Below, one piece after another: positions 1-43,101 of a stretch of DNA of 43,101 bases; within the stretch, counting starts at the first letter, position 1, and every line of letters starts with the position of its first letter. The stretch lies in the NCBI GenBank assembly GCA_014728225.1, contig WJLX01000116.1, forward strand, positions 1 to 43,101, in the 5' to 3' direction. The notes under the pieces were generated by a model. That model worked only from the letters and a program-made list of their open reading frames with translations, was not told the origin of the DNA and made no database searches. The position numbers and the translations under genes are program-made. Source of the DNA: Candidatus Coatesbacteria bacterium (GTDB lineage: Bacteria > RBG-13-66-14).

Positions 1-71
1 CGGCCGACCCCAACCGCCCGTTGTCATACCGTCTGACCCTCACGAATCGAAGACAAACGAGGGCCGGCGTG

Positions 72-130
72 TGTTTTTGCCCGAAGACCTCCCGCCACGG
101 GAGGTCTTCGGTATGCAAAAACCATGACGG
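72..130. repeat. Short variable-stem palindromic element R1
   Basis: Inverted repeat with outer arms GTTTTTGC (73-80) and GCAAAAAC (115-122). They enclose a perfect 14-bp inner stem, 81-94 pairing with 98-111, with loop CCA. The 3' flank ATGACGGC resembles the CGTGACGGC flank of the other elements of this family. It lies downstream of tldE (minus), so it could also act in 3' end formation. The pairing is seen directly; function is unknown. Confidence 0.7.
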
Positions 131-177
131 CCCGGCAGGCGGGATTTAAACCCCCGCCGCTCAACGTATGCCTCTCG

Positions 178-1524
178 CTAGAAATCCGTCGCGCTGGTGA
201 AGTGGAAGTCATTGATCTTGACCGGCGGCACCCGGATGGCCGAGAAGTCGCCGGTGATCAGCTCGGTGTCGGCGCCGATGGCTTCCATTCGGCTGAAGGC
301 CCGCACCATCGACTCGGTGAAGCGCAGGTTCTTGACCGGGCGCGAGATCTTGCCGTCCTCGATCAGGAAGGTTCCGTCCCGGGTCATCCCGGTGAAGACC
401 AGCTCGAGGGGGTTGAGGAAGGGGTTGATGTAGTGGAAGTGGGTGACGAGCAATCCGCGCTTCGTCGAGGTGATCATCTCCTCGAGGGTGCTCGAGCCGG
501 GGGCCATGAACAGGTTCAGCGGGATGGAGCCGAAGGTGGCTCCGGCGGGCAGGCCGTGGCCCGTCGACTCGCCGTCGACCAGCTTGGCGCTCACCAGATC
601 GTGCACGACGTTCTTGAAGACGCCGTTCTCGACCAGAACCACCCGCTGCTTGGGCATCCCCTGGAAATCGAAGGGGGTGGGTTTGCCCGCGGGATCGTGG
701 GCGTCATCGACGAGGGTGAAGTTATCGCCGAAGATCTTCTGGCCCAGCTTCTGGGCGGCGATCGAACGCCCCTCGGCGTAGGCCAGGCCGTTGAAGGCCA
801 TGAAGGAAATGGTCCGGATCAGGTCGGCGACCCCGTGGGGCTCGACGACGATGTCGTAGGCCCCGGGCTCCAGCTCACTGGGATGTTGGCCACGGAAGGC
901 CTTGTCCACGGCGCGACGTCCGACGGCGGCGGCGTCGAGCTTGCCGGCGTCCTTGTCGTCGGCGGCGGCGAAACCCGCCGAAGTCTCACTGAGAATGGTG
1001 GTGTTGACCGCGGCGTGGGTGTAGCTGTGGTAGGCCCGCAGCCCATGGGAGTTGGCCAGGCCGAACTCGCCGGTGGTCGTGGAGTAGGCGCCCGAGGCGT
1101 CGAAGCCGTGCTCGTCGGCGGCGGCGATGATCCGCCCGACAGCGGCGGCCCGCTCCAGGGGCTCGCAGCGGTGGGTCCGCTCGACGAAGGCCTCGACCTC
1201 CGGATACTCCCGGGGTCCGGGCATCCCCGGGTAGCGTTCGCTCTTGGGGATCAGGCGTGAAGCGGCAACGGCATCCTCGACGGCGCGCTCCAGCCCCTCC
1301 GAAGACAGGTCGTTGGTCGTCGCCAGGCCGATGCGGCTGTCGTCGGTAACGGCGCGCACGGTCAGCGCGACCTCGTCCTTGTTGATGCTCTGATGGATGT
1401 AGGAGTTGGCGAAGCGGGTGAGGTTGGTCGAGTTCGAGAACAGGGTGGCCTCGAGCTCGTCGGCGCCACCGTGGGAGACGACGCGCTCCATCAGTGCCAG
1501 CGCTTTGTCCTTGCCGATCATCAT
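178..1524 (-). CDS. tldE: TldE/PmbA-family metalloprotease subunit
   Basis: 448-residue TldD/PmbA-family protein. In characterised systems TldD and TldE form a heterodimeric or multimeric protease that trims unfolded peptides, including microcin and CcdA substrates; TldE is the subunit without the metal site. I see no HExxxH motif here, as expected for TldE. C-terminal family features are present, such as the PFLNPLELVFTGMTRDG stretch, and the length is normal. The ATG overlaps the tldD stop by 4 nt (ATGA), indicating translational coupling in a two-gene operon. Palindromes lie just downstream. The family call is firm; the substrate is unknown. Confidence 0.9.
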   Translation of the reverse strand: MMIGKDKALALMERVVSHGGADELEATLFSNSTNLTRFANSYIHQSINKDEVALTVRAVTDDSRIGLATTNDLSSEGLERAVEDAVAASRLIPKSERYPGMPGPREYPEVEAFVERTHRCEPLERAAAVGRIIAAADEHGFDASGAYSTTTGEFGLANSHGLRAYHSYTHAAVNTTILSETSAGFAAADDKDAGKLDAAAVGRRAVDKAFRGQHPSELEPGAYDIVVEPHGVADLIRTISFMAFNGLAYAEGRSIAAQKLGQKIFGDNFTLVDDAHDPAGKPTPFDFQGMPKQRVVLVENGVFKNVVHDLVSAKLVDGESTGHGLPAGATFGSIPLNLFMAPGSSTLEEMITSTKRGLLVTHFHYINPFLNPLELVFTGMTRDGTFLIEDGKISRPVKNLRFTESMVRAFSRMEAIGADTELITGDFSAIRVPPVKINDFHFTSATDF

Positions 1525-2966
1525 TTGGCAACACCTACCTTGACGCCGCGGAAGCGGGCCGGCGGGGTTCCGTGGCTGATGCGCATCACCTGCATCGGCT
1601 CGCCCTTGCCGCAGTTGGGGGTGCCCCAGAGCTTCCAGCTCGCTGCGTTGCCGATACCGTCGCAGGAGCCCCAGAAGCGCGGGGTCTTGTCGGCGTAGAA
1701 GATGTTCTTGACCACGGCGCCCAGCTTGCCGTTCTCGATCCGCCGGGCGTACTCGACGCCGAACTGGAAGTTGAGCCGCTTGTCGTCGATCGACCAGCTC
1801 TTGTTGGTCACCAGGTAATAGCCCTTGTCGACACCGGCGATCAGCTCCTCGGGTGAGTGCTCGCCCGGCTCCAGACAGATGTTGGTCATCCGGCAGATGG
1901 GGAAGTCGCTCCAGCTCTGCGCCCGGGCGGCGCCGTGGGAGCGCCCGCCGTAGACGTGCGCCGTGTCCCTGGTCGACAGGTAGTCGCAGAAGACGCCGTC
2001 CTTGACAACGTAGAACTTCTGCGCCGGGACGCCCTCGTCGTCGAAGGCGCAGTAGCCCAGGGAGTGGGGGATGCTGGCGTCGGCGTAGATATTGACCAGG
2101 GGCGAGCCGTAGATGAAACTGCCGCGCTTGTCCGTGGTCAGGAAGCTGGTGCCGGCGAAGCTGGCCTCCTGGCCCAGCACCCGGTCGAGCTCGACGGCGT
2201 GGCCGCAGCTCTCGTGGATCTGCAGCATCATCTGCGAGCCGTCGATGACCAGGTCCGCCTCGCCCTCGTCGGGCTCATCGGCGTCCAGCAGCTCCAGGAC
2301 CTCCTTGGCGCACCGGGGCGCGTTCTCGACCAGCTTCATCTCCAGAACGTGCTCCCAGCCGCGGGACTGGTGGAAGCCGCGGGCCGAGTCCGGGTAGCTG
2401 CGGCGTTGCATCTCGTTGCCGCGTACCGCCGTACAACTGATCCCGGCGCCGCATTCGACCTTGCGCTGCTCGATCTCCGAACCGATCGAACTGACGAATA
2501 CCTTGTGCGTCTCTCTGGCGTGAATAAAACCCTCAGCGATCTTGATCTCGTCGGCGATGCGCAGGGCCTCGGTGGCCTCCAGCAACAGGTCGACCTTCTT
2601 GTCGAGGGGGACGTCGAAGGGCTGGATCTCGTAGGGCGCCGGCCAGTAACCGACGTAGGCCTCGAGCTCATCGAGGATCAGCCCGCCGCGCTGCACCGTG
2701 GACGCCGCCTTGGCGATTCCCAGGGCCCGGGCCGCCGTGCGGCGCAGCTCCTCGGGCGTCAGCAGGTTCGTCGAGGCGAAGCCGTAGGCTCCATCCCAGA
2801 CCACCCGCACGCCGACGCCGCGGTCACGGCCGCGGTCCGCGTTGTTGACCGCGCCGTTCTTGACCGAGACGTCCTCGGTGCGCAGGTCCTGGTAACGGGC
2901 CTCCGCGTACGGGGCGCCGAAGCGGACCGCATGGTCCACCGCGACCTTCAACAGGGCCTTGATCAA
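1521..2966 (-). CDS. tldD: TldD-family metalloprotease, catalytic subunit
   Basis: 481-residue TldD homologue. The zinc motif HESCGH (HExxxH) is at about residues 251-256, and a later cysteine in NICLEPG matches the position of the third metal ligand in TldD proteins. The start is taken as TTG at 2966 because AAAGGAGG lies 4 nt upstream on the minus strand and the protein then begins at the usual TldD N-terminus; a longer reading to 3038 adds an unrelated proline- and glycine-rich leader. Together with TldE it should form the peptide-degrading protease. A consensus promoter lies at 3010-3038. First gene of the tldD-tldE operon. Confidence 0.92.
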   Translation of the reverse strand: MIKALLKVAVDHAVRFGAPYAEARYQDLRTEDVSVKNGAVNNADRGRDRGVGVRVVWDGAYGFASTNLLTPEELRRTAARALGIAKAASTVQRGGLILDELEAYVGYWPAPYEIQPFDVPLDKKVDLLLEATEALRIADEIKIAEGFIHARETHKVFVSSIGSEIEQRKVECGAGISCTAVRGNEMQRRSYPDSARGFHQSRGWEHVLEMKLVENAPRCAKEVLELLDADEPDEGEADLVIDGSQMMLQIHESCGHAVELDRVLGQEASFAGTSFLTTDKRGSFIYGSPLVNIYADASIPHSLGYCAFDDEGVPAQKFYVVKDGVFCDYLSTRDTAHVYGGRSHGAARAQSWSDFPICRMTNICLEPGEHSPEELIAGVDKGYYLVTNKSWSIDDKRLNFQFGVEYARRIENGKLGAVVKNIFYADKTPRFWGSCDGIGNAASWKLWGTPNCGKGEPMQVMRISHGTPPARFRGVKVGVAK

Positions 2967-3009
2967 GGCGCCTCCTTTCCGTGGGATGATGATTGCCAAA
3001 CCGCCGCCG

Positions 3010-3038
3010 ATGATAGGACGGCGGACGGGGGTTGTCAA
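3010..3038 (-). promoter_or_regulatory. Sigma70-type promoter of tldD
   Basis: On the minus strand -35 TTGACA (3033-3038) and -10 TATCAT (3010-3015) are separated by exactly 17 nt. A small inverted repeat GTATCT-TTA-AGATAC style hairpin (3046-3060) sits just upstream of the -35. Confidence 0.75.
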
Positions 3039-3123
3039 TGATAGAGTATCTTAGAGATACATAAAAGGCCGACACACCGTCGACCCTGGATGGGCTGGTC
3101 TGGGGGAACCCGGGGCGGCTTCG

Positions 3124-4230
3124 CTAAGCCGTGTGCTCGATAGACGCCCCTATAATCTTGCTTCTTAGCTCGTTACGCCATTGATGTCTTAGCAGTTTTT
3201 CGTGCTGCAACCTGCCGACAACAATCCCGGGGTGAACGTTAATCATACCCGCAAACGCTCTGATCTCGGTAGCTGAGTAATACTCGGTCTGCTCGGTGAA
3301 CGAACTGTACTCCTCCGGCGGGATCAAGGTGTCGGCGGCAAACCGATCCGCTTCGTGTTCCAACTCCGCGGAGTGCGAGACCTCCTGTTCGAAATCCAGA
3401 TAGGTCTCCCGGGACTGATGAAGCACCAAATGCCCCAGCTCATGCAACAGGCTGAACCATAAAATATCAGCCCAGCGATAACGCAGCGAGAGCATGACGA
3501 TTCTCTTCGCGGATGACAGGGCAAATGTCGCCCCCTGGACGTAGGTTTTCGGTAGGTGGGGGACGATCACCAGCACAACGCCGACCTCGGCCAGTAGCTC
3601 TTTTAACTGTGGTAAGAAAGAGTCGGGAGTTTGTCTGGAGAGGGGGGGCAGCTTGGGTATCAGACGCTCCAGCTTGCGCTTATTGTATGACGGTGTATCA
3701 ACTCCTTCGGCTTGCAATACTCCCAGTTGAAGCCAGGCGGCGGTCGCCTCAGCTGAGCGTTTCCCTCCCGATGCGCCAAGGCGGAAAGCCGGCGCATAGC
3801 GGTCGATTGAAGATACCAGCATCAGTGAGCTGACATTGAAGAAACGGCGCAGGGCCTTGACTTTGTCTATCGCCCTGGTCACCTTATCAAGCACTCCGCG
3901 CTTGAGCAGTTCGGCATAGCAGAAGCGTGTAATGAGCTTTTGTTCCTGTTCAAGCTGTGCTCTTTCCGCATTCCGTGCGAGAACGAGACGATACTCATCT
4001 TCGAGCCTCAACCATATGTGAGCGGGCACGCCGACGACATCTTCCAGTTGAAGAGCAGTCTGCGGAGTAATTGCCTTCTTGCCGTTGAATATCTGGCTCA
4101 GTTTGGGTGCCGGTCGTTCGAGGCGCTGCGACAACTCCTTCTTCGTCCAACCCAGCTCTTCCAGGACCTCTTCGAGGTACTCGCCGGGCGGGACAGCCAA
4201 ATCGGAATGCAGCTCATTGCTAATCCCCAT
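3124..4230 (-). CDS. HigA-type antitoxin fused to ImmA/IrrE-like metallopeptidase
   Basis: 368 residues. Residues about 15-70 form a HigA/XRE helix-turn-helix (WTKKELSQRLERPAPKLSQ region). The C-terminal half carries the ImmA/IrrE zinc-peptidase signature HELGH at about 263-267 and a downstream glutamate in EHEADRFA (291-298). It follows higB with an 11-nt overlap. Inferred role: neutralise HigB and repress the locus by DNA binding; the metallopeptidase domain may regulate this by cleavage, as ImmA/IrrE proteins do with their repressors, though cleavage of HigA itself is speculation. The HTH plus COG2856 architecture is known, but its use as the antitoxin of a HigB is less studied. ATG start, with GAGGAGG 12 nt upstream. 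Confidence 0.88.
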   Translation of the reverse strand: MGISNELHSDLAVPPGEYLEEVLEELGWTKKELSQRLERPAPKLSQIFNGKKAITPQTALQLEDVVGVPAHIWLRLEDEYRLVLARNAERAQLEQEQKLITRFCYAELLKRGVLDKVTRAIDKVKALRRFFNVSSLMLVSSIDRYAPAFRLGASGGKRSAEATAAWLQLGVLQAEGVDTPSYNKRKLERLIPKLPPLSRQTPDSFLPQLKELLAEVGVVLVIVPHLPKTYVQGATFALSSAKRIVMLSLRYRWADILWFSLLHELGHLVLHQSRETYLDFEQEVSHSAELEHEADRFAADTLIPPEEYSSFTEQTEYYSATEIRAFAGMINVHPGIVVGRLQHEKLLRHQWRNELRSKIIGASIEHTA

Positions 4231-4522
4231 AATGCTTGCTCACCTCCTCGATACGGACGATCTCTAGTCCTTCTCCCTGCAAAGTGAAAACAAGACGATA
4301 GCGGCCGATCAGGGTTATGGCCCACTGGCCTTGTCGATCACCCTTGAGTTGATGGCAGTGGAGAACCGGCATCCTTTTCAACTCTTCGATGTCCTTGGCG
4401 ACCTTAATGATATTGATGCGTAAGACATACCTTCCGGCAGCCTTCTCTCCATAGGCACGTATTGCTTTTTTTGATTGCTGGTATTGTTTTTGAAGTTTCT
4501 TCGTCCTGAACTCTACCTGCAC
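4220..4522 (-). CDS. higB: HigB/RelE-superfamily toxin
   Basis: 100-residue protein of the HigB (plasmid maintenance killer) branch of the RelE/ParE superfamily. HigB toxins are ribosome-dependent mRNA endonucleases. Family features include a RAYGEKAAGRYVLRI segment, the LKGDRQGQWAI strand and a C-terminal RLVFTLQGEGLEIVRIEEV strand. The GTG at 4522 is chosen because GGAGG lies 8 nt upstream and the predicted transcript begins near 4558; a TTG at 4552 would leave almost no leader. The toxin precedes its antitoxin, the usual higBA order. Transcribed from a consensus promoter with an adjacent palindrome. Confidence 0.88.
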   Translation of the reverse strand: MQVEFRTKKLQKQYQQSKKAIRAYGEKAAGRYVLRINIIKVAKDIEELKRMPVLHCHQLKGDRQGQWAITLIGRYRLVFTLQGEGLEIVRIEEVSKHYGD

Positions 4523-4564
4523 TTCATAAGCCTCCTTTGCTTGTTTGCTCAATCTTATACTGCC

Positions 4565-4616
4565 ATCATAATGTAAAACTCCCGACCTGTCAAGAATGTT
4601 TTACCCAAAGGGTAAA
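4565..4616 (-). promoter_or_regulatory. higB promoter and candidate operator palindrome
   Basis: On the minus strand -35 TTGACA (4588-4593), 17 nt, -10 TATGAT (4565-4570). A perfect 17-bp palindrome TTTACCC-AAA-GGGTAAA lies at 4600-4616, just upstream of the -35. It is a plausible binding site for the HigA HTH domain; its role is inferred from position and symmetry. Confidence 0.75.
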
Positions 4617-4668
4617 TTATATCCTGCGCCCAGTTGTTGGTTGCCCCGTCGTTAACAGCATCGGCGGT

Positions 4669-4733
4669 GGCGCGGTTCTTGCCCGAGGTTTTCGCTCCCC
4701 GAAAACCTCGGCTCGCAAGAACCGTGACGCCGC
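4669..4733. repeat. Short variable-stem palindromic element R2
   Basis: Outer arms GCGCGGTTCTTGC and GCAAGAACCGTGACGC enclose an 11-bp inner stem CGAGGTTTTCG (4684-4694) with CGAAAACCTCG (4700-4710), loop CTCCC. The stem sequence is unlike that of any other copy. Confidence 0.75.
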
Positions 4734-4765
4734 CGGGGGCGGAGACACAGCGCACCCGCCGGACC

Positions 4766-4826
4766 CGGCACGGTTCTTGCATTCGCGGCGGACCTGTCGG
4801 TCCGCCGCGGCAAGAACGCGCGCCGG
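4766..4826. repeat. Short variable-stem palindromic element R3
   Basis: Outer arm GGCACGGTTCTTGC (4767-4780) faces GCAAGAAC (4810-4817). The inner stem CGCGGCGGACC (4784-4794) pairs with GGTCCGCCGCG (4799-4809), loop TGTC. It lies 33 nt from R2, so two family members sit side by side in this 440-nt gene-free interval (4523-4964). Confidence 0.75.
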
Positions 4827-4872
4827 GCCCGTCCCATGTCCGCGCGTGCACGGACGGTTGCCGGTGGTATGC

Positions 4873-4904
4873 AAAGGGGCCGCCCCGCGGGTCGGCCCCT
4901 TTTT
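4873..4904. terminator. Hairpin with T-run between higB and the nfn-like operon
   Basis: AAAGGGGCCG facing GTCGGCCCC followed by TTTTT on the plus strand; on the minus strand it ends in a shorter CCCCTTTGC. It lies 60 nt downstream of the minus-strand operon ending at 4965 and may end that transcript. Orientation uncertain. Confidence 0.5.
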
Positions 4905-4964
4905 GGGGTGGGTTCGCAGCTGGGGCGTTCGCCGGCGACTAGTGCCGGCGGTTCGTTACAGCGG

Positions 4965-6425
4965 TTAGTCCTCGAAGCTGGGCCAGTCGTCGTCGGACAT
5001 CGAGCCCTCGAGGTAGTCGTGGATGCCCCGGGCGGCCACCTTACCGGCGCCCATGGCTTCGATGACGGTGGCGGCGCCGGTGACGATGTCCCCGCCGGCG
5101 AAGACGCCGGGGATGCTGGTGCGCCCGGCCTGGTCGGCCTTGATGTTGCCCCATTTGTTGACCCTGAGCTCCGGGGTGGCGTCGGGCAGCAGGGGGTTTG
5201 GTCCGTTGCCGATGGCCACGATGAAGCAATCGATGTCGAGGACGAATTCGGAGCCCTCGATGGGCACGGGGCGGCGGCGGCCCGAGGAGTCGGGTTCGCC
5301 GAGCTCCATCTTGATGCACTTGAGGCCCTTGACCCAGCCCTTGTCGTCTCCGAGGATGGCGATCGGGTTCTGCAGGAGGCGGAAATCGACGCCCTCTTCC
5401 TTGGCGTGCTCCATCTCCTCGTCGCGGGCGGGCATCTGTTCCCAGGAGCGGCGGTAGACGATGTAGACGTTGTCGGCGCCGAGGCGCAGGGCGGTGCGGG
5501 CCGAGTCCATGGCCACGTTACCGCCGCCGACGACGGCGGTGTTGGTGCCGACCCAGGTCGGGGTGTCGTAGTGGTCGGGATCGTAGGCGCGCATCAGGTT
5601 GGCCCGGGTGAGGAACTCATTGGCGGAGTAGACGCCGTTGAGGTTCTCGCCCTCGATCTTCATGAACCAGGGCAGCCCGGCGCCGGTGCCGATGTAGAAG
5701 GCTTCGAAGTCTTCCTCTTCGCGCATCTCGGCCAGTGTCCAGACGTTGCCGATAACCATGTTGTAGTGGAAGTGGACGCCCAGCTTCTCGAGGTAGCGGG
5801 TCTCGCGATCGAGGATGGCTTTGGGCAGGCGGAACTCGGGGATGCCGTAGCGCAGCACGCCGCCGGAGGCGTGGAAGGCCTCGTAGACGTGGACCTCATA
5901 GCCCAGCAGGGCCAGGTCTCCGGCGCAGGTCATCCCGCCGGGGCCGCAGCCGATGACGGCGACCTTGTGGCCGTTGGGCGGGGCGGTCTGGGGGATCGGT
6001 GGTTCACCCTGTTCGGCCTCCCAGTCGGCGACGAAGCGCTCGAGGCGGCCGATGGCCACGGGTTGGCCCTTCTTGCTGCGGACGCAGAGCTCCTCGCACT
6101 GGGTTTCCTGGGGGCAGACGCGGCCGCAGACCGCGGGCAGGGCGTTGGTTTTCTTGATGGTGCTGACAGCGGTCTGGAAGTCGTTCTCCTGGACGGCCTT
6201 GATGAACCCTGGGATATCGATCTCGACGGGGCAGCCCTTGACGCAGGGAGCGGTCTTGCACTGCAGACAGCGCCAGGCTTCCTTGACGGCCATCTCGGCG
6301 GTGTAGCCGTAGGGGACTTCCTTGAAGTTGCGGGCGCGCTCCTCGGGCTCCTGCTCGGGCATGGGCGTCTTATCGAGCTGCTTGACGCCGGCGAGTTTGC
6401 GTTGTTTGCGTTCCTCGTCGGTCAT
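4965..6425 (-). CDS. NADPH-dependent glutamate-synthase-like flavoprotein (NfnB/SudA type)
   Basis: 486-residue GltD-like FAD/NAD(P)-binding oxidoreductase. An N-terminal cysteine-rich ferredoxin-like region has two groups, CLQCKTAPCVKGCP and CGRVCPQETQCEELC, for [4Fe-4S] clusters. An FAD Rossmann motif follows (VAVIGCGPGGMTCAG), then a second dinucleotide fold (AVVGGGNVAMD). With the upstream partner it should form the NfnAB transhydrogenase, which bifurcates electrons between NADPH, NAD+ and ferredoxin, or the related sulfide dehydrogenase SudAB. The alternative, a glutamate synthase small subunit, is less likely because no gltB large subunit is present. ATG at 6425 follows GGAGGAGG and overlaps the partner's stop (ATGA). 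Confidence 0.88.
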   Translation of the reverse strand: MTDEERKQRKLAGVKQLDKTPMPEQEPEERARNFKEVPYGYTAEMAVKEAWRCLQCKTAPCVKGCPVEIDIPGFIKAVQENDFQTAVSTIKKTNALPAVCGRVCPQETQCEELCVRSKKGQPVAIGRLERFVADWEAEQGEPPIPQTAPPNGHKVAVIGCGPGGMTCAGDLALLGYEVHVYEAFHASGGVLRYGIPEFRLPKAILDRETRYLEKLGVHFHYNMVIGNVWTLAEMREEEDFEAFYIGTGAGLPWFMKIEGENLNGVYSANEFLTRANLMRAYDPDHYDTPTWVGTNTAVVGGGNVAMDSARTALRLGADNVYIVYRRSWEQMPARDEEMEHAKEEGVDFRLLQNPIAILGDDKGWVKGLKCIKMELGEPDSSGRRRPVPIEGSEFVLDIDCFIVAIGNGPNPLLPDATPELRVNKWGNIKADQAGRTSIPGVFAGGDIVTGAATVIEAMGAGKVAARGIHDYLEGSMSDDDWPSFED

Positions 6426-7267
6426 TTTCCGGCCTCCTCCTTGAGGTAACGCTCGAGGGCGCATTGCTCTTCCTCGACGTAGCGGCGTTGCCGCGCCATC
6501 ATCTCGTTGAAGTCGATCTCTTCACCGCGCATCTCGGGGCCGTCGACGCAGGCGAACTTGACCTCGTCGCCGACGCTGACCCGGCAGGAACCGCACATCC
6601 CGGTGCCGTCGACCATGATCGTGTTGAGGCTGACGTAGCAGGGGACGCCGTAGGGTTTGACGAGGTCGCGGCAGACTTTCATCATGATCGGCGGACCGAT
6701 GGCCAGCACCAGGTCGTAGTCGGTGGATTCGTCGAGGACCTGCGTGAGGACGTCGGAGACGAAGCCGTGGTGCCCGTAGGAGCCGTCGTCGGTGCAGATG
6801 TGCAGCTTGTCCGAGGCCTGGCGGATCTCGTCCTCGAGGATCAGGATGTCCTTGGAGCGGGCGCCGATGATGCTGGTGACCTCGAGGCCGGCGTCGTGGA
6901 ATTCGCGCACCTTGGGCAGCAGCGGCGCGTTGCCGATCCCGCCGCCGACGCCGATCACGCGGCCGTGCCCGCCGTCGGTCATCTCGTTGTGATAGGCGCC
7001 CAGGGGGCCGATGAAGTCGATCAGCTCGTCGCCCTCTTTGAGCTTACCGAGCTGGATGGTGGTCTTGCCCACCTCCTCGAAGATGATAGTCACGGTGCCG
7101 GCCTCGGCGTCGTGATCGACCATCGTCAAGGGGATGCGCTCGCCGGTCTCGTCGATGCGCAACATGATGAACTGACCGGGTTTGATTTTACGGGCCACCA
7201 GCGGCGCCTCGATGACGTAGCGCTTGATGTCCGGTCCCAGGACCTCGGTACTGACGATCTTGAACAA
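6422..7267 (-). CDS. NfnA/SudB-type FAD/[2Fe-2S] NAD-binding subunit
   Basis: 281-residue ferredoxin-NADP reductase-like protein of the sulfide/dihydroorotate dehydrogenase electron-transfer family. An N-terminal FAD barrel (PGQFIMLRIDETGERIPLTM) and an NAD(P) domain (GVGGGIGNAPLLP) are visible. The C-terminal MVDGTGMCGSC...FACVDGPE segment supplies the [2Fe-2S] ligands; in NfnA three cysteines and one aspartate bind the cluster, and this segment has three cysteines with an aspartate nearby. It overlaps the next gene by 4 nt, so the subunits are co-translated. Links NAD(H) to ferredoxin, fitting the korDABC operon nearby. Confidence 0.88.
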   Translation of the reverse strand: MFKIVSTEVLGPDIKRYVIEAPLVARKIKPGQFIMLRIDETGERIPLTMVDHDAEAGTVTIIFEEVGKTTIQLGKLKEGDELIDFIGPLGAYHNEMTDGGHGRVIGVGGGIGNAPLLPKVREFHDAGLEVTSIIGARSKDILILEDEIRQASDKLHICTDDGSYGHHGFVSDVLTQVLDESTDYDLVLAIGPPIMMKVCRDLVKPYGVPCYVSLNTIMVDGTGMCGSCRVSVGDEVKFACVDGPEMRGEEIDFNEMMARQRRYVEEEQCALERYLKEEAGK

Positions 7268-7312
7268 GGTCTACCCCCGGGGGTTGGGTTGGTGGAAGTC
7301 CGGCGACGGGAC

Positions 7313-7723
7313 CTAGGTGGGGTCCTCGCCGAAGATGATCTCGATCTCGCGGATGGCCGACTCCTCGGAGTCACTGCCGTGGACGGTGTTGCGGCGGATG
7401 GTCTCGCCGTAGGCGAAGCGGATGGTTCCCGGGGCGGCCTCGTTGGGGTCTGTGTCTCCCATCACGCGGCGGGAGCGGCGGATGGCGCCGACGCCCTCCA
7501 GGATCCCGGCGACGATGGGCCCCGAGGTGATGTAGGTGATCAGTTCGTTGTAGAAGGGCCGCTCGTGGTGGACAGCGTAGAACACCTCGGCCAGCTCCCG
7601 GCTCATGGTCATCATCTTCAGGGCGGTGATGTGCAGACCGGCCTTCTCGAAGGAGGCCAGGCACTCACCGACGAGATTGCGCGCCACGCCGTCGGGCTTG
7701 ATCAGGATCAGGGTCCGGTGCAC
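7313..7723 (-). CDS. ndk: Nucleoside diphosphate kinase
   Basis: 136 residues, the normal length. Makes NTPs and dNTPs from diphosphates through a phosphohistidine. The active-site motif NTVHGSDS is intact (consensus NIVHGSDS), and the N-terminal RTLILIKPDGV strand is typical. GTG start at 7723 with GGAGG 5 nt upstream; longer in-frame readings to 7900 add an arginine-rich tail with no family match. It lies 45 nt upstream of the nfnA-like gene on the same strand, so it is probably co-transcribed. Stop is TAG. Confidence 0.95.
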   Translation of the reverse strand: MHRTLILIKPDGVARNLVGECLASFEKAGLHITALKMMTMSRELAEVFYAVHHERPFYNELITYITSGPIVAGILEGVGAIRRSRRVMGDTDPNEAAPGTIRFAYGETIRRNTVHGSDSEESAIREIEIIFGEDPT

Positions 7724-7845
7724 GGGATCCTCCAGTGCGGGGCGGGAGCCCGCCGGAACGGCGGCCCCGGAGATTATCGACTTACGTGCGTTGCGATGGA
7801 GGCGGGGCAAGCTCGACGGCGGCCGGGTCGCCCGGACCGTCAAAG

Positions 7846-7869
7846 GACGCCCCCGTGGCGGCGGGCGTC
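7846..7869. terminator. Hairpin in the korC-ndk interval
   Basis: GACGCCC (7846-7852) faces GGGCGTC (7863-7869). A TTTT run follows on the plus strand, while only CTTTG follows on the minus strand, the direction of the flanking genes. Weak terminator candidate for the kor operon. Confidence 0.35.
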
Positions 7870-7973
7870 GTTTTCGCCGGGAAGCCCATTGCCGCGGCAT
7901 CGTCGTCGGGGTTGTGCAGGGCGTGGAGGCCCGTGGGCACCTCCCCGCGAATGTGCGGCTATTCTAACATCCA

Positions 7974-8119
7974 CCGCGGCCGTCGGCAACGGAGCCCCTT
8001 CTTGGCGGTTTCACCAGCCGCGGCCGTCGGCAACGGAGCCCCTTCTTGGCGGCTTCGCCAGCCGCGGCCGTCGGCAACGGAGCCCCTTCTTGGCGGCTTC
8101 GCCAGCCGCGGCCGTCGGC
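7974..8119. repeat. 44-bp tandem repeat between korC and ndk
   Basis: The unit starting CCGCGGCCGTCGGCAACGGA begins at 7974, 8018, 8062 and, truncated to 14 nt, 8106: period exactly 44 bp, three full copies and a partial one. Copies 2 and 3 are essentially identical and copy 1 differs at two positions. The rest of the 416-nt interval between ndk and korC shows no gene. Confidence 0.85.
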
Positions 8120-8139
8120 CATGCAACTGCGGCGAACCC

Positions 8140-8748
8140 CTAGAGGGTCGGACTGATGAAACCGTCGCGGCGGCGATGCTCCTCCAGAGCCGCCCGGCCC
8201 TCCTCGTAACCCATCTTGAGTGCCCGCTCGTTGAGCCGCAGGAAGCGCCGGGGCAGGTTCTCCTCGACGGCGGTCTCCAGGGCCTTGCGCTCGATGATTT
8301 CGGTCACCGCGACCATATAGGCCAGGGCCATGATATTGGCGACGACGGGATTGCCCAGCTTGTCGCGGCAGGCGAAGGTGAAGGGCAGGCTGTAGAAATC
8401 ATCGGTGGGGCGCTCGTTGACGTAGCTGGAATCGACGATCAGCGTGCCCTCGGGCTTGAGGTCCGGGAAGTATTTGTCGCAGGAGTCCTGATTGAGAGCC
8501 ACCAACACGTCGATGCGCTGGGGCTTGAGATTGTTGATCGGCTCGTCGGCGATGCAGACCTGGCTGCGGGCCGAGCCGCCGCGGGCCTCGGGACCGTAGC
8601 TTTGGGTCTGGAGGACGATCTTGTCCTCGTAGACACCGGCGGCCAGGGCCAGGATGCGACCCGAGGTCATCAGCCCCTGACCGCCCGAACCGGCGAAACG
8701 GATGACGGTCATCTGGGTGCCGTGGGTGATGGTGCCGTTGCCGTACAT
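8140..8748 (-). CDS. korC: 2-oxoacid:ferredoxin oxidoreductase gamma subunit (KorC)
   Basis: 202-residue gamma-domain subunit. The glycine-rich FAGSGGQGLMTSGRILA near residues 18-35 and SYGPEARGGSARSQV at about 50-64 are signatures of the 2-oxoacid:acceptor oxidoreductase gamma subunit. It assembles with KorA, KorB and KorD to oxidise a 2-oxoacid (probably 2-oxoglutarate) to its acyl-CoA and reduce ferredoxin. Last gene of the operon, 24 nt after korB. A slightly shorter start (MTVIRFAG) is possible because the first 12 residues look non-conserved. Confidence 0.92.
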   Translation of the reverse strand: MYGNGTITHGTQMTVIRFAGSGGQGLMTSGRILALAAGVYEDKIVLQTQSYGPEARGGSARSQVCIADEPINNLKPQRIDVLVALNQDSCDKYFPDLKPEGTLIVDSSYVNERPTDDFYSLPFTFACRDKLGNPVVANIMALAYMVAVTEIIERKALETAVEENLPRRFLRLNERALKMGYEEGRAALEEHRRRDGFISPTL

Positions 8749-8772
8749 GAAGGTCTCCTCTTCCTGAAACGC

Positions 8773-9615
8773 TTACTCGGCGGAACCGACGCGGCGCTGA
8801 AGGTCGGCATAGACAGCGCTGAACTCGGGTCGCTCGTCGTCGACGAACAGGCCGGTGAGGAACTGGCCTTCCTCGAGCTCGTGGGCCGGATCGGCGGCTT
8901 TCTTCTTCTCGTAACCCGCCAGGGGAACGGAAAGCTCCTTCTCCCGGCGCATCATCTCGACGGGGCCCTTGAAGCCGTTGCGCCGTCCGGCGGTGGTGTA
9001 GCAGTGGCTGACCACCTCGACGACGCTGAAGCCCGGCTTCTCGATGGCCCGGGTGAAATACTTGGTCATCTGGGCGGCGTGGTAGCTGGTGGTGCGGGCC
9101 ACGTAGGTCGCCCCGGCTCCCCGGGAGAGTTCGCAGATGTCGAAGGGCGGCTCGACCATGCCGTAGGGCGCCGTGGTGGCCTTCATCCCGGGATGGGTAG
9201 TCGGCGAATACTGGCCGCCGGTCATGCCGTAGATGTTGTTGTTGGCGATGACCGCCGTGATGTCCAGGTTGCGTCGGGCGGTGTGGATGAAGTGGTTGCC
9301 GCCGATGGCCGTGGCGTCACCGTCGCCCATCGCCGCGATCACGTGGAGCTCGGGGTTGGCCAGCTTGATCCCCGTGGCGAAGGCCAGGGCGCGGCCGTGG
9401 GTGCCGTGGAGGGTGTTGAAATCGGCATAGACCGGCATCCGCCCCGTACAGCCGATGCCGGAGACCAGGACCACCTCGTCCTGGTCCAGACCGAGCTGAT
9501 CGACGGCGCGGATCAGCGAGCCCATGATGATCCCCAGGCTGCACCCCGGGCACCAGACGCTGGGGAATTTCTTCCTGGTTCGCAGGTAGGACAGGGTCTG
9601 TGCTTTGCGAGGCAT
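8773..9615 (-). CDS. korB: 2-oxoacid:ferredoxin oxidoreductase beta subunit (KorB)
   Basis: 280-residue thiamine-diphosphate-binding subunit. The ThDP/Mg motif GDGDATAIGGNHF to NNNIYGMTGGQ covers about residues 98-134. Cysteines 22, 25, 56 and 205 (WCPGC, GIGC, SHC) match the four ligands of the single [4Fe-4S] cluster in KorB-type subunits. SPTT after GGQ is typical of 2-oxoglutarate enzymes, so 2-oxoglutarate is the favoured substrate; other 2-oxoacids cannot be excluded. It lies 121 nt downstream of korA. Confidence 0.93.
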   Translation of the reverse strand: MPRKAQTLSYLRTRKKFPSVWCPGCSLGIIMGSLIRAVDQLGLDQDEVVLVSGIGCTGRMPVYADFNTLHGTHGRALAFATGIKLANPELHVIAAMGDGDATAIGGNHFIHTARRNLDITAVIANNNIYGMTGGQYSPTTHPGMKATTAPYGMVEPPFDICELSRGAGATYVARTTSYHAAQMTKYFTRAIEKPGFSVVEVVSHCYTTAGRRNGFKGPVEMMRREKELSVPLAGYEKKKAADPAHELEEGQFLTGLFVDDERPEFSAVYADLQRRVGSAE

Positions 9616-9736
9616 GGAATCGGCTCCGCTGTTATCCCGACGGCGGTCCTGACGCGAGGCGCACGGTTCGGGGTTGGCTGAAATGTCACTGCACGCACGG
9701 GGTTCGGTGGCGGCCTTGAGGGCTCCCGCCGGCGGG

Positions 9737-10930
9737 CTAGATGATCAACTGATCGTCGTCGTCCTTCAAGTCCAGGCTGTGGGCGATGATCTGCTCGGCC
9801 ACCCGGTAGGGGTTGAACAGCTCACCGTCGATGCGGTTGATGGGGAAGACGTTGGCCCGTCCGCGGTTGACCCGCTCGACCTCCCGGCCGATCTGGCCCA
9901 TGTTCAGTTCGGGGACGACGACGAGGTCGGCCTGGTCGCAGACCTCGTCGATGGTCTTGACGGGCAGGGGCCAGAGGGTCTTGAGGCGCAGCATGCCGCA
10001 GCGGATACCCTCCTGGCGCACGGCGTAGAGGGTGCGCTTGCAGACCCGGGCGGTGCAGCCGTAGGCGATGATGACCACTTCGGCGTCTTCGAGATAGATA
10101 CTCTCGGTCAGGCAGACGTCGTCGGCGTGGAGCAGTTTGGTGCCCAGGTGGGTGAGCATCTTCTCGCTCTCGTCGGTCCGGCTGGTGGGGAAGCCGCTCT
10201 CGTCGTGGGTCAGCCCGGTGACGTGGTAGCGGTAGCCGCGGCCGAAGGGTATCAGCGGGGCGAAGTTGTGGACGCCGAAGTCGTAGGGCTTGTACCAGTC
10301 GGGGGGGATCTCGGCGACCTCCTCCCGGGCGATCACGGGCAGATCGCCGGGCAGGGGCAGCTCGATGACCTCGTGCATGTGGCCGATGGTCTCGTCGGAG
10401 AGCAGCACCACGGGGGTGCGGTACTTCTCGGACAGGTTGAAGGCCTCGATGGTCAGCAGGAAGCACTCCTGGACCGAGTCCGGCGAGAGGACGATGATCG
10501 GATGGTCGCCGTGGGTGCCCCAGCGGGCCTGCATGACGTCGGCCTGGGAGACCTTGGTGGGCAGACCGGTGGAGGGTCCGCCGCGCATGACGTCGGCGAT
10601 GACGCAGGGGATCTCGGTGATGGCGGCGTAGCCCAGGTTCTCCTGCATCAGGGAAAAGCCGGGTCCCGAGGTGGCGGTCATCGACTTGGCGCCGGCGATG
10701 GAGGCGCCGATGATCGAAGCCATCGAGGCGATCTCGTCCTCCATCTGGATGAAGGTTCCGCCGCGCTTGGGCAGCTCCCGGGACATCAGCTCGGCGATCT
10801 CCGTAGACGGGGTGATCGGGTAGCCGCCGAAGAAGTTGCAACCGGCGTAGAGCGCGCCGTGGGCCACGGCCTCGTTGCCCGAGGTGAACAGCAGACGCTC
10901 GTTGTTAGCCTTGGTCTTCTTGTTGGCCAC
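9737..10930 (-). CDS. korA: 2-oxoacid:ferredoxin oxidoreductase alpha subunit (KorA)
   Basis: 397-residue alpha subunit. The GNEAVAHGALYAGCNFFGGYPITPSTE stretch (about residues 17-43) is the pyrimidine-binding start of KorA/VorA proteins. MTATSGPGFSLM and a C-terminal transketolase-like domain (GCTARVCKRTLYAVR) follow. GTG at 10930 is chosen because AAGGAG lies just upstream and a longer reading to 11017 only repeats korD DNA out of frame. It overlaps the end of korD by 26 nt. Together with KorBCD it links CoA-dependent 2-oxoacid oxidation to ferredoxin. Confidence 0.93.
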   Translation of the reverse strand: MANKKTKANNERLLFTSGNEAVAHGALYAGCNFFGGYPITPSTEIAELMSRELPKRGGTFIQMEDEIASMASIIGASIAGAKSMTATSGPGFSLMQENLGYAAITEIPCVIADVMRGGPSTGLPTKVSQADVMQARWGTHGDHPIIVLSPDSVQECFLLTIEAFNLSEKYRTPVVLLSDETIGHMHEVIELPLPGDLPVIAREEVAEIPPDWYKPYDFGVHNFAPLIPFGRGYRYHVTGLTHDESGFPTSRTDESEKMLTHLGTKLLHADDVCLTESIYLEDAEVVIIAYGCTARVCKRTLYAVRQEGIRCGMLRLKTLWPLPVKTIDEVCDQADLVVVPELNMGQIGREVERVNRGRANVFPINRIDGELFNPYRVAEQIIAHSLDLKDDDDQLII

Positions 10931-11273
10931 GGTCGGACTCCTTGTCGGCGTTGGCGGCTTCTTTCTTCTCGTCGGGGTCGGGTTTCCCGTCGGCCGGGGG
11001 ACTGTCGGCCGCGCCATCCTCGGCGGGTTTGCGCTCCTTGTCCTTCCCGCCCTGCTTAGCCTTCTCCTTGGGCTTGACCGAGACGGCGAAGTCGGGGCAG
11101 AGCTGCTCGCACAATCGGCACTGGATGCAGCGCTGCGGGTGGGCGACGTAGGCCTTGCCGTGGTGGCTTAGGGCCAGAACGTCCTTGGGGCAGAAGCTGA
11201 CGCAGATGCCGCAGCCCTTGCACCACTCTTCGAAAACGCGAACGGGACGGGTCTCCAGTTCCTGTTTGGTCAT
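10905..11273 (-). CDS. korD: KorD-type 2x[4Fe-4S] ferredoxin subunit with charged tail
   Basis: 122 residues. Two complete cluster motifs: CKGCGICVSFCP at 18-29 and CIQCRLCEQLCP at 49-60. This is the polyferredoxin delta subunit that passes electrons from KorB. After residue 70 comes a tail of about 50 residues made almost only of Lys, Glu, Asp, Pro, Gly and Ala, not part of the usual delta subunit and probably disordered. The ATG begins 1 nt after the era stop, with AAGGG as ribosome site, so translation is coupled to era. First kor gene. Confidence 0.92.
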   Translation of the reverse strand: MTKQELETRPVRVFEEWCKGCGICVSFCPKDVLALSHHGKAYVAHPQRCIQCRLCEQLCPDFAVSVKPKEKAKQGGKDKERKPAEDGAADSPPADGKPDPDEKKEAANADKESDRGQQEDQG

Positions 11274-11274
11274 C

Positions 11275-12195
11275 TCAACCCTTCCGGCGGTAGCCGAACT
11301 CGCGCAGGGCGTTCTCGTCCTTGCGCCACTTCGGTTTGACCTTGACACGCAGGTCCAGATAGACTTTGGTGTCCAGCAGCTTTTCCAGGCGCTTGCGGGC
11401 CTGGAAGCCGATCTTGCGCAACTGCGCCCCGCCACGGCCGACGACGATGCCGACCTGGCTGGCCCGCTCGACGTAGAGCCGGGCGGAGATGTAGGTCAGC
11501 TCGGGGCTGCGGGGCTTGAAGTTCTCGATAACGGCCTCCAGGGCGTAGGGCACCTCCTGGTGCAGCAGCCCCAGGGCGGCCTCGCGGATGAACTCGGCGG
11601 CCAGCTCGCGCAGGGGTTCGGCGGTGACCTGCTCGGCGTCGTAATACAGCGGCCCCGCGGGCATCAGCTCGGCCAAGCGCTTGACGAACTCGGCCAGGCC
11701 GCTGCCGGTCAGGGCGCTGGTGAACAGGTAGCCGCCGCCTTCGAGCTCGGGCAGGCCGCTGGGCGGTGCGGCGCCGGCGGCGAGGAGATCCGCCTTGTTG
11801 AGCAGGCCCAGGGCCGGCTTGCCGGCTTCACGGACGGTCTCCAGCAGCTCGAGATCGACGGGTCGCAGGTCACCGGCGTCGAGAATGACCACGACGGCGT
11901 CGGCCTGGGCCACGGCACCCTTGGCCGTCTGGACCAGGTAACGGCCCAGGTTGTCCTTGGGAACGTGGTAGCCCGGGGTGTCGATGAACACGAGCTGATA
12001 GCTCTGGGTGGTGAGGATGCCGCGCAGCCGGCGACGGGTGGTCTGGGGCTTGGGATTGGTGGGGGCGACCCGCTCGCCCAACAGGGCGTTGAGCAGGGTG
12101 GATTTGCCAACGTTCGGCCGACCCAGCAAAGCGGCGAAGCCGCTGCGGAAGACGTCGGAGGGCGCCTGTTCACCTGGGGCTGGAGCCTGTTCCAT
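11275..12195 (-). CDS. era: GTPase Era
   Basis: 306-residue Era GTPase, which helps mature 16S rRNA and the 30S subunit. G1 GRPNVGKS (about residues 25-32), a Thr-rich switch I (NPKPQTTRRR), G3 DTPG and G4 NKAD are present, followed by a C-terminal KH domain (VGIVVGRGGAQLRKIG). The start used is the ATG at 12195. It has a poor ribosome site, and longer readings to 12477 add non-conserved sequence. The strong promoter found is about 350 nt upstream, leaving a long leader. It shares an operon with korDABC. Confidence 0.93.
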   Translation of the reverse strand: MEQAPAPGEQAPSDVFRSGFAALLGRPNVGKSTLLNALLGERVAPTNPKPQTTRRRLRGILTTQSYQLVFIDTPGYHVPKDNLGRYLVQTAKGAVAQADAVVVILDAGDLRPVDLELLETVREAGKPALGLLNKADLLAAGAAPPSGLPELEGGGYLFTSALTGSGLAEFVKRLAELMPAGPLYYDAEQVTAEPLRELAAEFIREAALGLLHQEVPYALEAVIENFKPRSPELTYISARLYVERASQVGIVVGRGGAQLRKIGFQARKRLEKLLDTKVYLDLRVKVKPKWRKDENALREFGYRRKG

Positions 12196-12462
12196 GCCTG
12201 ATAGCCGGCAGCGCCGTAGGGATGCGCGGGCGTTGGACGCCCGCGTTGCGGAGGCGGGGCGGTTAAAATAAAGGAACGGCGGGGTACCCACCGGCTGTCC
12301 GACGGGTTCCCGTGCCGCGCTGGGGCCGAGCCTGAGCAAGACGCTTCGCCCGGTTGTTATGCCTGCCTTCCGGCCTGACTTTTCGGTTTGGACAATAGCA
12401 GCGAAAAGGTCGTCGCAGTGGAGGGGGCGGCGAGTGCGCCGGACGCGCATCACCTTCGGTGT

Positions 12463-12509
12463 AATCCGCCGGTTCAATCCGCCGGTTCAATCCGCCGGTT
12501 TAATCCGCC
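12463..12509. repeat. 13-bp tandem repeat in the era leader
   Basis: AATCCGCCGGTTC at 12463-12475 and 12476-12488, AATCCGCCGGTTT at 12489-12501, and a partial AATCCGCC to 12509. It lies inside the predicted 5' untranslated region of era. Nothing else recognisable was found in 12196-12546. Confidence 0.8.
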
Positions 12510-12546
12510 CCGTCCCGCTGGTTCGGTAGGCGCCAAACCGCCGGGA

Positions 12547-12575
12547 AGTGTAGCATCACGCCTTGTTTTAGTCAA
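12547..12575 (-). promoter_or_regulatory. Predicted promoter of era-korDABC
   Basis: Minus strand -35 TTGACT (12570-12575), 17 nt, -10 TACACT (12547-12552). Back-to-back with the plus-strand promoter at 12588-12616. Predicts an era leader of about 345 nt. Confidence 0.65.
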
Positions 12576-12587
12576 CCCGGAGCGGGA

Positions 12588-12616
12588 TTGACTGGACGAC
12601 GGCCGCAGTGTAGAGT
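12588..12616 (+). promoter_or_regulatory. Predicted promoter of the 12647 gene and marC
   Basis: -35 TTGACT (12588-12593), 17 nt, -10 TAGAGT (12611-12616), about 30 nt before the ATG at 12647. Confidence 0.6.
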
Positions 12617-12646
12617 TGCCGAGACCCCGCTCGCCCGGAGCCGTCG

Positions 12647-13405
12647 ATGAGCGACTATCCACCCAGTGTCGACACCGTGCGCCGCCGCCTGCTCGGGCGC
12701 CTCGGTCACCTCGCCGACCAATTGAGACCCGGTTTCCTTACCGGGGTGTGCCGCTTATCACTGCGTCCGGGCGCCGTGGACGAGATCGCCGCCGCCGCTG
12801 AGTCCTGGTGCCGCGCCTTCATCGAAGATCCCGCCGACGACGAACTCACCCCCCTGCTGGAGCTGTCGGCCGCCGAGCTTTACGGCTCGGGCGTCGACGA
12901 CTGGCACCCCGCCGCCGACCCCCCGGCGGCCCTGGCGCGCCGCCTGCGCGAAACCGGCGCCCGACGGGTCTGGCTCTGCCGCGGCCAGACGCTGACCCTG
13001 AGCGACGGCCGCCGCCTGGTCGAGGTGCTGTCCGCGGCGGGGCTCGAAGCCCGACCCTACGGCACCACCAACCGCTGCCGACCGGCCGAGATCCGCGCCG
13101 GTTTCCAGCGCGGCGACGCCCTGCTCTGGGCCGCCGCCGGCGACTTCGCCCTGGGCGGCTTCGTCCACCACCCCGACCCCGGCGAACTCGCCGCCCTGGC
13201 CGCCGAACTGCAGGCGCCTCTCGGTCTGCTCTACGACGCCTGGAAGCACCCGCTACCCGGCATCGTCGACGCCCCGACGGCCCTCAATCCGGCCGCCGGG
13301 CCCGGCCTGATCAGCGGCTGCGCGGCCCCGCCGCCGGAGACGACCGACCTGCGCCGCCTGTTCATCCACCTCAGACAGCGCCTCGCCGACCTGGAGATGC
13401 CGTGA
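12647..13405 (+). CDS. Conserved-looking protein of unknown function
   Basis: 252 residues, alanine- and arginine-rich, no signal peptide or membrane segment. I do not recognise a family. The middle shows an alternating strand/helix pattern (RRVWLCRGQTLTLSDGRR, GDALLWAAAGDFALGG), suggesting a soluble alpha/beta protein. Reality is supported by codon use like its neighbours, a CGGAG ribosome site, a promoter 30 nt upstream, and a 4-nt GTGA overlap with marC. The coupling suggests a role tied to the membrane protein MarC, but this is inference only. Confidence 0.75.
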   Translation: MSDYPPSVDTVRRRLLGRLGHLADQLRPGFLTGVCRLSLRPGAVDEIAAAAESWCRAFIEDPADDELTPLLELSAAELYGSGVDDWHPAADPPAALARRLRETGARRVWLCRGQTLTLSDGRRLVEVLSAAGLEARPYGTTNRCRPAEIRAGFQRGDALLWAAAGDFALGGFVHHPDPGELAALAAELQAPLGLLYDAWKHPLPGIVDAPTALNPAAGPGLISGCAAPPPETTDLRRLFIHLRQRLADLEMP

Positions 13406-13998
13406 ACGATTTCCTGCTCCAGTTGCTGTTCCTGGTGATCATCATCAACCCGGTCAGCCAGGTGATGCTGATCGTCGGCATCGCCGACGAGCACCCGGAA
13501 CGCGATGTCTCGCGGTTGATCTACTTCGGCAATCTATGGGCCTTCCTGATTACCGCCCTGATAGCCGTCTCCGGAGCCTTTCTCTTTCGCAGCATCTTCC
13601 AGGTGGAACTGGCCACCCTGCGCCTGGTCGGAGGGTTGATCCTGGCCGGCATCGGTTACAACCGCATCTCCAAGGGCGTCACCTTCCAGATGTCCAAAGA
13701 GCAAAGCCTGCGCGAGGTCGGCGTCGTTCCCTTCGCCGTACCCATGGTCGTCGGTCCGGCCGCCTTCTCCCACGCCGTCACCGTCTCCGCTGAGTTCGGG
13801 ACCTGGATCGCTCTGGCCGTGGTCTTCGCCGCACTGGCCCTCAACCTCGGCCTGATGCGCCTGACCCTGTTGCTCAAGCGCTGGATCAGCCGCAACGTCG
13901 TCAGCGTCAGCATCCGCCTCTCCGGTCTGGTGACGATGACCGTCGGTTTGCAGATGGTCTACGAATCCGTTGTCCAACTGGTGAAAATGGCCCGCTAG
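13402..13998 (+). CDS. MarC-family integral membrane protein
   Basis: 198 residues, the normal MarC (UPF0056) length. About six hydrophobic segments are visible, starting with LLQLLFLVIIINPVSQVML. The NPVS motif in helix 1 and the FAVPMVVGPAAFSHAV segment match the family's NP and P-x-GPG-like motifs. Inner-membrane protein whose function is still not established; it is not the multidrug exporter once proposed. The GTG start overlaps the upstream stop by 4 nt. Ends with TAG just before the promoter at 14001. Confidence 0.85.
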   Translation: MNDFLLQLLFLVIIINPVSQVMLIVGIADEHPERDVSRLIYFGNLWAFLITALIAVSGAFLFRSIFQVELATLRLVGGLILAGIGYNRISKGVTFQMSKEQSLREVGVVPFAVPMVVGPAAFSHAVTVSAEFGTWIALAVVFAALALNLGLMRLTLLLKRWISRNVVSVSIRLSGLVTMTVGLQMVYESVVQLVKMAR

Positions 13999-14000
13999 GG

Positions 14001-14029
14001 TTGCCTAAGCCCCTTGTTTTAGCTAAAAT
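14001..14029 (+). promoter_or_regulatory. Predicted promoter of the DUF4388 gene
   Basis: -35 TTGCCT (14001-14006), 17 nt, -10 TAAAAT (14024-14029), leaving a leader of about 145 nt to the ATG at 14183. Nothing recognisable in the leader. Confidence 0.5.
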
Positions 14030-14182
14030 ATAGAATGGTAGCATTCATTGACGCCCCCGATCCTTCTCCGGCCGTTTTAGGGACGGCAACCCGGCCATCG
14101 AGCGACGCCCGACAAGCACACACGAATCGCAACCTGTTAAGCGTGCCCGGAACGGTCGTCTCTCGTCTCCCTGGAGGACCAG

Positions 14183-15169
14183 ATGCTCGAGGGTTCACTC
14201 AGCTCCATCGCCCTGGGCTCCGTGTTCCAGCACATCATCGATCAGGGCCTCACCGGCCGCCTGACCATCGAGGCGCCCGACGAGACGCTGAACTACTATT
14301 TCGACCGCGGCAAACTGCTCAACGCCACCGAAGACCCCGAAGAAAACGACTCCCGGGGCCTCTTCGACCGCATCAAAGGCTCCTTTCACTTCGACAGCGC
14401 CCAGGACGTCGACGTCAAGAACAAAGCCGAGCTGAGCACCTTCCGCTGGGTGATGGATCGCGCCGGTGAAACCACCAACGTCCGGGCCATGCAGTGGGTC
14501 CTGCTCTCGCCCTTCGCCATCCCCGTGAACACCGCCGTACCGATCGCCGAACTCAACGACGAGGAGATGCAGATCTCCGCCCTGATCGATGACGAACGCA
14601 CCATCGCCGACATCATCAAGGTCTCACCCCGCGACGAACTCAGCACCCTGCGCATCCTCTTCGGCTTCACCGTTGCCAACACCATCCGCCTGATCCGCAC
14701 CTTCGAGGTCGTACGCATCCTCTGCGGGATAATCGACGATTTCGTCACCGCCCTGGGCGGAACACGGATGACCGTCAACGGGGCCGAACGGATGTTCGGC
14801 AAGGTCTTGAGCGAAATGATCGTCGTCCACCCCCAACTCGAGTACCTTGAACTCGGCGGCAGCGAAGAAGCCCTCGGCCGCCTGCGCAGCCAGTTCAACC
14901 GCGCCGCCGTGGCGATGAAGATCATGGGCGACCTCCTCGAACGCTATTACAAGGCGATCATCGTCTTCCTCGACCCGCGCAAAGTCGAGGACATCCTGCG
15001 CAATATCGCCGATAACTACTTCTCCAAGCACCGCAGCCTGGTCAGCGAACTGCGACTCGACGACATGCTCGACCACATTATCAGCGAAAGCACTGAACGC
15101 GACCGCGAACAGCTCTGGGCCGATATCGACATGGCAGAGAACCGCAGCACGCTGATCCGCTGGAGCTAG
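14183..15169 (+). CDS. DUF4388 (PATAN)-domain protein
   Basis: 328-residue soluble protein. The N-terminal 100 residues match the DUF4388/PATAN pattern (LEGSLSSIALGSVFQHIID, then GRLTIEAPDETLNYYFDRGKL). This domain is common in two-component, gliding and polarity proteins and is thought to mediate protein interaction. The remainder is mostly helical; a central winged-helix-like stretch (ALIDDERTIADIIKVSP) resembles the DUF4388-associated region. No kinase or receiver domain is attached. GGAGG ribosome site 5 nt upstream. Stands alone with its own promoter and terminator. Probably regulatory, partner unknown. Confidence 0.78.
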   Translation: MLEGSLSSIALGSVFQHIIDQGLTGRLTIEAPDETLNYYFDRGKLLNATEDPEENDSRGLFDRIKGSFHFDSAQDVDVKNKAELSTFRWVMDRAGETTNVRAMQWVLLSPFAIPVNTAVPIAELNDEEMQISALIDDERTIADIIKVSPRDELSTLRILFGFTVANTIRLIRTFEVVRILCGIIDDFVTALGGTRMTVNGAERMFGKVLSEMIVVHPQLEYLELGGSEEALGRLRSQFNRAAVAMKIMGDLLERYYKAIIVFLDPRKVEDILRNIADNYFSKHRSLVSELRLDDMLDHIISESTERDREQLWADIDMAENRSTLIRWS

Positions 15170-15233
15170 ACCCAAGCGACAGCCCGAGCTGAGCGGATTA
15201 TGGGGAAGGAAGTCCAAACCAGCAGTCAATCCC

Positions 15234-15255
15234 AACCGGCCGAGGGCCGGTTGTT
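15234..15255 (+). terminator. Terminator of the DUF4388 gene
   Basis: AACCGGCC (15234-15241), GAG loop, GGCCGGTT (15245-15252), then GTTCTGTT. Located 65 nt after the stop codon. Confidence 0.65.
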
Positions 15256-15271
15256 CTGTTAACCTCGCCCG

Positions 15272-15462
15272 GGCCGACCGTTGAAAAATACCGGCCGCCG
15301 ACGAGCCTACCGCCGACGACAGGCCGGAACCGGCACGGTTTTTGCGGAGGCGAACCGTTGCCCGTGCTCCAAGGGTCGCCGAGATGCAAAAACCGTGCCG
15401 GTTCCGGCCGCCGAGCCCCCGGGACGGGCCAAACCGCCGTTGACCTTTTTCAACGGTCGGCC
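15272..15462. repeat. Nested palindromic element A (191 bp)
   Basis: Outer arms of 17 bp, GGCCGACCGTTGAAAAA (15272-15288), pair perfectly with 15446-15462. Inner arms of 24 bp (15322-15345, starting GGCCGGAACCGGCACGG) pair perfectly with 15386-15409. The centre 15346-15385 is a conserved hairpin (GGAGGCGAACCGTTG to CCAAGGGTCGCCGAG, one mismatch unique to this copy). It fills most of the gene-free interval 15170-15509. Confidence 0.9.
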
Positions 15463-15509
15463 GACCCGGACCCACCCGCCCGTCTGCAAAAAAAGGGAAC
15501 GACACCACG

Positions 15510-16058
15510 ATGACCCCGACCGACCCATCCCGCCTCAGCGGCCCCCTCAATCAGGCCGAGCTGCGCCGCCTGCTGACCGCCGAGCCGCCCCTGGTCGAGG
15601 GTCTCCTCGATCCCGAGCGTCAACTGACCCCCAACGGCGTCGACCTCTCCATCACCGAGGTCGCTTGGCCGGCCGACGACGCGCCCGCCGTACTGGACTT
15701 CACCAACGCCGAGCGGCGCCTGCCCACCGGCGAGATCATCCCCTGGCGCGAGGACCGCCTGCTGCTGCCGCCGGGACCCTACCTCGTACGCTACGCCGAG
15801 CGGGTCAACCTGCCCGACGACGTCATCGCCCTGGGCAAGCCGCGCTCCAGCCTCTTCCGCTGCGGGGCCGAGCTGGTCAGCGCCGTCTGGGACGCCGGCT
15901 ACTCCGGCCGCGGCCAGGGCCTGCTCATCGTTCACTACCCCGGCGGTCTGATCCTGACCCGACGGGCCCGGGTGCTGCAACTGGTCTTCTTCCGCCTGAC
16001 CGGCCGAACAACGGGCTACGACGGTGAATATCAGAACGAGGATTCCTCGCACGCATAA
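15510..16058 (+). CDS. dUTPase/dCTP-deaminase superfamily protein
   Basis: 182 residues with the trimeric dUTPase/Dcd fold signatures: LTPNGVDLSI near residue 40, ALGKPRSSLFRCGAEL at about 108-123, and DAGYSGRGQGLLIVHYPGG at about 130-148. Members hydrolyse dUTP or deaminate dCTP, keeping uracil out of DNA. The PRSSL motif and the Asp before GYSG are conserved; I cannot decide between dUTPase and deaminase by eye. It looks closest to the short archaeal/Dcd-like DUT group. ATG follows AAGGGAACG. Preceded by palindromic element A and followed after 17 nt by a DUF454 gene. Confidence 0.8.
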   Translation: MTPTDPSRLSGPLNQAELRRLLTAEPPLVEGLLDPERQLTPNGVDLSITEVAWPADDAPAVLDFTNAERRLPTGEIIPWREDRLLLPPGPYLVRYAERVNLPDDVIALGKPRSSLFRCGAELVSAVWDAGYSGRGQGLLIVHYPGGLILTRRARVLQLVFFRLTGRTTGYDGEYQNEDSSHA

Positions 16059-16075
16059 ACGGTGTAGACAACATC

Positions 16076-16534
16076 GTGAGCGATCAGCACTTCCAGCCCC
16101 ACACCTCGCGCACTCTGCGCGTTTTGCTCATCGTCGCCGGTGCGCTCAGCCTGGGCCTGGGCATCCTCGGCGTTTTCCTGCCCGTTTTACCCACCACCCC
16201 CTTCCTGCTGCTCAGCGCGGCCTGTTGGCTGCAATCCTCACGCCGCCTCTACGATTGGCTGCTCAACACCCGCTTCCCCGGCAACTACATCCGCGACTGG
16301 CGCGCCGGTCGCGGCCTGCCCCGGGCGCTCAAGTGGAGCATGCTGGCCCTGCTCGTCATCACCATCGGCATTTCCGGCGTCTTCTTTGTCGAGGCCCTCT
16401 GGGCGCGGATCCTCCTCGGCGTGGTCCTCGTCGCCGTCGGGACCCACATCGTGTGCCTGCCCACGCGCCGCTCCGATCCGCCTCCCAGCCCCGGCGATAC
16501 CGTCAAAGCGACCGACATAGCGACCGAGGATTAG
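16076..16534 (+). CDS. DUF454 (YbaN-family) membrane protein
   Basis: 152 residues. The family signature LGILGVFLPVLPTTPFLLLS followed by AACWLQSSRRLYDWLL is clear. Three or four hydrophobic segments are visible (about 12-55 and 88-125). The hydrophilic C-terminus is probably a tail. The GTG start at 16076 lacks a clear ribosome site, which leaves the exact start open. Inner-membrane protein of unknown function; probably co-transcribed with the upstream dUTPase-family gene. Confidence 0.85.
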   Translation: MSDQHFQPHTSRTLRVLLIVAGALSLGLGILGVFLPVLPTTPFLLLSAACWLQSSRRLYDWLLNTRFPGNYIRDWRAGRGLPRALKWSMLALLVITIGISGVFFVEALWARILLGVVLVAVGTHIVCLPTRRSDPPPSPGDTVKATDIATED

Positions 16535-16550
16535 CCCCTCACCGCCCGGC

Positions 16551-16609
16551 GGCGTCACGGTTCTTGCAGGCCGAGTTTGACGGGTCAAACTCGGCGCAAG
16601 AACCGCGCC
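16551..16609. repeat. Short variable-stem palindromic element R4 (reverse orientation)
   Basis: GTCACGGTTCTTGC (16554-16567) faces GCAAGAACCGCGCC (16596-16609). The inner stem GCCGAGTTTGA (16570-16580) pairs perfectly with TCAAACTCGGC (16585-16595), loop CGGG. The CGTGAC end lies on the left here, so this copy is inverted relative to R1, R2, R5 and R6. The rest of 16610-16773 shows nothing recognisable. Confidence 0.75.
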
Positions 16610-16773
16610 CCCGCCTGGCGCCGAGCCGGCGCGGCCGCACCTTTTCCGGCGGAGGCTCGGCCGCTTATCGATGTCGTTCAAAAGGCGTATCGCCATTGGC
16701 TTCGATGCACTCATGGCGCTCAACCGCAGCCCCCACTCATCCAACACCGTTGACCCGAGAACTACGCGAACGA

Positions 16774-16803
16774 ACAAAACCGGCGCCGCGGCGCCGGTTT
16801 TGT
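16774..16803 (-). terminator. Terminator of the csp-like/tRNA-Pro transcript
   Basis: 14-bp perfect arms, ACAAAACCGGCGCC (16774-16787) and its complement (16790-16803), loop GC, with TTTTGT on the minus-strand exit side. It lies 12 nt after the 3' end of tRNA-Pro. Confidence 0.85.
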
Positions 16804-16815
16804 GAACAGCGGAAC

Positions 16816-16892
16816 TGGTCGGGGCGAGAGGATTTGAACCTCCGGCTTCCTGCTCCCAAAGCAGGCGCGCTACCAAGCTGCGCCACGCCCCG
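16816..16892 (-). tRNA. tRNA-Pro (UGG anticodon)
   Basis: 77 nt on the minus strand. Acceptor stem CGGGGCG (16886-16892) pairs with CGCCCCG (16820-16826), discriminator A, and an encoded CCA (16816-16818). The anticodon arm CCTGC-TTTGGGA-GCAGG gives anticodon TGG. The T-arm GGAGG-TTCAAAT-CCTCT is standard. Its 5' end is 3 nt from the stop of the upstream cold-shock-like gene on the same strand. Confidence 0.97.
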
Positions 16893-16895
16893 TGG

Positions 16896-17162
16896 CTACT
16901 CGCAGAGGCTGACCCAGTTGGCCAGACCGCGCTCCCCGGGCTCGAACTCGACCTTGGCGCCGATGAAGACGCCCCTGTAGTGGGGTCCGGCCAGCTGGGA
17001 GCGGTGAAAGAAGAACTCACCCAAGGGCCGAGTGATACGCCGGGCTTCCCCGCCGTCGCACTCGGTGACCACGGGCTCCTCGCCGGCGGCCTCCATCAGG
17101 GGCCGGACGAAGGCGTAGCCCTTGTTCGCATCGTAATAGGTAACCACACCGAGCAGTTTCAT
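16896..17162 (-). CDS. Cold-shock-domain-like small protein
   Basis: 88 residues. LLGVVTYYDANKGYAFV at the start resembles the RNP1 region of cold-shock proteins (GxVKWFNxxKGYGFI). GEFFFHRSQL resembles RNP2 (VFVHxSxI), and VEFEPGERGLANWVSL matches the CSD end (VEFxVxxxxKGPQAxNV). An insertion of about 20 residues separates the two RNP motifs, so it is longer than the usual 67-70. Likely binds single-stranded RNA or DNA. Own promoter at 17210-17238; its transcript appears to run into tRNA-Pro and end at 16774. Confidence 0.75.
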   Translation of the reverse strand: MKLLGVVTYYDANKGYAFVRPLMEAAGEEPVVTECDGGEARRITRPLGEFFFHRSQLAGPHYRGVFIGAKVEFEPGERGLANWVSLCE

Positions 17163-17209
17163 GGCGGTTCCGGTAGTCCTTGGCGTCGTGGATCGCTTCC
17201 AGGGTGGGA

Positions 17210-17238
17210 ATGATACGCCGGGGGTCGGCGACTGTCAA
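17210..17238 (-). promoter_or_regulatory. Promoter of the csp-like/tRNA-Pro unit
   Basis: Minus strand -35 TTGACA (17233-17238), 17 nt, -10 TATCAT (17210-17215). On the plus strand a TACAAT (17257-17262) may serve as the -10 for gatC, but I see no good -35 for it. Confidence 0.72.
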
Positions 17239-17294
17239 GGCGGCGGGGCGCTGTGGTACAATTATCATCCCGTTTTGGAGCAGCAAGGAGAGGC

Positions 17295-17585
17295 ATGGAT
17301 CAACGCACCACCAGGCACATCGCCCGCCTGGCGCGTCTCGGCCTGAGCGCCGAGGAGCTGGAGCGCTTCGGCGAGCAGTTGACCGATATCCTGGAGTACG
17401 TCGAAGCACTGAAGGCGGTGGACGTCGCGGGCGTCCCCCCCTTCAACGCCCTGGAGCCGCCCCGGGTTCCCCGGCGCCGGGACGAGGTGACCAACGCGCC
17501 CAGCGACCACGGCGAGCTGGAGCAGGCCCCGGAGGTTCGCGGGCGGCAGATCGCGGCGCCCAGCCCCCTGGCGGAGGTAGAGTGA
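17295..17585 (+). CDS. gatC: Asp-tRNA(Asn)/Glu-tRNA(Gln) amidotransferase subunit C
   Basis: 96 residues, the normal GatC length. The HIARLARLGLSAEELERF start and the LTDILEYVEALKAVDVAGVPP motif are diagnostic. GatC wraps around GatA and stabilises GatAB, which converts misacylated Glu-tRNA(Gln) or Asp-tRNA(Asn). ATG at 17295 has AAGGAG 6 nt upstream. Unusually it is not followed by gatA but overlaps murD by 4 nt. gatA and gatB must lie elsewhere. Confidence 0.93.
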   Translation: MDQRTTRHIARLARLGLSAEELERFGEQLTDILEYVEALKAVDVAGVPPFNALEPPRVPRRRDEVTNAPSDHGELEQAPEVRGRQIAAPSPLAEVE

Positions 17586-19039
17586 GGGAACTCGTCGGCC
17601 GGCGCGCCTTGGTGATGGGCCTCGGATTATTCGGCGGCGGCGTCGGCCTGACCCGCTACCTGGCGGCCCACGGCGCCCGGGTGACGGTGACCGATCTCCG
17701 GCCGGCCGCGGAGCTCAAGCCCTCGCTGGAGCTGATCGCCGACCTGGACGTCGAGCTGCACCTGGGCGGCCACCTGGAGGAGGATTTCCGCTCCGCCGAC
17801 GTCGTCTACGTCAACCCCGCCGTGCCGAAGAGCTCGCCGTATCTGGAGTTCGCCCGTGAAGCCGGTGTCGAGCTTTCCTCGGAGATCAACCTGTTTCTGG
17901 AGCGTTTCCGCGGACCGGTCCTCGGGGTGACGGGCTCCAACGGCAAGACAACGACGACGGAGATGCTGGGCGCCGTGGTGCGGGCCTACGACATGCGGGC
18001 CCTGGTCGGCGGCAACATGGGCGTCAGCCTGCTGGACCGGGTGGACGACTCTCGCCCCGAGCACCCGGCGGTACTCGAGCTGTCGAGCTTCCAGCTCGAG
18101 GATCTGGGCCTCGTCGGCTGGTCGCCGCACATCGCCGTGGTGACCAACCTGACGCCCAACCATCTGGACCGCCACGGCACCTTCGCCGCCTACATCGAGG
18201 CCAAGAGTCAGATCCTGCGTCACCAAACGCCGCGGGACGTCACCGTGCTCAATTGCGGGGACCCCCAGGTGGAGAAACTGGCCGAGTTGACGGCGGGAAC
18301 GGTACTGCGCTTCGGCCTGGAGGACACGCCGGACTGCAACTTCTTCCTGCGCCGCAACCCCGACCGCCTGGCGCTGCGCTTCGGCCCGGCGGCGGAAGAC
18401 TTCTTCTCCCTGGCGGAATTCGGCCTGCGCGGCGAGCACAACGTGGCCAACGCCCTGGCGGCGGCGGGGGCCGCCTACGCCTTCGGCATCCCGACGGAGA
18501 TAATCGCCCGGGAGCTGGCCCGTTTCCGGGCCCTGCCCCACCGGCTGGAGCTGCTGGGCGAGGTCGGCGGCGTCGAGTACTACAACGATTCGATCGCCAC
18601 CACGCCGGAATCGACCATCGCCGCCCTGCGCAGCTTCGCGGAGCCGCTCTGGCTGATCGCCGGGGGCTACGACAAGGGCACCAGCTTCCGCGAGCTGGGC
18701 CGGGAGATCGCCTTACGCGCCAGGGGCTGCCTGTTGATCGGCGCCACGGCGTCCTCGATCCGTCACGATGTCGAAGCGGGCCGGGAACGCCTCGTCGCCG
18801 ACGGTTACACGCCGCGCCTGGAGACGATCGAGGAGCTCGGCGAGCTGGAGGCGGCCGTCGAATTCGCCCACGCCCGGGCCGTCACCGGCGAGATCGTCGT
18901 ACTCTCCCCGGCCTGCGCCAGTTACGATCAGTTTCGCAACTTCGCCGAGCGCGGCGACGCCTTCCGCCGCCTGGTGGCCAAACTACCGCCGGCGGCGGCG
19001 AAGACACCGGACAAGCGGCTGCGTCGCAAGCGGCGTTGA
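17582..19039 (+). CDS. murD: UDP-N-acetylmuramoylalanine-D-glutamate ligase
   Basis: 485 residues. Adds D-Glu to UDP-MurNAc-L-Ala in peptidoglycan synthesis, in the cytoplasm. N-terminal Rossmann-like domain (VMGLGLFGGGVGLTRYL), P-loop GVTGSNGKTTTTE at about 115-127, ELSSFQL, NLTPNHLDRHGT, and the C-terminal ligase domain with NDSIATTPEST and GGYDKG. The GTG start overlaps the gatC stop (GTGA), implying coupling. The lysine/arginine-rich end (DKRLRRKRR) is slightly longer than usual. Isolated from the other mur genes in this window. Confidence 0.95.
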   Translation: MRELVGRRALVMGLGLFGGGVGLTRYLAAHGARVTVTDLRPAAELKPSLELIADLDVELHLGGHLEEDFRSADVVYVNPAVPKSSPYLEFAREAGVELSSEINLFLERFRGPVLGVTGSNGKTTTTEMLGAVVRAYDMRALVGGNMGVSLLDRVDDSRPEHPAVLELSSFQLEDLGLVGWSPHIAVVTNLTPNHLDRHGTFAAYIEAKSQILRHQTPRDVTVLNCGDPQVEKLAELTAGTVLRFGLEDTPDCNFFLRRNPDRLALRFGPAAEDFFSLAEFGLRGEHNVANALAAAGAAYAFGIPTEIIARELARFRALPHRLELLGEVGGVEYYNDSIATTPESTIAALRSFAEPLWLIAGGYDKGTSFRELGREIALRARGCLLIGATASSIRHDVEAGRERLVADGYTPRLETIEELGELEAAVEFAHARAVTGEIVVLSPACASYDQFRNFAERGDAFRRLVAKLPPAAAKTPDKRLRRKRR

Positions 19040-19055
19040 GAAAGATGATTGAGAC

Positions 19056-19084
19056 TTGACCCCGCCGGGAGGCGGGGTTATCAT
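19056..19084 (+). promoter_or_regulatory. thi4 promoter with a palindrome in the spacer
   Basis: -35 TTGACC (19056-19061), 17 nt, -10 TATCAT (19079-19084). The spacer contains an inverted repeat ACCCCGCC-GGGA-GGCGGGGT (19059-19078), which may be an operator or the terminator hairpin of murD. No thiamine riboswitch signature was found in the leader. Confidence 0.55.
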
Positions 19085-19131
19085 CTTCGCCGTTGATGAA
19101 ACCGTAGACAGCGCAACCGCCGGAGGCAGCT

Positions 19132-19947
19132 ATGGGCATCTTCGCACCGCTGGGCGAGAAGCAGATCACCCGGGCCATCGTCGATGAATGGGCCCGGTTC
19201 GTTCAGGAGTACGCCGACAGCGAGGTCATCATCGTCGGCAGCGGTCCGGCGGGGCTGATCTGCGCCCACGACCTGGCCCAGGCCGGGGTCAAGGTGCTGG
19301 TCATCGAACGCAACCCCCACCTGGGCGGCGGCTTCTGGACCGGCGGATACTTCATGACCCCGCTGACCTACCGCTCACCGGCCGAGAAGATCCTCGACGA
19401 GTTCGGCATCCGCCACAGCGAGGTCGAGCCCGGTCTCCACGTCTCGCCGGCGCCGCTCAACGTGGCCCGCTTCATCGGCGCGGCCTACGACGCCGGGGCC
19501 CGCTTCCTCAACTGCACCAGCGTCTTCGACATCGTCCTGCGCGGGCGCAAGCCGGGCACCGACGGCGACCTGTCCGACGCCCGCATGGGCGGCGTGGTCA
19601 TCAACTGGACGGCCCTCGAGCACCTGCCCCGGGGGCTCAACACCCTGGACCCGGTCTGCCTGGAGGCCAAGGTGATCGTCGACGACACCGGTCACGAGGC
19701 CGGGGTGATGCACATGCTGGCCCGGCGCGACCTGCTGACCCTCAAAAAGGAGCAGCCGATGTGGATCGAGCGCTCCGAGGACGAGATCGTCGAGCACACC
19801 GGCGAGGTCTACCCCGGTCTGGTGGCCATCGGGATGAGCGTGGCCAGCTTCCACGGTCTGACCCGGATGGGGCCGACCTTCGGCGCCATGCTGCACTCGG
19901 GCCGCCGCGGGGCCGCGGTATGTCTGGAGCTGCTGGGCGGGGCCTGA
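19132..19947 (+). CDS. thi4: Thi4-family thiazole synthase, sulfide-dependent type
   Basis: 271 residues. FAD/NAD-binding N-terminus (VIIVGSGPAGLICAHDL at about 32-48) and the LGGGFWTGGYFM loop are typical of Thi4/ADP-thiazole synthases, which build the thiazole of thiamine from NAD and glycine. Suicidal eukaryotic Thi4 donates sulfur from an active-site cysteine. Here the corresponding VDDTGHEAGVMHMLARR segment has no cysteine, which fits the catalytic, sulfide-using prokaryotic type found in anaerobes. Family archaeal members instead make ribulose bisphosphate, a less likely alternative. Monocistronic with its own promoter. Confidence 0.88.
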   Translation: MGIFAPLGEKQITRAIVDEWARFVQEYADSEVIIVGSGPAGLICAHDLAQAGVKVLVIERNPHLGGGFWTGGYFMTPLTYRSPAEKILDEFGIRHSEVEPGLHVSPAPLNVARFIGAAYDAGARFLNCTSVFDIVLRGRKPGTDGDLSDARMGGVVINWTALEHLPRGLNTLDPVCLEAKVIVDDTGHEAGVMHMLARRDLLTLKKEQPMWIERSEDEIVEHTGEVYPGLVAIGMSVASFHGLTRMGPTFGAMLHSGRRGAAVCLELLGGA

Positions 19948-20060
19948 CCATCCGCTTCCGCTATCAACCAGGGAGCCGGCCTTCGAGCCGGCTCCCATTT
20001 CACTGCTTGGGGAAGGGAACTCCGGGATTTGGCTCCCGTCCGGACAATTACTATACTTAA

Positions 20061-20875
20061 GGGATTATCACCTAATTATGAACAAGCGTGAAGTATTCTC
20101 CTGAGGTAGTTTAGCGCGTTTTCGTCGTCGCGATGCTTGAATCTGAACCCCATCTCCCTGATAAACAGCCTGAAGTTGCGTTTGAAGCCGCCGTGGTAGG
20201 CTTTTAGCCGGCGCTTGGCCTAGCCCCGGAAGTTCTCGAGGCCGTTGATATGCACCTTGCCGTTGGCGAACTCATCCTGGTGCTTGACCCTCTTGTGGTG
20301 GAAGCCGTTGAGTGAGAGCTTGTTATAGGCCTTCCGGCCGTCGGAGTAGACGCTCGAGTCCAGCTCGACGTTCTCCAGGCGCGCGCCCAGCAGGTGCTTC
20401 TCGCTGCAGTTGGACGGTAGGCTGACGCGGACCTCGCCACCCCGCTCGAGCAGCCCGAAGACGGGGATCTTGCCGCCGCCCCTCCCCCGACCCCGCTTGC
20501 CCTTGTGATGGCCGCCGAAGTAGGACTCATCGACTTCTATGTGCTTGTCGAATGTGCCCTTCGAGCTTTTCCAGCTCGGCCGCGCGAGCGGCGGCGCTGC
20601 GCTATCTCATTGCGTTTTCCGGCGGCGGCTCGTTGCGGCGACCCTCTGGTGGGGACGATGGTTGAACAGCTTACCGCAGCGCTTGCACTTATGACGCTCG
20701 TCGGCCCAGCGGTAGTGATAGCGCTAGTTGCACCTTGGACACTTGATGTGCCGGTCTCTAGTCCTGCTCTTCCCTGCCACATTGCCCCCTTTGTTGGTGG
20801 CAGGATAACAGACTTGTTCACGCCGAGATAAGTACTCAACTGTAATACCTGATGTTCATCTTCTGTGTTGATCCC
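20061..20875 (-). mobile_element. IS1595/ISXO2-like remnant, copy 1
   Basis: 815 bp bounded by imperfect terminal inverted repeats of about 24 bp: GGGATTATCACCTAATTATG at the left, and GGGATCAACACAGAAGATGA reading in from the right. Flanks ATACTTAA (20053-20060) and TTACTTGA (20876-20883) agree at 6 of 8 bases, consistent with a decayed 8-bp target duplication. It fills the interval between thi4 and the 20920 gene. Contains one transposase reading frame with three stops. Confidence 0.85.
20076..20780 (-). pseudogene. ISXO2-like transposase, degenerate
   Basis: Read from a GTG at 20780 (AAAGGGGGC upstream) one frame gives a zinc ribbon (CPRCN..., then CKRCGKLF), the DDE start VDESYFGGHHKGKRGRGRG, GKIPVFGLLERGGEVRV, the second Asp region VYSDGRKAYNKLSLNGFHH, and INGLENFRG-stop-AKRRLKAYHGGFKRNF. 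Three stops interrupt it: TAG after CPRCN, TGA after RRRKTQ, and TAG where the family has FWGYAK. Only about 40 residues separate the ribbon from the DDE domain, shorter than in full transposases, so an internal deletion is likely. It cannot make an active transposase without readthrough. Confidence 0.85.
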
Positions 20876-20919
20876 TTACTTGATTAAACGCTGACCTGAT
20901 CCCTGAAAGGAGGACAACG

Positions 20920-21423
20920 ATGCACCCGGTCAAGCCACTCGTCATCATCCTGCTGCTGGCTGGTACGGTTTGGGCCCAGGCGGCGGCCCGGAACGCACCC
21001 GTGGTCGAGAAAACCCCGGAGGTCGTCGCCGCCGAGAAGGTCGATATCCTGCTCGCCGCCGTTGAGGAGGGCAACGAGGAACCGATCCAGCGCCTGTGTT
21101 TCTTCGAGCTGGAACCCTTCCTCGCAGCCAACGACTTCGCCGGCGAGGAGGCTGAGGAGTCACGCGCTCTGCGCGAGGAGCTGCGGGCCTCTTACGAGAG
21201 TTTCTGGACCGATATGATCGAGTCCGAAGCCTACGTCATCAACGGTTGGAGTGATCCCGAGCTGATCCAGACCCTCGAGTACCCCGGCCATCCCTCGATC
21301 ACCGTCTACGTTTTCTCCACCGACGTGGATTACGAACTCAACGGCATGGAGCTTACCGAGGCGGACAAGCAGATTCTGGTTTACCAGGACGCCGACGGCT
21401 GGTATGTCAAGTGGCCTTTCTAG
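20920..21423 (+). CDS. Secreted protein of unknown function
   Basis: 167 residues. Clear signal peptide MHPVKPLVIILLLAGTVWAQA with a likely cut after AQA at about 20-22. The mature part is acidic and helical (about 40-105), then strands ending in QDADGWYVKWPF, a pattern like small NTF2-like/DUF4878-type secreted domains, though I do not claim the family. AAAGGAGG lies just upstream of the ATG. The gene begins 45 nt from the IS remnant end, so its promoter may lie in or be affected by that element. A strong terminator follows at 21445. Confidence 0.8.
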   Translation: MHPVKPLVIILLLAGTVWAQAAARNAPVVEKTPEVVAAEKVDILLAAVEEGNEEPIQRLCFFELEPFLAANDFAGEEAEESRALREELRASYESFWTDMIESEAYVINGWSDPELIQTLEYPGHPSITVYVFSTDVDYELNGMELTEADKQILVYQDADGWYVKWPF

Positions 21424-21444
21424 CGTTGTCAGGTCGTGTGGCGG

Positions 21445-21468
21445 GCGACCGGCCCCGGGGCCGGTCGC
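21445..21468 (+). terminator. Terminator of the 20920 gene
   Basis: 12-bp perfect arms GCGACCGGCCCC and GGGGCCGGTCGC with no loop bases beyond the stem, then TTCGTCTT. A second small hairpin GTCTCCC-CTGC-GGGAGAC lies in 21540-21590. The rest of 21469-21677 shows no gene. Confidence 0.8.
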
Positions 21469-21677
21469 TTCGTCTTAGCGCCCCGCACCGCTCGTCCGGC
21501 CCGTCACGGTTCCCGCCTTCCGTGGTCGTCCGGCTCGTTGATCGGGCGACCGCGGACAGTCTCCCCTGCGGGAGACGACGCCATAGCCGTCGGGCGGGGC
21601 TTCGTATCCCGCCGGGCGCTTGCGAAAGGGGCGACTGAGGGCAACCCCCCGACGCCGCTGCCACGACCCGGCTCTGC

Positions 21678-22052
21678 TCACCAATCGACGGCGCTGTCCT
21701 GGACGTAGTAGCCCCGGACGCCAAAGAACAGCCGCAGCTCGAGGCGGGCGCGATCGTCGGGGTCGCCCGTCTCGACGAAGTGCACGGCCAGGGTCTCGGC
21801 GACGGAGTCGATCTCGCAGTAGCCGTCGACGGTGAAACCCGCGGCGCGCAGCTCGGCCAGATGGGCGTCGAAGGCCTCGTAGTCCTGCTCGTACTTGAAG
21901 AAGCCACGCAGGGCGTCATTGTCCCCGGCCTCGAGAACGGCGACGAGGTCGTCGGCGAAGTCGTCCAGGTAATAGTGGTCGGCGCCACAGGCCGTCAGCA
22001 GCAGAACGACCGGGCAGAGGAGTAGCAGCCGGCGAATGGAGGATCGGTTCAT
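21678..22052 (-). CDS. Small lipoprotein of unknown function
   Basis: 124 residues. Signal peptide with lipobox LLTAC at residues 18-22 (MNRSSIRRLLLLCPVVLLLTACG). The mature part is acidic and helical, then ends in paired strands (RARLELRLFFGVRGYYVQDSAVDW). The overall shape resembles the 20920 product, so both may be small secreted domains of one fold; this is inference. Convergent with that gene. No close family recognised. Confidence 0.78.
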   Translation of the reverse strand: MNRSSIRRLLLLCPVVLLLTACGADHYYLDDFADDLVAVLEAGDNDALRGFFKYEQDYEAFDAHLAELRAAGFTVDGYCEIDSVAETLAVHFVETGDPDDRARLELRLFFGVRGYYVQDSAVDW

Positions 22053-22190
22053 AACGACCTCGTGGGATTGGAGGTTTGCAGCACCGCTCAGTCCACCCGC
22101 CGCTTCAACTGCTGTGCGGATGTCGGCTCAGCAACGGCAAGGGGCGCCGGGGCGCTGACGGCTCAGGCGAGCAGGGAGATGACGGGGTGT

Positions 22191-22514
22191 TCAGGCTGAC
22201 ACCCTTGGTGCCGGCCCGTCGATCGGGGCGCGGTGGAGGCTGCGCGGCAGGCGCGGGTTGAATCTCCCGCTGGGCGGGTTTGCGGCGCGTTTAGTCGGCC
22301 GGGGGATCCGGCGCCCCTTTTTCAGGGCGTCCTCGAACCAGGCCCGGTTAAAGCCGTCGAGGTCGGCCAGGGCCGCGGCGGGAGTATCGCCGTAGCCGTC
22401 GCAACCGAGCAACTCGTCGATGCCGGCGATGTAACCCTCATCGGCGGAACCGTAGAGACGGAGCGGATAGTCCAGGCTCAGGTGGTAGTCGAGGCTGTTG
22501 GTCTTCTCACTCAC
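22191..22514 (-). CDS. hicB: HicB-family antitoxin
   Basis: 107 residues from the GTG at 22514. The HicB partial RNase-H fold is visible: LDYPLRLYGSADEGYIAGIDELLGCDGYGDTPAAALADLDGFNRAWFEDALKKGRRIPRP, matching the DEGGYxAxxPDLPGCxSxGDTxEEAL...WLExALExGxxIPxP pattern of the family. The remaining C-terminal 30 residues are arginine/proline-rich and may be read-on sequence. It follows the hicA remnant with an 8-nt overlap. Its toxin partner is dead, so this is an orphan antitoxin. Start based on the overlap; no strong ribosome site. Confidence 0.78.
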   Translation of the reverse strand: MSEKTNSLDYHLSLDYPLRLYGSADEGYIAGIDELLGCDGYGDTPAAALADLDGFNRAWFEDALKKGRRIPRPTKRAANPPSGRFNPRLPRSLHRAPIDGPAPRVSA

Positions 22515-23523
22515 TGTCTTCACACTCCTGGATGTCACTTTCTGCGAGCCAGTCGCTGATGATCTCATTTACTTGGAGCAAAATTCCAACCACTCACTCG
22601 ACGTATATTTCTTTGGGATCATCACAGAAGATGAACAGCAGCTATTGCAGTGGGGTTCTTCCCGCGGCGTGGACGGGTCTGTCATCCCGCCACCGACGAA
22701 GGGGGCAATGTGACGGGGAAGAGCGGGACGAGGGAGCGGCACGTCAACTGTCCCACCTGCAACTACCGCTACCACTACCGCTACGCCGAGGGACGTTAAA
22801 AAAAAGCAAGCGTCGCGGCAAGCCGTTCAAGCGTCGTCCCCGGGGCGCCGCAACGCACCGCCGCCGGAAAAACGCGGCGAGACAGCGCGTCTGTTCCGGC
22901 TCGGTGTTCCGACCGTCCGAGCCGCCGGGGATTTGGGCAGCCGGCGCAATACGGCATATCGCTACTGCAAGCCAATCCGCCGGCGCCGCGCCGTCGCTCG
23001 CCAGGCGGCGCTGGATTCGATCGTCTACACCGACGGCCGGCGGGCCTATAAGCAACTGTCGCTCAACGGCTTCCACCACAGGCGCATCGACCTCCAACAG
23101 GATTTCGCCAACGGCGGGATAAACATAAACGGCAGCTAGCAGTTCCGGGGCTACGCCGAGCGCCGCCAAAAAGCCGATCACGGCGGCTTCAAACGCAACT
23201 TCAGGCGCTTTATCAGAGAAATGGAATTCCGCTTCAATCACAGAAACGACGAAAGCACTCTCGACTACCTGCAGGATACATTGCTCAATTGGTCCGATCA
23301 GGTTACATGATGCCTATTTCTTTTACCTTCCGCCCCTTCACCGGCTAGTGGATCATTGGTACATCATGGTGCGGATGCTCGAACCCGTGGTGACTACCGC
23401 CCTTCGGCTGCAATTCGTAACCGCAGCGCTTCTCCGGCAGATGCTGCAGGCTGTCGGCGTGGACTTCCCGTTTGGGCTTTTTGCGGAGGCGTTTCCACAG
23501 GCCGGCCCTCTTTGACCCTCATG
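22507..23523 (-). pseudogene. hicA: hicA toxin gene split by an IS1595-like element
   Basis: The 5' part (about 23505 to 23316) reads LWKRLRKKPKREVHADSLQH, then a stretch with KGGSHHGFEHP, then PVKGRKVKEI, the HicA double-stranded-RNA-binding fold with its GSH catalytic-His motif. The element occupies 22615-23315. Removing it and one 8-bp duplicate (AAAGAAAT on this strand) restores the frame KVKEIYVE-stop-VVGILLQVNEIISDWLAES to a stop at 22507. Two further in-frame stops are present: TAG at 23345-23347 before PVKG, and TGA after YVE. The start region is also unclear (TGA just upstream of GLWKR). Certainly inactive. Confidence 0.82.
22615..23315 (+). mobile_element. IS1595/ISXO2-like remnant, copy 2, with exact target duplication
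   Basis: 701 bp. The left end GGGATCATCACAGAAGATGA matches the ends of copies 1 and 3; the right end is more decayed (AGGCATCATG read inward). Exact 8-bp direct repeats ATTTCTTT flank it at 22607-22614 and 23316-23323. Inside on the plus strand are a GTG-started zinc ribbon (RHVNCPTCNYRYHYRYAEGR, then a frameshift at an A-run) and VYTDGRRAYKQLSLNGFHH, with INGS-stop-QFRGYAERR and GGFKRNFRRFIREMEFRFNH. The DDE start (VDESYFGG) is missing, so it is internally deleted and inactive. Confidence 0.87.
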
Positions 23524-23569
23524 GTACTGGATTTGTTACTAAGAAATCAGTTTCTTTTCATCCACCTCG

Positions 23570-23812
23570 ATGATAGCTTTCGATGATAACCGATGGATTA
23601 CGCCGGGGCAAACCCGTTCTCAATTGGCCCCTTTGTCTGGCGACGAGGACTGCGTCTGCGATGTCGAAACCGGCGAGTGCTCCCACTCTGAAGAAAACGG
23701 CGGGAAGAACGCCGCCGACTACGATCTCGACGATCCCTGTCCCTGCGGCCGCGGCCACACCCTGGAAAGCTGCACCTGCCCCGCCGGGCACTGTGGCAGC
23801 GAAATGCCCTGA
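23570..23812 (+). CDS. Small cysteine-rich protein, uncertain
   Basis: 80 residues, no signal peptide. Cysteines fall in two clusters: DEDCVCDVETGECSH (about 25-39), and PCPCGRGHTLESCTCPAGHCG (about 56-77). The spacing suggests metal binding; PCPCG recalls SEC-C-like ends but the pattern does not fit fully. A terminator hairpin sits 21 nt after the stop, and a second cysteine-rich gene follows. The start is uncertain (several nearby ATG codons, no strong ribosome site). It is divergent from the dead hicA. Family unknown; it may not be expressed. Confidence 0.5.
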   Translation: MIAFDDNRWITPGQTRSQLAPLSGDEDCVCDVETGECSHSEENGGKNAADYDLDDPCPCGRGHTLESCTCPAGHCGSEMP

Positions 23813-23832
23813 ACCCGGGGCAATATGCCCCC

Positions 23833-23863
23833 ACCGGGAACCGCCGCGGCGGATCCCGGTTTT
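23833..23863 (+). terminator. Terminator after the 23570 ORF
   Basis: ACCGGGA (23833-23839) pairs with TCCCGGT (23854-23860) around the self-complementary CCGCCGCGGCGG; TTT follows. Confidence 0.65.
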
Positions 23864-23891
23864 CAGTCGGCGTCTCAACAAGACAGAACTA

Positions 23892-23920
23892 TTGACACAT
23901 CCGTCGGCGGCTGGTAACCT
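23892..23920 (+). promoter_or_regulatory. Promoter of the cysteine-repeat protein gene
   Basis: -35 TTGACA (23892-23897), 17 nt, -10 TAACCT (23915-23920), about 45 nt before the ATG at 23965. Confidence 0.65.
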
Positions 23921-23964
23921 GCACTCCATCATCAACCACGCATGAACCCCAACCGGGAGCGACG

Positions 23965-24222
23965 ATGAACAAGCCGACCATCCTGGCCGTCCTGCTGCTG
24001 ACCCTGCTGCTGGCGGTTCCCATCCTGGCCGACGCCACCGGCGACTGCACCGGCGATTGCGCAGACTGCACCGGCGACTGCGCAGACTGCACCGGCAACT
24101 GCGCAGACTGCACCGGGGATTGCGAAGATTGCACCGGTAACTGCGACGACGCGGCCAAAGAAAACGCCGACGCCGACGACTGCCCCCCCGAGGACTGCCA
24201 CGACTGTCCCCACCGCGGCTGA
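23965..24222 (+). CDS. Secreted cysteine-repeat protein
   Basis: 85 residues. Signal peptide of about 23 residues (MNKPTILAVLLLTLLLAVPI then LADA). The mature part holds a seven-residue repeat C-T-G-D/N-C-A/E-D, five times. Cysteines at 28, 32, 35, 39, 42, 46, 49, 53, 56 and 60 alternate in steps of 4 and 3. After an acidic linker come three more (73, 78, 81). The DNA shows a matching 21-bp repeat. With 13 cysteines and many Asp it could bind metal or form a disulfide ladder. No family recognised. It has its own promoter, a GGGAGCG ribosome site and a strong terminator, so it is probably expressed. Confidence 0.8.
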   Translation: MNKPTILAVLLLTLLLAVPILADATGDCTGDCADCTGDCADCTGNCADCTGDCEDCTGNCDDAAKENADADDCPPEDCHDCPHRG

Positions 24223-24240
24223 ACTAACCCGACTGAACCA

Positions 24241-24266
24241 ACGGCGGGCCGCGGCCCGCCGTTTTT
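24241..24266 (+). terminator. Terminator of the cysteine-repeat gene
   Basis: ACGGCGGGCC (24241-24250), GC, GGCCCGCCGT (24253-24262), then TTTT. Between here and 24480 no gene or clear signal was found. Confidence 0.9.
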
Positions 24267-24480
24267 GCATTCAAGCAATCATCGTTAAGCGACTGTACCC
24301 AGTCGCCCGTTTAATCATCCTGAAGACGGCCGGGTCGCCGACCCCGCCACCCCGACGACGTCTCAATCAGCGCCAGATAATTCCAACCCCCCCGGCGCGA
24401 AGGCATAATACCCGAATAGCTCGCACCTTACCGACCTGCCGCCGCAGACGGCCGTCGTCACGTGATAAAGATAACAACCG

Positions 24481-24557
24481 CCGGGCCCGGCGCGGTTGTT
24501 GCCCGCCGAACTCCCGACCGGGAGGTCGGCGGTGAGCAAGAACCGTGACGGGCCCGG
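24481..24557. repeat. Short variable-stem palindromic element R5
   Basis: Long outer arms: CCGGGCCCGGCGCGGTTGTTGC type (24481-24502) faces GCAAGAACCGTGACGGGCCCGG type (24536-24557) with few mismatches. The inner stem CCGCCGA-A-CTCCCG pairs with CGGGAG-G-TCGGCGG (one mismatch). It lies 13 nt after the rarA stop (minus). Confidence 0.75.
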
Positions 24558-24570
24558 CGGCAGGATTGGA

Positions 24571-25908
24571 TCAACCGCGCTCGCCGTCGGCCACGCCCCA
24601 ACGCTCCGGCCACCAACGGGCCAAACGCGCCGCCAGCTCGGCCTCGCAGCCCCGATCGCTGGGCCGGTAGAGCGGCGGATGCTCCCCGCCCAGGTAGTCC
24701 TGGGGCACGAAGGCCCCGGGGAAGGCGTGGGGATACCGGTAGTGCTCGCTCGGGGCCTCGGCGTCCCCCGTCCACTTCGTCGTCCCGCGCAGATGCGGCG
24801 GCACGGGGCGCGGGGGCTCCTCGGCGATCAACTCCCGCGCCGCCGTCATCGCCGAACCGAGGGCGTTGCTCTTCGGTGCGCAGGCCACGTAGACCGCAGC
24901 CTGCACCAGATTGTAGCTCGCCTCGGGGTAGCCCACCAACTCGAGGGCCTGGGCCGCGGCGACGGCCACGCCCAGCGCCCGCGGGTCGGCGTTGCCGACG
25001 TCCTCGGAGGCGCAGATGACGATCCGCCGGGCGATGAAGCGCGGGTCCTCACCGCCCTCCAGCATCAACAGCATCCAGTAGACCGCGGCGTCGGGATCCC
25101 CGCCACGCATGCTCTTGATGAAGGCCGAGGCCCGATCGTAGTGGTAATCCCCGGCCCGGTCGTGCAGCGGCTGCTGCTCGTCGAGAACCCGCCGGGCCGC
25201 CGCCTCGTCCAGTCGAACGACGCCGTCTTCGGCCGCCGGGGTGGAATCCGCCGCCAGCTCCAGGGCCTGCAACGCCCGCCGGGCGTCGCCGCCGCTGAAG
25301 GCCGCCAGATGATCGAGGAAGCCCTCCGCCACCGCCAGCTTCCGCCCGCCCAGGCCACGCTCCCCATCAGCCAGCGCCCGCTCCAGCAGCTCGCCGATGT
25401 CCGCCGGCTCCAGCGGTTGCAGCTCCAACACCAGCGAACGCGACAGCAGGGCTTTGATCACCCCGCTATAGGGGTTGTGCACCGTGGCGCCGATGAAGCG
25501 CACCACCCCCGACTCGACCGCCGGCAACAGGGCGTCCTGCTGGGCGCGGTTGAAGCGATGGATCTCGTCGATGAACAGCACCACCGGCCGGGCCAGCCGC
25601 GCCCTGCGCGCCTGCTTGGCCTCGCCCACCACCCGCCGCACGTCCTTGACCGAGGCCGTCACCGCGTTGAGCCGGTGAACCCGCCCGCCGACCTGCGCCG
25701 CCGCCGCCAGGGCGATCGTCGTCTTGCCGCAACCCGGCGGTCCCCAAAGGATCACGCTGGGCAGCCGGCCGTTCTCGACGGAGGCCCGCAACGGCGTCCC
25801 CGGACCGACGACGGCCTCCTGGCCGACGACCTCGCCCAGGCTCCGCGGACGCATCCGATAGGGCAACGGCTCACCGCCGGGTGGCAACTGGTCGAAGATC
25901 TCGTCCAA
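24571..25908 (-). CDS. rarA: Replication-associated recombination protein RarA (AAA+ ATPase)
   Basis: 445 residues. RarA/MgsA acts at stalled replication forks. Walker A GPPGCGKT at about 56-63 and Walker B FIDEIHRF at about 112-119. The sensor and lid regions and the C-terminal tetramer domain (AFIKSMRGGDPDAAVYWML, ASEDVGNADPRAL, AELIAEEPPRPVPPHLR-like) match. The start is TTG at 25908 with GAGG upstream. Downstream of the 26016 gene on the same strand, separated by element R6, so co-transcription is possible. Confidence 0.93.
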   Translation of the reverse strand: MDEIFDQLPPGGEPLPYRMRPRSLGEVVGQEAVVGPGTPLRASVENGRLPSVILWGPPGCGKTTIALAAAAQVGGRVHRLNAVTASVKDVRRVVGEAKQARRARLARPVVLFIDEIHRFNRAQQDALLPAVESGVVRFIGATVHNPYSGVIKALLSRSLVLELQPLEPADIGELLERALADGERGLGGRKLAVAEGFLDHLAAFSGGDARRALQALELAADSTPAAEDGVVRLDEAAARRVLDEQQPLHDRAGDYHYDRASAFIKSMRGGDPDAAVYWMLLMLEGGEDPRFIARRIVICASEDVGNADPRALGVAVAAAQALELVGYPEASYNLVQAAVYVACAPKSNALGSAMTAARELIAEEPPRPVPPHLRGTTKWTGDAEAPSEHYRYPHAFPGAFVPQDYLGGEHPPLYRPSDRGCEAELAARLARWWPERWGVADGERG

Positions 25909-25938
25909 GAGTACCTCGGTTGGAGCGGGTTCGTTAAA

Positions 25939-26011
25939 GGCGCCGGCGGGACGCTTGCCCGCGGTCCGCCGGCCCGGCGGACCGCGGCTTGCAAGCGGCG
26001 TGACGGCGCCG
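25939..26011. repeat. Short variable-stem palindromic element R6
   Basis: GCTTGC (25953-25958) faces GCAAGC (25991-25996). The 13-bp perfect inner stem CCGCGGTCCGCCG (25959-25971) pairs with 25975-25987, loop GCC; the flank GGCGTGACGGC matches the 3' flank of the family. The outer arm has drifted most from the CACGGTTCTTGC form. Confidence 0.65.
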
Positions 26012-26015
26012 CGGC

Positions 26016-26813
26016 TCAGGATTCCGGAGTGTCGCCCGCGGCTGCCGCCTGCGTTTCGCCGGCACCGGCGCCCAGCTCCCGGTAGAGGATCCGGGTCAGG
26101 GTGCGGATGACCAGGGGCTTGAGCCGCACCTCGACACTGTAGCTGTCGTCGCCGCTGCGGTGCTCGGAACGGACGACGTAGAGTCCGCTCCGCACCAGGG
26201 CCTCGACGGCCAGGGCCGTCCGCTCGGGCAGCAGTTCGCTCAAGTACAGCCGGGCCTCGAGCTCGGCGAGAAAGTCCTCGACGGCGCCGTGGTAGGCGTC
26301 CTGGGCGGCGCGGATCCGCCCGGGTTCCGGGGCCAGTTCGCCCCGGGGGCGGGCCGTGCCGTAACCCCGCGCCTCGCCCAGCTCCCGGCTGATCCGCTCC
26401 ACGGAGGGCCGGAATTTTTCCTCACCGAGGGAACCGTTTTCCGTGGGTGGAGCCTCGACCTTCTCCCAGAGCGACAATACGGCCTGACGCAGGCTGGCGG
26501 TGTCCGAGGTGGTGTAGATCGTCCCCAGGTCGCGGTCGTAACCGCCGGATCCGATCACCCGGCCGCTGACCGCCGCTCCGGTCGGGGCGGGACCGACCTC
26601 GAGCAGGTAGACGGCGGACTCGTCGCCCAGCAGCTCGCGTAACCGGGGATAGGGATCCGTCGGGCGGTAACCGGTGGGCAGGACGCTGACTCTCTCCCAG
26701 TCCTCGGCCAGGGCGGCGAGGAGTTCGTCGTCGGCGCCGGTAACCAGCAGGGGCGCACCGACGGCAGCGGTGATTCCGGTTAGTAATAGCAGGCTGACAA
26801 CGAGGGGTTTCAA
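26016..26813 (-). CDS. Secreted protein of unknown function
   Basis: 265 residues. Signal peptide MKPLVVSLLLLTGITAAVGA with a likely cut after VGA. The mature part has an alpha/beta start (LLVTGADDELLAALAEDWERV...), a middle with SGRVIGSGGYDRDLGTIYT, and a long helical C-terminal half. An Ala/Gly-rich tail ends the protein. No family recognised; the first third resembles a small periplasmic domain that sums or compares values, but I make no functional claim. The TTG start overlaps the stop of the GlgC/D-like gene, so it is translated with it. Confidence 0.75.
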   Translation of the reverse strand: MKPLVVSLLLLTGITAAVGAPLLVTGADDELLAALAEDWERVSVLPTGYRPTDPYPRLRELLGDESAVYLLEVGPAPTGAAVSGRVIGSGGYDRDLGTIYTTSDTASLRQAVLSLWEKVEAPPTENGSLGEEKFRPSVERISRELGEARGYGTARPRGELAPEPGRIRAAQDAYHGAVEDFLAELEARLYLSELLPERTALAVEALVRSGLYVVRSEHRSGDDSYSVEVRLKPLVIRTLTRILYRELGAGAGETQAAAAGDTPES

Positions 26814-28072
26814 CGGTGTTTGACCTCGCCGACGGTCCGGCCGCTCTCCACACCTTCGACCAGCGACTCCGCCGCGGTGTCCGGGGAGATGCAGACGTGG
26901 CGGCCCACGGTGACGCCGTCGGGCAGCTCGACGTTCTTGCCCACCACGGTAATGCCGCCGGTGACCCAGTCCGGATGGCTCTCGTTGGGACCGCCGATCT
27001 CACCGTGACCCAGGCGGACCCCGGCGCCGAGAACGCAGTGCTTGTCGACGATCGAGCGGTCGACGGCGGCGCCGCCCCGGACCTTGATGTCCCCCAGCAG
27101 GATCGAGTCGCGCACCAGGGCACCTTCTTCGACGTAAACCCCGCGGCTGATGATCGAATTGATGACCTTGCCGTTGACGATCGAGCCGTTGGCCACCAGG
27201 CTGCGCACGACGTGGCTGTCGGGACCGAACTTGGCCGGCGGCATCTCGTCCGTCGGCGTCATCACCGGAAAGCGCGCGTCCTCGATATCCAGCCGCGGCC
27301 GGGCCGACAGCAGCTCCATGTTGGCCTTGTAGTAGTTGTACAACTCACCGACGTCGCTCCAGTAACCATTGAAGGGATATTGGTGGACCACACCCTCCCG
27401 AACGGCGGGGATGATTATGTCGCGCACCAGATCATTCTGCTCCGGGCCCAGCTCCTCGAGATGATGGCGCAGGTAGTTGGCGTCGAACAGGTAGACGGCC
27501 ATACTGGCCACGGTGCCCTCGGAAGCCGTGGGTTTCTCCTTGAAGCTGACGATGCGGTCGTCCTCGGCCACCTCGACGATGCCGTAGCGCTCGGCGTCGC
27601 GAAAGTCGATGATCGCCGTGGCGATGGTCAGCGCGGCGCGGCGGCGGCGGTGCTGACGAATCAGGCCCCGGTAGTCCATCTTGTAGACGATATCTCCCGG
27701 CAGTACCAGAACGTAGTCGTGGTCGCGAAAGACCGCGATATTCTGCTTGAGGGCGTTGGCCGTGCCCCGGTACCAGGTATTGTCGGCGTCGGTCTGCACC
27801 GGTTGCAGCAGGCGCAGCCCCGTGTACTTACGGTCCAGGTCCCAGGCCCGCCCCGAACCCAGATGGTCCATCAGGCTGATCGGGTGGTACTGGGCCAGGA
27901 TGCCGATATCGAAGAGACCGGAGTTGACGCAGTTGGAGAGCGGGAAGTCGATCAACCGGTAACGGGCGGCGAAGGGCACCGCGGCGATGGCGCGATGCGT
28001 CGTCAGCACGGTCAGACCCTCGCCCATGCCGCCGGCCATGATCAACACCTTGGTTTTCTCGTCGCGCAACAC
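26810..28072 (-). CDS. GlgC/GlgD-like nucleotidyltransferase lacking key catalytic residues
   Basis: 420 residues with the ADP-glucose pyrophosphorylase layout: nucleotidyltransferase domain, then a left-handed beta-helix (NGKVINSIISRGVYVEEGALVRDS). RYRLIDFPLSNCVNSG, WYRGTANAL, LPGDIVYKMD, FKEKP and GYWSDVG are present. The nucleotide loop reads AGGMGEGLTVLTTHRAIAAVPF where GlgC has GGxGxRLxxLTxxRAKPAVPF. The Arg of GxRL is Gly19, and the Lys-Pro of RAKPA is Ile29-Ala30. Loss of these residues and the HRAIAAVPF wording match the GlgD-type regulatory subunit. GTG or adjacent TTG start after GGAGG. Probably a non-catalytic or altered paralogue, not a standard GlgC. Confidence 0.82.
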   Translation of the reverse strand: MLRDEKTKVLIMAGGMGEGLTVLTTHRAIAAVPFAARYRLIDFPLSNCVNSGLFDIGILAQYHPISLMDHLGSGRAWDLDRKYTGLRLLQPVQTDADNTWYRGTANALKQNIAVFRDHDYVLVLPGDIVYKMDYRGLIRQHRRRRAALTIATAIIDFRDAERYGIVEVAEDDRIVSFKEKPTASEGTVASMAVYLFDANYLRHHLEELGPEQNDLVRDIIIPAVREGVVHQYPFNGYWSDVGELYNYYKANMELLSARPRLDIEDARFPVMTPTDEMPPAKFGPDSHVVRSLVANGSIVNGKVINSIISRGVYVEEGALVRDSILLGDIKVRGGAAVDRSIVDKHCVLGAGVRLGHGEIGGPNESHPDWVTGGITVVGKNVELPDGVTVGRHVCISPDTAAESLVEGVESGRTVGEVKHR

Positions 28073-28132
28073 TGTCCTCCCCCGGTTGTTTCGTATTCCA
28101 AGGCCGACACCTCGCCGGCCGCCAACGGCGCC

Positions 28133-29032
28133 TCATCGATAGCGCAGCACCAAGCCGTCGTCGCCGGCCAGCCAGGCGTCGTTGAAGCCCAGAACCTCGA
28201 CGGCGCGCAGGTGGCCCGTCGTCGGACTCTCGGCGGACCAGAGGGCGTCGCCCTCGCCGATAACCACGGTTCCGTGGCGACCGACGGCGATGAAGTAGCC
28301 GGCCAGGCCGTCGACGTCGTAGAGGCGGTTGGTCGTCGGGCTGCCCAGCATTCGCCAGCCGGAGGCGGATCGCCGCAACACGACGCCATCGGCGCCGACG
28401 GCCACGTGGTTGACCTCGTCCAACTGGACGACGGCCTCGAGGTCGGCGTCGGTGCCGGTATCCTCGCTGGTCCAGTCAGAACCGTCGAAGCTGAGGGCCA
28501 GCCCGTCGTCACCCACGACGAGACAGCCGTCGACCGCGGGAGCGACGCCGCTCAGATGGTCGTCGACCCCGGGATCGAGCAGGCTCCAGGCGCCCGCCGT
28601 ACGCCGCAATACGGCGCCGTCGCGACCGACGACCCACAGGTCGTCGCCCTCGACGCAGACGTCGCTCAGGTCGGCGCTGGTCAGGTTGGGCAGGCGCTTC
28701 CAATCGGTCCCGTCGTAAACGGTCACCAGTCCGGCGGCGCCCACGGCGGTACAGCCGCCGGCGCCGTCGCCCTGGATATCGGCCAGATCACCGGTGGGCC
28801 CGACGATGCCGTCCCATTGATCGTTGGTCTGATAGTAAACGACGGCCTCGGCGTCCTGATAGGGCGAGGGTCCGCAGAGCCAGCCCGCGCTCTCGACGAG
28901 GTCGATGCCGCGCAGGTCCTCGACGGCGCCGATATCGATCACCTCGAGATCGGCGGGACGTCCGAGTTCGACGATGGTGCAGCCGCAGGCGATTGCGATC
29001 AGTATCGCTGCGGTCAAAACTAAACGGGGCAT
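28133..29032 (-). CDS. Lipoprotein with repeated beta-propeller-like blades
   Basis: 299 residues from the ATG at 29032 (GGAGAG 7 nt upstream). The short signal ends in AIAC, a possible lipobox at residue 15 or so. The body repeats a 40-residue unit ending VGxDGxVLRR-like (VGRDGAVLRR, VGDDGLALSF, VGADGVVLRR, VGRHGTVVIG, AGDDGLVLRYR), the pattern of Ycf48/kelch-type propeller blades. Likely an outer-surface or periplasmic scaffold. It starts the operon that includes the GlgC/D-like gene (60 nt downstream) and is driven by a TATAAT promoter. Function unknown. Confidence 0.78.
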   Translation of the reverse strand: MPRLVLTAAILIAIACGCTIVELGRPADLEVIDIGAVEDLRGIDLVESAGWLCGPSPYQDAEAVVYYQTNDQWDGIVGPTGDLADIQGDGAGGCTAVGAAGLVTVYDGTDWKRLPNLTSADLSDVCVEGDDLWVVGRDGAVLRRTAGAWSLLDPGVDDHLSGVAPAVDGCLVVGDDGLALSFDGSDWTSEDTGTDADLEAVVQLDEVNHVAVGADGVVLRRSASGWRMLGSPTTNRLYDVDGLAGYFIAVGRHGTVVIGEGDALWSAESPTTGHLRAVEVLGFNDAWLAGDDGLVLRYR

Positions 29033-29135
29033 GGCATCTCTCCGGCTCCGGTTCTTCGTCGGTTTTCGGGGCTGCTGGAAAGCTGGCCCCCGGCCCGGCG
29101 AGTCGTCGTCCCACCCGCCAATCCACTCATCAAGC

Positions 29136-29164
29136 ATTATAACCCCCGCCGCGGTCCAGGGCAA
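29136..29164 (-). promoter_or_regulatory. Promoter of the lipoprotein-GlgC/D-like operon
   Basis: Minus strand -35 TTGCCC (29159-29164), 17 nt, -10 TATAAT (29136-29141). Divergent from the plus-strand promoter 12 nt away. Confidence 0.75.
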
Positions 29165-29176
29165 CCGGGTCTGCGG

Positions 29177-29205
29177 TTGACTCGGCCGGCCCGTTGGCGT
29201 AAGAT
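29177..29205 (+). promoter_or_regulatory. Promoter of the ASCH-domain gene
   Basis: -35 TTGACT (29177-29182), 17 nt, -10 TAAGAT (29200-29205). Leader of about 95 nt to the ATG at 29306. Confidence 0.7.
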
Positions 29206-29305
29206 ATACTTGTCCGGTTGGGCCTTATGGTCAAATCGGGCCGGGAGCCAACGCTGCTCCCTATCAACGGTCTTAATATTCTGTATTTTCCAAGGGGGGC
29301 TCGAG

Positions 29306-29920
29306 ATGCTTTTCCCCGCCGAGGATAGAGCGGGCATCCGCGCCGGCAGGATTACCGTGGTCTTCCGACAATGGAGCAAGCCCAAGGTAACCGCCGGCAA
29401 GGTCTACGATGCGCCCTACCTCGGGCGGATCAAGATCCGCAGCGTCTCGGTCATCCCCCTGGGCGAAGTCACCGCCGCCGATGCCCGCGCCGCCGGCGCC
29501 GCCTCCCTGTTCGACTTCTTCGAAAAGTTCCGCAGCCGCTTCCCCGACTGCGACCTCGACACCACCCAGGTCGTCCGCATCCGCTTCCGCTACCTGGGTA
29601 AGAGCGACAAGGAAGAGGAAAAGCCGCCCCATCCGGCCCTGGTGTTGGCCCGAGCCAAACTGATGGAAGAAACGGACCGCCGGGCCCGAACCGGACCCTG
29701 GACCCAACGCTACCTCGAAACCCTCGGCCTCTACGGCGAGCTGTTCTCCTCCGAACTGGCGGACTGTCTCGAACACACCCCGGATCGGATCAAGAAACGC
29801 ATGGGCGTACTGCGTAAGCAGGGCCTGGTCACCAGCACCCCCGAAGGCTACTCCCTGACCCGCCTGGGCGAGATGGTCTGGAAATTCCTCGACGACCTCA
29901 AGGTCCGTCAGGGCGCCTGA
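29306..29920 (+). CDS. ASCH-like domain protein with C-terminal winged helix
   Basis: 204 residues from the ATG at 29306, preceded by AAGGGGGG. Residues about 8-110 resemble an ASCH/PUA-like RNA-binding domain: RAGRITVVFRQWSKPKVTAGKVYDAPYLGRIKIRSVSVIPLGEVTAADARAAG. The C-terminal 70 residues form a winged helix (LYGELFSSELADCLEHTPDRIKKRMGVLRKQGLVTSTPEGYSLTRLGEMVW). A combined RNA/nucleotide sensor and DNA-binding regulator is plausible, inferred from domains only. It stands alone with its own promoter. The first 43 in-frame residues upstream are excluded because promoter and leader occupy them. Confidence 0.8.
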   Translation: MLFPAEDRAGIRAGRITVVFRQWSKPKVTAGKVYDAPYLGRIKIRSVSVIPLGEVTAADARAAGAASLFDFFEKFRSRFPDCDLDTTQVVRIRFRYLGKSDKEEEKPPHPALVLARAKLMEETDRRARTGPWTQRYLETLGLYGELFSSELADCLEHTPDRIKKRMGVLRKQGLVTSTPEGYSLTRLGEMVWKFLDDLKVRQGA

Positions 29921-30084
29921 AGCCGGACGGCGAGCCTCCTGAGCCCGCCTGAACCTCGAGCCCGTCTGACCCCGGCATACCGCCGGGGTTTGCGCGACCC
30001 GGGGTTTTCCGTCGAGACCACGCCGTCGACGTTCACCTAGTTAACGCACCCACCGCCCAGTCCGTTCCCGGGCCTCAACTCCCT

Positions 30085-30270
30085 GCTGCGCAAAACAGCC
30101 GCCGATGACGGGTGCCACTCACGCCAACCCCGCCGCCGGAACCGGCACGGTTTTTGCATCTCGGCGACCGTTGGAACGTTGGCAACGGTCCGCCTCCGCA
30201 AAAACCGTGCCGGTTCCGGCGGCGCCTGGGTGCGACTATCGCCTATCCTCAGGTGGCTGTTTTGCGCAGC
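30085..30270. repeat. Nested palindromic element B (186 bp)
   Basis: Outer arms GCTGCGCAAAACAGCC (30085-30100) and GGCTGTTTTGCGCAGC (30255-30270), 16 bp perfect. Inner arms of 27 bp (30131-30157 with 30198-30224), perfect. The central hairpin is in reverse orientation compared with A, C, D and E (GCATCTCGGCGACCGTTG...CAACGGTCCGCCTCCGC). The outer arm sequence differs from the GAAAAACAG type of A, C and D but still pairs. The rest of 29921-30084 shows no gene. Confidence 0.9.
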
Positions 30271-30318
30271 GCGTTGCTCCGTTCCGGCGGGCGACGTTAT
30301 CGTCAACGTCGCCGAGCG

Positions 30319-30343
30319 AAAAACGGCCCCGAGGGGCCGTTTT
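30319..30343. terminator. Bidirectional terminator
   Basis: AAAACGGCCCC, GA, GGGGCCGTTTT. Between the convergent ASCH gene (plus) and the 30368 gene (minus). Confidence 0.8.
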
Positions 30344-30367
30344 CGTTTCGCCGGCGTCCAGTCGTCC

Positions 30368-30880
30368 TTATGTTCCGGGTTCCCAGCGCCAGACGTTGTA
30401 GCCGGCGATTTCTTCCCCCCGCCAGATGAAGCCCGTGGAAGATCGATCAGCCGGGTGTTGAGGGGCGACCGTTTTGCTGATAACCTGGCGTTCGATCTCC
30501 AGCTCGAGCTCATCCAGGGAACCGACGGGCTGGTTTTGCTGTAGTGCGATCTCAGCCCCCCAGTCCTTGGCGGTGGGGAAGATGATCAGACGGAAGTGAT
30601 AGCGACCGTCCAGTTCGTAATAATCGTCGATCGGGATGGTGACACTGTGGTCGCCGTCGACCAGCAGGCAGCTCAGGTAGCCGTCGGCCGCCGTCGAACC
30701 CTCGATGATCCATAGGGGCCGGCCGTCGTTTTCCAGCTCTTCGGTCAGCTCTTCGATGCCGACGATCTCCACCTCGAAGGTGTCCCGGGCCTGGGCCTGG
30801 GAATCGCCGAAGTTGAGCCAACTGGCGGCCAGCACCAGGGCGGTCAATGAGAAAACGATGATGACGGACTTGGGTTTCAC
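30368..30880 (-). CDS. Secreted or membrane-anchored protein of unknown function
   Basis: 170 residues from a GTG at 30880. The N-terminal MKPKSVIIVFSLTALVLAAS is a signal peptide or single anchor. The mature part starts acidic (RDTFEVEIVGIEELTEELENDG), then shows strands (PLWIIEGSTAADGYLSCLLVDGDHSVTIPIDDYYELDGRYHFRLIIFPT), and ends in an uncharacterised tail (GFIWRGEEIAGYNVWRWEPG). I recognise no family. A possible promoter (TTGGTG, 17 nt, TACTAT) precedes it. The ribosome site is weak. Confidence 0.7.
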   Translation of the reverse strand: MKPKSVIIVFSLTALVLAASWLNFGDSQAQARDTFEVEIVGIEELTEELENDGRPLWIIEGSTAADGYLSCLLVDGDHSVTIPIDDYYELDGRYHFRLIIFPTAKDWGAEIALQQNQPVGSLDELELEIERQVISKTVAPQHPADRSSTGFIWRGEEIAGYNVWRWEPGT

Positions 30881-31124
30881 CGCGAAGCCTTTGTTGTCGC
30901 GTGTTCACAGCTAATAGTAGCAAAAAGTGTGCCAAACACCAACAAATAATCGTAAGACCCGTCATATCAGCAAGATAGGGAACAAGGCGTTCCGAGGTAA
31001 GGAGTCTCGACACGCAGCATACGGGGAATAATGTAACAAATCCGGACTTGGCAGGTGAACTTTTATGTGCTAGCCTACTTGCCGTCCAAGGCCAACCACC
31101 CCGCTTACTGGTAAGGAGGGCGCT

Positions 31125-32237
31125 ATGGCCCGCGCCACCGTCGCCGTCGTCAAGACCAAGCCCGAAACCGTCATCGAGGACACCGCCCGGGCGATGCGCC
31201 TCGCCGAGTACGAACAGGCCCTGCCGCCGGGTAAGACGACCATCCTCAAAGACAACATCTCCTGGCACCTGCCGATGCCCTCGGCCAACACCACCCCCTG
31301 GCAGCTCGAGGGCGTCGTCAAGGCCATGCGGTCCAGCGAGGGCCGCGGCGACCTGGTGGCCGTCGAGAACAAGACCGTGGTCACCGTCGCCGAGAAGGGC
31401 GACGTCTACAACAAGTACCGCCCGCTGTACGAGAAGTACGATATCCCCCTGCTGTTCAACTTCCGCAGCGACCACATGACCTGGAAGATCTACGAGCCCA
31501 AGGCCGAGATGCTGGTCCTCGACCGCATCTTCCCCGAGGGCATCCGTATCCCCGATTACTTCCACGGCAAGAACATCATCCACCTGCCCACGGTCAAGTG
31601 CCACATCTACACCACCACCACCGGGGCGATGAAGAACGCCTTCGGCGGCCTGTTGGCCACCCGGCGCCACTACACTCACTCCTGGATCCACAAGACCCTC
31701 GTCGATCTCCTGGCCATTCAGCGGGAAATCCACCCCGGCCTGTTCTGCGTGATGGACGGCACCACCGTCGGTAACGGTCCCGGGCCGCGGACCCTGATCC
31801 CCGTGCGCAAGGACCTGATGCTGGCCTCGGCCGACCAGACCGCCATCGACGCCGTGGCCGCCAAGATGATGGGCTTCGAGCCCCTCGAGCTCGAGTACAT
31901 CCGCCTGGCCCACGAGCGCGGCCTGGGCACCGGCCGCCTCGACGAGATGAACATCGTCGGCGACGTCGACGTCGAACAGGAAAGCTGGGGCTTCCAGGTC
32001 GGCGACAACCTGGCCTCGACCGCCGGGGACTTCATCTGGTTCGGACCGCTGCGCCCGATCCAGAAGCTGTTCTTCCACACACCCCTGGTGTCGGTCTTCG
32101 TCGCCGCCAGCGATTTCTACCACGACACCTTCTGGTGGAACCTCAAGGGCGCCAAGGTGTATCGCAACTGGCTCGACGAGTCCCCCTGGGGTCATTTGTT
32201 CGAGAAGTACGAACCGCACTTCGCGAGGGAGAGGTAA
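31125..32237 (+). CDS. DUF362-domain protein
   Basis: 370 residues, the usual DUF362 length without an attached ferredoxin domain. The family core is visible: LPPGKTTILKDNISWHLP near the start, NIIHLPTVKCHIYTTTTGAMKNAFGGLL at about 150-178, and SADQTAIDAVAAKMMGFEPLELEYIRLAHERGLG at about 227-260. DUF362 proteins are widespread in anaerobes and often sit near iron-sulfur proteins, but their reaction is unknown. ATG after AAGGAGG. A possible promoter (TTGGCA, 17 nt, TAGCCT near 31050-31080) lies in the leader. It is followed by a terminator shared with the convergent small gene. Confidence 0.85.
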   Translation: MARATVAVVKTKPETVIEDTARAMRLAEYEQALPPGKTTILKDNISWHLPMPSANTTPWQLEGVVKAMRSSEGRGDLVAVENKTVVTVAEKGDVYNKYRPLYEKYDIPLLFNFRSDHMTWKIYEPKAEMLVLDRIFPEGIRIPDYFHGKNIIHLPTVKCHIYTTTTGAMKNAFGGLLATRRHYTHSWIHKTLVDLLAIQREIHPGLFCVMDGTTVGNGPGPRTLIPVRKDLMLASADQTAIDAVAAKMMGFEPLELEYIRLAHERGLGTGRLDEMNIVGDVDVEQESWGFQVGDNLASTAGDFIWFGPLRPIQKLFFHTPLVSVFVAASDFYHDTFWWNLKGAKVYRNWLDESPWGHLFEKYEPHFARER

Positions 32238-32277
32238 CACTCATCTAATACTCCTGTATATATCTCTATGCAATATC

Positions 32278-32307
32278 GAAGCGGGGAGACCTTAATCTCC
32301 CTGCTTC
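32278..32307. terminator. Bidirectional terminator
   Basis: GAAGCGGGGAGA (32278-32289) pairs with TCTCCCTGCTTC (32296-32307), one wobble. It lies between the DUF362 gene (plus) and the zinc-ribbon gene (minus). Confidence 0.65.
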
Positions 32308-32329
32308 TACTCAGTTTGATACTGTACAA

Positions 32330-32485
32330 CTATGTCGACTGTACAAGGATCCAGTTGGTTTGTCTCATCTCGCTGCGTCTGCATGGAGGAAAGGTCTCTC
32401 CCTTCGAAAGGGCTATCCTCTCTCCACAACAACTGCAGCTATAAAGACCCGAGATTGGGCACTTTTGTCCAGGTTTGTAACTCAT
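32330..32485 (-). CDS. Small zinc-ribbon protein (51 residues)
   Basis: ATG at 32485 preceded by AAAAGGAGG with 5 nt spacing, stop TAG at 32330-32332. The product starts MSYKPGQKCPISGLYSCSCC, followed by GERIALSKGETFPPC and a C-terminus NWILVQST. This is the pattern of small YjzC-like zinc-ribbon proteins (PG..P.SG.Y.C..CG..I.L.KG..FPPC..C...W.LV). The last expected cysteine (FPPCxxC) is replaced by Ser, so the zinc site has three of four consensus Cys plus two extra cysteines nearby. Function unknown. The AT-rich codon use contrasts with the neighbours and suggests recent arrival. Confidence 0.78.
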   Translation of the reverse strand: MSYKPGQKCPISGLYSCSCCGERIALSKGETFPPCRRSEMRQTNWILVQST

Positions 32486-32589
32486 ATTCACCTCCTTTTA
32501 CAAAAAAATAGATTGTCACTTCTACTTGTTAGATTAGTCAACAGACTATTGTCTTCATCATATGAATAACATCGTCCCATTGTAGCCCC

Positions 32590-32777
32590 TGAAAAACAGC
32601 CCCCGGCATTCCCGCTACAATGCAGCCTGCAACAGCGCCGGAACTGGCACGGTTTTTGCGGAGGCGGACCGTTATCTTAGTTCTAACGGTCGCCGAGATG
32701 CAAAAACCGTGCCAGTTCCGGCGTCCGTTAACTATGACTCCCCGGTGGAGCTCGGGGGGTGGGGGGGCTGTTTTTCA
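32590..32777. repeat. Nested palindromic element C (188 bp) with compensatory changes
   Basis: Outer arms TGAAAAACAGCCCCC (32590-32604) and GGGGGCTGTTTTTCA (32763-32777), 15 bp perfect. Inner arms of 24 bp (32636-32659 with 32700-32723) carry GGAACTGGC/GCCAGTTCC where other copies have GGAACCGGC/GCCGGTTCC: both arms changed together. The central stem also shows a paired change (GTTA/TAAC instead of GTTG/CAAC). The AT-rich remainder 32486-32589 shows no gene. Confidence 0.9.
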
Positions 32778-32859
32778 AAGGCTGGGGGATCCAGTTCCGG
32801 CAATCGTGATCATTTGAGGCAGTAGCTGTCTTGCTTCCTACTCACCTGCCTGCCGTAAT

Positions 32860-32889
32860 CCCCCGCGAGACACCACCGCGGGGGTTTTT
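32860..32889 (+). terminator. Strong terminator directly upstream of a methyltransferase remnant
   Basis: CCCCCGCG (32860-32867) pairs with CGCGGGGG (32877-32884), followed by TTTTT. The next ATG is only 7 nt beyond the T-run. Confidence 0.85.
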
Positions 32890-32895
32890 GTAACT

Positions 32896-33516
32896 ATGAC
32901 CAAGCGCGACACCAGCCATCTGCGGAACCTCTTTTAGGATCCGAAGCGCGCCCGGGCCTACGGCCGGCGCCCGGCCAGGCGCAACGCCCGCCTGGGGCGC
33001 TACTACGCCGAGTACCTGAAAACGAGGGTGGACTACCGGGGCGGGCCCATTCTGGACGCCGGCTGCTGCGGCGGCGAGACCCTGATCGAGCTGGTTAAGG
33101 CCTTCCCACGGAGCAAGCTGGCGGGGGTGGACCTTTCCGAAGAGCTGCTGGAGCTGGCCCGGAGTCGGGCGGAGGAGGAGGGGTTGGCGCAGCGGATCGA
33201 CTTCCGCCGGGCCGACGTCACCGCGCTGCCCTTCCCCGACGACCAGTTCGAGTTCGTCCTCAGCCAGGACATGCTCCAGGTGGTGCTGGACGCCGCGGCC
33301 CTGGTCGACGAGCTGGCGCGGGTCAGCCGGTCGGAGGGTTTCTTCTACATCCGGGCGATCAAGCGTTCCTGGCTGGCGGCGCTGGTGCCGATCCTCAAGA
33401 TCGCCTTTTCGGCGGCGGAAGCCCGGGAACTGCTAAACGAAACCCGGCTGCGCCCCTGGCGGCTTGTCGAAAACACCTGGTACTACACGATCCTGCCGCA
33501 GGGCGCGCCGGAGTAG
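32896..33516 (+). pseudogene. SAM-dependent methyltransferase with an in-frame amber codon
   Basis: Reading from ATG 32896 gives MTKRDTSHLRNLF-stop-DPKRARAYGRRPARRNARLG, then YYAEYLKTRVDYRGGPILDAG and the class I methyltransferase core: LDAGCCGGETLI, AGVDLSEELLELAR, FRRADVTALPFPDDQFEFVLSQDML. The TAG is at 32935-32937. The full frame of about 206 residues would be a normal small methyltransferase, so the TAG looks like a mutation of a sense codon. A terminator ends 7 nt before the ATG and no ribosome site precedes it. A shorter product from GTG 33028 is possible but lacks the N-terminal helices. Substrate unknown. Confidence 0.7.
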
Positions 33517-33570
33517 GGTAATAAAGACCCCCTTCGAGGGTATTGCCAATTTTGATTTCAAGTAATATGG

Positions 33571-33622
33571 TTGACGCCCCGTCAATCTCATGCTATATTG
33601 ACTGTACGTTTAATGACTAAAC
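33571..33622 (+). promoter_or_regulatory. Promoter and palindromic operators of the MqsRA-like pair
   Basis: -35 TTGACG (33571-33576), 17 nt, -10 TATATT (33594-33599). A perfect palindrome TTGACG-CCC-CGTCAA (33571-33585) covers the -35. A second, GTTTA-N5-TAAAC (33608-33622), lies after the -10. These are likely sites for the HTH antitoxin (inferred). Confidence 0.7.
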
Positions 33623-33646
33623 TACTGATTTATAATGAGGAGTCAT

Positions 33647-33985
33647 ATGCAAGAAGAGCTTTCCCCCGCGGAAGCGGAAACCGAATTACAACTATGTCTC
33701 GATAACGGATTGATACCAACATCGCATTTCCGGAAGGAACTTAAAAAAGAACAACGAACAATGGGTTCTATCAGATACGTACTAATTAATGGTTCAATAA
33801 CCAAGAAAGCTGTCTGGGATACCAAACGTGAAAACTGGAAATACCGGATTGAAGGCCTTGAACCTGATGGAAAATGGCTGGTTATCATCTTCTGTTTTTC
33901 TGAAGAGAACGAGGTGATCCTGATAACCGTTTACTCCGAGAAGAATCCGAACAAACAGGTCACACGAAAACGAAAGAGGCCATGA
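33647..33985 (+). CDS. DUF4258/MqsR-like toxin
   Basis: 112 residues from ATG 33647 (GAGGAG 4 nt upstream; an ATG 12 nt earlier overlaps that ribosome site). The pattern GSIRYVLINGSITKKAVWDTKRENWKYRIEGLEPDGKWLVIIFCFSEENEVILITVY matches DUF4258 proteins of the RelE-like MqsR/HigB fold, which are mRNA interferases. The gene overlaps the next one by 4 nt (ATGA) and that gene is an HTH zinc-finger protein, giving an mqsRA order. AT-rich and lysine-rich codon use differs from the surroundings, indicating horizontal transfer. Confidence 0.78.
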   Translation: MQEELSPAEAETELQLCLDNGLIPTSHFRKELKKEQRTMGSIRYVLINGSITKKAVWDTKRENWKYRIEGLEPDGKWLVIIFCFSEENEVILITVYSEKNPNKQVTRKRKRP

Positions 33986-34479
33986 GACATCTGTGCAGCA
34001 TCTGCGAAACACCGATGGAACGTGCCCGGGGCGATTACCCCTTTCCCGAGAGCGGGTTATCAGGGGTGGTGCTGAGAGACATTCAGTTACTCAAGTGTCC
34101 AAAGTGCGGAGCCATCGATCCCATCATCCCAAGGTTTAAACATCTGTTCTATTTCCTGGCCCGAATATTGTTGAAGAAAGAGAGCATACTCTGTGGCGAG
34201 GAGATACATTTTCTCAGATTGCATTTGGGGATGAATGCCAAGGAGTTCGCCGACCTGGTGGGGGTGGATAAATCAACCCTCTCCCGCTGGGAACACGACC
34301 GACAGCGGATTAGTCCGACCAACGATCGCCTGATCCGGTTGATTGTATACAGCTTGATGAAACAACAGCCGCTAAATGAGCTCAAGCGATTGATCCACAT
34401 TGAGCACCCCGATGATCACACCTGCGCCAAGTTCATCGTCGAGGAGCGCGACGGCGAGTACCACGCCGAGATTGCCTGA
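33982..34479 (+). CDS. MqsA-like zinc-finger/HTH antitoxin
   Basis: 165 residues. The N-terminal YgiT-type zinc finger is LCSICETP (residues 4-11) with CPKC at about 39-42. The C-terminal XRE-type HTH is LGMNAKEFADLVGVDKSTLSRWEHDRQRISP at about 82-112, typical of MqsA antitoxins, which bind toxin through the zinc finger and operator DNA through the HTH. Overlaps its toxin by 4 nt. Ends 26 nt before a bidirectional terminator. Confidence 0.83.
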   Translation: MRHLCSICETPMERARGDYPFPESGLSGVVLRDIQLLKCPKCGAIDPIIPRFKHLFYFLARILLKKESILCGEEIHFLRLHLGMNAKEFADLVGVDKSTLSRWEHDRQRISPTNDRLIRLIVYSLMKQQPLNELKRLIHIEHPDDHTCAKFIVEERDGEYHAEIA

Positions 34480-34504
34480 GTCCAACCTGACCCGACCAGC
34501 TATA

Positions 34505-34528
34505 AAAACGCCCCCGACGGGGCGTTTT
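34505..34528. terminator. Bidirectional terminator
   Basis: AAAACGCCCC (34505-34514), loop CCGAC region, GGGGCGTTTT (34519-34528), between the antitoxin (plus) and the 34554 gene (minus). Confidence 0.88.
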
Positions 34529-34553
34529 CTCGACGAGCGGCTTGCCTGGGGGC

Positions 34554-34898
34554 CTACTCCCCCGGGGTCTCGCACTGGTAGAGGGGCGGCGCCGGCGGCT
34601 GGATCAGGCACTGCTCCTTCTTGCGCGGCGGGGCGAAGCCCAGCTCCAGGGAGACGGGGCCGAAGATCAGTCCGGCCAGGGCGACGAGGCCGCCGACGAT
34701 CATCCCGGTCAGACCCCAGCCGCGGCGTTTGCGCCCCAGCGACAGGGCCCGCCCGCCCTCGACAACGATGCGCTCGAAGTTCGAGCCGGGGGGGCCGATG
34801 GTCTTGGCCCGGCCGCGCTTGAGGTTGCAGCGGCCGATCAGGAACCACAGCAGGCCGTTGGCGGCCAGGGAGGCGCCGATCAGAACCAGGTCGAGCAT
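34554..34898 (-). CDS. Small membrane protein of unknown function
   Basis: 114 residues. Two hydrophobic segments: MLDLVLIGASLAANGLLWFL at the start, and LTGMIVGGLVALAGLIFGPV at about 63-82, joined by a basic loop (RCNLKRGRAKTIGPPGSNFERIVVEGGRALSLGRKRRG). The tail is proline-rich and ends in two cysteines spaced apart (QCLIQPPAPPLYQCETPGE). No family recognised. No clear ribosome site before the ATG. Confidence 0.68.
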   Translation of the reverse strand: MLDLVLIGASLAANGLLWFLIGRCNLKRGRAKTIGPPGSNFERIVVEGGRALSLGRKRRGWGLTGMIVGGLVALAGLIFGPVSLELGFAPPRKKEQCLIQPPAPPLYQCETPGE

Positions 34899-34958
34899 AT
34901 ATTAGAGGGGTCGCGGTGACCCCTCGATTGTAGTATCAGCTCGCGGGGATGGCCAGGC

Positions 34959-35552
34959 TCAATACTTGTCGCCCATGATCAGGAACATCTCGTCGGAGTC
35001 GATACGCACGCTGACGTGGAGGCCGGCCTGCTCCATCGAGCGGGCGATCTCGTCCATCTCGGGCAGGTAGCCCTCTTCTTCACCGTGGAGCTGGTTGATG
35101 GTCTCGCGGGAATCGGCATGGGCCACGATCAGGCGCCCGCCCTCCTTGAGCCCGGCCGCCAGTTTATGCATAATCCGCCCGTGGTGGGCGAAATGGGGAA
35201 AGGACGAATAGCACAGGATGGCGTCGTACTGGCCGTCGAAGGTGAAACGGCTGATGTCGTCATTGTAGTAGCGCAGCTCGGGATGCTGATCGACGGGGTA
35301 TTTGCGCCGGGCCACCTCGATCATCCGCGCCGAGAAATCCAGGGCGTGGATGACGCCGCCGGGGCGCAGGTCCCGCAACAGGTAGGGCAGCATCACCCCG
35401 GTGCCGCAACCGACGTCGAGAACCCGCTGGCCCGGGGCCAGCTCCATCATCCCGGCGATGAAGCCCAGCTTGTCCGGCCGATGGCTGACGATCCGATCCC
35501 ACTCCTCGGCGATGTTGTCGAAGAAGATGCGTTGATCGGTGTCTTCAAGCAT
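34959..35552 (-). CDS. Class I SAM-dependent methyltransferase
   Basis: 197 residues. Motif I VLDVGCGTGVMLPYL at about 44-58, motif II IHALDFSARMIEVAR at about 68-82, DAILCYSSFPHF at about 110-121 and a post-motif LKEGGRLIVAHA at about 134-145. The UbiE/MenG-like layout suggests a small-molecule methylation, but the substrate cannot be read from the sequence; DNA-binding or rRNA substrates are not supported. Start ATG 35552 with a weak ribosome site. It lies 60 nt upstream of the small membrane protein on the same strand, so a two-gene unit is possible. Confidence 0.85.
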   Translation of the reverse strand: MLEDTDQRIFFDNIAEEWDRIVSHRPDKLGFIAGMMELAPGQRVLDVGCGTGVMLPYLLRDLRPGGVIHALDFSARMIEVARRKYPVDQHPELRYYNDDISRFTFDGQYDAILCYSSFPHFAHHGRIMHKLAAGLKEGGRLIVAHADSRETINQLHGEEEGYLPEMDEIARSMEQAGLHVSVRIDSDEMFLIMGDKY

Positions 35553-35955
35553 GCTGCCAGCCGCCTCGGGTTAAGGGTTCATCCAGTGATCGATCTCGGA
35601 GCCGGCGAGCGGTTGTTCACTAAACATAGGGTATCGCTGCCGACATCAATATAAGCAATATATAATAAGCTCTTCGTTATAGTACCTTTCGCGTGCTATT
35701 CAGAATTTTGGTTCACTAGCAAAGATGCAGTCGATGCGAGAGCCTGATGCGTTGATGATACATCTTCGAATAAGCTTTACGATCGGGATGCGCCTGACGA
35801 TAGAGCTGTGTGATGGAAGTGTGAAGGATTAATAAAAGCTGAAGTATGAGGAAGTATACTAAAAGCCTGGTATGCTGTCCAGCACAATTTTGCTGATAAA
35901 CCACAAGTCCGCTGAGCGGCGACGGCGCGGCGGCGTCACCGGAAACAATCGACCG
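35553..35955. other. Gene-free AT-rich interval
   Basis: About 400 nt. The part 35650-35880 is clearly more AT-rich than its surroundings. No convincing gene, terminator or repeat found; short ORFs on the minus strand have no family features. Confidence 0.55.
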
Positions 35956-36213
35956 ATGCGACAGCGACACGAAAAAGACGATAAAGCAAAAGCCCGCCGC
36001 AGCGGACTGGCGGCCTTCGCCGCCCAACCGTTGATGGGCCTGTTGCTGTTGCTGGTGATCGCCGGAGCCCTGACCGTGGTTTTCGCCGTTCGGCCCCTGG
36101 TGGGCTGGCTGGCCCTGGGCGTCGTCGTCGCCTTCATCGTCGTCCGCCTGCTGCGTTACCTGCGGTGGCGGCGGCGCGAGGGCGGCTCCGCCGACGGCTC
36201 CTCCCCCTCCTGA
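35956..36213 (+). CDS. Small two-helix membrane protein
   Basis: 85 residues from ATG 35956. Starts MRQRHEKDDKAKARRSGLAA, a basic cytoplasmic end, then two membrane segments (LMGLLLLLVIAGALTVVFAV and LVGWLALGVVVAFIVVRLL), then a basic tail. An upstream ATG at 35872 would add 28 residues without family support; the shorter start is preferred but not proven. The 3' end overlaps the convergent 36156 gene by 58 nt. Unknown function. Confidence 0.6.
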   Translation: MRQRHEKDDKAKARRSGLAAFAAQPLMGLLLLLVIAGALTVVFAVRPLVGWLALGVVVAFIVVRLLRYLRWRRREGGSADGSSPS

Positions 36214-36740
36214 GCACCCTCCTCGAAGTCGCCCCCCTCACCGCGCAGCCGCCGGCGCGTCTCCAACACGAAGCGCAGCACCGCCGTCCCCGAAACCTGC
36301 TCCGGAAACCTCAGATCCAGCTTGCCACCCAGTTCGAGCAGCACCTCCAGACGGTAGGCGACGCGGTCCGTGTCCTTGCGCAGATAGAGCACCAACAGCG
36401 AGACCACCACCGTCACCACGCCGAGCACGAAACCCCAGCGACCCGGCAGCTCCACCAGCCAACTGAAGGCCAGCAGGCCGATCAGCACCAGCATCGCCGC
36501 CACCAGGCGCCAGGGACCGAAGACCAGCCGCGAGCGCATCCGCACGCTGCGCACCTGGGACAGCAACAGCACCCGCCATCCCGTCTCCAGGCCGAAAAGG
36601 TGCAGCTCCTCGCCGGCCAAAACAGCGTCGGGCTCCGCGGTGTCCAGGTTGACCTCGCCGCCGTAATCCCGCCGCAGGCTGCGCGCCGACGGCGGAAAAT
36701 CAGCGGGAAAACGGGGCGGACTGTCGAACTGCGGGTTCAT
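36156..36740 (-). CDS. Membrane protein of unknown function
   Basis: 194 residues. The soluble N-terminal 70 residues contain strands (VNLDTAEPDAVLAGEELHLFGLETGWRVLLLSQVRSVRMRSRL), two membrane segments follow at about 80-120 (LVAAMLVLIGLLAFSWLVEL and WGFVLGVVTVVVSLLVLYL), then a cytoplasmic part with strands (YRLEVLLELGGKLDLRFPEQVSG) and an acidic/basic tail. The shape resembles bacterial PH-like/DUF304 membrane proteins, but I do not assign the family. Its 3' end overlaps the 35956 gene. Confidence 0.72.
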   Translation of the reverse strand: MNPQFDSPPRFPADFPPSARSLRRDYGGEVNLDTAEPDAVLAGEELHLFGLETGWRVLLLSQVRSVRMRSRLVFGPWRLVAAMLVLIGLLAFSWLVELPGRWGFVLGVVTVVVSLLVLYLRKDTDRVAYRLEVLLELGGKLDLRFPEQVSGTAVLRFVLETRRRLRGEGGDFEEGAQEGEEPSAEPPSRRRHRR

Positions 36741-36773
36741 TCAACCTCGACTCGCCGACGGGGTTTTGGCTTA

Positions 36774-37510
36774 GGGATCATCACCGCAGATGAGCATCGG
36801 TGTTGCAGTTGGGTACTTTTCTTAGCATGAACAAGTATCTTCTCCAGCCACCAACCAAGGAGGCAATGGGGCGGGGAAGGGCGGGACGAGGGATCGGCAC
36901 GTCAAGTGACCAAGGTGTAACCACCGCTGTCACTACCGATGCGCCGACGGGCGGCGAATGTGCATATGCAGTCGCAAGCGCTTTACCTGCAAACCCGCTC
37001 GCCGGGGGCTGTCGGCGTAAATCGGCGAGTTGACAGCCGAGCTGGTTTGGTTTGAGGTAACCGCGGCCCGAGCGGCCAAGTTTTTTTCGTACCATTCGTG
37101 AGCGTATAGCCGCCGACCGTGAAGACGAGCTGGAGAAGCTCGACGGGCCCCTCGAGGTCGACGAGTCCTGCTTCGGCGGCCACCACAACGGCAAGCGCGG
37201 ACGGGGCGCCGACGGCTGGGAGGCCTATAACAAGCTGTCGCTCAACGGTTTCCACCACAGTCGCATCAACCACGACAAGACACTGGTTGACGGCAAGCTG
37301 CCTATCAACGGCCTCGAGAACTTGCGGGGCTAGGCCAAACTCCGTCTAAAGGCCTACCGCGGCGGCGTCAAACGCAACCTTAGACTCATTATCATCCATG
37401 AAAGATCGTTCGGATTTAACCAACCCGACGACGAAAACGGCGACGACGAAAACGCGCTAAACTACCTCAGGAGCAGTCTTTGCGCTTGTTCATGATTCGG
37501 TGATCATTCC
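36774..37510 (+). mobile_element. IS1595/ISXO2-like remnant, copy 3
   Basis: 737 bp. Left end GGGATCATCACCGCAGATGA, right end read inward GGAATGATCACCGAATCATG, imperfect inverted repeats of about 24 bp. Flanks TTGGCTTA (36766-36773) and TTAGCCTA (37511-37518) agree at 6 of 8. Inside: a zinc-ribbon trace (RHVK-stop-PRCNHRCHYRCADGR), VDESCFGGHHNGKRGRG joined directly to GWEAYNKLSLNGFHH (about 65 residues deleted), then INGLENLRG-stop-AKLRLKAYRGG. Inactive. Its right end overlaps the coding region at 37467-37510. Confidence 0.87.
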
Positions 37511-37922
37511 TTAGCCTATTCCTCAACAACCTCCAAAGCGTGCGGGCGTAGGTCAACAGGAAGGCCCCGACTCCGCCGAGCAGTCCGGCGCCGGCGGCAC
37601 CCACCGGACAACCCGGTTGGCCGCAGATCGGACAAACACTGAAGGCGGCATAGAGACCGCTCAGGCCCAACCAGAAACCCAGAAAGCGCAGCAACCGCGC
37701 CCACCAACCGTTGCTTCGGCGCCGACGGCCGATGCCGGCCCGACGCAGATCCTCCTCGCTCAGCGACTCCAGCGGACCACTGAAACGGTGCTCGTGACGG
37801 TGACCGGATTCACAGCTCCAGACAACGCCGATGCCCTCCTCGTTTTCCACGACCTCGACGGGCGCGTCATCAGCCAGACCCGCCAGGCGACGCACCCTTA
37901 CCGCTAGCTCCGTCCTCTCCAT
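37467..37922 (-). CDS. Membrane protein whose C-terminus is supplied by an IS end
   Basis: 151 residues from ATG 37922 (AGGAGG 8 nt upstream). N-terminal soluble part MERTELAVRVRRLAGLADDA, then a metal-binding-like CPICGQPGCP at about 104-113 within a hydrophobic region (LLRFLGFWLGLSGLYAAFSV, GLLGGVGAFLLTYARTLWRLL). The last 14 residues, including DHRIMNKRKDCS and the stop, are encoded by the right terminal repeat of IS copy 3 (37467-37510), so the original C-terminus was replaced. No family recognised. Starts next to palindromic element D. Confidence 0.72.
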   Translation of the reverse strand: MERTELAVRVRRLAGLADDAPVEVVENEEGIGVVWSCESGHRHEHRFSGPLESLSEEDLRRAGIGRRRRSNGWWARLLRFLGFWLGLSGLYAAFSVCPICGQPGCPVGAAGAGLLGGVGAFLLTYARTLWRLLRNRLRNDHRIMNKRKDCS

Positions 37923-37944
37923 CAAGACTGCCTCCTGCTGCGCA

Positions 37945-38136
37945 CGACCGTTGAAAAACAGTCCCCCGGCGACGGCGACCCGCGCGACGAGATCGGGCCG
38001 CCGGAACCGGCACGGTTTTTGCGGAGGCGAACCGTTGTCATCGCTCTCAACGGTCGCCGAGATGCAAAAACCGTGCCGGTTCCGGCGCCGCGAGCTTGGG
38101 CGGGAACGCTTTTTGGGGACTGTTTTTAAACGGTCG
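37945..38136. repeat. Nested palindromic element D (192 bp)
   Basis: Outer arms of 22 bp with one mismatch: CGACCGTTGAAAAACAGTCC start (37945) and its complement ending 38136. Inner arms 37999-38022 and 38064-38087, 24 bp perfect. The central hairpin GGCGAACCGTTGTCATCGCT to CTCAACGGTCGCCGAGATGC is the conserved type. It lies between the divergent 37467 gene and the EamA genes. Confidence 0.9.
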
Positions 38137-38197
38137 CCCCGCCGTGACATGGAGTAATTACCATCTTGAATGAGTAGTATAACACCCCGACGCTCGC

Positions 38198-38226
38198 TTT
38201 ACCGGGATGGACTAATGTGCTAGCAT
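38198..38226 (+). promoter_or_regulatory. Candidate promoter of the EamA pair
   Basis: -35 TTTACC (38198-38203), 17 nt, -10 TAGCAT (38221-38226). The ATG at 38237 is so close that the transcript would be nearly leaderless. The ATGTGCTAGC stretch recurs upstream of the DUF362 gene. Confidence 0.5.
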
Positions 38227-38236
38227 CGCCGCCGTT

Positions 38237-39166
38237 ATGCCGAAAAGCGACAAACAGCCCTCGCGTCTGGCGGCCCTGGCGGTCATGGCCGGAGTGACCC
38301 TGGTCTGGAGCGGGGCCTTCGCCGCGCTCAAATTCGGTCTGGGAACGCTGAGCCCCGGTGCCGCCCTGCTGTTGCGCTTCCTGCCGGTCTGGCTGCTCAG
38401 CGGGCTCTACCTGCTCAAGCGCCGTCGGGACTTCGCCGCCCTGGTCAAGGCCCGACCGCTGACGGTCATCGCCGCTTGTGTGTTGGGCACGGCGGGCTAC
38501 CACATGTTCCTGACCTTCGGCCTGCAGGGGGTCAGTTCGGCGACCTCGGCGCTGATCGTCTCCTGCGGGGCCCTGTTCACCTACATCATCTCGGTGTCGG
38601 TCAAGCTGGAGAAGCCGGTCCTGCGGCGCTTCATCGGTATCGTCCTGGCCTTGGGCGGGCTGTATCTGGTGCTGCGCTACGGTTCGGGCGCCGAGTTCGA
38701 CGCCCGCTACCTGGGCTTCGTCCTGCTGGTTTTCGGCGCCCCGCTTTCCTGGTCCAGCTACACGATCCTGGTCAAGAAGCTGACCGCCCGCGAGGAGACC
38801 GCCGACGTCAACCTGCTAACGGCGGCGACCTTCTTCATCGGCTCGCTGCCCTTCTTCGCCCTGATCGACGAAACCTTTTTCGCCGCTTTCAGCCAGCCGC
38901 TGACCCTGGTGCTGCTGCCGGGCTACCTCGGTCTGGCGGCCTCCCTGGGCGGCTACCTGGGCTGGAACTGGTCTCTCAAACGGGCCCACCCCAGCCAGGT
39001 GGCGGCATTTTTGACTTTGGTGCCCGTGCTGGCCCATCTGTGGGGCTACCTGTTCCTCGACGAGACGCTGACCTGGATGGCCGCCGTCGGCGGAACCTTC
39101 GTCCTGGCGGGCATCACCGTGGTCAATCTACGCAAGCGCAAGCAGCGGGCGGTGGTCGAGGGATGA
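38237..39166 (+). CDS. EamA/DMT-family transporter
   Basis: 309 residues, ten predicted membrane helices in two repeated five-helix halves, typical of the EamA (DUF6) drug/metabolite transporter superfamily. Features include VTLVWSGAFAALKFGLGTLSPGAALLLRFLPVW in helices 1-2, and TAHPSQVAAFLTLVPVLAHLWGYLFLDETL-like near the end. Substrate unknown; the family exports amino acids or other metabolites. Very short leader, so translation may depend on a leaderless start. The stop overlaps the next transporter by 4 nt (ATGA). Confidence 0.85.
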   Translation: MPKSDKQPSRLAALAVMAGVTLVWSGAFAALKFGLGTLSPGAALLLRFLPVWLLSGLYLLKRRRDFAALVKARPLTVIAACVLGTAGYHMFLTFGLQGVSSATSALIVSCGALFTYIISVSVKLEKPVLRRFIGIVLALGGLYLVLRYGSGAEFDARYLGFVLLVFGAPLSWSSYTILVKKLTAREETADVNLLTAATFFIGSLPFFALIDETFFAAFSQPLTLVLLPGYLGLAASLGGYLGWNWSLKRAHPSQVAAFLTLVPVLAHLWGYLFLDETLTWMAAVGGTFVLAGITVVNLRKRKQRAVVEG

Positions 39167-40104
39167 GCGCAGGACGCGGTAAAGCGCTGGCCTACGCCGG
39201 GGTCATCGCCCAGACCCTGATCTCCGCCGGGACCTACCTGCTGGGCAAGGTGGCCGTCGACCAGCTCGAACCCCTGGCGCTGTGCTACCTGCGCTTCGGC
39301 TCGGCCGGGCTGCTACTGTTCGCCGTCGCCAAACTCAGCGGCGCCGACCTGCGCGTCCGCCGCGAGGAGTTGCCCCTGCTGGCCGGCCTGGGCCTGCTGG
39401 TGGTGATGGCCGATCCGCTGCTGTTCCTCTACGGTCTGCGCCTTTCCAGCGCCAGCCAGATCAGCCTGCTCTACCCGATGAGCCCGATCTTCGTCCTGCT
39501 GATCGCCCGGGCCCGCAAAGTCGAGTACCCGGGCTGGAAACGCTGGCTGGGGGTGATCCTCAGCTTCGTCGGCGTGGCCGTCTTCGTCACCGAAAGCGGG
39601 CTGTCCTACTCCCTGGACAACCTGTTCGGCAACCTGCTGGTGCTGGGCGCCGTCTTCAGTTGGGCCCTCTACACCACCTTCTCCAAGACCCTCGTCGAGC
39701 GGCGCGGCACCCTGGCCGCCCTGACCCTCTCCGTCGTCGCCGGGATGGTCATCTTCACCCCCGTCGGCCTGACCGCCGCCCTGAGCGCCGACTACTCCGC
39801 GGTCACCTGGGACGGCTGGCTGGGGCTGGGCTACCTGAGCGTGGTCACCGTGGTGATCGGCTACTTCTGCTACAACTTCGCCCTCTCGCGCCTGGACGCC
39901 AGCCAGGTGGCGGTGATGGCCAACGGCCAGCCCATCGCCACGGTCATCCTGGCGGCCCTGATCCTGGGCGAGAAGATCACCACCCTGTTCATCATCGGCG
40001 GCGCGGTGGCCCTGACCGGGGTGACGCTGACCCAGCTCTCCGGCAACCGTCTGCCCCGCCGCGGGCCCCTGCCGCCGGGCGCCCTCGAGCAGAACGCCGA
40101 ATAG
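39163..40104 (+). CDS. EamA/DMT-family transporter
   Basis: 313 residues, ten membrane helices, second EamA protein of the pair. Features include LISAGTYLLGKVAVDQLEPLALCYLRFGSAGLLLF in helices 1-2, PMSPIFVLLIAR, and the C-terminal VMANGQPIATVILAALILGEKI motif. It overlaps the upstream transporter stop by 4 nt, so the two are co-translated and may form a heterodimeric exporter, as paired small DMT proteins do, although each is full length. A hairpin terminator follows at 40121. Confidence 0.85.
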   Translation: MSAGRGKALAYAGVIAQTLISAGTYLLGKVAVDQLEPLALCYLRFGSAGLLLFAVAKLSGADLRVRREELPLLAGLGLLVVMADPLLFLYGLRLSSASQISLLYPMSPIFVLLIARARKVEYPGWKRWLGVILSFVGVAVFVTESGLSYSLDNLFGNLLVLGAVFSWALYTTFSKTLVERRGTLAALTLSVVAGMVIFTPVGLTAALSADYSAVTWDGWLGLGYLSVVTVVIGYFCYNFALSRLDASQVAVMANGQPIATVILAALILGEKITTLFIIGGAVALTGVTLTQLSGNRLPRRGPLPPGALEQNAE

Positions 40105-40120
40105 CTGCAATCCAGTAAAA

Positions 40121-40153
40121 ACAAGCGGTGGGGGCAACTCTCCCACCGCTTGT
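40121..40153. terminator. Bidirectional terminator
   Basis: ACAAGCGGTGGG (40121-40132) pairs with CCCACCGCTTGT (40142-40153); AAAA precedes and GTTT follows. It separates the EamA pair from the convergent 40167 gene. Confidence 0.8.
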
Positions 40154-40166
40154 GTTTAGGGACGCC

Positions 40167-41717
40167 TTAGTCTGAGATTACGACACGTTCACGGACTAGC
40201 TCATCCCCCGAGTCGATGACCAGGCTGTAAACGCCCGGCTCCAGGTTGGAGCGCTCGTTGAGGTTTAGCCTCAGGGAGTTAGCACCGGCCCTTATCTGAG
40301 TGGTCGGCAACTCACTGACCCGACGCCCCGCCAGATCGTAGAGCACCGGCCGCACTTCGGTATCCTCGGGACAGTCGAGGCAGACGGTCAGCATCCCCCG
40401 ACTGGGATTGGGATAGAGACCACTGCAGCGCAGGGCGTTGCTTGAGGCGGTGTCGGTATCTCCCGAGGCAACGAGCCCGCCGGGGAAGGAAGGGGTGTTA
40501 TAAACGTAGTAAACGTCAGTACCGGCAGAGAAGGATGCCCCCATGGGCTGATTGCCGGGCGAGGCGGCGAAATGATCGTAGTTGACACTGAAACCTAGAT
40601 CATTCAGATAGAAGTGGTTGAAACTACCGCCGTCCTTAGTGGCAATGACGGGATGGTTGTAAAAGTTTTCACCGATTCCGCTTGGATAGATGATCACGGG
40701 CTGATCATGGCTGGAGTAATGAATTGCAACGTTAGGGGCAGCCGATGAGCTGATGGTAATGCTGTCAATGCATTCCTCGGCCGACCAACTCGCCCCTCCA
40801 TCGGACGAGTAGCGGTAACAGATCGCCCAGTTCGCTCCTCCCAGGGGGCGTGAGTAGACAACGCCGTAGTGCTGACCGTCGTAGGTGTCAATCCAGACAT
40901 CGCCGGCGGTGTTGTTTAGAACGACATCGCCTTCGATGTTCCAATCACCGTCATTGGAGTAGAGAACGTGAGTGCTGTCGGGGTTGCTCCCGCTCCAGCA
41001 AACACAGTAATTCGTATGGATAAATGGACCGATCGCCATGTTGAGCGAGATATCCTCGTAAGGATCAAGGTTGACATCAATCCCACCGAAACCCTTTTTG
41101 GACCAGGTTACAGTATTTTCAAGACTCGTTCCGACCTGCATCCCGAACATGAAAGTATAGTCGTTCATACCGATATACATGTCGTGTATATAGGCAACGA
41201 CAGGCAGATAAGCGTCCTGGGTATCATCGTAGACGATTTCACAGCAACTGGTCAGGATCGGATCGGTGATCCATTCCTCGATAAGGTCGCTGTAATGCTG
41301 CTCTGTTACGCAAAAACTCTTCGTTGTCGTCTGTTGGGTGTCGGCGTCGTAGTAGCGGTAATGCCCGTAGACCTCATTGTGCCAGCTACAAGAAATCCCG
41401 TTGACGGTATCGTCGTAATAGTTGCTGGAAAAATGACTCAGGGTTGGTTGCCCTTCGTAGTGAGGCGGCTCGAGAAAACCATATGCTCCCGTAGTGCTGA
41501 AAACCGGAGCACCTGATGGGTTGAAGATAAAGGCATTCGAGAGGTAACCGTCATAATTCGTGTCATTTAATGCGCCCACGGACGGCAACTGGTTATAGAG
41601 GTTCACCCCCACATCACAGAACGGACCCTTGTCGTTGACGTAGAAAACCTCGTATTCAGCGAAAGCGGCGAAGGTCATGATCAGGACCAGGAGTGTGACG
41701 GTGATCAACTTCCGCAT
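40167..41717 (-). CDS. Secreted protein with type IX-like C-terminal sorting domain
   Basis: 516 residues from ATG 41717 (AAAGGAG 5 nt upstream). Signal peptide MRKLITVTLLVLIMTFAAFA. The large middle is rich in Tyr, Asp, Ser, Thr and Gly with repeated WSKKGF, YSNDGDW and YSSDGGASW units, like BNR/sialidase or propeller surface proteins. The last 90 residues fit a type IX secretion/FlgD-like Ig C-terminal domain: LYPNPSRGMLTVCL, YDLAGRRV, LRLNLNERSNLEPGVYSLVI, RERVVISD. Probably exported to the cell surface. Codon use is more AT-rich than in its neighbours. Strong promoter upstream. Confidence 0.82.
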   Translation of the reverse strand: MRKLITVTLLVLIMTFAAFAEYEVFYVNDKGPFCDVGVNLYNQLPSVGALNDTNYDGYLSNAFIFNPSGAPVFSTTGAYGFLEPPHYEGQPTLSHFSSNYYDDTVNGISCSWHNEVYGHYRYYDADTQQTTTKSFCVTEQHYSDLIEEWITDPILTSCCEIVYDDTQDAYLPVVAYIHDMYIGMNDYTFMFGMQVGTSLENTVTWSKKGFGGIDVNLDPYEDISLNMAIGPFIHTNYCVCWSGSNPDSTHVLYSNDGDWNIEGDVVLNNTAGDVWIDTYDGQHYGVVYSRPLGGANWAICYRYSSDGGASWSAEECIDSITISSSAAPNVAIHYSSHDQPVIIYPSGIGENFYNHPVIATKDGGSFNHFYLNDLGFSVNYDHFAASPGNQPMGASFSAGTDVYYVYNTPSFPGGLVASGDTDTASSNALRCSGLYPNPSRGMLTVCLDCPEDTEVRPVLYDLAGRRVSELPTTQIRAGANSLRLNLNERSNLEPGVYSLVIDSGDELVRERVVISD

Positions 41718-41784
41718 CGTTTCTCCTTTCGGGGCTTGACAGGACTTGGATTGCCAGCATAACGGAGTTTGAACGCCTTGCAGT

Positions 41785-41813
41785 AGTCTAGTAAACCTCA
41801 AATTTAGTGTCAA
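41785..41813 (-). promoter_or_regulatory. Promoter of the sorting-domain protein gene
   Basis: Minus strand -35 TTGACA (41808-41813), 17 nt, -10 TAGACT (41785-41790). The remainder of the 438-nt gene-free interval (41718-42155) shows only this and the divergent promoter at 42097. Confidence 0.7.
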
Positions 41814-42096
41814 TACGCTTGTCGATATGTTTATGTCCTTATGAGTAGCATCGTGAAAAGTACACCCCGGAACTACCCCTGGTAAACCATGTCTTGTTAT
41901 CATGAGCACTGTTTTTGCCTGCAGCGACAACATCACCCTCAGCGGTTAAATAAGGCTTCGCGCATCAGGAACAAGTCATTCATGGCTTCCTCCCTCCTGC
42001 CCCATTCACTTCAATTAGAATACGGCCGCGTAACCGGCCGCGTAACGTTGATCTAAACCAGAGGAACCTCCCTTCGTAACAGAGATTAACACAGCC

Positions 42097-42125
42097 TTGG
42101 AAGACGACCAGGCGACTGCTATAAT
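42097..42125 (+). promoter_or_regulatory. Promoter of the LolA-like gene
   Basis: -35 TTGGAA (42097-42102), 17 nt, -10 TATAAT (42120-42125), about 30 nt before the GTG at 42156. Confidence 0.72.
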
Positions 42126-42155
42126 CAAGCAACCCTCAAGACGAAGGAGGAACGA

Positions 42156-42905
42156 GTGAATCGTCTAATCAACGCCCTCGTCACCCTGGGCGTACTGCTG
42201 CCGCTGGCAGCCGCCGCCCTGACCGGCGACGAAATCCTGGCCAAGATCGACGAGACCTTCTCCACCGACAGCATGTGGAGCGTGGCCCAGGAGACCATCG
42301 TCACCCCGGAGGGCGAGAGCCGCAGCTTCACCATCGAAAGCTACGCCAAGGACGGCTCCCGGCTCCAACTGACCAAATACGTCAAACCGGCCAGCGTCGC
42401 CGGAACGACCTTCCTGATGCTGGACTACGGCGACGACATCTGGACCTACTTCCCCGACACCGGCCGCACCCGGCAGATCGCCGCCAACGCCCGCCATCGC
42501 TCGGTGATGGGCTCCAACATGACCTACGAGGACATGGCCATCGCCGGCAACTACCAGGACAACTACGACGCCCAGGCCCTGGGCCGGGAGGATTACGCCG
42601 GCGTCGAGTGCCAGAAACTCCAACTCACCCCGAGCTACGCCTACAGCTCCTATTCCCGACTCATCGCCTGGGTCGACCCCGGCACCTGGGTGCCCCTGCG
42701 CATCGACTACTACGACGAAACCGGCGAGCTGCTCAAACGGATGCTGATGCGCGACATCCGCAGCGTCTCCGGCATCCCCACCCCCTACTATACCGAGGTC
42801 CGCGGCCTGCAGGACAATTCGCTGACCAAGATGACCCTGGTCAACGTGCGCTACGACCTCGACCTGTCCGAGGACCTCTTCTCCACCTCCCAGTTGGGCG
42901 ACTGA
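42156..42905 (+). CDS. LolA-like outer-membrane lipoprotein-sorting protein
   Basis: 249 residues from GTG 42156 (AAGGAGG upstream). Signal peptide MNRLINALVTLGVLLPLAAA. The mature part is the LolA/DUF4292-type open beta-barrel family: ESRSFTIESYAKDGSRLQLTKYVKPASVAGTTFLMLDYGDDIWTYFPDTGRTRQIA, then SVMGSNMTYEDMAI and a C-terminal YDLDLSEDLFSTSQL. Members carry lipophilic cargo between membranes, often beside an RND (MmpL-like) exporter; no such partner lies in this window. Own promoter and terminator. Confidence 0.85.
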   Translation: MNRLINALVTLGVLLPLAAAALTGDEILAKIDETFSTDSMWSVAQETIVTPEGESRSFTIESYAKDGSRLQLTKYVKPASVAGTTFLMLDYGDDIWTYFPDTGRTRQIAANARHRSVMGSNMTYEDMAIAGNYQDNYDAQALGREDYAGVECQKLQLTPSYAYSSYSRLIAWVDPGTWVPLRIDYYDETGELLKRMLMRDIRSVSGIPTPYYTEVRGLQDNSLTKMTLVNVRYDLDLSEDLFSTSQLGD

Positions 42906-42938
42906 ACGCCGATCCGGTCGTCCCGCAGCAAACACCGC

Positions 42939-42969
42939 GGGCGCGGGTCTCGAACCCGCGCCCGTTTCC
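42939..42969 (+). terminator. Terminator of the LolA-like gene
   Basis: GGGCGCGGGT (42939-42948), loop, ACCCGCGCCC (42954-42963), then GTTT. Confidence 0.82.
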
Positions 42970-42984
42970 ACAACCCCCGACACC

Positions 42985-43101
42985 GGGCGAAAAACGACCC
43001 CGAAACACCGCGCAACGGCCGTTACCCGCCGCCGGAACCGGCACGGTTTTTGCGGAGGCGGACCGTTGCCAATGCTCCAACGGTCGCCGAGATGCAAAAA
43101 C
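42985..43101. repeat. Nested palindromic element E, cut by the window end
   Basis: The left outer region GGGCGAAAAACGACCCC, the inner left arm (about 43027-43053) and the whole central hairpin (GGAGGCGGACCGTTGCCAAT to CCAACGGTCGCCGAGATGC) are present. The right inner arm begins at GCAAAAAC where the window stops. Confidence 0.85.

Follow-up and report, generated by a model that had tools for sequence, protein, structure and literature searches.

Bacterial MITEs, such as the Correia and ERIC-type elements, are short, non-coding, intergenic sequences with inverted-repeat ends that are present in high copy number. REPINs, which depend on a RAYT transposase, consist of inverted conserved blocks that are extragenic, long-lived and present in hundreds of copies (PMC3116915, PMC8049555). 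Promoters of the sigma-54 -24/-12 type are recognized by GGCAC-N5-TTGC with GG-N10-GC spacing (PMC12316311, PMC4591121), the consensus being given as TGGCAC-N5-7-TTGC (PMC12316311), and the polymerase rests on them as a stable closed complex until it is remodelled by an activator (PMC7057263, PMC4591121). Template switching at hairpin arms has been documented as well: both arms change at the same time, remain perfect and show no wobble bias (PMC8794818). The palindromes that we describe here, from a Candidatus Coatesbacteria genome, are like MITEs in being short, non-coding and intergenic, with inverted-repeat ends, many copies, and presence or absence at orthologous sites. They differ from MITEs in their two nested inverted pairs, in outer arms that vary and yet pair, in unrelated spacers, in inner arms that match a sigma-factor site, and in being without a known partner transposase.

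The window, a stretch of 43,101 nucleotides, is the whole of contig C116 of the parent genome (G000; 2.96 Mb in 181 contigs, 96.8% complete). It holds five palindromes of the main family, whose coordinates, arm lengths and pairing are as given in an earlier sequence-only reading. Copy A (15272-15462, + strand) lies between tandem genes, 103 bp 3' of gene 14183-15169. Its left outer arm (15272-15288, + strand) is 100% paired over 17 bp with 15446-15462, and its inner arms, the left at 15322-15345 (+ strand) and the right at 15386-15409 (- strand), are 24 nt long and pair with zero mismatches. The left inner arm contains the sigma-54-like site GGCACGGTTTTTGC at 15332-15345, and the right one carries the TTGCA version of the site on the minus strand at 15386-15399. 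Copy B (30085-30270, - strand) lies between the convergent genes 29357-29920 and 30368-30880, with outer arms at 30085-30103 and 30252-30270 (19 nt, 95% paired), inner arms at 30131-30157 and 30198-30224 (27 nt, zero mismatches) and sigma-54-like sites at 30144-30157 (+) and 30198-30211 (-). A plain bidirectional, terminator-like hairpin, GAAAAACGGCCCC/GGGGCCGTTTTC, is found 36 bp from this copy, at 30306-30357. Between the tandem genes 31125-32237 and 33028-33516 lies copy C (32590-32777, + strand), whose outer arms at 32590-32604 and 32763-32777 are perfect over 15 nt (90% paired over 21 nt), whose inner arms at 32636-32659 and 32700-32723 are 24 nt long with zero mismatches, and whose sigma-54-like sites are at 32646-32659 (+) and 32700-32713 (-). 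Copy D (37945-38136, + strand) occupies a wide gap between the divergent genes 36156-36740 and 38237-39166; its outer arms (37945-37966 and 38115-38136) are 95% paired over 22 nt, its inner arms (37999-38022 and 38064-38087) are perfect over 24 nt inside a 33-nt pair of 91%, and its sites are at 38009-38022 (+) and 38064-38077 (-). Copy E (42985-43101, + strand) is cut by the contig end, so that it shows one site (43040-43053, +) and a right arm that starts at the last bases. The tandem setting of A and C, the convergent setting of B and the divergent setting of D agree with what had been read from the sequence. Folding of copy D as DNA gave z = -12.1, and the window has 22 occurrences of CACGGTTTTTGC at up to two mismatches (2.9 expected; maximum of 9 in 100 shuffles). 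The palindromes of the window are thus far beyond chance. We also observed an inner arm within 200 bp of 14 of the 86 sampled contig ends of G000, which points to assembly breaks at the palindromes, including the one that ends the window.

The sequence-only reading counted five copies, which is right for the main family in the window but a large undercount for the genome, which has about 250. The genome-wide search that it had called for was run and returned further copies: an exact search for CACGGTTTTTGC-N30..56-GCAAAAACCGTG found 236 inner pairs in G000 (reversed control, 0), and a relaxed search found 251. The genome of Candidatus Coatesbacteria Bin_537 (G001; WJMB01), from the same family but a different genus, has 135 strict and at least 156 relaxed inner pairs when the N4 positions are left free (controls, 0). 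A covariance model built on the inner part, with 150 candidates scored per genome so that high counts are lower bounds, gave at least 94 hits in G006, which represents a third genus of the family, 12 in G003, 9 in G005, 8 in G002 and 1 in G004. The same search of seven genomes from other families in the phylum returned zero hits. As far as sampled, the elements are confined to one family of Candidatus Coatesbacteria. The detailed analyses below draw on 136 copies in 1.25 Mb of G000 (42% of the genome) and 51 copies in 0.48 Mb of G001.

None of these 187 sampled copies lies in a predicted gene, at a coding density of 71-80%; genes were called by a simple codon-usage predictor rather than a standard tool. 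When gaps of 190 bp or more are sorted by the orientation of their genes, those with an element number 84 of 231 (tandem), 30 of 69 (convergent) and 14 of 78 (divergent) in G000, and 34 of 126, 9 of 19 and 2 of 30, respectively, in G001. Divergent gaps are depleted (pooled p = 2.5e-5). The median distance from the core to the neighbouring gene is about 117 bp at gene ends and 176 bp at gene starts. Most copies thus sit a short way past the 3' end of a gene and not, as sigma-54 promoters do, upstream of a gene and directed to it. Element orientation has no clear relation to that of tandem genes (48/32 in G000, p = 0.09; 13/12 in G001).

Comparison of the two genomes points to movement of the elements. 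Across 126 conserved neighbouring gene pairs of G000 and G001, an element is present in both genomes in 3 gaps, in G000 only in 5 and in G001 only in 9. The gap behind rpoN measures about 300 bp with its element in G000, but 13 bp in G001 and 46 bp in G003, and the genes overlap in G012; these sizes indicate an insertion in G000. In three G006 copies (L241, L250 and L256), the palindrome sits inside a non-coding unit of about 430 bp that is common to them and ends in the terminal inverted repeats GGGATCATCACCCGTTTATGAAC / GTTCATGATCGGTGATTATCCC. The family therefore comprises short non-coding units with inverted-repeat ends and many copies, and it has both occupied and empty orthologous sites, as MITEs do. 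The earlier suggestion of a non-autonomous mobile element is borne out by the high copy number, the presence or absence in orthologous gaps, the genus-specific arms and the relative that bears terminal inverted repeats. Copies that resemble each other in their spacers were not encountered in G000, which suggests that movement in this genome is old. No clear direct repeat that could be a target-site duplication was seen at the outer arms. Among the open reading frames listed around nine G006 copies, which we read by eye, there was no autonomous copy or transposase, and no partner transposase was found near elements or among multi-copy proteins in the sampled 42% of G000. An identity as integron attC sites was also weighed; the copies form no cassette arrays and lie between housekeeping genes.

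Among known families, we compared the palindromes directly with REPINs, whose mover is a RAYT (Y1) transposase present in single copy. They resemble REPINs in having an inverted pair of conserved blocks of about 25 bp in 100-300 strictly extragenic copies. However, Y1_Tnp (PF01797) has 0 matches in G000 and G001 (97% and 99% complete), the element-rich genomes, and is present in nine other genomes of the phylum; moreover, the blocks, judged by eye, are not REP hairpins with a GTAG-type tag, and there is an extra outer palindrome. We reject this identity on the absence of Y1_Tnp from both genomes, and consider a REPIN-like origin very improbable.

The unit of about 190 bp in G000 consists of outer arms of about 20 bp, spacers of about 30 nt, inner arms of 22-29 bp and a small centre of 40-42 nt. 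The inner arms, which read CCGGAAC(C/T)GGCACGGTTTTTGC in G000 and GGC(G/T)TTGGCACGTTTCTTGC in G001, are separated by 40 or 41 nt in G000 and mostly by 43 nt in G001. Both genomes show the same asymmetry of the centre, with GGA after one arm and A(T/G)C after the other, and in both genera one arm has TTGCA; the other has TTGCG. Spacer similarity between copies is at background (score of 5.56 vs 5.35 for shuffled spacers). Outer arms in G000 have a GACCTTTGAAAAAC-like core that is common to many copies, and variable ends. That outer arms differ between copies and nonetheless pair within each, as had been read from the sequence, is confirmed by mean pairing scores of 19.0 within copies vs 9.0 across copies; in 71 out of 89 copies, the pairing of a copy's own outer arms exceeds the 99th percentile of cross-copy pairs. 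A second comparison gave 18.7 vs 9.2 in G000 and 16.2 vs 8.7 in G001. The outer-arm core GACCTTTGAAAA occurs inside elements in 35 of 37 instances, which makes the outer arms part of the element. We considered that the outer arms might be pre-existing terminators hit by an insertion of the inner part; this was rejected on the same distribution of the core and because T-runs are mostly absent from the G001 outer arms that we read.

Several copies depart from this anatomy. The copy at G000:C7:32427-32620 has perfect arms of 69 bp, spacer included, and looks as though one arm had overwritten its partner. Outer palindromes without an inner part, or with a collapsed one, occur at L103:16904, L103:23738 and L092:13956 in G000 and at L173:3349 in G001; all four are probably internal deletions, and those at L103:16904, L103:23738 and L173:3349 resemble such deletions more than they do empty targets. 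Two G001 variants (L149:12155-12255 and L150:7095-7198) have a centre of 73-75 nt and one arm that reads GGCTTTGGCACGTTTCTTGC, followed by AAAGCC in L150.

The location behind genes, together with paired stems that change on both sides, would also suit a family of structured RNAs or terminators that lies in 3' untranslated regions and is kept by RNA folding. Yet outer-arm mismatches counted in the direction of the host gene comprise 9 GT and 9 AC, and this lack of a G-U preference argues against selection at the RNA level and points to DNA. Counted in element orientation, GT/AC is 8/22 in G000 (p = 0.016) and reversed in G001 (10/5), which we do not count as evidence. A search of the window against Rfam at the gathering score returned tRNA only and no match to the palindromes. 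The inner sequence is invariant, copies also lie in divergent spaces, and ordinary terminator-like hairpins adjoin some copies. The proposal of a structured RNA in the sequence-only reading is thus not supported, in view of the Rfam result, the missing G-U excess and the lack of a clear orientation relative to genes, and we regard the RNA or terminator explanation as highly unlikely. Its statement that the palindromes are not simply terminators holds, as the G001 outer arms that we read mostly lack T-runs and 14 copies in G000 and 2 in G001 are in divergent gaps.

What the sequence-only reading did not contain, and what we consider the new part of this analysis, is the putative sigma-54 identity of the inner arms. 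Each inner arm in G000 and G001, on both sides of the copy, is GGCACG-N4-TTGC, the -24/-12 sequence of sigma-54 with its GG-N10-GC spacing. The arms match a sigma-54 site base for base, and each copy carries two such putative sites face to face, about 40 bp apart. The arm versions in three genera are GGCACG-GTTT-TTGC, GGCACG-TTTC-TTGC and GGCACA-GTTT-TTGC (GGCACGGTTTTTGC in G000, GGCACGTTTCTTGC in G001 and GGCACAGTTTTTGC in g4), with differences confined to N5 or to positions upstream of GG and with TGGCAC-N5-TTGC on at least one arm in each version. Nine sigma-54 positions and their exact spacing are thus fixed across three genera while neighbouring positions change. The motif GGCACGNNNNTTGC occurs 576 times in G000 and 384 times in G001 (3 and 4 in the reversed controls), whereas the other genomes of the phylum have 0-16 occurrences each. 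The encoded proteins include RpoN, which has a normal RpoN box (ARRTVAKYRKQMKI), and eight strong matches to activators. Ordinary, unpaired TTGGCAC-N5-TTGC(A/T) sites also occur in G000 and G001, 29-130 bp upstream of genes. In the window, a lone promoter of the sigma-54 type, TGGCACACTTTTTGC, is found at 30920-30934 (-), 39 bp upstream of gene 30368-30880 (-), the gene behind which copy B lies. In contrast to such promoters, the element sites are face-to-face pairs in perfect palindromes, number about 500 and lie behind genes instead of in front of them. Our literature searches for paired convergent sigma-54 palindromes found no report.

The likeness could be a coincidence with a sequence recognized by a transposase. 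The family would then be plainly MITE-like, with inner arms that serve as transposase recognition sequences and are conserved for transposition competence. This is consistent with the insertions at orthologous gaps, with the unit bearing terminal inverted repeats in G006, and with inner-arm conservation that reaches past the sigma-54 contacts (CCGGAAC upstream, GGAG/ATCTC downstream). Nearly every copy read in G006 has an extra base in one arm, which gives GG-N11-GC and leaves the consensus on the other arm only; the GG-N11-GC spacing should not be accepted by sigma-54. A second subfamily, shorter than the main one, fits this explanation too, as its arms are without the sigma-54 consensus. It has 15 copies per 1.25 Mb of G000, 0 in genes, and is absent from the G001 sample (0.48 Mb). 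Three copies are in the window: one at 4673-4724, with the core pair CGGTTCTTGC...GCAAGAACCG, a long central hairpin and arms that are not sigma-54 perfect, and near it a lone perfect arm, GGCACGGTTCTTGC, at 4767-4780; and two seen as core pairs at 16558-16605 and 24493-24545. The arms of most copies are GGCGCGGTT(C/G)TTGC and GTCACGGTT(C/G)TTGC, with the full sigma-54 consensus in neither; they usually differ in a fixed way (GGCGCGG vs GTCACGG), and the central hairpin is long, variable and well paired. Against coincidence, however, stand the nine sigma-54 positions kept at exact spacing while their neighbours change, the perfect arms despite saturated spacers, which are unlike those of a dead or slowly moving MITE, and the failure of the searches made to find a transposase in the element-rich genomes. 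We therefore regard a plain MITE with a coincidental motif as a possible but rather doubtful explanation.

Alternatively, the elements could be bidirectional sigma-54 promoters whose two sites, firing toward and beyond one another, would produce short RNAs or read into both neighbours in the presence of an activator, the outer arms being matched upstream activator sites. The consensus on both arms, outer arms that are kept equal and precede the sites by about 60-90 bp, and the preferred TTGCA on one arm in both genera are as such promoters would have them. But the other arm has TTGCG, the outer arms are too diverse from copy to copy to serve eight activators as sites, and the roughly 500 sites are far more than eight activators would need. 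Promoters are also at odds with copies that lie behind genes, that are rarer between divergent genes and that have no clear orientation relative to tandem genes, and we think this explanation improbable.

Our preferred explanation, which we hold with modest confidence, is a MITE-like, non-autonomous, dispersed DNA family whose members bear paired putative sites of the sigma-54 holoenzyme and may owe their retention to them. As the comparison of genomes indicates, copies arrived in intergenic spaces by insertion, for the most part 3' of genes, and each genus amplified its own arm version. The arms within a copy may then stay identical through template switching at the DNA level together with selection. 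N4 is identical in both arms in 106 out of 110 copies in G000 and 34 out of 34 in G001 (shuffled maxima, 98 and 27), although sigma-54 should ignore N4, which suggests that the palindrome as such is what is maintained. The 69-bp perfect arms at C7:32427 fit the copying of one arm over its partner. While template switching would account for covariation within copies, it would not explain why inner arms are alike from copy to copy; this calls for spread from a lineage master, selection, or both. Unlike in the documented hairpins (PMC8794818), template switching is proposed here as the maintenance process of a dispersed DNA element.

On the strength of the consensus, sigma-54 RNA polymerase would sit as a closed, inactive complex on one inner arm or on both, which we consider somewhat more probable than its opposite. 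More speculatively, a bound pair might stand between transcription units as an insulator or as a block in both directions. Such a role would explain both the conservation of the arms and the scarcity of copies between divergent genes; in E. coli, a test for a roadblock by sigma-54 bound within genes came out negative (PMC4591121), and we put the insulator forward as an unlikely step. Equally tentative is the wider idea of lineage-wide, face-to-face docking sites for sigma-54 behind genes, at which parked polymerases would serve as transcription insulators or domain boundaries, unrelated to gene activation.

If the inner arms do bind sigma-54, a selfish-looking repeat would have carried hundreds of sites to the ends of transcription units, which would amount to a new route for rewiring transcription or to a non-promoter role for sigma-54. 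Even without sigma-54, these are nested inverted repeats whose arms change together at the DNA level and whose spacers are saturated. One genome supplies about 250 natural replicates and the sister genera supply three arm versions, which makes the family a good test bed for the upkeep of palindromes by template switching.
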